Of a DNA stretch of 64,000 nucleotides, positions 1-64,000 are shown piece by piece; positions within the stretch are counted from its first letter, which is position 1, and every line of letters starts with the position of its first letter. The notes under the pieces were generated by a model. The model saw only the letters and a list, made by a program, of their open reading frames with translations, searched no databases and was not told where the DNA came from. The position numbers and the translations under genes are program-made. The stretch is from NCBI GenBank assembly GCA_000513055.1, contig AZYB01000002.1, positions 16,585 through 80,584 of the forward strand. Direction: 5' to 3'. This DNA comes from an alpha proteobacterium SCGC AAA288-N07 (lineage in GTDB: Bacteria; Pseudomonadota; Alphaproteobacteria; Pelagibacterales; Pelagibacteraceae).

Positions 1-1
1 T

Positions 2-721
2 TCAGTTTTTGATAACGATACTATAGATTTTTTAGAAAAATATAATTGTCCAATTTATAAAATTGCATCTCCAGAAATAACTGATATTCCTTTGTTGAAA
101 AAAGTTGCTAGAACAAAAAAACCAGTAATTATTTCTAGTGGCTTATCAAAATATTCAGATCTTAAACTTGCTATATCAACATTAAAAAAAAATGGATGCA
201 AAAAAATTATATTGCTTAAATGTACTTCTAGTTATCCTGCGCCAATAAGTGAATTGAACCTAAAAACTATGAATAACTATAAAAAAAAATTCAATATAGA
301 AATCGGATTTTCTGATCATTCAAAAGGAAATTTAGCAGCAGTTGTTGCCGCAGCCAATGGAGCAAAAATTATAGAAAAACATATTTTGTTGAATAGAAAA
401 GAAAAAACTGTCGATAGCTTTTTTTCTTCTGATATTCATCAATTTACAAAATTAGTTAAAAATATAAGGAGTGTTGAAAAAATTTTAGGTAAAGTTAATT
501 ATGCAATTACAAAAAGTTCAAAAAAGAATATTTCAGGAAAAAAATCTATTTATGTTTTTAAAGATATAAAAAAAAATGAGAAATTTTCTAAATCAAACAT
601 TAAATGTGTTCGCCCACATTTTGGGTTACATCCGAGATATTTCAATTCCGTAATTGAAAAAAGATCAAAAAAAGACCTTTATAAGGGAGATAGATTAAAA
701 CTAGAGTATGTAAAAAAATGA
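2..721 (+). CDS. N-acetylneuraminate/pseudaminic acid synthase family protein (NeuB/PseI-like), 5' truncated by window edge
   Basis: Frame is open from base 2 (SVFDNDTIDFLEKYNCPIYKIASPEITDIPLL...) into ORF 92..721; motifs KIASPE, SSGLSKYSDL, LLKCTSSYPAP, IGFSDHS, EKHI, and a C-terminal SAF-like stretch. Confidence 0.88.
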   Translation, partial: SVFDNDTIDFLEKYNCPIYKIASPEITDIPLLKKVARTKKPVIISSGLSKYSDLKLAISTLKKNGCKKIILLKCTSSYPAPISELNLKTMNNYKKKFNIEIGFSDHSKGNLAAVVAAANGAKIIEKHILLNRKEKTVDSFFSSDIHQFTKLVKNIRSVEKILGKVNYAITKSSKKNISGKKSIYVFKDIKKNEKFSKSNIKCVRPHFGLHPRYFNSVIEKRSKKDLYKGDRLKLEYVKK

Positions 722-975
722 AGAAAGAAAAAGAAATTGCTAAATTTATTATTCTTAGATTAAAAAAAATTAATCAACTAAAATTTTTGAAAGTTAGAGC
801 AATCGAAACTATCAATATATTAACTGATGAACGCATTGATTCTCTTCAATTAATGAATTTAATAGTTTCCATAGAAACAAAATTTAATATCAAGTTAAAT
901 CAGCAAAGTTTTTTTGATAGAAAAAAATTAATACTTAAAGACTTAATTAAAATTGTATCAAAAAAAATTAAATAA
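718..975 (+). CDS. acyl carrier protein-like
   Basis: 85 aa; DSLQLMNLIVSIE resembles the phosphopantetheine-attachment DSL context of ACPs; ATGA overlap with the upstream gene. Confidence 0.75.
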   Translation: MKKEKEIAKFIILRLKKINQLKFLKVRAIETINILTDERIDSLQLMNLIVSIETKFNIKLNQQSFFDRKKLILKDLIKIVSKKIK

Positions 976-2423
976 TGAAAAATCTTTATTCGATTTTTTT
1001 AAATAACCTAAAAAAAAATAATTATATATATCAAAATGGAAAATCTTTTACTTTTAAGGAAATTAACAATTATGTGATCATAATTTCTAGATTTATTCAT
1101 GCTCATAAAAAAATTAATAAAATCTTAGTAATAAGTGAAAATCAGATAGATAATATTGCTGTAATGCTAGCTGCAGCAAAACTAAATAAAACAATTATTC
1201 CTTTAAACATTGGCCTGCATATAGATCAGATCATAAAAATTAGAAAAATTATAAAACCAGATATAGCAATACTATCAAAAAATTTTTTACATTATAAAAA
1301 ATATTTTTTTAAAAAGGTTATTTTTTTTGAAAATATTTTAAATATCAAGGAAAAAAATTTATTTTCTCCCACGGTAAATAGTTCCAAAAATAAAAAATTT
1401 ATTATAACATTTTCTTCTGGTACCACTAGCCAACCTAAACCAATAATATTTTCCCAGAATACAAAATATTATAGATTTCAACATATTAAAAAAACATTTG
1501 ATGTAAAAAATAAAGATGTAATTTTAAATTTCTCAACTCTTGATCATTCTCTGGGGCAGAGGATTTTTCTGTTAGCACTTTTAAATGGAAATTCATTAAT
1601 TTTTCAAAAAAAATTAAATATTTATCATCTAAAAAAATTAATAAAAAAATTTAATATATCATTCTCAATACTACCATCTAATTATCTCAAAATTCTCAAA
1701 AAGTATATTTTATCCAATAAAATAAAAATAAAAAAAGTTGTTTCTGCGGCATCAGGCATTTCGCTGGATGAAAAATTAAGTTTTTTTAATTCTAAAATTA
1801 AATTTTATGAAATGTATGGCGCATCTGAAATTGGAACGATTACTAGTCTTTCAAAATCTGATGGTATAAAAAAATTTAAATCAGTAGGAAAAGTTTTAAA
1901 TGGGGCTAAAATTAAAATTTTAGATGATAACAGAAAAACACTTAATCACTATAAGGTTGGTGAAATTAGCTGCAAAACAAATTTAAAATTTGAAAATTAT
2001 TTTAATAATAAAAAACTAACTAGCAGATCTTTTTACAAAGGCTATTTTCTAACAGGTGATCTTGGATATCTTGATAACAAAAAGTATTTATATTTCGTAT
2101 CAAGAAAAAGAGATTTAATTATTACAAGTGGATTAAACATATATCCAAGTGATATTGAAAATAAAATAAGCAAACTAAAAAATATTAAGGAAGTTGCAGT
2201 AATTGGCCTAGAAGATGAATATTATGGAGAGGTAGTGTCCGCTGTTTGTGTATTAAAAAAAAAAAGCAACAACTATGAAACGAAAATAAGAGGTTTTTTA
2301 TTAAAAAGCTTAGCTACTTTTCAACAACCCGTGAATTATTTTTTTGTAGAAAAATTACCAAAAAATTCACTTGGAAAAGTTTTAAAATATAAATTAAGAA
2401 AAAAATTTCACAAAAAAATTTAA
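975..2423 (+). CDS. AMP-dependent synthetase/ligase (acyl-activating enzyme)
   Basis: FSSGTTSQPKP P-loop, YGASEIG, TGDLGYLD, GLNIYPSDIE, C-terminal KNSLGKVLKYKLR. Confidence 0.87.
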   Translation: MKNLYSIFLNNLKKNNYIYQNGKSFTFKEINNYVIIISRFIHAHKKINKILVISENQIDNIAVMLAAAKLNKTIIPLNIGLHIDQIIKIRKIIKPDIAILSKNFLHYKKYFFKKVIFFENILNIKEKNLFSPTVNSSKNKKFIITFSSGTTSQPKPIIFSQNTKYYRFQHIKKTFDVKNKDVILNFSTLDHSLGQRIFLLALLNGNSLIFQKKLNIYHLKKLIKKFNISFSILPSNYLKILKKYILSNKIKIKKVVSAASGISLDEKLSFFNSKIKFYEMYGASEIGTITSLSKSDGIKKFKSVGKVLNGAKIKILDDNRKTLNHYKVGEISCKTNLKFENYFNNKKLTSRSFYKGYFLTGDLGYLDNKKYLYFVSRKRDLIITSGLNIYPSDIENKISKLKNIKEVAVIGLEDEYYGEVVSAVCVLKKKSNNYETKIRGFLLKSLATFQQPVNYFFVEKLPKNSLGKVLKYKLRKKFHKKI

Positions 2424-3973
2424 TGAAAAAAATATTAATAAGAACAAATTTTGATGAGAAAATAGGTCTAGGTCATATAATGAGAATGTTTTATTTTGCA
2501 AGTTATTTAAAAAAAAAAAAATTTATAATTTATTTAGCATTAGATAGAAATATAAATAAATTTTCAAATTTTTTACGTTTGAAATTTTCTTTCTGTAATA
2601 TTATTTATATTTACGACAAGACTAAATTTAATAATCAATTAGAAGATGCAAATAAGATAAAAAAAATTGTAAATGGATTTAATATTACTCATATAATTAT
2701 TGATGATTACAGAATTAACAAAACATGGGAAAAATTTTTTTTTAAAAAACAAAAAATTATAGTTTTTTCAGATTTAGATAACAAAAAACACCTATGCGAT
2801 TTTATAATCGATTCAAGATGGCTAGGTAAATTTACCCACAGTAGATATAAGGGAAATCTACCAAAAGTTACAAAAAAACTTTTAGGACCTAAATATGCAA
2901 TTATTAATCATAACCTAAAAAAAACTATAAAAAATAAAAAATTTATTATTACTTTCTATCTAGGTGGTGGAGGAAATTTTAATATGATCAAAAATACTAT
3001 TATAAGTTTATCTAAATTAATTAATGAAAAAAAATATAAAAATATTTCAATATATTTAATTGTTGGACCAACAATAGTTAATTTTAAAAAAAAAAACCTA
3101 AAAAAAAAACATATAAGAGTTATTAAAAATAGTTATGATATTTCAAAAATATTACAAAAAACAAGTTTTTTTGTAGGAGTTTCAAGTTCAATAATTTATG
3201 AACTGAACTATTTAGGTATACCATCATTAATTTTTCCAACAACCTCCAACCAAATAAATAAAGATAATGACCTAGAAGATATGGGTTTTTATTTTAATAT
3301 GGAAAAATCAAATTTAATATACTCTAAAAAAATTAGTCAGTTTATATTACAAATATATCATAAATATATAAGAATAAAAAAATTAACTAAAAAAAGAAAA
3401 ATCGAAGTTGACAATAAAGGTGTAGAAAGAATTTATAGTATAATTTTTAAAAATAAAAAAATATTTAAAAAAATCATTTTCAAAGATCCAAATTATAATA
3501 GTATTTCAATTGTAAGAGATAATTTAGTAAATTATTATTTAAATTGCAGAAATCTAAAAAGCAATAGGGATAATAGTGTGAATAGAAAATTAATTAAAAA
3601 AATAGATCATTATTTATGGTGGTTTCTTAATAACTTTAAACACTACTATTTTGCAAAAAATAATAAGATAATTATTTTTTTAAGTCATAAACTCATAAAA
3701 AGGGAAAACTATTTCATTGGTAGCTGGTTTAAAACTTTTGAAAAAGTTAGTATTTTAGATATTTTAAAAGTACTTAATTGGCAGCTTAAAAATATGAAAA
3801 AAAAATATAGATGGTTAGCGGTAATAAAAAAATCGAATAAATTAGTTTTTAAAATTAATACTTATTTAAAATTTAAAAAAATAAATCCTATTTATGATTC
3901 TAAGAGCATTAATTTTTTGGTAAACCATTATAAAATAAAAAATAAAAGTAATTATTATTTTTTAGAAAAATAA
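2423..3973 (+). CDS. PseG-like UDP-sugar hydrolase with an additional C-terminal domain (possible PseH/GNAT-like acyltransferase)
   Basis: N-term KILIRTNFDEKIGLGHIMRM, IIIDDYRI, LLGPKYAIIN, YLGGGGN, VGVSSSIIYELNYLGIPSL are PseG-like; about 170 aa C-terminal extension with LVNYYLNCRNLKSNRDNSVN...HYLWWFLNN...YFIGSWF. Confidence 0.75.
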   Translation: MKKILIRTNFDEKIGLGHIMRMFYFASYLKKKKFIIYLALDRNINKFSNFLRLKFSFCNIIYIYDKTKFNNQLEDANKIKKIVNGFNITHIIIDDYRINKTWEKFFFKKQKIIVFSDLDNKKHLCDFIIDSRWLGKFTHSRYKGNLPKVTKKLLGPKYAIINHNLKKTIKNKKFIITFYLGGGGNFNMIKNTIISLSKLINEKKYKNISIYLIVGPTIVNFKKKNLKKKHIRVIKNSYDISKILQKTSFFVGVSSSIIYELNYLGIPSLIFPTTSNQINKDNDLEDMGFYFNMEKSNLIYSKKISQFILQIYHKYIRIKKLTKKRKIEVDNKGVERIYSIIFKNKKIFKKIIFKDPNYNSISIVRDNLVNYYLNCRNLKSNRDNSVNRKLIKKIDHYLWWFLNNFKHYYFAKNNKIIIFLSHKLIKRENYFIGSWFKTFEKVSILDILKVLNWQLKNMKKKYRWLAVIKKSNKLVFKINTYLKFKKINPIYDSKSINFLVNHYKIKNKSNYYFLEK

Positions 3974-3993
3974 ATTTTTAAGAAGAAAATAAA

Positions 3994-4770
3994 TTAATTA
4001 ATTTTACATTCAATAGGAGTGTGATCTGAAGGTTTAATTTTAGATCTGGGTTGTTTATTTATATTTACAAATTTAATATTATTTAAGAGATTATTTGATA
4101 CTAAAAAATGATCAATCCTCATTCCGTAATTATTTTGCCAAGATCTAGCCTGGTAATCCCAAAAAGTATATTCTTTTTTATCATTATTGAAGTATCTATA
4201 AATATCATGAAAGCCTAGGTTAATTAATTCTCTAAATTTTTTTCTAATTTCTAATTTAAATAAAGCATCATCTTCATATTTTTTGTAATCGTACACATCA
4301 ATTTTATCTGGGATAATGTTGAAGTCTCCTCCAATAATAATATTACCATAATCTACTATAGTTTTCTTTATGCGCTTTATTAATAAATCTAGCCATTCTT
4401 TTTTGTAACTATATTTTTCCGTTTCAACTGGATTGCCATTAGGCACATATATATTTATTAGCTTGATTGTTTTTGTATTTATTTTTGTATCACCCTTTAT
4501 TATTCTTGCTTGATCTGGTTTGTTGCTCAGGAAATCAAAGTCAATATTTTCAATTTTTTTTTTTGATAAAAAAGCTACACCATTATAGCTTTTTTGGCCC
4601 AGAACATATGATTTGTAACCAACCTTTTCGAATTCATTAAATGGAAAGTTTTTTTCTTCAGTTTTTATTTCTTGCATCATCAGTATATCCGGTTTTGATG
4701 ATTTCAAATAAATTAAAATATTTTCTATTCTCGCTCTTACTGAGTTAACATTCCACGATGACAATACCAT
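3994..4770 (-). CDS. xthA: exodeoxyribonuclease III
   Basis: SWNVNSVRAR, MMQEIKTE, GGDFNIIPDKIDVYD, MRIDHFLVS, SDHTPIE; start set to internal MVLSSWNVNSVRAR, overlapping the upstream stop as TAATG. Confidence 0.93.
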   Translation of the reverse strand: MVLSSWNVNSVRARIENILIYLKSSKPDILMMQEIKTEEKNFPFNEFEKVGYKSYVLGQKSYNGVAFLSKKKIENIDFDFLSNKPDQARIIKGDTKINTKTIKLINIYVPNGNPVETEKYSYKKEWLDLLIKRIKKTIVDYGNIIIGGDFNIIPDKIDVYDYKKYEDDALFKLEIRKKFRELINLGFHDIYRYFNNDKKEYTFWDYQARSWQNNYGMRIDHFLVSNNLLNNIKFVNINKQPRSKIKPSDHTPIECKIN

Positions 4771-5087
4771 TAAATAGAAAATGATATTCCACAACCGCAA
4801 GATGATTTGATTTTAGGATTAGATATTTTAAAAGAAGTTCCCATTAGCTCAGAAACATAATCTACTTCTGAACCTCTTAAAAGTTCTAACGAACTCTTAT
4901 CAATGAGAATATTATTTATTTTTTTGTCTTCTTGATCAATATTTTTATCAAAAGAAAAATCATATTTGAAACCAGAACAACCTCCGCCTAATACAGATAA
5001 TCTAAAGAAGGTACCAGGTTCTTTTTTAGACACGAGCCAATCAACTTGTTTTATTGCTTTTTCGGTAAATTTTATTTCATTAATCAT
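4770..5087 (-). CDS. erpA: iron-sulfur cluster assembly/insertion protein (IscA/ErpA, HesB family)
   Basis: LGGGCSGFKYDF and C-terminal CGCG motif. Confidence 0.87.
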   Translation of the reverse strand: MINEIKFTEKAIKQVDWLVSKKEPGTFFRLSVLGGGCSGFKYDFSFDKNIDQEDKKINNILIDKSSLELLRGSEVDYVSELMGTSFKISNPKIKSSCGCGISFSI

Positions 5088-5128
5088 TATTTTACTTACA
5101 TAACATAATATAATATTTAGTTAAAATA

Positions 5129-6262
5129 ATGCAAAGGTATAAAAAAAAATATCTAAATTTAAAAATTTCGATAAGTAAAGGTAGATTATATAAAGAAAAA
5201 GAAAGTGATCTTAGAACGCCCTTCCAAAGAGACAGAGATAGAATCGTTCATAGTGCATCATTTAGACGCTTAAAACACAAAACGCAGGTTTTTGTTAATA
5301 CAGATGGAGATCATTATAGAACTAGACTAACTCACTCAATGGAAGTTTCACAAATATCAAGAACAATAGCTAGAGCTTTAAATTTAAATGAAGATTTATG
5401 TGAAACATTAAGTTTAGCACATGATTTGGGTCACACGCCCTTCGGTCATGCTGGAGCAGAAGTCCTCGATGATTGTATGAAAAATTATGGTGGTTTTGAT
5501 CACAATATACAAACTTTAAGAATAGTTAATGTTTTAGAAGAAAAATATTATAATTTTAAAGGATTAAACCTAACTATTGAATCATTAGAAGGATTAATAA
5601 AACATAATGGCCCGTTGCATGATACTGATAGATTTAATAAAATTTTGGGATTAAATACTTTTAAAAAAAAAATAAATTTTAAAAGATTTCCATTTTTAGA
5701 ATCACAAGTTTCTTCTATTTCAGATGATATAGCTTACAATAATCACGATATAGAAGATGGGATAGCAGCAAACTTATTCACTATTAAGGAAATTACAGAA
5801 ATACCCTTTTTTAAAAAAATATATAAAAAACATAGTAAAAATGTAAAAAAATTTAGTAATAAAATAATTATTTCGCAAGTAATTAGAGAATCAATCAATC
5901 AAATGGTTGTAGATATTGTAGAAAATACTAAAAAAAATATTAATAAATATAAAATAAAATCTTTAAATAATATATATATTTGTAACAAACCTATTGTTTG
6001 TTTTTCAAGTAAAATGAAAGAAATAGATAGCCAAATCAAATTTTTTTTGAGTCATAATATGTATAATAATAAATACATTTTAAAAAAGACAAATGAAGGA
6101 AAAAAAATAATAAAAAATTTGTTTAATAGCTTAAAAAAAAATCCAAAAAAATATATTAGAAATGATTTATTCAAAACTGGTATAAAAGAAAGAGTAATTG
6201 CAGATTTTATTGCGGGAATGACCGACAGATTTGCCATTAATTTAAATAGAAATTTTGAATGA
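5129..6262 (+). CDS. dgt: deoxyguanosinetriphosphate triphosphohydrolase-like protein
   Basis: RTPFQRDRDRIVHSASFRRLKHKTQVF, HDLGHTPFGHAGE-like HD motif, SISDDIAYNNHDIEDG. Confidence 0.93.
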   Translation: MQRYKKKYLNLKISISKGRLYKEKESDLRTPFQRDRDRIVHSASFRRLKHKTQVFVNTDGDHYRTRLTHSMEVSQISRTIARALNLNEDLCETLSLAHDLGHTPFGHAGAEVLDDCMKNYGGFDHNIQTLRIVNVLEEKYYNFKGLNLTIESLEGLIKHNGPLHDTDRFNKILGLNTFKKKINFKRFPFLESQVSSISDDIAYNNHDIEDGIAANLFTIKEITEIPFFKKIYKKHSKNVKKFSNKIIISQVIRESINQMVVDIVENTKKNINKYKIKSLNNIYICNKPIVCFSSKMKEIDSQIKFFLSHNMYNNKYILKKTNEGKKIIKNLFNSLKKNPKKYIRNDLFKTGIKERVIADFIAGMTDRFAINLNRNFE

Positions 6263-7990
6263 ATATATTTTCAATTTATTTAGAAAAAATTAAGAAATTA
6301 CTAATTGATCTAGAAAAACTACAAAAAATAAAACTTTCTAATAATTTCAATAGTTTAACTATTGAATTAACCCCAAAAGAATTACAAGGCGACATTTCAT
6401 GCAATGCTGCTTTATTGTTATCTAAAATAAACAATAAAAAGCCGAAAGATATTGCAACATTACTTAAAGTAAATATGATTGAAAAATTTCCTGAGTTCAA
6501 AAATATATTTATTGCTGAACCTGGTTTTTTAAATATTGAATTTACTGATAATTTTTGGCAGAATTTTTTAACTAAATTGTTAAATCTAAAAGAAAATTAT
6601 GGATCAAGTTTTTCTGAAAAAAAAAAATACAACGTTGAATTTGTTTCCGCTAATCCCACAGGACCATTGCATGCTGGACATTGTAGAGGAGCAATATTAG
6701 GCGATGTAATAGTAAATTTACTAGTTTTTAACGGCAATGAAGTTATTAAAGAATACTATGTTAATGATCAGGGAAACCAGATAAAAAATTTTACTTTATC
6801 TGTTTATTTTAGAATAATTGAAATTTTGCATAATAAAAAGTTTCCAGAAAATAAAAATGAATTATATCCAGGTAAGTATATTGTGGATATTGCAAAAAAA
6901 ATTATTGATAAAAAATTGATTAATGAATTCAATAATTTTGAAAAAATTTATAAACAACTAAAAGAATTTTCTATAAAAGAATCTATAAAATTAATTACAA
7001 TGAACTTGAATTTGCTAGGAATACACCACAACCATTTTGTTTTTGAAAGTCAGCTATATAAAAATGGCGAAATAGAAAGTACTGTTGAAAAATTAAAAAA
7101 AAAAAACCTTGTTTATTATGGAAAGATTGAAGCACCAAAGTCTGAAGAAAAAAATAATTGGGAAGAACGAAAGCAACTTCTATTTAAATCATCTTTATAT
7201 GGTGATGATAAAGACCGCCCATTGCAAAAAAAATGATTTGTCATGGACATATTTTGCTGGAGACTTAGCCTATCATAATAATAAAATTAAGAGAAATTTT
7301 GATATATTAATAAATGTTTTGGGTGCTGACCACACGGGTTATATTAAAAGAATAAATGCTGGAGTAGAAGCGCTCTCAAACAAAAAAGTAAAATTAAGCT
7401 GCAAAGTTAGCCAACTGGTTAAGCTGTTAAAAGATGGAAAACCTTTTAAAATGTCGAAAAGAAAAGGCGACTACATAACAGTCGAAGATCTTATTCATGA
7501 AGTAGGAAAAGATCCTGTTAGATTTATTATGTTAAGTAGAAGTAATGAAGTTGAATTAGATTTTGATTTTAAGAAAGTTACTGAAAAAACAAAAGATAAT
7601 CCAGTTTATTATGTTCAATATTGTTATGCAAGAATTTGTTCAGTTTTCAGAAATCTTAAAAAAGACTTAAACGAAAAAATTAACTTTGATAAAGAAGAAT
7701 TGAAAGTAAATTTTTATGAGAGACAAATAATTAAAAAATTATCTGAGTGGCCAAAATGCGTATTTATTTCAACTCAGAAAATGGAACCTCATAGGATTCC
7801 TGTTTATTTATATGAGTTAGCAACTTTGTTTCATTCTTATTGGAACTTGGGAAAAGATAACGTTTCTTTTAGATTTATTAATGATGGTGAACCAGCAAGT
7901 TTAACAAAATTAATTATTTTAAAATGTATTTCACTTGTGGTCAAATCCGGAATGAATTTGATTGGGGTTAATGCTCCAAATAAAATGTGA
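6259..7990 (+). CDS. argS: arginyl-tRNA synthetase, split by an apparent +1 frameshift at A8 (7226-7233)
   Basis: ORF 6259..7236 has VSANPTGPLHAGHCRGAILGD and ends LLFKSSLYGDDKDRPLQKK*; the continuation DLSWTYFAGDLAYHNNK...KMSKRKGDYITVEDLI lies in the other frame (ORF 7109..7990). Confidence 0.93.
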
Positions 7991-8247
7991 TGCTCAAAGA
8001 AATAAAGTATGCAGTTTATTTATTCACAATATTTTTTTTTATTTTTTTTGTTGTTAATTTTTATTTATCTGAAAATAATATTAAGAGGAACAACAAAGTT
8101 ATTTATCAATACCAAAATGAACTAGATAAAAAATTTAATAATTTACCTATAATTAAAAATGATACAAACGATATTATTGAATACACAGATGAAATTGAGA
8201 TATTAAAAAACAAGAAACAAAGGAAATTTTGGGATTTGATAAAATAA
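7987..8247 (+). CDS. small single-TM protein, in the slot often held by a SPOR-domain protein in alphaproteobacteria
   Basis: 86 aa, N-terminal hydrophobic segment YAVYLFTIFFFIFFVVNFYL; ATGA overlap with argS. Confidence 0.6.
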   Translation: MMLKEIKYAVYLFTIFFFIFFVVNFYLSENNIKRNNKVIYQYQNELDKKFNNLPIIKNDTNDIIEYTDEIEILKNKKQRKFWDLIK

Positions 8248-9199
8248 ATGAAAAATAGAAAAGCATTTATAACTGGCATTAGCTCAACATATTTGAAAAA
8301 AAATGAAATTAATTTTTTAAAAAAAAATAAACCTTGGGGTGTAATCTTATTTGAAAGAAACATACATAGTTTTGATCAAACAAAGACATTGATAAATCAA
8401 ATTAAATTTTGTTTTCGCGATAAAAAGTATCCAATCCTGATTGATGAAGAAGGTGGTAGAGTTACAAGGTTAAAAAAAATTATTGATACAAGTAAATTTT
8501 CCTCAAAATTTTTTGGTGAATTATATATAAAAAGCAGGAAAAATTTTTTTTTTCAATATAAAATTTATATAAACTCCATCTCTCAAATCTTAAATGATCT
8601 TGGTATTAATATTAATACTGTACCAGTTTTAGATGTAGCCAGATATAAAACAAATAAAATATTAACTAATCGTGCTTTTTCAAATAAAGTTAATATTGTT
8701 TCTAAACTTGGAGATTATTGTATCAAGTTGTATTCAAAAAATAGAATTGGTACAGTTATTAAACATATTCCAGGACACGGTCTAGCAACTAAAGATAGTC
8801 ACTTTAGTACCCCTATAGTTAATGAAAAAAAAAAAAAACTTAATAAACACTGATTTTTTAGCATTTAAAAATAAAAAAACTTTTTTTGCAATGACTGCTC
8901 ATATTATTTATTCTCAATATGATCCAATCAATACTGCAACGCATTCCAAGATAATTATAGATAATATAATAAGAAAAAAATTGAAATTTGATCATCTTCT
9001 AATGTCCGATGACATATCTATGAAAGCTCTGAGGCATGGCCTTAAAGAAAATGTTATTAAATCTCTGAAAGCAGGATGTAATCTGATCTTACATTGCAAT
9101 GGAAATATCAATGAAATGAGATTGATTGCAAATAATGTACCAAAAATAGATGATTTTATTATAAAAAAAACATCACAATTTTATAAATTTCTAATATAA
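8248..9199 (+). CDS. nagZ: beta-N-acetylhexosaminidase (GH3), split by an apparent +1 frameshift in A14 (8825-8838)
   Basis: LIDEEGGRVTRL, KHIPGHGLATKDSHFSTPIV in the first ORF; SDDISMKALRHG in the second. Confidence 0.88.
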
Positions 9200-9208
9200 A
9201 ATTATTGT

Positions 9209-9949
9209 ATGCTTGATAATGATTCTAATAATTTTGAAATAAATTTATCTAATTATTCAGGACCTTTAGATGTATTATTAGATTTAGCTAAATCACAAAA
9301 AGTTGATTTAGCAACAATTTCAATATCAGAATTAGCTGACCAATTTAATGTATTTGTAAATAAAGCAAAAAAACTTAATTTAGATTTAGCTTCTGAATAT
9401 TTATTGATGGCTACTTGGTTAACTTACCTAAAATCTAAATTACTATTACCAGAAATCGAAGATGATGATTTCAAAGTTCTAGAAGTAGCGGAAAAACTAA
9501 AATTACAATTAAAAAAATTAGAATTAATTAGAATTCTTTCAGATCAAATGTTAAAAAGAAAAAGACTGGGAGTAAGTATTTTTGCTAGAGGAACGAAGGG
9601 TGGAATTAGATCAATTCATAATACAAATTATTCAGTTACATTGTATGAAGTATTAAAATCTTACTCTAATCATGTAATGAAAAAAGACTTTATGAGAATT
9701 AATATACCTAGATTACCTCTGTTTACCACTGAAGAAGGAATAAAAAGAATCAAGGCATTTATTAGTAAACTATCTGAGTGGAAAAATTTAACAGAATTAA
9801 TTCCAAAAGATTTCGGAAAACCTGAAGTTTTAAAAAAATCTGGTTTAGCTGGCATCTTTTCAGGATCCCTGGAACTATCAAAAGAGGGTAATATTGAAAT
9901 AAAACAAAATAGACTCTTTGATAATATATTTATAAGGCGGAAAGAATGA
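9209..9949 (+). CDS. scpA: segregation and condensation protein A
   Basis: YSGPLDVLLDLAKSQKVDLATISI, LLMATWLTYLKSKLLLP. Confidence 0.93.
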   Translation: MLDNDSNNFEINLSNYSGPLDVLLDLAKSQKVDLATISISELADQFNVFVNKAKKLNLDLASEYLLMATWLTYLKSKLLLPEIEDDDFKVLEVAEKLKLQLKKLELIRILSDQMLKRKRLGVSIFARGTKGGIRSIHNTNYSVTLYEVLKSYSNHVMKKDFMRINIPRLPLFTTEEGIKRIKAFISKLSEWKNLTELIPKDFGKPEVLKKSGLAGIFSGSLELSKEGNIEIKQNRLFDNIFIRRKE

Positions 9950-10638
9950 AAAATAAAAGTAAAAAAAACAATATAATTAACTTCCCTTCCAATATATCAG
10001 AATCTGAAAGAGAAATTGAAGCTATTCTTTTTGCAGCAGAAGAGCCGCTTGATATCGAAAGTATTGAATCTAAAATTAAAAAAAAAAAAAATACTGTCAA
10101 ATTATTAGAAAAACTGAAGCTACATTATTCTAAAAGAGGAATAAATTTAGTTTGTATAGCTGGTAAATGGTCTTTTAGAACTGCTGAAAACCTTTCTGAT
10201 TTAATGTCGCAACAGAAATCAATTCAAAAAAAACTTTCAAAAGCCGCCATAGAAACGCTTGCGATTATCGTTTATCACCAACCGGTTACTAGAGCTGAAA
10301 TTGAGGAAATCAGGGGTGTATCTTTTGGGACAAACACACTTGAGATTTTATTGGAGCTAAATTGGGTTAAGCCTCACGGTAGAAGAGATGTGCCTGGTAA
10401 ACCTATACAATATGTAACAACGGAAGATTTTTTAAGTCACTTTAACTTACAAAAATTGTCAGATTTACCTAATGTTGAAGAATTAGCATCCGCTGGCTTG
10501 ATAGATAGTGGAAATATAGATTCATCAATATTTGGAACTAAAACTTTTATTAAGGAGAAACAAGAAGAAGAAAAAGAAAATAATTATTCTAACATAGACG
10601 AAATGTTAGGTGGAACCTTGGAATCCGAAGAAGAATGA
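9946..10638 (+). CDS. scpB: segregation and condensation protein B
   Basis: IEAILFAAEEPL, SKAAIETLAIIVYHQPVTRAEIEEIRGV. Confidence 0.93.
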   Translation: MKNKSKKNNIINFPSNISESEREIEAILFAAEEPLDIESIESKIKKKKNTVKLLEKLKLHYSKRGINLVCIAGKWSFRTAENLSDLMSQQKSIQKKLSKAAIETLAIIVYHQPVTRAEIEEIRGVSFGTNTLEILLELNWVKPHGRRDVPGKPIQYVTTEDFLSHFNLQKLSDLPNVEELASAGLIDSGNIDSSIFGTKTFIKEKQEEEKENNYSNIDEMLGGTLESEEE

Positions 10639-10682
10639 AAAGATTACTTTAATAAAAATTAAAAATTGTATATAAATTACTT

Positions 10683-10880
10683 ATGAGTATCGGCATTTGG
10701 CAAATTGCTATAGTAGTAGTTCTGGTGGTATTACTTTTTGGTAGAGGAAAAATCTCTAGTCTGATGGGAGATGTGGCAAAAGGAATTAAAAGCTTTAAAA
10801 AAGGTATGTCCTCCGATGTTACCGAGGATTCAGAATCTAAAAATATAACTAACGATAATTCAGATTCCAAAAAAGAATAA
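10683..10880 (+). CDS. tatA: Sec-independent translocase TatA
   Basis: [39 protein letters not shown]. Confidence 0.93.
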
Positions 10881-10890
10881 ACGTTAATAA

Positions 10891-11118
10891 ATGCCACAAA
10901 TCGGCTGGTTTGAAATTCTTTTAATCGTGGTGGTGTCAATTTTGGTTATTGGACCAAAAGATTTTCCAATTATGTTAAAAAAAATTGGTTCGTGGATTAG
11001 CTCAATTAAAAAATATTTTAATGAACTTCAAAGCGAAGTTTCATTGTATGAACACGAAAATGATAAAGAGAACAATTTAAATAAAAATAAAGCTAGAGAT
11101 ACGAAAGATGAAAAATGA
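10891..11118 (+). CDS. tatB: Sec-independent translocase TatB
   Basis: GWFEILLIVVVSILVIGPKDFP; position between tatA and tatC. Confidence 0.9.
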   Translation: MPQIGWFEILLIVVVSILVIGPKDFPIMLKKIGSWISSIKKYFNELQSEVSLYEHENDKENNLNKNKARDTKDEK

Positions 11119-11873
11119 CAGTCAAAAACAAGGGAGTTTTGTTAGTCACTTAACTGAATTAAGAAAAAGAATAATTCATAGCTTCTATTTTTTAATTTGT
11201 TTTTTTATAATTAGCTTTTATTTTTCAGAAGAAATTTATAGCTTTTTGGTACAACCTTATGCTGATGCTGTTCAAAATGATAGTCAGGAACGTAGATTAA
11301 TTTTTACAGCTTTGCAGGAAACTTTCATAACTTATTTAAAAGTTTCTTTTTTTGCTGCTTTTTTTGCTTCAAGTCCATTAATTCTGATTCAAATTTGGAA
11401 ATTTGTAGCACCAGGCCTGTATGATAATGAGAGAAAAGCTTTAATGCCTTATCTTATAGTAACGCCATTATTATTTTTCCTTGGAGGTTTACTTGTTTAT
11501 TATTTGATAATGCCTTTAGCAATAAAATTTTTTCTATCTTTTGAAACAACCTTACAAGGCAACAGTTTACCAATTCAATTAGAAGCGAAGGTAAATGAAT
11601 ATCTTTCTTTAATAATGAAACTAATTTTTGCCTTCGGTATAAGTTTTCAGCTACCTGTAATCTTAAGTTTATTAGCTAGAGTAGGTTTTATTGATTCTGA
11701 GTATTTAAAAAAAAGAAGAAAATATGTTGTTGTGATTATTTTTGCAGTTGCTGCAATTTTAACGCCACCAGATCCTGTAACACAAATAGGGTTAGCAATC
11801 CCATTACTTATATTATACGAAGTATCAATATGGTCAGTAAAAATTATAGAAAAAAAAATAAAAGAAAAAGAAC

Positions 11874-11881
<8 letters not shown>
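11108..11881 (+). CDS. tatC: Sec-independent translocase TatC
   Basis: SFVSHLTELRKRI, FGISFQLPVILSLLARVG, LTPPDPVTQ. Confidence 0.95.
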
Positions 11882-13134
<1,253 letters not shown>

Positions 13135-13194
13135 TATTAAGATTGTTTATTTTTATTTAAATAGTATAAATAATTTAATTTTTAAGGAGATATA

Positions 13195-13485
13195 ATGTCT
13201 GGATCAGGATCGGGAATTACACAATTCATACCTTTAATTTTGATTTTTGTGATCTTTTACTTTTTTTTAATAAGACCACAACAAAAAAAAGCTAAGGCAC
13301 ATAAAGCAATGGTTGCCGCCTTGAAAAGAGGAGATGAAGTGATCACTTCAGGAGGCATTGTTGGTAAAGTTGAAAGAATACTAGGTGAAGATAAATTAGA
13401 ATTATTAATTTCAGAAAATGTAAATGTTCAGGTAGTTCAATCAACTATACAAACCGTGTTAAACAAGCCTAATACAAAAAAATAA
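13195..13485 (+). CDS. yajC: preprotein translocase subunit YajC
   Basis: FYFFLIRPQQKKAKAHKAMVAALKRGDEVITSGG. Confidence 0.94.
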   Translation: MSGSGSGITQFIPLILIFVIFYFFLIRPQQKKAKAHKAMVAALKRGDEVITSGGIVGKVERILGEDKLELLISENVNVQVVQSTIQTVLNKPNTKK

Positions 13486-13494
13486 CAATATTTT

Positions 13495-15051
13495 GTGTTA
13501 TATTTTTCTAAACTAAAAATAATTTTTATATATTTACTAATAATTTTTCTATCATATTTTACAATTTTAAATTTTTTATCTCCAAATTTTAAATTTCTAA
13601 ATAAAAAAATTAATCTTGGATTAGATTTACAAGGAGGTTCATATTTATTGTTAGAAGTTGATAGCAATCCAATAGTATTACAAAAACTTCAAAGTAAATT
13701 TTCTGATTTAAAGAAATATTTTAAAAATCAAAATATTGAAATCAGTGATATTAAAATTGAAAACAATCAGATCCAGTTTCAAATAGAAGACTCCTCGATA
13801 AATACTTTTATAAACGCTTTTACTAACGAAAATGACAATTCGTTAAATAATTATTTAAATCAATACAAAGCTTTTGAATTTGATCATACAATTGATAATA
13901 ACAAGATTTTTATTAATTATTCTAAGTACGGAATTATTGAAATAAAAAATTCAACAATTGATCAAGCATTAGAAATTGTCAGAAGAAGAATAGATGAGGT
14001 TGGAACTAATGAGCCAAATATTTTAAAGAGAGGTAATGAAAGAATCTTAGTTGAACTTCCAGGTTTAGATGATCCCAAAAGAATTAAAAATTTACTAGGT
14101 AAAACTGCAAATCTTTCGTTTAGATTTATAACAGATCAAGATTCAAGCGATTTTGGATCTGAAAAAATGTTTTTTGAGGATGGAATCGAGGAAGCAATAG
14201 TTAGTAAAAGAATAATATTAAGCGGAGATAATTTAATAGATGCACAACCAAGAATGGATAATCAAGCTAATCAAACTGTTGTAACTTTTTCAATGGATAG
14301 GTTGGGCACAAAAAAATTTGCAAAAGCTACAATAGATGGTGTTGGAAAAAGACTTGCTATAATACTTGATAATAAAATTATTAGTGCCCCTGTTATTAGA
14401 GAGGCAATAACTGGTGGAAATGGTCAAATATCTGGAAATTTCACTTTTCAATCTGCTACAGATTTAGCTTTATTATTAAGATCTGGTGCTCTTCCAGCAC
14501 CATTATCAATAATTGAGGAAAGAACCGTTGGTCCTGATCTTGGAAAAGATTCTATTGATGCAGGTACAATTGCTCTGATCATTGGCTTTATATTGGTAAA
14601 CATATTTATGTTATTAAGATATAAATTATTTGGTTTAATAGCTGATCTTACCCTAGTAGTTAACCTTTTTCTTTTAGTGGGTATATTAACAATTTTTGAA
14701 GCAACTCTTACATTACCTGGTATTGCCGGGATAATATTAACAGTTGGTATGGCAGTTGATGCAAATGTTTTAATATTTGAAAGAATAAAGGAAGAAATGA
14801 AGGTTGAAAAAAATAACCTTATAGCTTTTGATGGAGGTTACAAAAGAGCTAGAACAGCAGTATTAGATGCAAATATTACAACTTTAATAGCTGCTGTTAT
14901 TTTATTTTTCTTTGGCTCAGGTCCAGTCAAAGGATTTGCAATAACTCTCGGAATTGGAATTGTATCAACTTTGTTTTCCGTTTTTTATTTTGCGAGGCAT
15001 TTGACATCTGTTTATGTATCAAAAAACAAAGATAAAACTATCACATTATAA
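13495..15051 (+). CDS. secD: protein translocase subunit SecD (GTG start)
   Basis: NLGLDLQGGSYLLLEVD, RRRIDEVGTNEPNI, AVDANVLIFERIKEE. Confidence 0.96.
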   Translation: MLYFSKLKIIFIYLLIIFLSYFTILNFLSPNFKFLNKKINLGLDLQGGSYLLLEVDSNPIVLQKLQSKFSDLKKYFKNQNIEISDIKIENNQIQFQIEDSSINTFINAFTNENDNSLNNYLNQYKAFEFDHTIDNNKIFINYSKYGIIEIKNSTIDQALEIVRRRIDEVGTNEPNILKRGNERILVELPGLDDPKRIKNLLGKTANLSFRFITDQDSSDFGSEKMFFEDGIEEAIVSKRIILSGDNLIDAQPRMDNQANQTVVTFSMDRLGTKKFAKATIDGVGKRLAIILDNKIISAPVIREAITGGNGQISGNFTFQSATDLALLLRSGALPAPLSIIEERTVGPDLGKDSIDAGTIALIIGFILVNIFMLLRYKLFGLIADLTLVVNLFLLVGILTIFEATLTLPGIAGIILTVGMAVDANVLIFERIKEEMKVEKNNLIAFDGGYKRARTAVLDANITTLIAAVILFFFGSGPVKGFAITLGIGIVSTLFSVFYFARHLTSVYVSKNKDKTITL

Positions 15052-15953
15052 TGTTTAATTTAAAACCAGATATTCCTTTTATTAATTATTTTAGACTATT
15101 CAATATAATCTCATTAATATTAATTTTAATTTCCCTTGGATCAATTTTCTATAAAGGACTTAATTTTGGTGTAGATTTTAAAGGAGGCACTTTAATAGAG
15201 CTTAGAGTAGAGAATAAAGAGATAAGAATTTCTGAAGTAAGAGAAGCTTTTCTCAAAATGAATCTAGGCGATGTTAATGTCAAAAAATTTGGAAAAGAAG
15301 GTGACTATTTAATTAAATTTGAAAAAACTAAAAGCAATGATGAAAATTTTATAGAAAATATAAAAGATAAATTATTTAAAAATATGGGAGGTAATTTTAA
15401 TTTTAGGAGAGTTGAAAATGTAGGTCCTAAAGTTAGTGCCGAATTATTAAGGGCTGGCTTAATAGCGATAGTATTGTCTCTAACTGCTATGCTAATTTAT
15501 ATTTGGATCAGATTTGAATGGCAGTTTAGCTTAGGTGCAATTATAGCTTTGGTTCATGATGTAATTATTACGATTGGTTTTTTTTCTATTTTACAATTCG
15601 AAATAAACTTATCAATAATAGCAGCTGTTTTAACAATAGTGGGTTATTCTATGAATGATACAGTTGTTATTTTTGATCGAGTAAGAGAAAATTTGAAAAA
15701 ATATACATCGAAAAAAATTGAAGAAATTTCTAATCTTTCTATTAATGAAACACTTTCAAGAACTATAATAACGTCTTTAACCACTCTTCTAGCTTTACTA
15801 TCTATTTTCTTTTTTGGTGGAACAATATTGCACGGCTTTTCTTTTGCTATGATTTTGGGTGTTATTTTCGGGACTTATTCTTCAATATTTATAGCAAATC
15901 CAATACTAATAAAGCTGAAGGTTAATCAAAAGTCTGTTCTAAAAGAAGATTAA
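15051..15953 (+). CDS. secF: protein translocase subunit SecF
   Basis: GVDFKGGTLIELR, VGPKVSAELLRAG, YSMNDTVVIFDRVREN. Confidence 0.96.
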   Translation: MFNLKPDIPFINYFRLFNIISLILILISLGSIFYKGLNFGVDFKGGTLIELRVENKEIRISEVREAFLKMNLGDVNVKKFGKEGDYLIKFEKTKSNDENFIENIKDKLFKNMGGNFNFRRVENVGPKVSAELLRAGLIAIVLSLTAMLIYIWIRFEWQFSLGAIIALVHDVIITIGFFSILQFEINLSIIAAVLTIVGYSMNDTVVIFDRVRENLKKYTSKKIEEISNLSINETLSRTIITSLTTLLALLSIFFFGGTILHGFSFAMILGVIFGTYSSIFIANPILIKLKVNQKSVLKED

Positions 15954-15958
15954 ATTAA

Positions 15959-16558
15959 TTAATATAAATTTTGAGCTGCTACCATAGATAATAACATAGG
16001 TAGTGATAATAATGTATTCACTCTAGAAGCCAACACAGCTTTTTTTAACGATATAGGTTTCTCTTCAGGTGTAGCATCTACAATTCCTAGTACTTTTTTC
16101 TGATTTGGCCAAATGATAAACCAAACATTGAAAGCCATGATTAGACCCAGCCACATTCCAATACCTATAGCTGTGTTCTTTCCACCACCATTTCCTATTC
16201 CTAAAGCTAAAGCTTGATGAACATAACCATTTAAGTAAGCAACTATAAGTCCAGTCACTATTGTTGATAAAGCAGCCCACCTAAACCAGAATAGAACTGC
16301 AGGGGCTATTACCTTGGTAATAGCTGGCTTTTGTTCATCTGTAAATTTTGGCATACTTGGTATTTGAATAAAATTTAAATACCATAACAAGCCTATCCAC
16401 ATTACTCCCGAAATTACGTGAAAATATCTAAATAACCAGCTCCAGAAAAGTCTATCAAAAGATAGATCTCCACCAAAAAACAGACCCAAAAACAATAAAA
16501 CACTAATAGCAATTGATAAATGAATTGTCTTTGGTAAAGACTGAAGTATGTTAATCAT
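15959..16558 (-). CDS. urate hydroxylase PuuD-like membrane protein
   Basis: Polytopic; FRYFHVISGVMWIGLLWYLNFIQ, MAFNVWFIIWPNQKKVLG. Confidence 0.65.
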   Translation of the reverse strand: MINILQSLPKTIHLSIAISVLLFLGLFFGGDLSFDRLFWSWLFRYFHVISGVMWIGLLWYLNFIQIPSMPKFTDEQKPAITKVIAPAVLFWFRWAALSTIVTGLIVAYLNGYVHQALALGIGNGGGKNTAIGIGMWLGLIMAFNVWFIIWPNQKKVLGIVDATPEEKPISLKKAVLASRVNTLLSLPMLLSMVAAQNLY

Positions 16559-16597
16559 GATTCTTTGATAATTATACCATATCTCCGAAAGAAAAGA

Positions 16598-19474
16598 CTA
16601 TGCAATTTTCTTATAATTTTTCTTTAACATTTCCTTTAAAAAGTCACCCGTATAACTAACTTTTGAAAGGCTGATTTTTTCAGGATTGCCTTCAGCAATA
16701 ATTTCTCCTCCTTTAACACCTCCTTCAGGACCCATATCTACTATCCAATCAGCGGTCTTAATCACATCTAAATTATGTTCAATTACTATAACTGTATTAC
16801 CTAAACCAACAAAAGTTTGTAAAATTTCTAAAAGTTTTTTTATATCATGAGAATGAAGTCCAGTCGTAGGTTCATCAAGTATATACATTGTTCTTCCAGT
16901 CGAACGTTTAGATAATTCTTTTGCTAATTTAATTCTTTGAGCCTCTCCACCAGATAAGGTAGTGGCTTGTTGACCTATTTTAATATAGCCTAACCCAACT
17001 TTTTTAAGTGTAAGTAATTTTAACCTAATACTTGAGATATTTTCAAAAAAATCACAACCTTCATCAACGGTCATATTTAATATGTTTGATATATTTTTGT
17101 CTTTAAATTTTATTTCTAAGGTTTCCCTGTTATATCTACTTCCTTTACATTCATCACACGCTATATAAACATCAGGCAAAAAATGCATTTCATATGTAAT
17201 AACACCATCACCTTCGCAGGCTTCACATCTTCCACCCTTAACATTAAATGAAAATCTACCTGGCTTATAACCTCTTGTTTTTGACTCCGGCAGATTTGTA
17301 AACCAATCTCTAATTGGACCAAAAGCGCCAGTATACGTAGCAGGATTAGATCTTGGTGTCCTTCCGATCGGTGATTGATCAATATCAATGACTTTGTCTA
17401 TCATTTCAATTCCTTTATATCCTTTAAAAGGTTTAGGAATTTTACGAGATTTATTATTATTTAAAGTTAAGTTTAAAGCATTAAATAAAGTTTGTAAAAT
17501 CAGAGTAGATTTACCACTACCAGATACACCGGTAACACATGTAAAAGTTCCTAATGGAATTCTTAAATTAATATTTTTTAAATTATTTCCTGTAGCACCA
17601 GAAATTTCTAAAAACCTTCCGTTCTTTGCTGTTCTTCTAATTTTTGGAACAGGTATGCTCTTTTTTCTAGATAAATAATTTCCAGTAATACTTTTTTCGT
17701 TGTTGATAATATCTTCCAATTTCCCTTGAGCCACTACATATCCGCCATCTTTTCCAGCTTCGGGACCTAAATCGATAATATGATCAGCGCTTTCCATCGT
17801 TTCAATATCATGTTCAACTACAATAACAGTGTTTCCTAAATCTCTTAATCTCTTAAGAGCATTAATTAGTTTAATATTATCTTTTTGATGAAGACCTATA
17901 GAAGGTTCATCTAATACATATAAAACACCAGTCAAACCGGAACCAATTTGTGAAGCTAGTCTTATTCTTTGTCCCTCTCCTCCAGAAAGAGTTCCTGATT
18001 CTCTCGATAAAGATAAATAGTCTAAACCAACATTTAATAGAAAATTCAATCTTTCATTAATTTCCTTTAGTATATGTTTTGCAATTTTTTGATCTCTTTG
18101 CTCTAGTTTGTTATCTAGAGATTGAAACCATTTTTTTGCTTCAGTAATTGATTTTTTTGTTATTTCACTTATATTTTTTTTATCAATTTTTACGCAAAGA
18201 GCTTCATCTTTTAGACGTTGTCCGTTGCATCTTTCACAATTTGACTCAGTTTGATATTGAGCAATTTCTTCTCTCTTCCAGTCACTATCAGTTTCCAAAT
18301 ATCTTCTTTCTAGGTTATTAATTACACCTTCAAAAGTTTTTTTATTAGAATATTTCTCATAACCATCATCATATGTAAATTTAATTTCTTCATCATCAGA
18401 GCCATACAAAATTATTTCTTTTATTTTTTTTGATAAATTATTCCATGTTGATGTAAGAGAAAATTTATAATGCTTTGCTAATGATGATAAAGTTTGAGCA
18501 TAATATAAAGATGTACTTTTTGACCACGGCTCAATGGCTCCATCAGACAAAGTTTTTTTACCATTTGGCACGACAAGGTTTGGATCAACATTTAAATTTG
18601 CTCCAATTCCTTCACATTCTTCACAAGCACCATAAGGACTGTTAAATGAAAAAAGTCTCGGTTCAATTTCTTCTATTGTAAAACCACTTTCTGGACATGC
18701 AAATTTAGAAGAAAGAGTAATTTTTTCAATTTTTCTATATTTTTTTGGCAAAGTTTCGTTTTCATATTCAACAAAAAGAAGACCACCAGATAAATTAAGT
18801 GAAGTTTCAATGCTATCAGCTAGTCGATTTCCAAGATTTGAATTTATAACTATCCTATCCACTAAAATTGAAATTTCATGTTTGGTTTGTTTATTTAGTT
18901 CAGGAACATCATCAATATTGTATAAGGTCCCGTCTACTTTAATTTTTTGAAAACCTCTTTTTTTATAATTTAATATTTCTTTTTTATACTCTCCCTTTCT
19001 ACCCCTTACTATTGGTGAGAATAAATAAATTGTACTTTTTTTAGGAATCTCTAATATTTTGTCTACCATTTGAGAAACAGTTTGAGATTTAATTGGTTTT
19101 CCTGTGAAAGGAGAATATGGAATCCCTACTCGTGCATACAAAACTCTCATATAATCATAAATCTCTGTTACGGTAGCGACTATTGATCTTGGATTTTTTG
19201 GTGTATTTTTTTGTTCAATAGAGATTGCCGGGCTTAATCCTTCTATGAGATCGACATTTGGCTTTTTCATTTTATCTAAAAATTGCCTAGCATAAGCAGA
19301 TAAACTTTCTACATATCTTCTTTGACCCTCGGCATATACTGTATCGAATGCTAGAGATGATTTTCCTGACCCAGAAAGCCCTGTAATGACCACAAACTTG
19401 TCTTTTGGTATTTCTAGAGAAATATTCTTTAGGTTGTGTTCTTTAGCCCCTTTTATAACGATTTTTTTTATCAT
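16598..19474 (-). CDS. uvrA: excinuclease ABC subunit A
   Basis: [16 protein letters not shown], zinc-finger CxxC motifs, [24 protein letters not shown]. Confidence 0.97.
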
Positions 19475-19572
19475 AAATATTGCCCCATAAATCTAATGTA
19501 TTAATTTTCCAAACAAATTATGTTATATTTTAAACTTATTATAAATCAAAAAATTATATTCATTAAATAATA

Positions 19573-20031
19573 ATGTCAGGCAGTTTAAATAAAGTTTTGT
19601 TAATTGGTAGATTGGGCGCAGATCCTGAAATTAAGCAAATGGTGAATGGTAAAAATGTCGCTAGATTAAGTTTGGCAACAAGTCAGAGCTGGAAAGATAA
19701 AAATACAGGTGAAAAAAAGCAAAAAACAGAATGGCATAGAGTTGTGATTTTCAATGAAGGGTTAGTTAACGTTGTGCAGCAATATCTAAAAAAAGGTTCT
19801 CAAGTTTATATTGAAGGACAATTATCTACAAGAAAATGGAAAGATGAACAATCAGGTATAGATAAGTACTCAACTGAAGTTGTTATTCAAGGTTATAATT
19901 CATCTTTAACGATGCTAGGTGGAAGAAGTGAAATTGAAAATAATAATAAAAATATAAGTACTTTATCAAAAGATAAAGATGAAGGAACATCTGCCTCCAG
20001 TGATCTAGACGACGAGATTCCACCATTCTAG
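19573..20031 (+). CDS. ssb: single-stranded DNA-binding protein
   Basis: [26 protein letters not shown], acidic C-terminus DDEIPPF. Confidence 0.96.
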
Positions 20032-20035
20032 AATT

Positions 20036-22639
20036 ATGCAAAAAACTGAGGTAATTAATAAACCAAAATATAAACCTGCTATTTTATATGATGAGATGAG
20101 CTCGTCGTATTTATCTTATGCGATGAGTGTTATTATTAGTCGAGCACTTCCAGATGTTAGGGATGGTTTGAAACCAGTTCATAGAAGAATTATTTATGCA
20201 ATGTATAAAGGTGGATTTGATTGGTCTAAATCATTTAGAAAATCGGCAAGAATAGTTGGAGATGTTATTGGTAAATATCATCCACATGGCGATCAAGCTG
20301 TTTATGATGCTTTAGTGCGTATGGTACAAGATTTTTCTATGAGCGTACCTTTAATTGATGGACAAGGAAACTTCGGATCTATTGATGGTGATGCCCCAGC
20401 AGCAATGAGATATACTGAAACTAAATTATCTAAAATTTCACAGTACCTTATAAATGATATTGAAAAAAATACTGTAGAATTTAAGAGTAATTATGATGAA
20501 ACAGAAAAAGAACCAACAGTGTTACCTTCCCAATATCCTAACTTACTAGTTAATGGTGCCGGAGGTATCGCCGTTGGTATGGCTACAAGTATTCCTCCAC
20601 ATAATTTAGGTGAAGTTATTGATGCAACAAAAGCTCTTATAGAAAATAAAGATATAACGAATAATCAATTAATGAAATTCATACCTGGGCCAGATTTTCC
20701 TACAGGAGGAAAAATAATTGGCAAAGATATAATTAAACAAGGATATAATAAAGGTAGGGGTTCTTTTAAAATTCGCGGAGATATAGAAGTAGAAACTTTA
20801 AAAAATGGAAAGGACAGGCTTATAATTAAATCAATACCTTATCAAGTAAATAAATCTATTTTAAATGAGAGAATAGCGGAGTTAGCTAGAAATAAAAAAA
20901 TAGAAGGGATTACTGATATAAGAGATGAATCAAATAGAGAAGGTATAAGAGTTGTAATTGACTTAAGAAGAAATGTTGAGCCTGAAACAATCAAAAGGCA
21001 GCTTTATAAATTTACCTCGGTAGAAAATTCTTTTGGATTTAACTCATTGGCTATTGTTGAAAATAGACCAAAAACTTTAAGTCTCAAAGAGTTTATAGGT
21101 TATTTTTTATCTTTCAGGCAAGATACTGTAATTAAAAAAACAAAATTTGATTTAAAAAAAGCTCAGGACAGAACACATATCTTAATTGGCATATCTGTGG
21201 CTGTTGAAAATTTAGACAAAGTAATAAAAATTATTAAAAATTCTACAACTCCTGAAACTGCAAAAAATAAGCTATTAGATTTAAAATGGAAAGTTATAAA
21301 AAGTTCAAAACTTATCAGATTAATTGAAAATAAAAATATTAAAAACACCTATAGCTTAAGTGAAGCACAGGTTTTGAGCATTTTAGAATTAAAACTTCAA
21401 AAATTAACTGCATTGGGAATTAATGAAATAGATACTGAAATTAAAAAATTATCCAATTTAATAATTAATTATAAAAAAATTATAAATTCTAAAAAAGAAT
21501 TAATGAATGTTATTAAAAATGAATTAAATTTAATTAAAGAAAAGTTTTCTGTTCCTAGAAGAACCAAAATCATCGATGCTAATCTCAATTATAATATTGA
21601 AGAGACCATACAAAAAGAGTCTGTAGTAATCACCATCACTCTTAAAGGATATATAAAACGTGGCCCACTAACTAGATTTAAACAACAAAAAAGAGGAGGG
21701 AAAGGTAAAACTAGCATAAAAACTAGAGACGAAGATTCCGTAGTACAGATATTTTCTGTAAATTCACATACACCTGTCTTGTTTTTTTCCACACAGGGGT
21801 TGGTTTATAAGATTAAAGCTTGGAAGATTCCAGAAGGCACGCTAGCATCAAAAGGAAAAACATTATTTAATATTTTACCTTTAAAAAACCATCAATCTAT
21901 TAGCGCCATTATGCCTTTACCAGAAAGTGAACTTGAGTGGAAAAAACTGCGCATTGTTTTTGCAACGAGCAGAGGAAAGGTAAGAAAAAATAGTTTAGAA
22001 GATTTTTTAAATATTCAATCTACAGGCAAGATTGCAATGAAATTAGATAATGATGACATAATTATTGGTGTTAAAATATGTAGAGATGACCAAGATATTA
22101 TTTTAAGTACCAAGTTAGGAAAGTGTATTCGCTTTATGTCAAAAAAATTAAGAATATTTAAAGGAAGATCTTCAAAAGGAATTAAAGGTATTCAATTACC
22201 CGAAAATGATTCGATCATTTCTTTATCTGTTGTTAATAGTATTAAAATAAATGGAAAAATGGCTAAAGATTCACTTAAAAACGGAAACATCAAGAAAAAT
22301 AAATCATCAGAAATAGCTGCGATGCAAAAATACATACTTTCAATAACAAAAAATGGTTATGGCAAAAGAACCTCTTTTTATGAATATCGAGTTACTAATA
22401 GAGGGGGAAAAGGCATTATTGGAATTAAAAATTTACCTAGAAATGGTGATGTCGCAGCATGTTTTCCAGTAGATGAAGGTGATCAAATATTAATTTCTAC
22501 TGATAAAGGTAGAATAATAAGGTGTGCTGTTAAGGAAATCAGAACAGCTGGCAGAAATACTCAAGGAGTAAGAATTTCTAAAGTTTCAGGAGATGAAACT
22601 ATTGTTTCAGCAATAAAAATTGATGATAATTTGATTTAG
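20036..22639 (+). CDS. gyrA: DNA gyrase subunit A
   Basis: [54 protein letters not shown]. Confidence 0.96.
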
Positions 22640-22641
22640 CA

Positions 22642-23133
22642 ATGAAAGTAGCAATTTATCCAGGCACATTTGATCCAATTACTTTTGGACATGTTGATTT
22701 GATCAAAAAAGGTTTAAAGGTTGTAGATAAAATCATCGTAGCAATTTCGAATGTTGTGCATAAAGACCATTTGTTTTCTATAGATGAAAGAAAGTTATTA
22801 ATTAAAAACGCATTATATAAAGATTTAAAAATTAATAAAAAAAAAGTAAAAATAATTTCTTTTAACACTCTTACAACTTCTTTATGTTATAAATATAAAG
22901 CTAATTTAATATTGAGAGGTTTAAGAGCTGTATCAGATTTTGAATATGAATTTCAGTTAGCTGGAATGAATAAAAAGCTTGACTATGATATTGAAACAAT
23001 CTTTTTAATGGCAGATATTAACAATCAAGTTATTTCTTCAAGTCTCGTTAAAGAAATAGCGCAATTAGGTGGAAATATGACTAAATTTACTACAAAAAGT
23101 ACTATTAAAGCTTTGAAAAGGAAATTAAGCTGA
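22642..23133 (+). CDS. coaD: phosphopantetheine adenylyltransferase
   Basis: AIYPGTFDPITFGHVDLI, ISSSLVKEIAQLGG. Confidence 0.96.
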   Translation: MKVAIYPGTFDPITFGHVDLIKKGLKVVDKIIVAISNVVHKDHLFSIDERKLLIKNALYKDLKINKKKVKIISFNTLTTSLCYKYKANLILRGLRAVSDFEYEFQLAGMNKKLDYDIETIFLMADINNQVISSSLVKEIAQLGGNMTKFTTKSTIKALKRKLS

Positions 23134-23684
23134 AAATATTTTTTTGTTTTATATTTATATTATTATTATCAACTCAATTATTCGCAGAGGAGAATATCAT
23201 GATTATGAAATTGAAAGACGGCGAAGTGAAGATTAAACTTTTTTCTGAAATTGCACCCAATCATGTGAAAAGATTTAAGACTCTTGCAGATTCACATCAA
23301 TATGATGGCGTGGTTTTTCATAGAGTAATAGATGGGTTTATGGCTCAGAGTGGCGATATAGAATTTGGAAACTCTACAAATGATAAGTTTGATTTAGCTA
23401 AAGCAGGTACCGGTGGTTCTGATTTGCCTGATTTGAAAGCTGAATTTAGTAACATTTCCCATGAAAAAGGAATCCTGTCCATGGCAAGATCAACTGATCC
23501 AAATAGTGCAAACAGTCAGTTTTTTATTTGTTTTGCTGATGCCCCTCATTTGGATAGAAATTACACAGCTTTTGGCAAAGTTATTGAGGGGATGGAATTT
23601 GTAGATAGGATTAAAAGAGGAGAGGGTTCAAGTGGATCTGTTAGTAACCCTGACAAAATTATTAGCCTAAGTAGTTTGCAGTAA
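23130..23684 (+). CDS. peptidyl-prolyl cis-trans isomerase (cyclophilin), putative exported form starting at CTG 23130 (conservative ATG start 23199)
   Basis: FHRVIDGFMAQSGD, NSQFFICFADAPHLDRNYTAFGKV; upstream in-frame LKIFFCFIFILLLSTQLFAEEN resembles a signal peptide. Confidence 0.88.
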   Translation: MKIFFCFIFILLLSTQLFAEENIMIMKLKDGEVKIKLFSEIAPNHVKRFKTLADSHQYDGVVFHRVIDGFMAQSGDIEFGNSTNDKFDLAKAGTGGSDLPDLKAEFSNISHEKGILSMARSTDPNSANSQFFICFADAPHLDRNYTAFGKVIEGMEFVDRIKRGEGSSGSVSNPDKIISLSSLQ

Positions 23685-23698
23685 TTTTCTAGTTTACC

Positions 23699-24811
23699 AT
23701 GACATTAAAAAAGTTTTCTTTTAATGTTATTAAAGAAAACAATTATGCTAGATGTGGTCAAATTATAACTCCACATGGCTTAGTGGACACTCCTTCTTTC
23801 ATGCCAGTTGGTACTCAAGGAACAGTTAAAGCAGTATTTCTTGAAAATTTAATTGCATCAGGAACACAAATGATTTTGGCTAATACGTATCATTTAATGT
23901 TGAGACCTGGGGTAGATAGAATATCTTCTCTAGGTGGATTACACCAATTTATGAACTGTAAACTTCCAATTTTAACAGATTCAGGTGGGTTTCAAATTAT
24001 GTCTCTGTCAAAATTAACTAAAATTAATAAAGATATTGGGGCAATATTTAAATCCCATATTGATGGAAAGGAATTTATATTAAGCCCAGAAGAGAGCATC
24101 AAACTTCAAAAAAAATTTAATTCGGATATTGTTATGGTTCTAGACGAATGTCCAAAAATTACCAATGACAAAAGTATCATAAAAAAGTCAATGGACTTAT
24201 CTCTGGAATGGGCCTTGAGATCAAAAAATGCTTTTAAATCAAATTCACATAAAGGACTTTTTGGTATTGTGCAAGGAGGGTTATACAAGGATTTAAGAGT
24301 TGAGTGTTTAGAAAAACTAATCAAAATAAATTTTGATGGGTTTGCAATAGGAGGATTGGCAGTTGGTGAAACTCAGGATCAAATGTTTAGTATTTTAGAT
24401 GCAGTTAAAGATTACATTCCTAGAGATAAACCTCGCTATTTAATGGGAGTAGGTACACCTTCGGATATTTTAGGCGCTGTAAAAAGAGGCATTGATATGT
24501 TTGATTGTGTTTTGCCTACAAGATCAGGCAGAACAGGATTGGCATTTACTTGGAATGGTAAAATTAATATTAAAAATTCAAAATATAAAAAAGACAATTC
24601 TCCCTTAGACGATATGGTAACATTGTGTAATTTGAACAAATATTCAAAAAATTACTTAAACCATTTGTTTAATACAAATGAAATTCTAGGTTCAATGCTG
24701 TTAACTATTAACAACATTAACTTTTATCAACAATTGATGAAGCAAATCAGAGAAAATATAAAAAAAGGAACATTTGATGATTTTCATGATAAATATATAA
24801 ATATAATTTAA
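23699..24811 (+). CDS. tgt: queuine tRNA-ribosyltransferase
   Basis: TPHGLVDTPSFMPVGTQGTVKA, LTDSGGFQIMSL, GGLAVGE, DCVLPTRSGR. Confidence 0.96.
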   Translation: MTLKKFSFNVIKENNYARCGQIITPHGLVDTPSFMPVGTQGTVKAVFLENLIASGTQMILANTYHLMLRPGVDRISSLGGLHQFMNCKLPILTDSGGFQIMSLSKLTKINKDIGAIFKSHIDGKEFILSPEESIKLQKKFNSDIVMVLDECPKITNDKSIIKKSMDLSLEWALRSKNAFKSNSHKGLFGIVQGGLYKDLRVECLEKLIKINFDGFAIGGLAVGETQDQMFSILDAVKDYIPRDKPRYLMGVGTPSDILGAVKRGIDMFDCVLPTRSGRTGLAFTWNGKINIKNSKYKKDNSPLDDMVTLCNLNKYSKNYLNHLFNTNEILGSMLLTINNINFYQQLMKQIRENIKKGTFDDFHDKYINII

Positions 24812-24870
24812 TTTATAAATATATTTTTATAATTGAATGTTATCTAAAAAAAGCATAAAAGTTTTTTTAC

Positions 24871-24946
24871 GGGCCGTTAGCTCAGTTGGTAGAGCACTTC
24901 CCTTTTAAGGAAGGTGTCATTGGTTCGAATCCAATACGGCTCACCA
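24871..24946 (+). tRNA. tRNA-Lys (anticodon TTT), CCA encoded
   Basis: Cloverleaf gggccgt...cttccCTTTTAAggaag...ggttcgaatcc...acggctcacca. Confidence 0.94.
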
Positions 24947-24974
24947 AATCCATTGTTTAACATCCTACTTTGTA

Positions 24975-25583
24975 ATGAATAAAATATTTTTATATGTGTT
25001 TCTCGTTTTAATAATTTGTAATAATATCCAAGCACAAAGTTTGTTACCCGAATGCAAGGGGAACAAAAAAGATATTTTAAAATTCTCAAAAAAATATTTT
25101 AAAAGTACGATCAATTGGGTAAATTGCTATGGTACTGCTATTGGTCCAAAAGGTCAAAAATATACTGGTGAATTTTACTACGGAAAATTTCATGGACAAG
25201 GAATATTCAGACACAAAGATAGAGAATATATTGGTCAATGGAAAGATGGAAAAAAACACGGACAGGGAACATACTTATTTGCCAATGGAGATCAGTATGT
25301 CGGTGAATGGCAAGATAATAAATATTTTGGGCAAGGTACTTATATATATTCTAATGGCGATAAATATGTCGGTGAATGGAAAAAGAATAAATATAATACA
25401 CCAGATAAGCTAACAGAACGTCACGGTTATGGAATTTTAACATTTGTCAATGGTGATCAGTATGTAGGTGAATGGAAAAAAGGTTTACGACATGGAAAAG
25501 GAACTTTAACTTATGTAAATGGAAAAATCGAAGAAGGAATTTGGAAAAATGATAAATTTATTGAATCAAGTAAAAAAAAATAA
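24975..25583 (+). CDS. exported MORN-repeat protein
   Basis: Signal-peptide-like N-term MNKIFLYVFLVLIICNNIQAQS; repeated YxGEWkxgkxhGqGty units. Confidence 0.88.
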   Translation: MNKIFLYVFLVLIICNNIQAQSLLPECKGNKKDILKFSKKYFKSTINWVNCYGTAIGPKGQKYTGEFYYGKFHGQGIFRHKDREYIGQWKDGKKHGQGTYLFANGDQYVGEWQDNKYFGQGTYIYSNGDKYVGEWKKNKYNTPDKLTERHGYGILTFVNGDQYVGEWKKGLRHGKGTLTYVNGKIEEGIWKNDKFIESSKKK

Positions 25584-25675
25584 TGAGAGTACATTCATTT
25601 ATTCAGTAAAATTAAGGAAAATTAACATAGATTAACCTACCTGACTTAAAGATATTTATGGTATAAGATTGTCAT

Positions 25676-27316
25676 ATGGAAAAAACTCAAGTCGTTTTAG
25701 TAGGGCTTTATACTTATTTTAATGTCCCTGTGCGTATATTGCATCCTTTAGTTGATAGATTAGAGGGTGTTAAAGCTCATACTATATTTTATAAAAACTA
25801 TGACACAAATGTATTTAGTCTTCCAACAGCTAGAGAAGAAGAAATTTTTGTAGAAACAATTACTCAATTGAAACCTACAATTGTGGGGATTAGCCTTCTT
25901 TCTCCGTATGTATTAATTGCTAAACGATTAACAGAATTAATAAAGAAACATACTTCAGCCATGGTTGTTTGGGGAGGTGTTGGTCCAACTTTAAGTCCCG
26001 AAGATCATATTAAATTAGCGGATGTAATAACTATTGGTGAAGGAGAAAGAGCTTTTGAAGAATTAGTTGAATCCGTAAGAGATAAAAAAGAATATCGAAA
26101 CATTAAAAATCTTTGGGTTAAAGATGGAACAAAAGTAATAAAAAACCCTCAAGGTCCATTAGTACAAGATTTAGATAATTTACCTTTTGCCGAATATGGA
26201 AACGAAAATATGTATTTTATAGAAAATAATAAATTGTCAAGAGAAGATCCTGAGCTTGACCATTCTATATTGTATATACAGTCATCACGTGGCTGCCCTT
26301 ACAGTTGTTCTTTTTGTATTGAAACTATGTATCATGAAAAATTTAAGGATTTAGGAAAATTTGTAAGAAGAAGAACTGTTGGAAACATAATAAAAGAAGT
26401 TCATATGCATTTAAATAAACCTAATAATAGAAAAAAAAGAGTTTATTTTATTGATGAAGTTTTTGGTTCTGCGCCAAATTTTATTGATGAATTTGCTCCA
26501 CGTTGGAAAAAAGAAGTAGGTTTACCATTTGAAGTTTTGTACCATCCAAAATCTTTGAAACTCAGAGTAATAGACAGACTTGTCGAAGCAGGTGTTACCG
26601 AAGTAAATTTTGGTATACAAACAGGCTCAGAAAAGATCAGAAACGAAGTTTTTACAAGACCCGGAAGTAATGCTGAAATCATTGAATTAACCGGGGCCTT
26701 AGGCAAAAATAACATAGGAATAAAATATGATTTGATTTTAGATAATGATTTTGAAACAAAAGAAACATTAAAAGAGTGTATCGATTTAATATTTCAATTA
26801 CCAAAGCCCCTAAGTTTCAATATATATTCACTCCAACATTTTCCTGATTATCCTATGACTAAAATGGCAATTAAAGCAGGCCATATAACCGAAAAAGAAT
26901 TAGGTGACTGGCCGGAAATGATGAAACGAACCACAACAAACATGAAATTTATTCCAAGATTAATGAAAAGAAAAAACACAAAAACTAGACAATTACAAAG
27001 GCTCAATAACATTATATGGATGCTATGTCATGATTATGCAACAAACTCACTAGTAAAAAAAGCTGTTTTTGGCAGATCTATACTTTCAAAAATATTGTTT
27101 CATTATATTAATTTTAAATCTGTATTGATGTGGAGAATATATGGAGAAGGTGGCTGGTTACATTCTGCCAGTTTTAAACTGAAAGTTGTTTCCTATCCAT
27201 TAGCAGCGATAAAAATGTTTTTAAAAGGAGATTGGAAAGAATTATCTTATAAATTAAACAAAAGAACTCTCTCTCCTATAAGAAAGTATATTAATACAGG
27301 GGATTTTTTAAAATAA
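25676..27316 (+). CDS. B12-binding-domain radical SAM protein
   Basis: SSRGCPYSCSFCIE (CxxxCxxC), N-terminal B12-binding-like VGISLLSPYV...VWGGVGPTLSPE...TIGEGE. Confidence 0.87.
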   Translation: MEKTQVVLVGLYTYFNVPVRILHPLVDRLEGVKAHTIFYKNYDTNVFSLPTAREEEIFVETITQLKPTIVGISLLSPYVLIAKRLTELIKKHTSAMVVWGGVGPTLSPEDHIKLADVITIGEGERAFEELVESVRDKKEYRNIKNLWVKDGTKVIKNPQGPLVQDLDNLPFAEYGNENMYFIENNKLSREDPELDHSILYIQSSRGCPYSCSFCIETMYHEKFKDLGKFVRRRTVGNIIKEVHMHLNKPNNRKKRVYFIDEVFGSAPNFIDEFAPRWKKEVGLPFEVLYHPKSLKLRVIDRLVEAGVTEVNFGIQTGSEKIRNEVFTRPGSNAEIIELTGALGKNNIGIKYDLILDNDFETKETLKECIDLIFQLPKPLSFNIYSLQHFPDYPMTKMAIKAGHITEKELGDWPEMMKRTTTNMKFIPRLMKRKNTKTRQLQRLNNIIWMLCHDYATNSLVKKAVFGRSILSKILFHYINFKSVLMWRIYGEGGWLHSASFKLKVVSYPLAAIKMFLKGDWKELSYKLNKRTLSPIRKYINTGDFLK

Positions 27317-27395
27317 ATTAAATAACCCTTGCTCATATAAATAATGGCATATTCTTTATATTTATTAACAATATAGTTGTTTAGAATAATATTGA

Positions 27396-28229
27396 TCAAT
27401 AAGTTATGGCTGAAATGGGTGGATAAGTTAATATTATTTCTGGAATCCAATCATTAATTTGCTTTATTCTTCTAGTAGTTGATGGATGTGTACTCATCCA
27501 TTCAGGAGGTTCTTTTCCTTTGTTTGTTTCTTTCATTCTTTCCCAAATTTTGGCTGTTTCTCTAATATCAAATCCTGCTAAAGAAGAAAAAACCAAACCA
27601 AGATAATCTGCTTCGCTTTCCTGTTTTCTATTAAATGGGTTATTAATTCCAAAATGAGTTAACATTCCAGCAACATCAACACCCGCAGTTCGTGAAATTC
27701 CAGAAAGCTTACCACCAGAAGCAATATCTGCAATTTGAGTTGTCACATTAATTAAGGTACTTCTGCTTGCACGTTCAACAGAATGCTTGGCAACAGCATG
27801 AGCTATTTCATGTCCCATCACAGCTGCCAGTCCATGTTTATTTTTGGTTACTTCTAAAATACCAGAATAAACTGCTATTTTACCACCTGGCATACACCAG
27901 GCATTTTTAATTTTTTTGTTTTCTACCAATATATACTCCCAATTAAAATTTGCAGTAGGATCAACCATATCGTTTTGATAAAAGTACTCACTTACCGCTT
28001 GTTCTATTCGACTACCAATTTCTTTTATTTCGTTTAGTTGATCTAAATCATCACTTAATTTTTCTTTACTTTTAACTTTTTCATATATTTGTGCAGCCTG
28101 TCTATTCAAAGTTGATTCTGGAATTATTTTTAGTTGTCTTCTTTCAGTAATAGGCACTGTGCCGCATTGAGAAAGCAATAAACCACAGCAGCTACAACCA
28201 AAATATTCAAGAAATTTTCTTCTATTCAT
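27396..28229 (-). CDS. M48-family metallopeptidase with Tat/lipobox-like leader
   Basis: HEIAHAVAKHSVERAS (HExxH), ESEADYLGL; leader MNRRKFLEYFGCSCCGLLLSQC. Confidence 0.88.
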   Translation of the reverse strand: MNRRKFLEYFGCSCCGLLLSQCGTVPITERRQLKIIPESTLNRQAAQIYEKVKSKEKLSDDLDQLNEIKEIGSRIEQAVSEYFYQNDMVDPTANFNWEYILVENKKIKNAWCMPGGKIAVYSGILEVTKNKHGLAAVMGHEIAHAVAKHSVERASRSTLINVTTQIADIASGGKLSGISRTAGVDVAGMLTHFGINNPFNRKQESEADYLGLVFSSLAGFDIRETAKIWERMKETNKGKEPPEWMSTHPSTTRRIKQINDWIPEIILTYPPISAITY

Positions 28230-28339
28230 TTATTTTATCAAATGTTAATTTATTATAATAATAAACTATTTTATATATTAAAATGCCCCATTTATCAGTT
28301 TATAATTTTAGTAAATTTTATTAGTTATTAGTTAAAACA

Positions 28340-28957
28340 ATGCTTAAAAAAATGAAGACTTCAATAACATCAAAATTAAGAAATTATTTTATTGCAGGAG
28401 TGTTAGTTTTAATTCCAATTGGGGTAACTTTGTATTTAACATTATTTTTTATTAAAATTTTTTCTAAAGTTTTACCTCAAGAAATTAATCCAAATAATTA
28501 TCTTCCGTATTCCATTCCTGGTTTAGAGATTGTTATTTCAGTAGTCGTAATAACATTGATTGGTTGGTTATCGTTATCCTTTTTAGGGAGAAAATTAGTA
28601 AATTTAGTTAATGATATCTTTAAAAGAATACCTTTTTTAAGAACAATTTATTTTTCTATAGGTCAAATGACCCAAAGTTTTGCACAAAGTACAAAAAATA
28701 GAAAAAAGAGCGTTGTTTTAATTGAATATCCTAGGAAAGGAACATGGGCCGTTGGTTTTGCAACACAAGATAACAAGGGAGAAATCGCATCAAAGACAAA
28801 TAAAGAATTGGTAAATGTTTTTGTTCCAACCACACCAAATCCAACTAGTGGTTTCTTATTAATGTTTCCAAAAAATGAAATAATATACTTAGATATGACT
28901 TTTGAAGATGCTTCTAAATTTATTGTTTCAGCCGGTACCTCCAATCCAAAGGAATAA
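28340..28957 (+). CDS. DUF502 family membrane protein
   Basis: LRNYFIAGVLVLIPIGVTLYL, RIPFLRTIYFSIGQ, VFVPTTPNPTSGFLLM. Confidence 0.88.
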   Translation: MLKKMKTSITSKLRNYFIAGVLVLIPIGVTLYLTLFFIKIFSKVLPQEINPNNYLPYSIPGLEIVISVVVITLIGWLSLSFLGRKLVNLVNDIFKRIPFLRTIYFSIGQMTQSFAQSTKNRKKSVVLIEYPRKGTWAVGFATQDNKGEIASKTNKELVNVFVPTTPNPTSGFLLMFPKNEIIYLDMTFEDASKFIVSAGTSNPKE

Positions 28958-28961
28958 ATAA

Positions 28962-31026
28962 TTAATTATTTATTTCATTAATAATGTCAGCACGATCATA
29001 TAGCTTTAATAAAGTTTCATATTTATTAAAGAGTTTTTCATCAGTTTCAATTTCTTTAATGTTTTTTTCTCCTAATTTAAATAAATCATCATGATGAATA
29101 GGGTCAGCAAATTTAAATTCTTTTATTCCACTTTGTTTATAACCTAGCATGTCTCCAAAACCTCTTATTCTCATATCTTCCTCAGCAATTTTAAAACCAT
29201 CATTTGTGGATTTTAATATTTTTATTCTTTTTTTAGCATTGTTGCTTAAATTTTTCTTATAGAATAATATGCAGGTACCTTGTTTATTACTTCTTCCAAC
29301 TCTTCCTCTTAATTGGTGAAGTTGTGATAATCCAAATTTATTTGAATTTTCAATAACAATCACGTTTGCATTAGGAAAGTCTATTCCAACTTCAATAATA
29401 GTGGTTGAAACAAGTATTTGAATATTTTTATCTAAAAATTTTTTTAAAATAATTTCTTTTTGATCTTTATCAAGAGATCCATGTATTAATCCAACCTTAT
29501 TTGGAAAAATTTTATTTAAATAAGTAAATTTATTTTTTGCTGCTTCATAGTCAAGTTTTTTTGACTCTTCAATTAACGGGCAAACCCAAAAAATTTGATT
29601 ACCCATCTTGGTTTCTTTTTTTATAAATTCAATTACCTCATTTATTTTGATCTCTGGTTTACTTAATGTTGATATATCTTTTCTATAAGAAGGTTTTTCA
29701 ATTAATCTTGATACATCCATATCTCCGTAAATTGTCATTATTAAAGTCCGAGGAATTGGTGTAGCTGACATTAATAATATATCACAATCATCACCCCCTT
29801 TTTTTGAAAGCTCCATTCTTTGTTTAACGCCAAATTTATGTTGTTCATCAATTATAATTAGACCTAAATGGTTAAATTCTGTATTTTTTTGAAATAAAGC
29901 ATGTGTACCAAAGATAATATTTATTTTATTTTTCTTTAACTCACTAATTATTTTCTTCTTTTCCAAATAAGTTGATTTCCCTATTAAAAAACTAGTTTTT
30001 ATGTTTGTTTTATTAAATACTTTGTTGGCAAGCAAATAGTGTTGCCTAGACAAAATTTCTGTAGGGGCCATAAACGCAACTTGATATCCCGATTCCATTA
30101 CATTAGCAGCTGCTATTAATGCTACTATGGTTTTTCCCGAACCAACATCTCCTTGCAGGAGTCTAAACATTTTTGATTGAGAATATAGATCTTTATTTAT
30201 TTCATTAATAATATCATTTTGGTTCTTAGTTAGTTGGAAACGAAAATTATTAATTATTTTCTTGCTTAAATTATTTATGAATTTTTTTGGTTTTTTTTTT
30301 ATTTTTTTTATTTTTTTTCTTATTTGAGATAAAACAATAAGACTTGATAATATTTCATCATAAGCCAATCTTCTAAAATAACTTGAATTAAAATCTTGTT
30401 TAACTTTTAAATTGTGCAAATAAAATATAGATTCACGCCAGCTTTTATTGTCAAGACTTTTCATGATATTTTCATCATGCCATTCTAGCAAAAAGGGCAG
30501 TTTTTTAAGCACTTGTTCAATAATGTTTCTATAAATCTTTTCAGTAATTCCTTCCGTTAATGAATATCTAGGAATAACTTTTTTAACAAAATCTTCTTTT
30601 TCTAAAGGAACTATGTAATCTGGGTTAACCATTTGGTATTTTTTATTATAAAAGTTAACCTTGCCACTTATAATTACATATTGATTCAAAGGTAGTATTT
30701 TTCTTATATATCCCTCTCTACTATTGAAGAACACTATATCAATTTTTCCAGTCAAATCTTCACATCTGGCAGTATTTGGTAAATTTCTAATCCTTGGAAT
30801 ATTATATTTTTTAACTTGTACTTTTATAGTACAAATTTTACCAATTTCTAATTTATTAATATTTATTAAGTTAGACCTATCCACAAATGTATGTGGTAAA
30901 TGCCACAAAACATCAAATAAAGTTTCAATTTTTTTTTTCTTTAATAATTTTTTTAGTTTTTGGTCCAACTCCTCTAAGTGTAGAAATATTTTTTAATAAA
31001 AATTCATAACTTTTAGAATGACTCAT
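28962..31026 (-). CDS. recG: ATP-dependent DNA helicase RecG, N-terminus apparently frameshifted at T-runs 30948-30961 (+ strand)
   Basis: RLLQGDVGSGKTIVALIAA, DEQHKFGVKQR, QLHQLRGRVGR; upstream frame from ATG at 31026 gives MSHSKSYEFLLKNISTLRGVGPK, then shifts into LKKLLKKKKIETLFDVLWHLP. Confidence 0.94.
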
Positions 31027-31059
31027 TTACATATATTATATACCTATTTTAAATGAACT

Positions 31060-31314
31060 ATGAATAATATTGATCTACTAAAAAAGAAAATTTTATATCG
31101 ATCTAAATATCGGGGCAGAAAAGAAGTAGAATTATTGTTAAGTAATTTTGTAAAAAAATATATTAATGTTTTTAGTATCGATGAATTAAAACAATTGCAT
31201 GATTTATTGAATTTTGATGATGATAGTTTATTTAAGCTGTATTTAAATAACAAAGGCGAAATTAAAATTCCAAATAATAAAGTTTCGGACCTTTTAAGGA
31301 ATTTTAAAAATTAA
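31060..31314 (+). CDS. sdhE: FAD assembly factor SdhE
   Basis: RSKYRGRKEVELLLSNFVKKY. Confidence 0.83.
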   Translation: MNNIDLLKKKILYRSKYRGRKEVELLLSNFVKKYINVFSIDELKQLHDLLNFDDDSLFKLYLNNKGEIKIPNNKVSDLLRNFKN

Positions 31315-31322
31315 TATTTTTT

Positions 31323-31412
31323 TGGCGGAGAGGGTGGGATTCGAACCCACGAATGAGTTGCCCCATTGCTGGTTTTCAAGACCAGTGCTTTTAACCGCTC
31401 AGCCACCTCTCC
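31323..31412 (-). tRNA. tRNA-Ser (anticodon TGA), CCA encoded
   Basis: Reverse complement ggagaggtggctgagcggttaaaagcactggtcTTGAAaaccag...gggttcgaatcccaccctctccgcca, with long variable arm. Confidence 0.94.
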
Positions 31413-31624
31413 ATAATATAGTAATTTAGGGACATTAATATATTTTTTAAGAATTTTACACAATTAGAATATTGATTTGCATTGTTTATTTGTAATTATC
31501 TTGCAAATTGGAAATTAAAAACAGGAATATCTGTAAATCAATGATTAAACAAAAAGTATATAAGCAAATTTTTATATATATATGAAAAGATATAAGATTT
31601 TACGAAAATTATTTGAATAAAGAT

Positions 31625-33524
31625 TTATATTTTATTTCTTTTGTAAAAAACCCATTCATGTATTTCTTTGTGTCTTGAATAATTATCTAAAATATATTGA
31701 TAGGCATAGGGAAGTCTTTCAGAGGCATTTATGCCTCCAGAGAAATCTTGAGGACCATGCAAAAGAATATAATTGGGCTTTGAAATATTAAGTTCGTTAA
31801 TGAATTTTTTTTGATTTGTTTTTGAACCAAGTCCCCAAATAAAAAAGTATTTTGTACAAGTGGGTTTTTCAACAAGATATGGAATTGCAGCATCATAGTT
31901 AAAAATCTGTACACATTTATCGTCTTTAGTAATAAATTTATAATAATTTACTACATTTAAAAGTTTATCATCTAAATAATAATCATTCGGTGTATTGATA
32001 AATCTATTATATCTGGAATAGAAAGTTTTTATATTTTCTATATTTATTATTGGCCTAGTTGGGAAATATGCTTTAGGGCTATAGCCAATACTATATTTAG
32101 AAACTAAAAATAAAAAAAATATCTGAGCAATCATAATAGTTATAAAAATTGATTTATTAAATTTTTTATTAAACTGATTAAAGAAATTTTTCTTAATTTG
32201 TAAAATTTTATTAATAAAAAATATACTTAAAAAAATTAAAGGAAAACCAAAAGACTCCCTCATATGCGGTCCGTCAGACCTTGATAAAGCTTGAGAGTAT
32301 GAAACAACAGAAATTATAAAAACAAAAGATAAAAGTATTTTTGTTTGATTAGAGAATTTCTTGTCATTAAACACGAATAAATAAACCAAAATTAAGCCAC
32401 AAATTAAAATTGAAATAATAGTTTTGGTAGCTCTCCAAGAATTAGGTTCATCGGAAAATGGGACTGGATGAATTATTCCATCAATAAACCCATGATTTAA
32501 TAAAATTGAAAAACTATTATCTATAAAAAATTTAGCTTCATTTTGGGAGTTTATTGAAAAGAAAATAATCCAGCCTAAAAAAAAACCGGTAACAAGAAAA
32601 ATATTTTTTTTTATTTCTCCTCTAAAAATAAAAAGTAAAAATAATAAGAAAAGATTTAGATTTAAATATGCTCCTCTATCTAACCCCCAGAGAACTGATA
32701 GAACAGACATTGACCCTAATACAAAAGCAAAAAAATTTGAAAAATTTTTATTATCAATAACTTCTATTAAAAAAATTAAAAATATAACCAAAGGTAAATC
32801 TCGATAAAGCAATAAATGAGTTTCCCAAATATTAAAATTACTTAGGCTTAGGAATACAAAACTTAGTATCAAAAAAGATAAAATCTTTTTATTTTCCTCA
32901 AAGATAAATTTTTTAGTTATTTGATATGATAAAAAAAGTAGAGTTATTTTAAAAATAAGATTTAATACCAATACTTGAAATCTTGCAGCGCCAATCGTTT
33001 CTATACCTAGTAATTGCCATGTAAGAGATGTTACAAAAAGTTCAAGAAATACTCCAACCGTAATGTATGAACTGCTCCAATACCCGCCATTTATAAAGTT
33101 ATTAAACGCAGGAGTAAGTGATTGGCCTTCATGGTAAAGATCAATTGGCTTATCTGGAAAGTTTATTGAAAAAAATTCAAGAATAACATAGATAAAGAAT
33201 ATAATAAAAACTACTTTCCTTTTGTTTTTTTTTTCATTGATTTTATTTAATTGATTATTTTGAAATAAGTTATTTTTTATATTTTTTTAATGAACTTTTA
33301 ACAATAAATTTGCAACAGAGAAGGGCTACAAATATTGGAATAAAAATAAATATTAAATACCTCAAAACATCATTAACCGGGTTATAGCTGTGTATTGAAT
33401 ATTCTCCAATAATTTCTAGAGGATTTTCAAATGGTAAATAAATTTTATTCCACAAGAATGTTGTTAAAATGACTGAAGTAATAATTAAAATAAATGAAAT
33501 AAAAACTTTAATATAATTTTTCAT
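31625..33524 (-). CDS. polytopic membrane protein, possibly a glycan-related transferase; appears to be one gene broken by homopolymer indels (ORFs 33270..33551 and 31625..32971 plus an open frame between)
   Basis: The frame continues upstream of 32971 as NKRKVVFIIFFIYVILEFFSINFPDKPIDLYHEGQSLTPAFNNFINGGYWSSSYITVGVFLELFVTSLTWQLLGIETIGAARFQVLVLNLIFK; many TM segments. Confidence 0.55.
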
Positions 33525-33568
33525 TATTTGATATAAATTGTATACATCCAAAGATTAAATATATTAAA

Positions 33569-34984
33569 ATGTTTATATTAAACAGAAGAAATATTCTTTT
33601 GGTTTCAGTATTTTTTATTTTAATTGGTATTTTCTTAAGAATTTACCAGTTAAATTTTGAAAATTATTGGCTCGATGAAACAATAGATTTTTGGATATCC
33701 GATCCAAATATTTCTTTTAATGAACTCTTTTTAAGAAGAGAACTTATTAATGATCAGACACCTTATTTATTTCAACTATTATTAAAATTTTATTTGAAAA
33801 TTTTTGGATATGAACCAGAAATAGGAAGACAACTTCCCGTCATTTTTGGCGTGCTATCAATTCCTCTTATGGGCATTCTTTCTTACCAGGTTTCGAAAGA
33901 TAATTCTTTTTTACTAACTATTTTTTTAGTTAGTATAAATATATATTTAATTAAGTATTCGCAAGAGACCAGAACATATACGTTAGTTTTCCTTTTGAGT
34001 GTAATCAGCTTAATTTTTTACTATAAAATAATATATTCCGATTTATTTTTTTCTAAAAAAATTTATTCTTTTATCCTTTTTGTAATTTTTTCAGTTTTAG
34101 CTTTATCCTCACATCCTTTTGTATTTATTATTTTTTTTTCACAAATCGCTTATTATATTTACTCATTTTTTATGTTTAAAAATAAAAATTTTTTATTTCT
34201 ACTATCAATTCCATTTATCATAATCATTTATCTATTAATAAATTATAATTATTTAATATCTCAATTTGAATATAAAGAATATTTTTTAACACATGAAAAT
34301 TGGAAGTTTTATTATGATTATTATTTTTCAAGATTTTTTGGCTCAAAAATTATGGGACTAATTTATTTAGTCTCATTAATTTTTTTAATATTCCATTTTA
34401 GAAAGAAGATATTATTTACCTCCAATAATTATTTACCACTCATATTTATATTGTTCTTCTCTTATATAATTCCTTTATTTTATGGATTAATTAAGTTACC
34501 AGTTCTTACTGATAGGTATATTATATTTGTTTTAGTATCAATTTTAATACTAATATCATCACTAATTTTAAAAATAGAAAACCAAAAGTTAAAAATTTTC
34601 TTACTTATAATTATTTTAGCACCAACTATTATAAATAATTATATAGAAATCAAATATAGAAAAAATACAAAACCTGAATTTACTAAACTTTTTAATAATT
34701 TGGAAAAACACAAAATAAAAAAACTTACTTTGCATGCGCCAAAAGTAATTAATGAAATTATTGAAAATTATATTTTATCTGTCAAAGATTATAAAAACAA
34801 AAATTTTAATATTTATAATATTTATAATATTCCATCTGATATAAAAATGTTATGGGTAATTTGTTACGAACCTTCTATGAATTTTAATTGTAGTTTTTCA
34901 AATGATAGCCAAAAAAACTGGATTTTAAATGAAACAAGGCAACTGTATTTAGTAAAAGCTCAGCTTTATGAAATAATAAAATAA
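33569..34984 (+). CDS. GT39/PMT-like membrane glycosyltransferase
   Basis: YWLDETIDFWI, TPYLFQLLLKFYLKIFGYEPEIGRQLPVIFGVLSIPLMG, multiple TM segments. Confidence 0.75.
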   Translation: MFILNRRNILLVSVFFILIGIFLRIYQLNFENYWLDETIDFWISDPNISFNELFLRRELINDQTPYLFQLLLKFYLKIFGYEPEIGRQLPVIFGVLSIPLMGILSYQVSKDNSFLLTIFLVSINIYLIKYSQETRTYTLVFLLSVISLIFYYKIIYSDLFFSKKIYSFILFVIFSVLALSSHPFVFIIFFSQIAYYIYSFFMFKNKNFLFLLSIPFIIIIYLLINYNYLISQFEYKEYFLTHENWKFYYDYYFSRFFGSKIMGLIYLVSLIFLIFHFRKKILFTSNNYLPLIFILFFSYIIPLFYGLIKLPVLTDRYIIFVLVSILILISSLILKIENQKLKIFLLIIILAPTIINNYIEIKYRKNTKPEFTKLFNNLEKHKIKKLTLHAPKVINEIIENYILSVKDYKNKNFNIYNIYNIPSDIKMLWVICYEPSMNFNCSFSNDSQKNWILNETRQLYLVKAQLYEIIK

Positions 34985-35050
34985 ATGGATATAAAAAAAA
35001 TATACTTGTTATTATTCAAGATATTAAATAATTAAAATATTTTAAATTTT

Positions 35051-35938
35051 ATGGATATATATATTCATCAACATGGCAAAATCGGTGACGTGATACTTTG
35101 CAATGGCCTTGTAAGATATCTCTTAAAAAAAAAATTTAGAAATAATAAAATATATATCTTTTGTAGAAGTCGCCATCTCAAAGCTATAAAATTCATGTAT
35201 AGAGACCAAAAAAGAATAAAATTAATTCCTTTTAACGAAAATCCAAAACTTAAAGATGAAAAATTACTTGCTAAATATGAAGTTAATAAAACAGAAAATA
35301 TTATTCAAAAAATAAAATTAAAAAAAAAGATAAATTTTATTAGAATAGGATTTGAAAACTATCACAAAACAAAAGAATTAAATCCCGACAAAGATTTTCC
35401 ATGGCCTTGCGACATAGTTTTTTATAAACAGTTCAATGTTCCTTTTAAATACAGGTTTTTAAATAGCTATTGGAAACGAGATAGAAAAAATGAGAGAAAA
35501 TTATTCAGGAAATTGGTTGGTAATTACCAACCGTATGCATTTATACATGATGACAAAGATAGAAATCTTATAATTGATGAAAAAAATATAAATCCGGATC
35601 TAAAAATAATTAGAAATGATAACAAAGAGCTTATATTTAATTTTAGTCTAATCTTGGAGCGAGCCAAGGAAATCCATATTATGGAAAGTTCTTTTAGGCA
35701 AATTATAGAGGTTCTTAATACTGATAACATAAAACTTTATCTTTATAAAAGTAGAGGAGGAGAACATTCGGTTGAGTTATTTAATAGAAAGAAAAAAAAA
35801 TGGATAGGAACATCTAAAAAGTGGAATATAGTAAAAAAAAATATTGATTTAAATAAAAAGAAAAAAAATTTTATTGATCATATTATATTTCTTGTTTCAA
35901 GGCTTAATCAAAAAATTATTTATCGTTTAAATCTATGA
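35051..35938 (+). CDS. glycosyltransferase family 9-like protein
   Basis: N-term HQHGKIGDVILCNGLVRYLLKKK resembles heptosyltransferase GDxxl motif; MESSFRQIIEVL late motif. Confidence 0.5.
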   Translation: MDIYIHQHGKIGDVILCNGLVRYLLKKKFRNNKIYIFCRSRHLKAIKFMYRDQKRIKLIPFNENPKLKDEKLLAKYEVNKTENIIQKIKLKKKINFIRIGFENYHKTKELNPDKDFPWPCDIVFYKQFNVPFKYRFLNSYWKRDRKNERKLFRKLVGNYQPYAFIHDDKDRNLIIDEKNINPDLKIIRNDNKELIFNFSLILERAKEIHIMESSFRQIIEVLNTDNIKLYLYKSRGGEHSVELFNRKKKKWIGTSKKWNIVKKNIDLNKKKKNFIDHIIFLVSRLNQKIIYRLNL

Positions 35939-36813
35939 ATTTACATTTATGAACATAATTCTCAATTTTTAAAGCCTCGTCTCGTGAATGGAATCTTGAA
36001 GATTTTTTGAAACTTTTTGTAGCAGATAATATTTCAAACTTTTCTGAAAAATTTTTTTTTACATAAAAAGCATTAGTACCAGAGCTGTCTATTGCTATAA
36101 GATCAAAATTATTTGAGTTTAAAAGATTTACGTATGAATGAAGTGATGCACCAAAATAGTAATCATATTCATATGTAAAATCTTTACTATAAGGTATTAC
36201 CTTTTGTGTAATATTTCCTATCCAGGGATTATATTCACTGCATAAGACATTTACATTATTAATATCAATTTTTTCTAATACCCAGTAGTCATTTCCATCT
36301 ATGTCAATTGATAAGAAGTCTATATGATTATTTTTAATATTAGAAAAAATAACTTCATTTATATTTTCTCTATTAATTTTTTCATTTATTACTTTTACAT
36401 TATTTTTTGGGTAAAAGAATTTTAAACATCTTTCTATTTTTAAGCATTTGTCCTCATCTGCATCTATTAGAATTCCATTCCAACCATTTTTTATTAAATT
36501 TAATGAATTACATTCAAAGAAATCGAAGCCTAACTCAACAAAAAATTTATTATGTGAAATTTTAGAAAAAAATATGCTCAATTATTCCATCTTCATTATT
36601 TTGAGATGTAATTCTATATTCAAAATGATTAATTTTATCTAATTTATCGGAAAATTTATCTTTCTTTTTTTGTTTATTTATTTCCTTTCTGAATTTTTTC
36701 ATTACTGATAAAAATAAAAAAAATGAATATGTTTTTTTAGATAAATTTTTTTGCACATATTTTAATATGTAACTCACTAAATCCTTTTTGATTTTTCTTC
36801 CTATTCCAAACAT
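35916..36813 (-). CDS. FkbM-family methyltransferase-like protein, split by an apparent +1 frameshift at A7 (36566-36572, + strand)
   Basis: ORF 36562..36813 ends EYRITSQNNEDGIIEHIFF*; ORF 35916..36581 continues SKISHNKFFVELGFDFFECNSLNLIKNGWNGILIDAD. Confidence 0.75.
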
Positions 36814-36830
36814 TATTTTAAAATTTTTTT

Positions 36831-37586
36831 CTAATATTTATTTTTTTTAATTTGATTTAAATAGTGAAATACTATTGAAGCAGTATTAGATATATTGAGG
36901 CTTTCAACATTATTATTTATATTTATTTTTAGTATGAAATCGGAATTTTTTTTTGTTTGATATTTTAATCCATAACCCTCTGAACCAAATAATAAAACAT
37001 TTTTTCCATCCCAATCATGTTTTGTAAAATCTTTATTACATTTGGCATCAAAAGCATTTATCCAAAAGTTATTTGATTTTAAATACTTTAAAGCTGTGTT
37101 AATATTTGATACCTCAAATATATTTAACAACTCATTACATCCACTAGCACTTTTGTAAAGAAGTTTACTTTCACTTGGAAAAGATCTTTCTTCAATAATC
37201 ATCCCATCAATATTAAACGATGCAGCACTTCTTATTATAGATCCTATATTTCTAGGATCTGTAACTCCTTGAAGAGCAACAAATGTAATATTTTTTTTGT
37301 CTGAATTTTGATTGATATATTCTTTTATTTTTATTTCTTCCAAATGTTCAATCTCTGCAATCAGGCCTTGATGTGAGATTTGGTCTTTGGAACATAATTT
37401 ATCCAAATCTTTTCTAGTTTTATATAAAACCTTTATATTTTTTAATAAATTCTTATCTTGGTTTTCCCTATTTAATTTTTTTTTTGATTCTTCTGTTAAA
37501 AAGATCCTTAGAACTTTTCTCCTTGGATTTTTTATAGCTTCAGTTACAGCATGTTTTCCAGCGATTAAAAAAGCCGATTTTTTCAT
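36831..37586 (-). CDS. rlmB: SpoU-family rRNA 2'-O-methyltransferase (RlmB-like)
   Basis: AGKHAVTEAIKNP, LQGVTDPRNIGSIIRSAASF, LLFGSEGYGL, SLNISNTASIVFHYL. Confidence 0.87.
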   Translation of the reverse strand: MKKSAFLIAGKHAVTEAIKNPRRKVLRIFLTEESKKKLNRENQDKNLLKNIKVLYKTRKDLDKLCSKDQISHQGLIAEIEHLEEIKIKEYINQNSDKKNITFVALQGVTDPRNIGSIIRSAASFNIDGMIIEERSFPSESKLLYKSASGCNELLNIFEVSNINTALKYLKSNNFWINAFDAKCNKDFTKHDWDGKNVLLFGSEGYGLKYQTKKNSDFILKININNNVESLNISNTASIVFHYLNQIKKNKY

Positions 37587-37717
37587 GATATTTCTATTAT
37601 TTTCCACTAATATCATATTTTTTTGAATAAAATCATTTATTGCATTTATTTAAGAACATGCTTATAAAACCTTGTTGTTGAAAGCTTTTTTGAAAAAGGG
37701 GTTACCCCTACTACTAC

Positions 37718-37803
37718 GGAGGGGTACCAAAGCGGTCAAATGGGGCGGGCTGTAAACCCGTTGACTTCGGTCTTCGAAGGTTCGAATCCTTCTCCCTCCA
37801 CCA
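37718..37803 (+). tRNA. tRNA-Tyr (anticodon GTA)
   Basis: ggaggggtaccaaagcggtcaaatggggcgggctGTAaacccg...ggttcgaatcc...tccctccacca. Confidence 0.94.
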
Positions 37804-37858
37804 CTCAAGAAAGTTTAATACAACATATATAAAAAGAGTGTGATACGTTTGGGATGTT

Positions 37859-37932
37859 GCGGGTGTAGTTCAATGGTAGAACACCAGCCTTCCAAGCTGG
37901 TTGTGAGGGTTCGATTCCCTTCACCCGCTCCA
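37859..37932 (+). tRNA. tRNA-Gly (anticodon TCC)
   Basis: gcgggtgtagttcaatggtagaacaccagcctTCCaagctgg...ggttcgattcccttcacccgctcca. Confidence 0.94.
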
Positions 37933-37975
37933 AGTTGTTATTATAAAGAAAATTAAGTATTATTGAGGTATTAAA

Positions 37976-39169
37976 ATGGCAGAGAAAAAAAAATTTGAGA
38001 GAAATAAACCGCACGCTAACGTAGGCACTATAGGACACGTTGATCATGGCAAAACTACTTTGACGGCGGCAATAACAAAAGTTTTGTCTGAAAAAGGTGG
38101 TGCTGAGTTTATAGCTTATGATCAAATTGATAAAGCCCCTGAAGAAAAAGAAAGAGGAATAACTATAGCAACAGCTCACGTAGAGTATGAAACAGATAAA
38201 AGACACTATGCTCATGTAGACTGCCCAGGACACGCAGACTATGTTAAAAATATGATAACCGGAGCTGCACAAATGGATGGGGCAATTTTAGTTGTTAGCG
38301 CAACAGACGGACCAATGCCTCAAACAAGAGAACATATTCTATTAGCAAATCAAGTTGGTGTTAAAGCTATTGTCGTTTACTTAAATAAAATAGATCAAGT
38401 TAAAGATAAAGAATTAGTAGGCTTGGTTGAAGAGGAAATAAGAGAATTGTTAACATCTTATAAATTTCCTGGAGATAAAATTCCAATCGTTAAGGGATCT
38501 GCTTTAGCTGCCGTTGAGGGAAAAGATGAAGCAACAGGAAAAAATTCAATTCTTGAATTAATGAAAGCAATAGATGAACATATTCCTCAACCACAAAGGC
38601 CCAAAGACAAACCTTTCTTAATGCCTGTTGAGGATATCTTTACAATATCGGGTCGAGGAACAGTTGCAACAGGCCGTGTTGAACAAGGAGTTGTTAAAAC
38701 TGGTGAAGAACTTGAAATAGTAGGAATAAAAGAAACCAGAAAAACAGTTTGTACTGGTGTAGAAATGTTTAGAAAAATTTTAGATACTGGAGAAGCGGGA
38801 GATAATATTGGAGCTTTACTAAGGGGAGTCGAAAGAGAAGATGTTGAAAGAGGACAAGTGCTAGCTAAACCAGGTTCAGTGACTCCACATACTAAATTTG
38901 AAGCACAAGCTTATATATTAAAAAAAGAAGAAGGTGGGAGACATACTCCTTTTTTTTCAAAATATAGACCGCAGTTTTATTTCAGAACAACTGATGTAAC
39001 GGGAGAAGTTGAGCTTGCAAAAGGTACAGAAATGGTGATGCCGGGAGATGATGCAAAATTTACTGTTAAACTAATTACTCCAATAGCTATGAGCGATAAA
39101 TTAAACTTCGCAATCCGTGAGGGTGGAAAAACTGTTGGAGCAGGTGTGGTTACAAAAATTTTAGAGTAA
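37976..39169 (+). CDS. tuf: elongation factor Tu
   Basis: [44 protein letters not shown]. Confidence 0.97.
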
Positions 39170-39176
39170 GCTCTTT

Positions 39177-39252
39177 AGGAGTGTAGCTCAATTGGTAGAG
39201 CACCGGTCTCCAAAACCGGAGGTTGTGGGTTCGATCCCCTCCGCTCCTGCCA
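39177..39252 (+). tRNA. tRNA-Trp (anticodon CCA)
   Basis: aggagtgtagctcaattggtagagcaccggtctCCAaaaccgg...gggttcgatcccctccgctcctgcca, between tuf and secE. Confidence 0.95.
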
Positions 39253-39268
39253 AATTAAGAAAGATACT

Positions 39269-39460
39269 ATGATTAGTCCATTTAAATTTATACAAGGAGT
39301 TAAGAACGAGGCCTTCAGGGTTTCGTGGCCCACAGGAAAGGAAACATTAACTGGATCAGTAATGGTTGTCTTGCTAGCTGTAGTTGCCGCTATTTTTTTT
39401 TTAATTTTAGATCAAATACTTAAATTCTTATTGAATTTTGCACTAAATATAAATTTCTAG
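39269..39460 (+). CDS. secE: preprotein translocase subunit SecE
   Basis: FIQGVKNEAFRVSWPTGKETLTGSVMV. Confidence 0.94.
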   Translation: MISPFKFIQGVKNEAFRVSWPTGKETLTGSVMVVLLAVVAAIFFLILDQILKFLLNFALNINF

Positions 39461-39463
39461 ATT

Positions 39464-39994
39464 ATGAAAAATTGGTACATAGTTCAGTCATATTCAAACT
39501 TTGAAAAAAAGGTTGCAATTGCAATTAAAGAAGAAGTTACAAAAGCAAAATTAGAAGATAAACTTGAAGAAGTACTTGTACCTACACATGAAGTAACTGA
39601 GGTTAGAAGAGGTAAACGAGTTCAAAGAAAAAAAAAATATTTTCCTGGATATGTTTTAGTTAAAATGGATATGAATAATCAGATATATCATATAATAAAG
39701 AATATAAAAAAAGTAAGCGGTTTTTTAGGCCAAAAAGGAAACCCGCTTCCCGTTTCTGAAAAAGAAATAGAAATAATTAAAGGTCAAATAAAAGATGGTG
39801 TAGTTCAAACAAAATCCTTTATAAGTTACAATATCGGTGAAAAAGTTCAGGTTATTGACGGACCTTTTGCGTCATTTAATGGTCTTGTCGAAGAGATTGA
39901 TGAAGATAAATCTAAAATCAAGGTTTCAGTTATGATTTTTGGAAGACCGACTCCGGTTGAACTAGAATTTAACCAGGTTGAAAAAGTACAATAA
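39464..39994 (+). CDS. nusG: transcription termination/antitermination protein NusG
   Basis: [27 protein letters not shown] motif [16 protein letters not shown]. Confidence 0.96.
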
Positions 39995-40422
39995 TGGCAA
40001 AAAAAGAAATTAAAGAATATTTAAAGCTGCAAATTAAAGGTGGACAAGCAAACCCAGCTCCGCCTATAGGTCCTGCGCTTGGACAAAGAGGTATCAATAT
40101 AATGGAATTCTGTAAGGCCTTTAATGAAAAAACAAAAAAGTTTATGGGTAATCCTGTTTCAGTAGTAATTACTATTTATAAAGATAAAAAATTTGATTTT
40201 ATTATAAAATCACCTCCAGCTTCTCACTTTATCAAGCAAGCAGCAAAATTAAAAAGTGGATCTAAAGAGCCAGGAAGAGTTATCACAGGTTCAATTACAA
40301 TGAAGCAAGCAGAACAAATAGCCAAAGAAAAAATGAAAGATCTTAATGCCTTCGAATTAAAGGAAGCTACTAAAATTATATGTGGATCTGCACGCTCAAT
40401 GGGTATTGAGGTTAAGGAGTAA
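39994..40422 (+). CDS. rplK: 50S ribosomal protein L11
   Basis: [35 protein letters not shown]. Confidence 0.97.
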
Positions 40423-40427
40423 ATTTA

Positions 40428-41114
40428 ATGATTTCTAAAAGATACAAAGCATTACCCAAAGAAACTAAAAAGTTAAAACATGATAAGATTGAAAATTTAT
40501 TAAGAACTATTAAAAAAAATTGTACTGCAAAATTTGACGAATCTATTGATGTTAATTTTCAACTAAATTTAAAACAAAAAAAAAGTGAAATAAATATAAG
40601 GTCTGTTCTAAATTTACCAGTGGGCAAAAGTAAAAAAATCAAAGTTGCTGTTATTTGTGAAGAGGGAAAATTAGAAGAAGGAAATAAGAGTGGAGCAGAT
40701 GTAGTTGGCTCTGAAGAATTAATTAATAATATTTCTTCAGGAAAAATCAATTTTGAAAAACTTATAGCTACACCAAAAATGATGGCAAAATTAGGCAAAC
40801 TTGGAAAAATTTTAGGCCCCAAAGGATTAATGCCAAACCCAAAACTTGGAACTGTTACAAATGATATTATTAAAACAGTGAAAGATATAAAATCTGGTCA
40901 AGTAGAGGTCAAAAATGATAAAGATGGAAATGTTAGTTTATCTATCGGTAAAAAAAGTTTTTCAGATGATAATTTAATTAAAAATTTTAACGCCGTTCTT
41001 GATACTATTATAAAAGAGAAACCTGATGGAGTTAAAGGCAATTTTATTAAAAGTTCATTCATTACCTCAACTATGGGAGTATCTTACAAAGTTAATCTTA
41101 TGAAAAATATTTAA
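40428..41114 (+). CDS. rplA: 50S ribosomal protein L1
   Basis: LGKILGPKGLMPNPKLGTVT. Confidence 0.96.
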   Translation: MISKRYKALPKETKKLKHDKIENLLRTIKKNCTAKFDESIDVNFQLNLKQKKSEINIRSVLNLPVGKSKKIKVAVICEEGKLEEGNKSGADVVGSEELINNISSGKINFEKLIATPKMMAKLGKLGKILGPKGLMPNPKLGTVTNDIIKTVKDIKSGQVEVKNDKDGNVSLSIGKKSFSDDNLIKNFNAVLDTIIKEKPDGVKGNFIKSSFITSTMGVSYKVNLMKNI

Positions 41115-41118
41115 TTTT

Positions 41119-41634
41119 ATGTTAAACAAAGATCAAAAAAAAAATTATATAAGTGAAATGAAAGCATTTCTTAATGCTAGTGATTCCGTTCTAGTAACTC
41201 ATTATCAAGGTTTAACTGTTAATCAACTAGATGAGCTACGAGCAGAAATGAGAAAACATGGTATAATTTTTAAAATTACAAAAAATAGGATTACAAAGTT
41301 AGCTCTAAAAGATACTAAATGTAAAGATATTGCAGATTTGTTCTCAGGACCTACCGCTGTTGCATTATCAAAAGATGGAATTTCTTCAGCAAAAATCTTG
41401 AGTAAATTTTCAAAAGATAATCAAAACTTAAAGATTCTTGGTGGATTAATGGGTAAAGATATTCTTAAACGAGAAGATGTTTTAAAAATAGCTACCTTAC
41501 CTACATTAAACGAGGCTAGAGCTAAAATTACTAGTATTTTACAGTCTCCTGCACAAAAATTGGTAAGTATTTTACTTGCGCCTGGCTCAAAAATTGCTAT
41601 TTTGGCGCTCGAAAAGAGCAAACAATCAACATAG
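41119..41634 (+). CDS. rplJ: 50S ribosomal protein L10
   Basis: [35 protein letters not shown]. Confidence 0.95.
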
Positions 41635-41641
41635 AAAATTT

Positions 41642-42013
41642 ATGGCCGATTTAAATAAAATAATTGAAGATTTATCAAAATTAACAGTAGTAGAAGCAGC
41701 TGATCTCTCAAAACAATTAGAGGAAAAATGGGGAGTATCAGCAGCTACAGCTGTAGCTGCAGCACCGGCAGCAGGTGGAGCAGCAGAGCCAGCCGAAGAA
41801 AAAAGTGAATTTACAATTATGCTTACTTCAGCTGGAGATAAAAAAATTAACGTAATAAAAGAAATTAGAACATTTACAACATTAGGTTTGAAAGAAGCTA
41901 AAGATTTGGTTGAAGGTGCGCCAAAGGAAGTAAAATCTGGTGTTAATAAAAAAGAAGCAGAAGAAATTAAGAAAAAATTGGAAGCTGCTGGAGCCAAAGT
42001 AGAATTAAGATAA
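41642..42013 (+). CDS. rplL: 50S ribosomal protein L7/L12
   Basis: [31 protein letters not shown]; start set to MADLNKI at 41642, not the tracked 41576. Confidence 0.96.
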
Positions 42014-42025
42014 CAAAATTTTTAA

Positions 42026-42048
42026 AATCTGGTTTTTAAAATCAGATT
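42026..42048 (+). promoter_or_regulatory. rplL-rpoB intergenic stem-loop (possible attenuator/processing element)
   Basis: AATCTG - gtttttaaaat - CAGATT. Confidence 0.4.
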
Positions 42049-42054
42049 CAATAA

Positions 42055-45000
42055 ATGCAACTATCGTTTACTGAAAAAAAAAATATCAGGAAAAATTTTG
42101 GAAAATTAAAGGAAACTTTATCAATTCCGAATTTAATAGAAGTTCAAAAAAATTCATATAATGAATTTTTAAACAGAAATATTCAAAATGATAAAGACTC
42201 AATACAAAAAGGCTTAGATAGAGTTTTTAAAAGTATATTCCCCATTGAAGATTTAGCTGAAAAAGCAACACTAGAATATGTTTCTTATCGATTAGAGAAA
42301 CCAAAATATGGTGTAGAAGAATGTATTCAAAGAGATTTAACTTATTCATCAGCTCTAAAACCTACTTTAAGACTGGTAGTTTACGAAATTGATCAAGAAA
42401 ATAATACAAAAGAAATATTATCTGCCAAAGAACAAGAAGTTTATATGGGAGAAGTTCCAATGATGACACCCAGCGGAACATTTATAGTCAATGGCGTTCA
42501 AAGAGTTGTTGTAAATCAAATGCATAGAAGCCCTGGTGTTTTCTTTGATCATGATAAGGGAAAGACCCACGCTAGTGGTAAATTATTATTTAACTGCAGA
42601 GTAATTCCAAATAGAGGATCGTGGTTAGATTTTGAGTATGACATAAAAGATTTATTGTATTTCAGAATTGATAGAAAAAGAAAATTACATATTTCAACTT
42701 TATTACAAGCATTAAAATATAATAAAAAGGAAATAGCAGATTTATTTTATGAAAGTCAGGAATTTAAATATAATTCTAAATTGAATAAATGGAAAACAGT
42801 TTTTGATCCAGAAATTTATAAATTTAAAAAAATTTCTGAGGAAATAATTGATGTAAAAAATAATAAAATAGTTATTAAATCAGGATCTAGAATTGATTTT
42901 TCAGTAGCGCAAAAACTTTATGATAAAGGATTAAAAGAAATTTATGTTTCTAACGATGCAATTTATGGAGGATTCTTGCACAATAAAATAAGTTTAAATG
43001 CTGAAGAAAGCATTTCTATAGGAACAGAGATGACGGAAGAAATATTAAATAAAATTATAGAAGATAATATAAAAATGATCTTAATTTCTAAAACTAACTA
43101 CATTAACAAAGGACCTTATTTATTAAAAACTATTTTAGCAGATAAAAATAATACTAAAGAAGAAGCATTAACAGATATATATAAAATTTTAAGGCCAGGA
43201 GAACCTCCCACAATAGAAATTGCAGATCAAATTTTTCAAAATTTATTTTTTGGCTCTGATCGCTATGATTTGTCAAGTGTGGGAAGAGTAAAAATGAATT
43301 CAAGATTGAATTTAGATTGTTCTGATAAAATCACAATACTTAGAAATCAGGATATTATTTCAATTATTAGATTAATGTTAGATCTTCGTGATGGAAAAAA
43401 TGAAGTTGATGATATTGATCATCTAGGTAATAGACGAGTTAGATCAGTTGGTGAGTTAGTTGAAAATCAAACACGTATTGGGATATATAGAATGGAAAGA
43501 GCAATCAAAGAAAAAATGTCTACCTTAGAAATTGAATCTGCAATGCCACAAGATCTCATTAACGCAAAACCATTAACATTAGCTTTAAAAGATTTTTTTG
43601 GAACTTCTCAACTTTCTCAATTTATGGACCAAACTAACCCATTAGCAGAAATAACTCATAAAAGGCGAGTTTCAGCACTTGGTCCTGGTGGATTAACAAG
43701 AGAAAGAGCAGGATTTGAAGTAAGAGATGTTCATCCAACACACTATGGAAGAATCTGCCCTATTGAAACTCCAGAAGGACCAAATATTGGATTGATTAAT
43801 AGTTTAGCAACATATTCAAGAATTAATAAATATGGTTTTATAGAAAGTCCTTACAAAAAGGTTGTTGATGGCAAAGTTCTTGAAGATATAAATTATTTAT
43901 CAGCTATGGAGGAATCAAAATTCACCATAGCTCAAGCAAACTCTCCAATTGATAAAGATGCTAATTTTATAGAAGATCTAGTTTCTTGTAGAAAATCTCT
44001 AAATTTTATTTTGTCTAAACCAGAAAATATTGATTATATAGATGTATCTCCAAAGCAGCTTGTATCAGTTGCAGCTTCTTTAATTCCATTTTTAGAAAAT
44101 GACGATGCAAATAGAGCCCTAATGGGTTCAAACATGATGAGACAAGCAGTTCCCTTAATTAAACCGGAGGCACCTTTAGTTGGAACAGGAATCGAAAGAG
44201 ATGTTGCACTTGATTCAGGTGTGACAATTGTGGCAAAAAGGAGTGGCGTTGTTGATAAAATTGATGGAAAAAGAATAGTTGTAAAAGTTACAACTGAAAA
44301 AGATCTTAGTCAGTCAGGTGTTGACATTTACAATTTACTAAAATTTCAAAGATCAAACCAAAATACTTGTATTAATCAAATACCGCTAGTTATGGTTGGT
44401 GATAATGTTTCCAAAGGTGATATTATTGCAGATGGCCCATCTACAAAACTAGGTGAACTTGCATTAGGAAAAAATGTTACCGTAGCATTCATGCCTTGGC
44501 TTGGATATAATTTTGAGGATTCAATATTGGTTTCTGAAAGATGTGTTACAGACGATGTATTTACATCAATTCATATTGAAGAATATGAGTTAATGGCTAG
44601 AGATACAAAATTAGGTACCGAAGAATTAACAAGGGATATACCAAATGTAAGTGAGGAAGCATTAAGAAATTTAGATGAGTCTGGAATAGTTTATATTGGA
44701 GCAGAAGTTAAACCTCATGATATTTTAGCAGGTAAGGTTACGCCTAAAGGTGACACCCCAACTGGACCAGAAGAAAAACTTTTAAGGTCTATTTTTGGTG
44801 AAAAAGCAGTGGACGTTATTGATACATCTTTACGTCTTCCAGCAGGAACTGACGGAGTAGTTGTTGATGTTAGAGTATTTAATAGACATGGTGTAGAAAA
44901 AGATGAAAGATCTATAGCAATTGAAAGGTCTGAAATAGAAACAATTCAAGAGGATAAAATAGTAGAAGAAGAGATATTAGAGAAAAATACCAAACAAAGA

Positions 45001-46128
45001 GCTACTCAAATAATTAAAAATTCAGTGCTAAAAGAAAAATTTGAAAACGTCAAACCAGGTCAAAAAATTGAAGAAATGACCTTAAATGATTTGTTAAAAA
45101 TGTCACTGAAAGATAGTTCCAAGGACAATAGTCTTTCAACATTAATAGAACAATATAACAAAGTTAGATTGGACATCAAAGAAAGATTCGAAGATAAAGT
45201 TGAAAAAATTAGACAAGGAGATGAACTGTTACCAAGTGTTATGAAAATGGTAAAAATTTTTGTAGCTGTAAAGAGACGTTTAAGACCGGGGGACAAAATG
45301 TCCGGAAGACATGGAAACAAAGGAGTTATCAGCAAGATTGTTCCTATTGAAGATATGCCATATACAGAAGAGGGTAAACCTGTGGATATTGTCTTAAATC
45401 CCTTGGGCGTTCCAAGTCGTATGAATGTTGGACAAATTTTGGAAACCCACCTTGGTTGGAGTTGTTCGGAACTAGGAGAAAAACTAAAAAAATTAATTAA
45501 CGAAAATCAAAATAAAATAAATTCCAGTAAAAGTATTGCTTCATTATTAATATCAATTTATGGGAAAGATTATTACGATAAGACTATTAAAAATTTGTCA
45601 TCAATTGAGTTTAATGATCTATGTAAAAATTTAGTTAAAGGAGTTCCAATATCTACCCCAGTATTTGACGGTGCAAAAGAAAAAAATGTAACTGATATGC
45701 TTAAGTTAGCCAATTTACCCACTTCTGGACAAACAATATTGTGGGATGGAAGAACAGGAGAAAAATTCGATAGACTTGTGACTCTTGGTACTATTTATAT
45801 GTTAAAATTACATCATCTTGTTGAAGATAAAATACACGCTAGATCAACAGGGCCATATAGTCTTGTGACGCAACAACCTTTAGGAGGAAAGGCACAACTC
45901 GGAGGGCAAAGGTTTGGTGAAATGGAAGTTTGGGCACTCGAAGCATATGGAGCATCCTATACTTTACAAGAAATATTAACTGTAAAATCCGACGACGTTG
46001 CAGGAAGAGTAAAAATATATGAAACGATAGTTAAAGGCGAAGAAAATTTCGAATCTGGAGTTCCTGAATCGTTTAATGTCCTTGTCAAAGAAATTAAGTC
46101 TCTAGGGTTAAATATTGAATTAAAGTAA
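42055..46128 (+). CDS. rpoB: DNA-directed RNA polymerase subunit beta
   Basis: 1357 aa; [62 protein letters not shown]. Confidence 0.97.
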
Positions 46129-46131
46129 TTT

Positions 46132-49100
46132 ATGAAAAAAGAATTAACAGATTTATTTAAAAATAAACCAGCATCAGAAGATGCTTTTAGTAGCATTAGA
46201 ATAAGTTTAGCTAGTCCTGAAAAAATAAAATCATGGTCTTTTGGTGAAATTAAAAAACCGGAAACAATTAATTACAGAACATTTAAACCTGAAAAAGAAG
46301 GATTATTTTGTTGCAGAATTTTTGGACCAATCAGAGATTATGAATGCTTGTGTGGCAAATATAAAAGAATGAAGTTCAGAGGAATTATTTGTGAAAAATG
46401 TGGAGTGGAAGTCACCAAGTCTAACGTAAGACGTGAAAGAATGGGTCATATAAATCTTGCTACTCCAGTAGCTCACATCTGGTTTTTAAAATCTTTACCA
46501 AGTAGAATTTCTTTAGCTATTGATATGAAATTAAAAGAAGTAGAAAAAATATTATATTTTGAAAGTTTTATTGTTATTGAGCCAGGATTAACTACATTAA
46601 AAAAAAATCAATTATTAAGTGAAGAAGAACTACTCCATTATCAAGGCGAGCATGGTGAAGATGCTTTTACAGTTGGAATTGGAGCTGAAGCAATACTAGA
46701 AATACTAAGATCTTTAAATTTAAAAGATGAAAAAGAAAAACTTTCAGAACAAATAAAAATATTAAAATCAAAAGTTGCTGAAGAAAGAGCTATTAAAAGA
46801 TTAAAGTTAATAGACAATTTTATGGATTCAGGTGGGAAGCCAGAATGGATGATATTAACAACTATACCTGTAATTCCACCAGAATTAAGACCTCTAGTTC
46901 CATTGGATGGAGGAAGGTTTGCTACATCTGATTTAAATGATTTATATAGAAGAGTAATTAATAGAAATAACAGATTAAAAAGGCTCATTGATCTAAAATC
47001 TCCCGATATCATCATAAGAAATGAAAAAAGAATGTTGCAAGAATCGGTTGATGCATTATTTGACAACGGTCGAAGAGGTAGAGTTATAACTGGAACAGGA
47101 AAGAGACCGCTAAAATCTTTATCAGAAATGTTAAAGGGTAAATATGGTCGATTTAGACAAAATTTGTTAGGAAAAAGAGTAGATTATTCAGGAAGATCTG
47201 TAATTGTGGTGGGTCCAGAATTAAAACTTCATCAATGTGGCTTACCAAAAAAAATGGCATTAGAATTATTTAAGCCATTTCTATATGCAAGATTGGATAA
47301 GTTAGGTTTGGCTACAACAATAAAACAAGCAAAAAAAATAGTTGAAAAAGAAAAAAATGAAGTGTGGGATGCTTTGGAACATATCGTTAGAGAACATCCT
47401 ATACTGTTAAACAGAGCTCCAACATTACATAGATTAGGTATCCAGGCATTTGAGGCAAAATTGATTGAAGGAAATGCTATTGAACTACATCCACTTGTTT
47501 GTTCAGCTTTCAATGCAGATTTTGACGGCGATCAAATGGCTGTTCATATTCCACTAAGCTTAGAGGCTCAACTTGAGGCAAGAATTTTGATGATGTCTAC
47601 TAATAATATTTTAAGCCCTTCTAATGGAAAACCAATTATTGTACCAAGTCAGGATATGATTTTAGGGATATATTATTTATCTCAAGCACCAATTACTAAA
47701 GATAAAATCGAGGGTTATTTTGTTAATGCCTACGAAATTGAACAAGCTTTAAACTGTAATGCAATAAATATTCATTCTAGAATAATTTCGAGATTTGAAA
47801 CTATTGATGAAAAAGGAAAAATTGTATTGGAAAAATACACAAGTACAGCTGGAAGATTTCTATTAGCTAATATTTTACCAAAAAAAAACAATATTAAATT
47901 TTCTTTAATAGATAGAACATTATCGAAAAAAAAGGTCTCTGAAATTATAGATTTAGTATTCAGATTTTGTGGACAAAAAAGTACTGTAATTTTTTGTGAC
48001 AAGATAAAGGATATTGGTTTTAAATTTGCATTTAAATCTGGAATATCATTTGGAAAAGATGATTTAATTATTCCTGAAAAAAAGCAAACTTTAGTAAATG
48101 ATACTAAAAAAATGGTTGAAGAATATGAAAACCAATATGCCGAAGGTTTAATTACTAGAGGGGAAAAATACAATAAGGTAGTCGATGCTTGGTCTAAATG
48201 TACAGACCTTGTAGCAGCAGAAATGATGAAAAAGATTTCTTCTACTACTAAAAATAACATAGAAAACAAAACTAACAATTTAAATTCGGTCTTTATGATG
48301 GTAGACTCTGGTGCAAGAGGTTCAGCCGCACAGATGAAACAGTTGGCTGGTATGAGAGGTTTAATTGCAAAACCCTCAGGAGAAATTATTGAAACACCAA
48401 TTATTTCAAATTTTAAAGAAGGACTTACCGCACTTGAATATTTTAATTCAACACATGGTGCCAGAAAAGGTTTGGCTGATACTGCGCTTAAAACTGCAAA
48501 CTCAGGCTATTTGACAAGAAGACTCTGTGATGTTGCACAAGATGTATCAATAAAGGAAGATTATTGTGGAACTAATAAAAACATTGTTCTTTCAGAAATT
48601 ATTGAAGGAGGAAATATTTTAGTTAGTTTATCTGATCGAGCATTAGGCAGAATAACAGCCGAGGATATAAAAAATCCAATCAGCGGGAAGATCTTGATTA
48701 AGAGAAAAAATATGATTGATGAAGAAGCGTGTGAGAAAATCGATTTAGCTGGAGTAAAATCTATAAAAGTTTTTTCAGTAGTTACATGTGAATCTAAAGT
48801 TGGAGTATGTGCGACTTGTTACGGAAGAGATCTTTCAAGAGGTAAATTAGTATCTTTAGGTGAAGCAGTTGGTATGATTGCAGCTCAATCAATCGGCGAA
48901 CCTGGAACCCAGTTAACTATGAGAACATTTCACGTAGGAGGTACGGCTCAAATTAAACAAGAGTCACAAATCGTTTCTACAACAGCCGGTGTTTTAAAAA
49001 TAATTAATAAAAATTTGTTAGAAGATTCTAAGAAAAACATGGTTGTCATGGGAAGAAACACTCTGTTGGCAATAGAAAATGATAAAGGACAACAAATAGC

Positions 49101-50313
49101 AAATTACAAAGTACCTTATGGAGCAAAACTTTTTTATCAAAATGATGAAACTATTAAAAAAGGAATTAAAATTTGTGAGTGGGATCCATATACAATGCCA
49201 GTAATAGCTGAAAAAAGTGGTATAGCAAATTATGTGGATTTAATTGATGGAGTATCTTTAGCTGAAACAGTAGATGATGCTACCGGCATCTCTTCAAAAT
49301 CAGTTGTTGATTGGAGAGCACAATCAAAGAATACAGATTTGAAACCTAGGATAACTTTAAGAGATAAAGAAGGAAAAGTAATTAAAAAAGCCGACGATAA
49401 TGAAGCTAGATATTATTTAGTTCCTGATTCAATTTTATCAGTTAAAGATGGCCAAGAAGTTTTAGCTGGTGATGTAATTGCAAGATTGCCAAAAGAGACA
49501 TCAAAAACAAAAGATATAACTGGTGGCTTACCAAGAGTAGCTGAATTATTTGAAGCAAGAAAACCAAAAGAAAGTGCAATTATCGCTGAAAATGACGGAA
49601 GTATAATGTTTGGTAAAGAAGTTAGAGGCAAAATAAAGATATCAATTCAACCGTTACAAGGCGAAGCCTCAAACTATTTAATACCAAAAGGAAAGCACAT
49701 TAATTTTAACGAAGGAGAAAAAATTAAAAAGGGAGAATATTTGTTGGATGGTAGTCCAGCTCCACATGATATATTAAGAATTTTAGGCATAGAGCAATTA
49801 ACGGACTATTTTGTTAATGAAGTCCAAGATGTTTATCGTTTGCAGGGCGTAGTAATTAATGACAAGCATATCGAAGTTATTGTAAGACAAATGTTAAAAA
49901 AGATAGAAATTAAAGAATCAATGGATTCAAAATATTTACCTGGAGAGGTAATTGATAAAGATGAATTTGAAGAAGAGAACGAAAATTTATTAAAAAATAA
50001 AAAAATACCTGCTGTTGGAGAAAGGATTCTATTAGGTATTACCAAAGCATCTTTGCAAACTAATTCTTTTATTTCTGCAGCATCGTTCCAAGAAACTACT
50101 AGGGTTTTAACAGATGCCGCGATAAAAGGGAAAGTAGATATACTAAGAGGATTAAAAGAAAACGTTATAGTGGGTAGATTGGTTCCTTGTGGCACTGGTA
50201 TAGTTAAAAATAAGTGGAATAAATTAGCAAAAGAAAAAGATGAAAAATACCTTTCAGAAAAAGAAGCAGAAAAAGAAGCAGAAAAAATTTCAGAACAGTC
50301 AATAACTGCTTAA
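46132..50313 (+). CDS. rpoC: DNA-directed RNA polymerase subunit beta'
   Basis: 1393 aa; [37 protein letters not shown]. Confidence 0.97.
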
Positions 50314-50342
50314 TTACAGTTTATTTTTTATAACATTAATTA

Positions 50343-50371
50343 TTGACAACTTGCTATTCAATTAGTAATTT
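50343..50371 (+). promoter_or_regulatory. candidate sigma70-type promoter for rpsL-rpsG-fusA operon
   Basis: TTGACA (50343-50348), 17 nt spacer, TAATTT (50366-50371) in the 160 bp rpoC-rpsL gap. Confidence 0.5.
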
Positions 50372-50393
50372 AGCCAAAATTTATGGTTGGAAG

Positions 50394-50411
50394 TAAGGTT
50401 GATTTACCTTA
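50394..50411 (+). promoter_or_regulatory. small hairpin in rpsL leader
   Basis: TAAGGT - tgattt - ACCTTA downstream of the candidate promoter. Confidence 0.35.
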
Positions 50412-50473
50412 AACGCTGCCAGTAGTGTAGATCGGTCAATACCTTTTTTTTTCATCCAAAATTTATTTTAATT

Positions 50474-50845
50474 ATGCCAACAATTAACCAATTGATAAAA
50501 AATACAAGGATTAAACAAAAATTGAGAAATAAAGTACCTGCATTGGAACGTTCTCCACAAAAAAAGGGTGTGTGCATTAAAGTTTATACGACTACACCCA
50601 AAAAACCCAATTCGGCATTAAGAAAAGTTGCAAGGGTGAGACTCTCCAACGGACATGAAGTGACCTGTTATATTCCTGGAGAAGGGCATAATTTACAAGA
50701 ACATTCTGTTGTGCTTATCAGAGGTGGTCGGGTTAAGGATTTGCCTGGTGTTAGATATCATATATTGAGGGGAAATCTTGATACACAAGGTGTTGTAAAT
50801 CGTAAACAACAAAGATCGAAATATGGAGCAAAAAAACCTAAATAA
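50474..50845 (+). CDS. rpsL: 30S ribosomal protein S12
   Basis: [29 protein letters not shown]. Confidence 0.97.
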
Positions 50846-50854
50846 TTAATATTT

Positions 50855-51325
50855 ATGTCTAGAAAAAATAGAGCACCAAAAAGAATTATTTTAACTGATA
50901 CAAAGTACAAATCTGAACAAATTCTTAAATTAATGAATTCAATAATGTACGACGGAAAAAAAACTATTGCAGAAAAAATTGTTTATGAAGCGTTAGATAA
51001 ATTACAATCTAAATCAAAAGAAGAGCCAATAAAAATTTTTAATACTGCAATAAATAATATTAAACCTACTATTGAAGTGAGATCGAGAAGAGTAGGAGGA
51101 GCAACTTACCAAGTTCCTGTTGAAATTAAATACAAAAGATCTCAAGCTCTAGCGATCAGATGGTTAATTGCAGCTTCTAAAAAAAGAAAAGGTAAAATAA
51201 TGTCTGATAAAATTAGTTTTGAACTTTTTGATGCATATCAAGGAAAAGGTTTTGCAATAAAGAAAAAAGAAGATACTCATAGAATGGCTGAGTCGAATAA
51301 AGCATTTGCACATTTTAGATGGTAA
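50855..51325 (+). CDS. rpsG: 30S ribosomal protein S7
   Basis: VRSRRVGGATYQVPVEIKYKRSQALAIRWLI. Confidence 0.97.
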   Translation: MSRKNRAPKRIILTDTKYKSEQILKLMNSIMYDGKKTIAEKIVYEALDKLQSKSKEEPIKIFNTAINNIKPTIEVRSRRVGGATYQVPVEIKYKRSQALAIRWLIAASKKRKGKIMSDKISFELFDAYQGKGFAIKKKEDTHRMAESNKAFAHFRW

Positions 51326-51331
51326 TTAAAA

Positions 51332-53407
51332 ATGAGTAGAACACACACATTAGATAAATATAGAAATATTGGTATTATGGCTCATATTGATGCGGGCAAA
51401 ACAACTACAACAGAAAGAATTCTATATTATACGGGTAAAAGTCATAAAATTGGCGAAGTGCATGATGGTGCTGCTACTATGGATTGGATGGAGCAAGAAC
51501 AAGAGAGAGGAATCACAATTACATCTGCAGCAACAACTTGTTATTGGAAAGAACACAGAATTAATATTATTGATACACCTGGTCATATTGATTTTACTAT
51601 TGAAGTAGAAAGATCTTTAAAGGTATTAGATGGTGCCATAGCAGTATTTGATGGTGTTGCTGGGGTAGAGCCTCAATCAGAACAAGTTTGGAGGCAAGCA
51701 GATAAATACAAAGTTCCGCGGATTTGTTTTGTAAATAAGCTTGATAGAACTGGAGCAGATTTTTTTAGATGTGTTGAAATGATAAAAGATCGCCTTGGAT
51801 CAAAACCATTAGTAATGCAAATACCAGCAGGAATAGAAGCTTCCCTCAAAGGTATAGTTGACCTAGTTAAAATGAAAGCTGTTTTATGGAAAGAAGAAAA
51901 ATTAGGTGCAGAATTTGAATATGCTGAGATACCACAGGAATTACAAGAACAGGCTAATAAATATAGAAAAGAATTAGTAGAAACAGCAGTTGAACAAGAT
52001 GAAAAATTAATGGAGGAATATTTAAATGGAAAAGAAATATCAGAGTCTGATTTAATATTCTGTGTTAGAAAAGGCAATTTAAAATTTGATTTTGTGCCTG
52101 TATTAGCTGGTTCAGCATTTAAAAATAAAGGTGTGCAACCACTATTAGATGCTGTGGTAGATTTTTTACCAAGTCCAAAAGATTTAGGTTTAATTAAGGG
52201 AACAAAACCAAATTCAAAGGATGAAATTGAAAGAAAATTTGATGATAAAGAACCCTTTTCTGCTTTGGCATTTAAAGTTGCTACAGACCCTTTTGTTGGG
52301 ACTTTAACTTTTATACGAATATATTCTGGAACTTTAAAATCAGGTACCGGAATTTATAATACTAGCAAAGATAAAGAAGAAAGAGTCGGCAGAATGTTAT
52401 TAATGCATGCCAATAATAGAGAAGATGTAAAAGAAGCTAGTGTTGGTGATATTGTGGCTTTAGCAGGATTAAAATATACAATAACAGGACATACTTTATC
52501 TGATGAAGATAATCCTATTGTTTTAGAACCAATGGATTTTCCAGATCCAGTTCTTGAAATTGCAGTTGAGCCCAAAACTAAAGCAGATCAAGAAAAAATG
52601 GGAGAAGCTCTAGGCAGACTAGCAAGAGAAGACCCATCTTTTAGAGTAGCGTCTGATGAAGAATCTGGTCAAACAATCATAAAAGGCATGGGTGAATTAC
52701 ATCTAGATATTATAGTCGACCGAATGAAAAGAGAATTTAAGGTTGAAGCAAATATTGGAGCACCACAAGTAGCCTATAGGGAAACGATATTGGGTAACGC
52801 TGAATTTGATTATATTCATAAAAAACAAAGTGGTGGTGCGGGACAATTTGCAAGAGTAAAGCTTGCAGTTGAGCCGCTAGAACCTGGAAAAGGAAGAATA
52901 ATTGAAAATAAGATTAAGGGTGGAGCTATTCCAAGAGAATTTATACCAGGAGTGGAAAAAGGAATAGAGAGTGTTTCTGACTCTGGAATTTTAGCTGGAT
53001 TTCCAATCATTGATTATAAAGTAACTATAGTTGATGGCTTGCATCATGATGTTGATTCAAGTGTCTTGGCTTTCGAAATAGCATCAAGACACTGTTTTAA
53101 AGAAGCATGTATAAGGGGTACTTTAAAACTTCTTGAACCTATTATGAGAGTAGAAGTTGTTACACCAGAAGATTATATGGGAGATGTTATTGGTGACTTA
53201 AATAGTCGAAGAGGACAGGTTGGAGGGACTGAACCCAGAAGCAATGTAACAGTAATAACAGCAATGGTACCTCTTGCTAATATGTTTGGTTATGTAAATA
53301 ATTTGAGATCTATGTCTCAAGGAAGAGCACAGTATTCGATGTTCTTTGATCATTATGAAAAAGTACCACAAAATGTTCAAGAAGAAGTAACAAAAAAAAT
53401 GGCTTAA
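51332..53407 (+). CDS. fusA: elongation factor G
   Basis: [42 protein letters not shown]. Confidence 0.97.
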
Positions 53408-53410
53408 AAA

Positions 53411-53719
53411 ATGGAAAAACAAAACATTAGAATTAAACTTAGGGCATATGATAACAAAATTTTAGACCAATCAACATTGGAAATAATAGATACAGTGAAA
53501 CGAACAGGTGCAAATATTAAAGGTCCTATTCCACTTCCGACTAAAATAGAAAAATATACTGTATTAAGATCTCCACATATTGATAAAAAAAGTAGAGAAC
53601 AATTCGAAACTAGAACACATAAAAGGCTAATTGATATTGAAGAACCTACACCACAAACTGTCGAAGCGTTAATGAAATTGGATTTAGCTTCGGGTGTAGA
53701 TGTTGAAATAAAGATATAG
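53411..53719 (+). CDS. rpsJ: 30S ribosomal protein S10
   Basis: [46 protein letters not shown]. Confidence 0.97.
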
Positions 53720-53727
53720 GATAACAA

Positions 53728-54483
53728 ATGTCAAAGATTGGATTAATTGGAAAAAAAATTGGAATGAGTAGAGAGTTTTTACCTATGGGAATGTCTATTC
53801 CAGTTACAGTTATAAAAGTAGAAAAAGGAAGAGTTATAGACGTAATTACAAAAGATAAAAGAGGATATGATGCTATACGAGTTGGTTTTGGGAAAATTAA
53901 GTCATCCAAATTAACTAAATCTATGAAAGGTTTTTTTAGCAAAAGAAACACAGAACCTAAAAGGTATTTAAAAGAATATAGAGTAAAAAACATATCAAAT
54001 TATAAAGAAGGAAATGAAATTGGATTAGAAATTTTTAAAGATACCAAATTTGTTGATGCAACATCAAAAACTATTGGAAAAGGATTTGCTGGAGTTATGA
54101 AAAGACATAATTTTTCAGGATTAAGGGCGTCACATGGTGTATCAGTCTCGCATAGATCAGGCGGTTCAACTGGCCAGAGGCAAGATCCAGGAAAGGTATT
54201 TAAAGGAAAAAAAATGCCTGGCCACATGGGCGATAAATTTAGAACAATTTTAAATCTTGAGGTGATTAAATCTGATTTGAACAATGATTTAATATATTTA
54301 AAAGGTTCGATACCAGGCACGAAAAATACATTAGTTTTCTTAAAAAATTCAGTTAAAACAATTATAAAAGCTAAAAGATTATCAAAAACAATGGACGTGG
54401 AAAAGGAAACGTCTTCAAGAACAAAAGAAAACAAAGAGTTAACTAAAAAACAGGAAGAGACAAAAGATAATAAAAGTAAATAA
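53728..54483 (+). CDS. rplC: 50S ribosomal protein L3
   Basis: [49 protein letters not shown]; charged C-terminal tail. Confidence 0.96.
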
Positions 54484-54486
54484 CAA

Positions 54487-55117
54487 ATGAAAGTAAATAG
54501 TATTAGTATAAATGGAAAGACAGCAGAGTTTGAAATATCAGAAAAAATATTTTTTTCAGATATTAATAATAAATTAATTGCGCATGTGCTTTATTCTCAA
54601 ATAGCAAATTCTAAACAAAGAGTTGCTAAAACAAAACAAAGAAATGAAATAATAGGTTCTACCGCAAAAATTTATGCTCAAAAAGGTACTGGTAACGCAA
54701 GGCACGCTAGTAAAAAAGCCCCAATTTTTGTTGGTGGTGGAGTAGCTCATGGCCCCAAGGGAAATACTCATAAAATTAAAAAGATGAATAAAAAAGGTAA
54801 AAGAAAGAGCTTAATAAGCGCTATATCTCAAAAAACAAAAGATAAAAATTTAATTATATTTGAAGACGTTAATGAAAAAATCGATAAAACGAAAAAATTT
54901 GATAAATTTTTAAAGAAAAATAAAATAAATGATGTTTTAATTGTTTTAGATCCTATATCTAAAAAAAAATATAGAATTATCAGCAAAAAATATTCCTAAC
55001 ATAAAATTAATTGATACATCATACCTAGGTACCCAAGATATTTTAAAATATAAGCAAATTATGTTCTCCAAATCCTCTGCTAAAGAATTAGAAAAAAGGC
55101 TTTTAAATTATGAATAA
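54487..55117 (+). CDS. rplD: 50S ribosomal protein L4, split by an apparent +1 frameshift at A9 (54961-54969)
   Basis: ORF 54487..54999 (GTGNARHASKKAPIFVGGGVAHGPKG); other frame continues [49 protein letters not shown], overlapping rplW start. Confidence 0.95.
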
Positions 55118-55403
55118 AATAAATTTATATGACAGGATATTAAGTCCTGTGGTAACAGAAAAATCTACTAATCAGTCTGAAATGAATAAAGTTGTATTTA
55201 AAGTCAATCGATTATTAAACAAAAAATCTGTTAAAAAAAGTATTGAAAAAATATTTAAAGTAAATGTTGTAAAAGTTAATATAATTAATAAGCAAAGTAG
55301 ATTAAAGATGGTAAGAGGTAAAAAAATTAGAGTTCAAGGTTACAAGAAAGCAATTGTTACATTAAAAAAAGGTCAAAATATTGATTTAACTACTGGTATA
55401 TAA
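55110..55403 (+). CDS. rplW: 50S ribosomal protein L23
   Basis: [23 protein letters not shown]. Confidence 0.95.
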
Positions 55404-55405
55404 AA

Positions 55406-56227
55406 ATGGCATTAAAAATATTTAAACCCTATACAAAATCAACTCGTGGAACAGTTGTTGTTACAAAGGAAGGTCTTTGGAAAGGTAAACCCATTAAATT
55501 ACTTACTATAGGAAAAAAATCATCATCTGGAAGAAATAATTTAGGAAGAATTACTTCAAGAAGGAGAGGGGCTGGACATAAGCAAAAATATAGAAAAATA
55601 GATTTTTATAGAAATAAAACTGATATGACCGCAGTTGTTGAAAGAATTGAATATGATCCTAATAGAACAGCCAATATTATGTTAGTCAAATATGAAGATG
55701 GAAAAAGATCGTATATTTTACATCCTCAAAATATTAAAATTGGTGAAAAAATTGTTTCCGGGAACAAAAAAGAGATAAAGGTTGGAAATTGTATGCCTTT
55801 ACATGATATTCCTGCGGGAACAGCAATACATAATGTTGAAATAAAACCTGGTGCTGGTGCTAAAATAGCAAGAGCAGCAGGTACATCTGTTCAAATAAGT
55901 GGTTTAATTGGAGAATATTCAATAATCAAATTAGCTTCAGGAGAAATTAGAAAAATAGATAGCAGAGCAAAAGCTACCATTGGAGTTTTATCTAATCCTG
56001 ATCAAAAGAATATTAAAATTGGTAAAGCTGGAAGAAACAGATGGTTGGGAGTTAGGCCAAGTGTGAGAGGAGTAGTAATGAATCCTGTAGATCACCCACA
56101 TGGAGGTGGAGAAGGAAAAACTTCTGGTGGTAGAAATCCTGTTACTCCATGGGGACAATCTACAAAAGGATTAAAAACAAGAAATAATAAAAGAACTAAC
56201 AAATATATTATTTCAAGGAGAAAATAG
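55406..56227 (+). CDS. rplB: 50S ribosomal protein L2
   Basis: [51 protein letters not shown]. Confidence 0.97.
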
Positions 56228-56239
56228 AGGTTTTAAATT

Positions 56240-56578
56240 ATGGCTAGATCAGTATGGAAAGGACCTTTTGTCGATCCAAGTTTATTAAATAAAGTTGAAA
56301 AACATAAAAATGATACAACTAGAAAACCAATTAAAACTTGGTCTAGAAAGTCAACGATTGTACCTGAATTTGTAGGATCGAATTTCCTGATTCATAATGG
56401 AAAAAAATTTATTTCAATAACTATTTCTGAAGATATGGTTGGACATAAACTAGGTGAGTTTTCTCCTACAAGACAATTTTCTGGCCATACTCCAGCAGAT
56501 AAGAAAGCTAAACAAATACAAGTAGAATCTGCCAACAAGAAAGTTTTAAATGAAAAAAAACCGACAAGTAATAAATAA
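56240..56578 (+). CDS. rpsS: 30S ribosomal protein S19
   Basis: [45 protein letters not shown]-terminal extension overlaps rplV. Confidence 0.96.
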
Positions 56579-56948
56579 AGAAAATTTAGTTAGATCTGTT
56601 AACAAAAATATTAGGAGCAGTACTAGAAAGATTGGCATAATTTTGAGAGCTATAGTAGGAAAAAAAGTTGACCATGCCTTACGTGACCTAACTTTTGCTA
56701 ACCAAAGAATATGCAAAGAAATAAAGAAAACTATTCATTCCGCGGTTGCTAATGCAGAAAATAATTTTCAATATGATATTGATAACTTATTTATAAAGGA
56801 AGCTTATTGTGGAAAAGCTATTGTAATGAAAAGATTTAGACCAAGGGCAAAAGGAAGATCAAGCCCTATAAAAAAACCATATAGTAATCTGACAATTATA
56901 TTATCAGATAAACTTAGAAAAATGGAGGATCATGGGGCAAAAAGTTAA
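56550..56948 (+). CDS. rplV: 50S ribosomal protein L22
   Basis: [52 protein letters not shown]. Confidence 0.93.
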
Positions 56949-57591
56949 TCCTAATGGTTTTAGATTAGGCATAAACAGAGGATGGGACTCAGTTTGGTTT
57001 GCAAAAAAAAACCAATTTGGGAAAAATCTAATTGAAGATTTCAAAATTAGAGAATATATAAAAAAGAATGTAAAAAACTCTGGAATCTCTAAAGTTTTGA
57101 TCGAGAGATCTACAAAAAAATGTTTTGTGACTATTTATACCGCAAGACCAGGCTTTGTTATTGGTAAAAAGGGTAGCGATATAGAAAAAATTAAACAAAA
57201 GATTTCTAAATTAACCAATCATGAAATTACGTTAAATATTAAGGAAGTTAAAAGACCTGAATTAAATAGTTATTTAGTTGCTGAAAATATTTCTCAGCAA
57301 CTTATAAAAAGAATCGCATACAGAAGGGCCATGAAAAGAGCAATTCAGTCTGCGTTAAGGCTTGGTGCTAAAGGAATAAAGGTTTGTGTAAGCGGAAGAT
57401 TAGGAGGCAATGAGATTGCCCGTTCCGAGTGGCTCAGCGAAGGTAGTATTCCTTTGCACACTCTAAGAGCAGATGTTGATTATGCAGAATCAGAAGCCTT
57501 AACTACTTATGGAATGATAGGAGTTAAAGTTTGGATATATAAAGGGAAAATATTTAGGAAAGAGTTTAATCAGGAGAGTAATAAAATTTAA
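56932..57591 (+). CDS. rpsC: 30S ribosomal protein S3
   Basis: [39 protein letters not shown]. Confidence 0.97.
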
Positions 57592-57593
57592 TT

Positions 57594-57998
57594 ATGTTGC
57601 AACCAGCAAGAACCAAATATAGAAAAGCACATAAAGGGCGAATACATGGAGCTGCCCATAGGTGCAATAAACTTAATTATGGTGCATATGGTTTAAAAGC
57701 TTTACAACCAGAAAGAATTATCTCAAAACAAATTGAAGCAGCTAGAGTGGCATTAACAAGACATATGCAAAGAACAGGCAAAGTATGGACGAGAGTATTT
57801 TCTAATATTCCTGTATCAAAAAAACCTACTGAAGTAAGAATGGGTAAGGGAAAGGGAGCTCCAGAATTTTGGGTATGCAGGGTAAAACCAGGGAGAATTT
57901 TATTCGAAGTAGATGGCGTAAATGAAGTTGTTGCAAGAGAAGCCTTATATAAAGCTTCAGCAAAACTTCCAATAAAAACAAAATTTATTAAAAGATAA
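57594..57998 (+). CDS. rplP: 50S ribosomal protein L16
   Basis: [43 protein letters not shown]. Confidence 0.97.
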
Positions 57999-58001
57999 TT
58001 T

Positions 58002-58184
58002 ATGAAAATTAAAGAGATAAGAAAACTTACAAAAGATCAATTGAATGAAAATCTTGATAAATTTAAAAAAGATTTATTTAACTTAAGATTTAGGAAAATT
58101 AATGGACAGTTAACAAATTTTTCGAAATTTAAGGAAACAAAAAGAACAATAGCGAGACTTAGTACTCTAGTTAAGAGAAAATAA
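58002..58184 (+). CDS. rpmC: 50S ribosomal protein L29
   Basis: LRKLTKDQL-type N-term, DLFNLRFRKINGQL. Confidence 0.93.
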   Translation: MKIKEIRKLTKDQLNENLDKFKKDLFNLRFRKINGQLTNFSKFKETKRTIARLSTLVKRK

Positions 58185-58185
58185 T

Positions 58186-58422
58186 ATGCCAAAAAAAATA
58201 TTAAAAGGAAAAGTAATTAGCGATAAAAACAAAAAAACAATTATTGTATTGGTTGAAAGAAAATATCAACATCCTTTTTTAAAAAAAATTGTTAAAAGTA
58301 AAAAAAAATACCATGTTCATGATGAAAAAAATAATTTTAAAATTGGAGATACTGTACAGATTGAAGAATCAAAAGCTTACTCCAAATATAAAAAATTTAA
58401 AGTATTAGAGGAAATTAGATGA
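58186..58422 (+). CDS. rpsQ: 30S ribosomal protein S17
   Basis: [42 protein letters not shown]. Confidence 0.95.
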
Positions 58423-58787
58423 TTCAAGTTCATACAGAATTATTTGTTGCAGATAATACTGGTGCAAAAAAAATTGAATGCATCAAAGTTTTAGGTGGAT
58501 CAAAGAGAAGATATGCATCAATTGGTGATATAATTACAGTTAGCGTTAAGGAAGCAATTCCAAAGGGAAAAGTAAAAAAGGGATCAGTACACAGAGCAGT
58601 TATAGTTAGAACTAAACAAGGAATTTTCAGAAATGATGGTTCAAAAGTTAAATTTGATAATAACGCAGCAGTACTAACTGATGAAAAGGGGGAGCCACTG
58701 GGAACAAGAATTTTTGGCCCAGTTACAAGAGAATTAAGATTAAAAGGGCAAATGAAAATTATTTCACTTGCACCTGAAGTTTTGTAA
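58419..58787 (+). CDS. rplN: 50S ribosomal protein L14
   Basis: [37 protein letters not shown]. Confidence 0.97.
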
Positions 58788-58790
58788 TTT

Positions 58791-59048
58791 ATGAAATTAA
58801 AGAAAGGAAATTTAGTAAAAATAATAACAGGAAAAGATAAAAATAAATCAGGAGAAATTATTGAAATAAAGAATAAATTGAATAAAGCAAAGGTGAAAGG
58901 TGTAAATATAGTTAAAAAACATTTAAAAGCTACGAAAGAAAAAAAGGGAGGAATTATTTCTAAAGAAAATTTTATTCATTTATCGAATTTAACAATAATA
59001 GAAAATAAGAAAGATAAAACTAAAATAGAAAAAATTGATAAAAAATGA
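58791..59048 (+). CDS. rplX: 50S ribosomal protein L24
   Basis: [33 protein letters not shown]. Confidence 0.94.
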
Positions 59049-59599
59049 ATCCAAGATTAAAAGAACTATATTATTCTAAAGTACAGGTTGATTTAGCAAA
59101 AAAACTTTCACTAAAGAATAAATTAATGAGTCCTAAATTTGAAAAAGTTATTATCAACATGGGTTTGGGCACAGATGGAAATGATAAAAAAATTTTGAAA
59201 TCTTATTCAGAGGATATTGCTATGATAACTGGACAAAAACCATTCGTAACAAAATTTAAAAAATCTATTTCAAATTTTAAAACAAGAAAAGATACTACTG
59301 CTGGACTAAAAGTAACTTTAAGAAAAAATAAAATGTACGAATTCATAGATAGGCTAGTTAACACCGCACTGCCAAGAATAAAAGATTTTAGAGGATTAAA
59401 CCCAGTAAGTTTTGATAAGTTTGGAAATTATTCTTTTGGAATAAAAGAACATGTTGTTTTTTTAGAAGTTAACTTTGATAAGGTTGAAAAAATACGCGGT
59501 CTTGATGTTACAATTGTAACAAGTTGTACTAACAAGAAACATACTTTAGCTTTGTTAGAAGAGTTTAATTTTCCTTTTAACAAAGAAAAAAAAAATTAA
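59045..59599 (+). CDS. rplE: 50S ribosomal protein L5
   Basis: [27 protein letters not shown]. Confidence 0.96.
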
Positions 59600-59610
59600 G
59601 TTAAATATAT

Positions 59611-59916
59611 ATGGCAAAAAAAAGTACAGTTAATAGAAATAAAAAAAGAATTGCATTAAATTTAAAATTTGCAAGCAAAAGGAAAAACTTAAAAAACATA
59701 GTTATGAACAGAAAACTAAGCTTAAAAGAAAGATTTGCTGCCCAAATGAAATTGTCAAAGTTGCCAAGAAATTCAGCTAAAATTAGAATTAAAAATAGAT
59801 GTGAGATTACCGGAAGATCGCATGCAGTTTATAGAAAATTAAAAATTTCAAGAATAACTTTAAGAGAACTAACTTTAGAAGGGAAAGTTCCTGGAATGGT
59901 AAAATCAAGTTGGTAA
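59611..59916 (+). CDS. rpsN: 30S ribosomal protein S14 (no zinc CxxC motifs)
   Basis: [33 protein letters not shown]-term GMVKSSW. Confidence 0.95.
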
Positions 59917-59932
59917 TAAAGAAAGGAATATT

Positions 59933-60331
59933 ATGAGTTTTACAGACCCAATAGGAGATATGATATCAAGAATTAGAAATGGTCAAATGAGATCACTTGT
60001 TAAAGTTGAAATGCCTGCCTCATCATTTAAAGGTAAAATTTTAGAAGTACTTAAAAGAGAAGGTTTTATTTTAAATTATACTTTAGAAAAAACTGATAAA
60101 ACGAAAACAAAATTTTTAATTGACTTAAAGTATAATTCTGGTTCACCGGTGATAAATTATATAGAAAGAATTTCTAAACCTGGAAGAAGATTTTATTCAA
60201 GTGCTCAAAGTATTCCAAAAATAAAAAATGGATTAGGTATAGCAATTCTTTCTACACCCAAAGGAGTAATGACTGATTTAGAGGCGAGAAAATCCAAAGT
60301 TGGCGGTGAAATTATTTGCAAGGTATTTTAA
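59933..60331 (+). CDS. rpsH: 30S ribosomal protein S8
   Basis: DPIGDMISRIRNGQ, LGIAILSTPKGVMTDLEARKSKVGGEIICKVF. Confidence 0.96.
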   Translation: MSFTDPIGDMISRIRNGQMRSLVKVEMPASSFKGKILEVLKREGFILNYTLEKTDKTKTKFLIDLKYNSGSPVINYIERISKPGRRFYSSAQSIPKIKNGLGIAILSTPKGVMTDLEARKSKVGGEIICKVF

Positions 60332-60870
60332 TGTCAAAAATAGGTAAAAAGAAAATTTTAATTCCCAAAGAGGTAAGTGTAGCAATTAATGGAGATATAC
60401 TTGATATCAAGGGATCAAATGGTAGCAAGAAAATTAATCTTGATACAAAAATCTTTGAAGTAAATATAAATAAAAATAATGAATTATCAATTAAACCGAA
60501 AAATAAAAATGATGATATTAAAAGAATATGGGGTATGAATCGAAGTCTTTTAAATAATGCCGTCATTGGAGTTAATAAGGGTTATGAGAAAATTTTAGAA
60601 ATGACAGGAGTTGGTTACAGAGCAGCCTTAAAAGGTAATAATTTGAATTTACAATTAGGTTTTAGTCATGATATCAATTTTGAAATTCCTAAGGATGTAA
60701 AAATTTCTGTAGAGAAACAAACAATAATTAAAATCTATGGGTCTGATAAGCAACAAGTTGGTATGATAGCATCAGAAATAAAGTCATTTCGACCATCTGA
60801 GCCGTATAAAGGGAAGGGTATAAAAGAAAAAAATGAATATATACTCCGCAAGGAAGGAAAAAAGAAATAA
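60331..60870 (+). CDS. rplF: 50S ribosomal protein L6
   Basis: MSKIGKKKILIPKEV start at 60331; SFRPSEPYKGKGIKEKNEYILRKEGKKK. Confidence 0.95.
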   Translation: MSKIGKKKILIPKEVSVAINGDILDIKGSNGSKKINLDTKIFEVNINKNNELSIKPKNKNDDIKRIWGMNRSLLNNAVIGVNKGYEKILEMTGVGYRAALKGNNLNLQLGFSHDINFEIPKDVKISVEKQTIIKIYGSDKQQVGMIASEIKSFRPSEPYKGKGIKEKNEYILRKEGKKK

Positions 60871-60872
60871 AA

Positions 60873-61229
60873 ATGAAATTAGATAAAATAATAAAAAAAA
60901 AAATAAGAATAAGAAATAAATTAAAAAAGGTAAATAAAAATAACAAATTAAGATTAACTGTAGACAAATCATCAAAAAATATTTCTGCTCAAATAATTGA
61001 TGATATAAATAATAAAACATTAGTTGCTGCCTCTTCATTAGAAAAAGATATTAAAAAAATCAATAAAACGAAAAAATCAGATTTATCATTATTTGTTGCT
61101 GAAACACTTGCAAAAAGAGCAATTAAACAAAATATTACTAAAGTATATTTTGATAGAGGTTATTATAAGTATCATGGAAGAGTTAAATTATTAGCGGACA
61201 CTTTAAGAAAAAATGGTTTGGAGTTTTAA
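60873..61229 (+). CDS. rplR: 50S ribosomal protein L18
   Basis: RLTVDKSSKNISAQIIDD, FDRGYYKYHGRVKLLADTLRKNGLEF. Confidence 0.95.
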   Translation: MKLDKIIKKKIRIRNKLKKVNKNNKLRLTVDKSSKNISAQIIDDINNKTLVAASSLEKDIKKINKTKKSDLSLFVAETLAKRAIKQNITKVYFDRGYYKYHGRVKLLADTLRKNGLEF

Positions 61230-61232
61230 TAA

Positions 61233-61733
61233 ATGGAAAAAAAAGAACTAAAAGAAAAATTAATTTATATAAATCGTATTACAAAAGTTGTTAAGGGAGG
61301 AAGAAGATTTGCCTTTTCAGCCCTTATGGTTGTTGGGGACCAATTTGGAAAATTAGGTGCTGCTCATGCTAAATCTAAACAAATTACAGATGCAATTAAA
61401 AAAGCTTCTGATTTAGCTAAAAGAAGACTAGTCCACATTCCACTTAAAGAAGGAAGAACATTACATCATGATGTTGTAATAAAAAAAGGATCGGGGAAAG
61501 TTATATTAAGGTCTGCTCCAAAAGGAACAGGAATTATTGCAAGTGGCGCAATAAGAGCAGTATGTGAAGTGGCAGGTATAAAAGACATTGTAGCTAAATC
61601 ATTAGGATCATCAAATTCTCACAATGTAGTAAGAGCCTGTATGAAAGGATTGACAAGTCAATTTTCGCCAAAAAGTATTTCTTATTTGCGTGGAAAAAAA
61701 ATTTCAGAAACAACTGCAAAAGTGAATAAATGA
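61233..61733 (+). CDS. rpsE: 30S ribosomal protein S5
   Basis: INRITKVVKGGRRFAFSALMVVGD. Confidence 0.97.
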   Translation: MEKKELKEKLIYINRITKVVKGGRRFAFSALMVVGDQFGKLGAAHAKSKQITDAIKKASDLAKRRLVHIPLKEGRTLHHDVVIKKGSGKVILRSAPKGTGIIASGAIRAVCEVAGIKDIVAKSLGSSNSHNVVRACMKGLTSQFSPKSISYLRGKKISETTAKVNK

Positions 61734-62185
61734 ATTTAAATACATTAAATTATAAAGTTAAAAGCAAAAAAATTAGACCTGGTAGAGGCATTGGTTCAGG
61801 AAAGGGTAAAACCTGTGGACGAGGTCATAAAGGCCAGAAAGCTCGTTCTGGAGTAGCTATTAAAGGTTTTGAAGGAGGTCAAATGCCTTTGTATAGAAGA
61901 CTTCCTAAGAGGGGTTTTAACTCTATAAAAAAAAATAATATTGTAAGTTTAAATCTCGATCAACTACAAAAATATATTACTAAAGGAAAATTAAACAGTA
62001 AAAGCACTATTAATTTAAGTGAACTTAAAAAGAATAAAATATTAAAAAATAATGTAGATAAAATAAAATTGTTAGGTGGTGGTGATATAAAAGATAAAAT
62101 AAAAATTGAAGTTGATTTTATTTCAAAATCTGCAAAAGAAAAAATAGAAAAAAATGGTAGTTCAATAAAATTAACTACAAAATAA
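61730..62185 (+). CDS. rplO: 50S ribosomal protein L15
   Basis: RPGRGIGSGKGKTCGRGHKGQKARSG, GFEGGQMPLYRRLPKRGF. Confidence 0.96.
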   Translation: MNLNTLNYKVKSKKIRPGRGIGSGKGKTCGRGHKGQKARSGVAIKGFEGGQMPLYRRLPKRGFNSIKKNNIVSLNLDQLQKYITKGKLNSKSTINLSELKKNKILKNNVDKIKLLGGGDIKDKIKIEVDFISKSAKEKIEKNGSSIKLTTK

Positions 62186-62205
62186 ATTTAAATAAGGATA
62201 TTTTA

Positions 62206-63489
62206 ATGGTTGATGCAACTTCTCAAACTAAAGATTTAAAGAGTCGCATCATTTTTACAATTATAATTTTATCGATTTATAGACTAGGTACATTCATACC
62301 TATTCCTGGTATAGATCCTCACTCTTTACAGGAAGTTATGAGCTCTAATCAAAGAGGTTTACTAGGAATGTTTAACGTATTTGCAGGAGGTGCTATTGCA
62401 CGTATGGCCATTTTTGCTTTAGGAATTATGCCATATATTTCATCTTCAATTATTGTACAGTTATTAACTGGTATTTCAGATTACTTCAAAAATCTTAAAA
62501 ACCAAGGTGAAATAGGGAGAAAAAAAATTACTCAAATTACTAGATATGGAACAGTTTTATTAGCAACTATCCAAGGTTATGGATTGTCAGTTGGTTTAGA
62601 GTCAGCTGAAAATTTAGTAATTAACCCTGGATTTTTTTTTAGAATTAGTACAGTGATTACAATAGTAGCCAGTACAATGTTTTTAATGTGGTTAGGCGAA
62701 CAAATTACACAAAGAGGCATTGGTAATGGAATTTCTCTAATTATATTTTCCGGTATCGTTGCAGAGATACCAAGGGCACTTGTTACAACTTTTGAACTAG
62801 GTAGAACTGGCGCAATTTCATCAGCAATGATCATTTTTATACTATTATTATTGATAGCTACAATTCTTTTTATTGTATTTATGGAGAGAGCTTTAAGAAA
62901 AATATTAATTAACTATCCCAAAAAGCAAATGGGAGGTAAAATATATGGAGGTGAATCTTCTCATTTACCATTAAAAATTAATTCTGCTGGTGTAATACCT
63001 GCCATTTTTGCTTCTGCTTTATTGTTGCTACCAATTACATTTTCAAATTTTACTTTTTCACAAAATGAAATATTTTTAAATATATCTTCTCTTTTTTCAC
63101 AAGGAAAACCTCTTTATATGGTTTTATATGGATCAGGTATTATCTTTTTTACTTTTTTTTATACATCAATAGTTTTTAATCCGCATGAAACCGCTGAAAA
63201 TTTAAGAAAATATGGTGGTTATATACCGGGAATTAGACCAGGTGAAAGTACAGCTTTATATATAGATAATATATTAACTAAACTTACAACTATTGGAGCA
63301 TTATATTTAGCCCTAGTTTGTTTAATGCCAGAATTCCTAATAGCCAAATATCCAATTCCATTTTATTTAGGTGGTACATCGATATTGATTGTTGTAATTG
63401 TCGCAATGGATACAGTTACCCAAGTACAAACTAGATTGATGAGTGTTCAGTATCAATCGTTGATTAAAAAAGCTAAATTTGGAAAATAA
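62206..63489 (+). CDS. secY: protein translocase subunit SecY
   Basis: YRLGTFIPIPGIDPHSL, LGIMPYISSSIIVQLLT, PHETAENLRKYGGYIPGIRPGE. Confidence 0.97.
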   Translation: MVDATSQTKDLKSRIIFTIIILSIYRLGTFIPIPGIDPHSLQEVMSSNQRGLLGMFNVFAGGAIARMAIFALGIMPYISSSIIVQLLTGISDYFKNLKNQGEIGRKKITQITRYGTVLLATIQGYGLSVGLESAENLVINPGFFFRISTVITIVASTMFLMWLGEQITQRGIGNGISLIIFSGIVAEIPRALVTTFELGRTGAISSAMIIFILLLLIATILFIVFMERALRKILINYPKKQMGGKIYGGESSHLPLKINSAGVIPAIFASALLLLPITFSNFTFSQNEIFLNISSLFSQGKPLYMVLYGSGIIFFTFFYTSIVFNPHETAENLRKYGGYIPGIRPGESTALYIDNILTKLTTIGALYLALVCLMPEFLIAKYPIPFYLGGTSILIVVIVAMDTVTQVQTRLMSVQYQSLIKKAKFGK

Positions 63490-63492
63490 TTA

Positions 63493-63905
63493 ATGAATCT
63501 AATAATGTTTGGTTCCCCGGGCGCGGGGAAAGGCACTCAATCAAATAAGATAATAAATGATTTTGATTTGAAGCAAGTATCTACAGGAGATTTATTAAGA
63601 AATGAGATTAAACTCCAAACTAATATAGGTAAAAAAGCTGAACCAATTATAAGTAGCGGTGGATTGGTATCAGATGATATAGTCAACTCATTAATTGAAA
63701 AAAATATTTCATATCATAATAATTTTAAAGGACTTATTTTTGACGGATATCCAAGAACAATGCCACAAGTTTATAGCTTAGAAAAATCACTAAAAAAATT
63801 TAATCAAAAAATTTCACTAGTAATTAGTTTAACTATTGAAAAAAACGTTATTTTAAAACGAATTAATGGTAGAATTATTTGCACCAAGTGTACTAAAATA
63901 TTTAA
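63493..63905 (+). CDS. adk: adenylate kinase, truncated at a chimeric junction near 63906-63915 (tracked ORF end 63945 is artificial)
   Basis: MNLIMFGSPGAGKGTQSNKI, STGDLLRNEI, FDGYPRTMPQ, RIICTKCTKIFNIYF; the following bases belong to an inverted copy of rplC. Confidence 0.92.
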
Positions 63906-64000
63906 TATTTACTTTTATTATCTTTTGTCTCTTCCTGTTTTTTAGTTAACTCTTTGTTTTCTTTTGTTCTTGAAGACGTTTCCTTTTCCACGTCCATTGT
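63906..64000 (-). repeat. 95 bp exact inverted copy of rplC 3' end (54388-54482)
   Basis: 63906-64000 tatttacttttattatc...ccacgtccattgt is the reverse complement of 54388-54482 acaatggacgtgg...gataataaaagtaaata. Confidence 0.96.

Follow-up and report, generated by a model that had tools for sequence, protein, structure and literature searches.

The adk and rplC genes at the end of contig C2

The window, by which we mean the whole 64,000-nt stretch of DNA that was analyzed, corresponds to positions 16585-80584 of contig C2. As this contig is 80,584 bp long, the window end is also the physical end of the contig, and the assembly consequently offers no extension beyond base 64000. The window is AT-rich (28% G+C) and belongs to a draft assembly of 81 contigs totalling 955 kb, which is 66% complete. 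Two genes within it are linked by a stretch of shared sequence (Table 1). The first, rplC, is present as one full copy, directly followed at its end by the next gene with no break, and is accompanied by a 31-codon antisense fragment at the contig terminus. The second, adk, lies at the very tip of the contig and is interrupted there.

Table 1 Coordinates of features in the window, and contig ends of the assembly carrying terminal copies (s, start; e, end of the contig)
Feature	Position	Strand	Basis or remark
Intact rplC (ribosomal protein L3)	53728..54483	+	single full copy besides the terminal fragment
Source arm: native rplC 3′ end, codons 221-251 plus two stop-codon bases	54388..54482	+	exact match to the terminal copy
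Native 5′ part of adk (adenylate kinase), codons 1-141, cut by the junction	63493..63915	+	comparison with relatives; adk starts at 63493
Junction microhomology zone TATTTACTTT, up to 10 nt, fitting both adk and reverse-complemented rplC	63906..63915	+	
Artificial codons YYLLSLPVF plus stop, from the rplC antisense strand	63916..63945	+	translation; stop of the chimeric reading frame at 63943-63945
Artefactual terminal copy of the rplC 3′ end	63906..64000	-	exact 95-nt reverse complement at the contig end
Ends with a terminal exact copy of 95 nt	C1e, C2e, C4e, C6s, C6e, C7e, C9s, C10s, C11s, C12s, C13s, C14e, C15e, C26s, C29e, C30s, C35e, C42e		
Ends with an inverted copy within their own contig	C1e, C2e, C4e, C6s, C6e, C7s, C9s, C10s, C10e, C11s, C12s, C14e, C15e, C16e, C23e, C28s, C29s		

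The initial annotation had reported that the last 95 nt of the window are an exact reverse complement of the rplC 3′ end and that the match breaks at base 63905. A scripted match within the window reproduced both statements: the 95-nt identity is complete, whereas a 96-base query taken from the window end has no reverse-complement match, identity ending at base 63905. Allowing two mismatches extends the arms to 54388-54488 and 63900-64000 (101 nt, 98%). The two exact arms are separated by 9,423 bases. When 400 random interior 95-mers were treated in the same manner, their reverse-complement matches to the window extended to 21 nt at most, the majority falling between 11 and 14 nt, which rules out chance as the origin of a 95-nt match. 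The sequence as supplied thus does contain the duplication.

The reading of adk as intact up to an artificial tail was likewise borne out. The encoded protein is native through the motif FNxYF, after which relatives continue with N/D-P-P and the window with YYLLSLPVF and a stop codon. Since the antisense match starts at 63906 and adk remains native to about 63915, the junction must fall within a zone of no more than about 10 nt. The short microhomology suspected at the join therefore holds at up to this length, and TTTACTTT also occurs in the native adk of relative L026. The junction sits on the contig tip and not in the contig interior.

What should follow adk is missing. A search of the assembly returned one adenylate kinase match in its own genome, namely the truncated copy, with no second intact adk, and zero matches to ribosomal protein S13 (rpsM); by comparison, 13 of 14 genomes used as controls possess both families. 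The assembly accordingly lacks the adk tail and rpsM. Nor was a reciprocal junction, joining the rplC 3′ end to the adk tail, seen at the source locus, where rplC continues normally. With rplC intact in place and the adk tail and rpsM missing, the arrangement is not a reciprocal inversion.

Comparison with congeners

Comparison of adk with its relatives revealed an arrangement unlike that of the window: in all four congeners adk is complete (216 aa), and rpsM follows after 61 nt. All four also possess rplC as a single copy. Three of them (G001, G002 and G003) align unbroken with the last 12-13 kb of the window, and all three diverge from it at 63915-63918.

In the fourth congener, G004, a contig designated C9 in that genome is collinear with G002 up to position 15773 and then continues as the inverted G002 segment 37172-19517. 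At its tip, bases 15527-15773 of the same contig recur in inverted form over 247 nt (227 nt exact; arms 15527-15773 and 33195-33440). These breakpoints lie in the same ribosomal operon region, yet differ from those of adk and rplC. The G004 join could be an artefact of the same kind as the C2 tip or a genuine inversion carried by that genome, and it gives no support for an inversion between rplC and adk.

Terminal copies across the assembly

Exact copies of terminal sequence were sought for the 84 ends of the 42 readable contigs, which are all but the 39 smallest of the 81. The resulting end counts are lower bounds, in that the interiors of large contigs were searched only for the first 32 query ends and only the best 40 candidates were scored. 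At least 18 of the 84 ends terminate in sequence that is copied exactly elsewhere over precisely 95 nt. An inverted copy within the same contig, about 0.7-12 kb away, was found at no fewer than 17 of the 84 (13 of these 17 at under 10 kb), meaning that at least 16 further ends resemble that of C2. Direct rather than inverted copies occur at C13s and C14s and in the self-overlaps of C5 and C21.

A control on 256 kb of fully read contigs revealed four inverted exact repeats of at least 40 nt (in C2, C23, C28 and C29), every one with an arm at a contig end and none wholly interior. Furthermore, a terminal overlap of exactly 95 nt joins the end of C42 to the start of C30, which is the signature of adjacent edges in a graph with k = 95. 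Terminal copies of 62, 78, 84, 87, 90, 94, 262, 542 and 1655 nt were also encountered, and a simple rule of one vertex per end thus does not cover every end.

This assembly-wide pattern is the decisive evidence that the tip of C2 is an artefact. It also takes the analysis beyond the initial annotation, for the fixed length of 95 nt is seen repeatedly in this assembly, as expected of a constant set by the assembler.

A probable amplification chimera terminated by graph assembly

Taken as a whole, our findings leave little doubt that the tip of C2 is an artefact of whole-genome amplification (multiple displacement amplification, MDA) combined with graph assembly, the chimera being read from the assembled sequence. 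As one cell was being amplified by MDA, a nascent strand whose end lay in adk (...TTTACTTT-3′, at about 63915) would have been displaced. The displaced end could then have annealed, via up to about 10 nt, to the single-stranded rplC 3′ end 9.4 kb away on the same molecule, and extension of the annealed strand would have yielded an inverted, non-reciprocal join. The true continuation through the adk tail and rpsM would not have been recovered, and it is this sequence that the assembly lacks.

A graph assembler presented with chimeric reads stops where its path meets the genuine locus, at a vertex of k bases. In the present case it would have pursued the chimeric reads as far as the first k-mer that also occurs at the true rplC site, and would have stopped the contig there; a contig ending on a shared vertex carries a duplicate exactly one k-mer long, here 95 nt. 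The artefact therefore probably terminates on a de Bruijn vertex with k = 95, a setting that we infer from the observed recurrence of this length; a literature search did not find a paper naming assembler settings of k = 95. SPAdes-type de Bruijn graph assemblers give contig-end overlaps of length k, and the terminal copies described here likewise share one constant exact length at many ends. The end of C2 differs in that its overlap partner lies inside the contig and on the other strand, as is to be expected of a chimeric edge.

The initial annotation had raised the possibility of an MDA-type inverted chimera, and orientation, distance, microhomology, the lost adk tail and rpsM, congener collinearity and the 16 other ends all fit it. 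Among 475 chimeras from a single E. coli cell amplified with phi29, 85% had the inverted orientation. The distance between the joined segments was less than 10 kb in 337 of 406 inverted chimeras, and complementarity of 2-21 nt was present at most junctions (Lasken and Stockwell 2007, PMC1855051). The tip of C2 shares the inverted second segment, a distance that fits the typical range with the intervening sequence skipped, a microhomology within the published limits and the non-reciprocal nature of the join. Many such chimeras are expected per amplified sample, in keeping with the 17 inverted contig ends. A difference from the published chimeras is that the C2 join is known from the assembled contig, not from reads.

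It is conceivable, though very improbable, that a pure misjoin by the assembler produced the same structure with no chimeric molecule involved, the roughly 10 nt of shared sequence having bridged adk to antisense rplC. The terminal 95-nt rule does show that the graph has shaped the contig ends, and some equal-length overlaps, such as that between C30 and C42, represent ordinary graph adjacency. However, a microhomology of 10 nt is far shorter than k = 95, so that a graph assembler would have required reads crossing the junction; moreover, the marked predominance of partners that are inverted and close by is a signature of amplification and not of the assembler.

It is barely credible that the chromosome of this cell really carries an inversion, or an inverted duplication, that cuts adk and duplicates the end of rplC. 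The assembled sequence does read in this way, and G004 is also inverted in the operon region, albeit with other breakpoints and with the same contig-end signature. However, the normal passage of rplC into its neighbor leaves the reciprocal junction absent, adk is normally essential and the assembly offers no further copy of it, G001, G002 and G003 keep their collinearity throughout this region, and a like structure stands at the other 16 contig ends. We consider it equally far-fetched that a genuine inverted duplication running from adk codon 141 into antisense rplC was rendered viable by an adk located in the third of the genome that the assembly does not cover.

Implications for contig ends and other terminal repeats

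The terminal copy created by amplification and graph assembly is not biology, and the initial annotation was correct in detecting an artefact. Our analysis is a caution and not a discovery, with no biological content beyond a warning on the contig ends of this draft. Genes lying within about 100 bases of its contig ends, and sometimes within several hundred, may have false ends, while terminal copies, whether inverted or direct, could pass for inverted repeats, truncated genes or circular plasmids. A simple check is to look for exact terminal copies that share one constant length.

Contig C5 has an exact terminal direct repeat of 1,655 bp (1-1655 and 50136-51790) and would look circular, at about 50.1 kb. 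We rejected its identification as a plasmid or phage circle, given that it holds chromosomal gyrB, glutamate synthase, PDH E1 and tRNA synthetase genes; it is probably a false circle arising from a direct chimera or a graph loop.

Bases 1-515 of contig C14 are repeated directly and exactly over at least 515 nt at 16986-17500, 17 kb inside the same contig, either as a real repeat or as a direct chimera. Contig C21 (L046) displays short direct internal repeats (1-1013 and 16405-16743) in addition to its 87-nt terminal direct repeat, and possibly represents a repetitive gene, with the repeats having caused the assembly to break.
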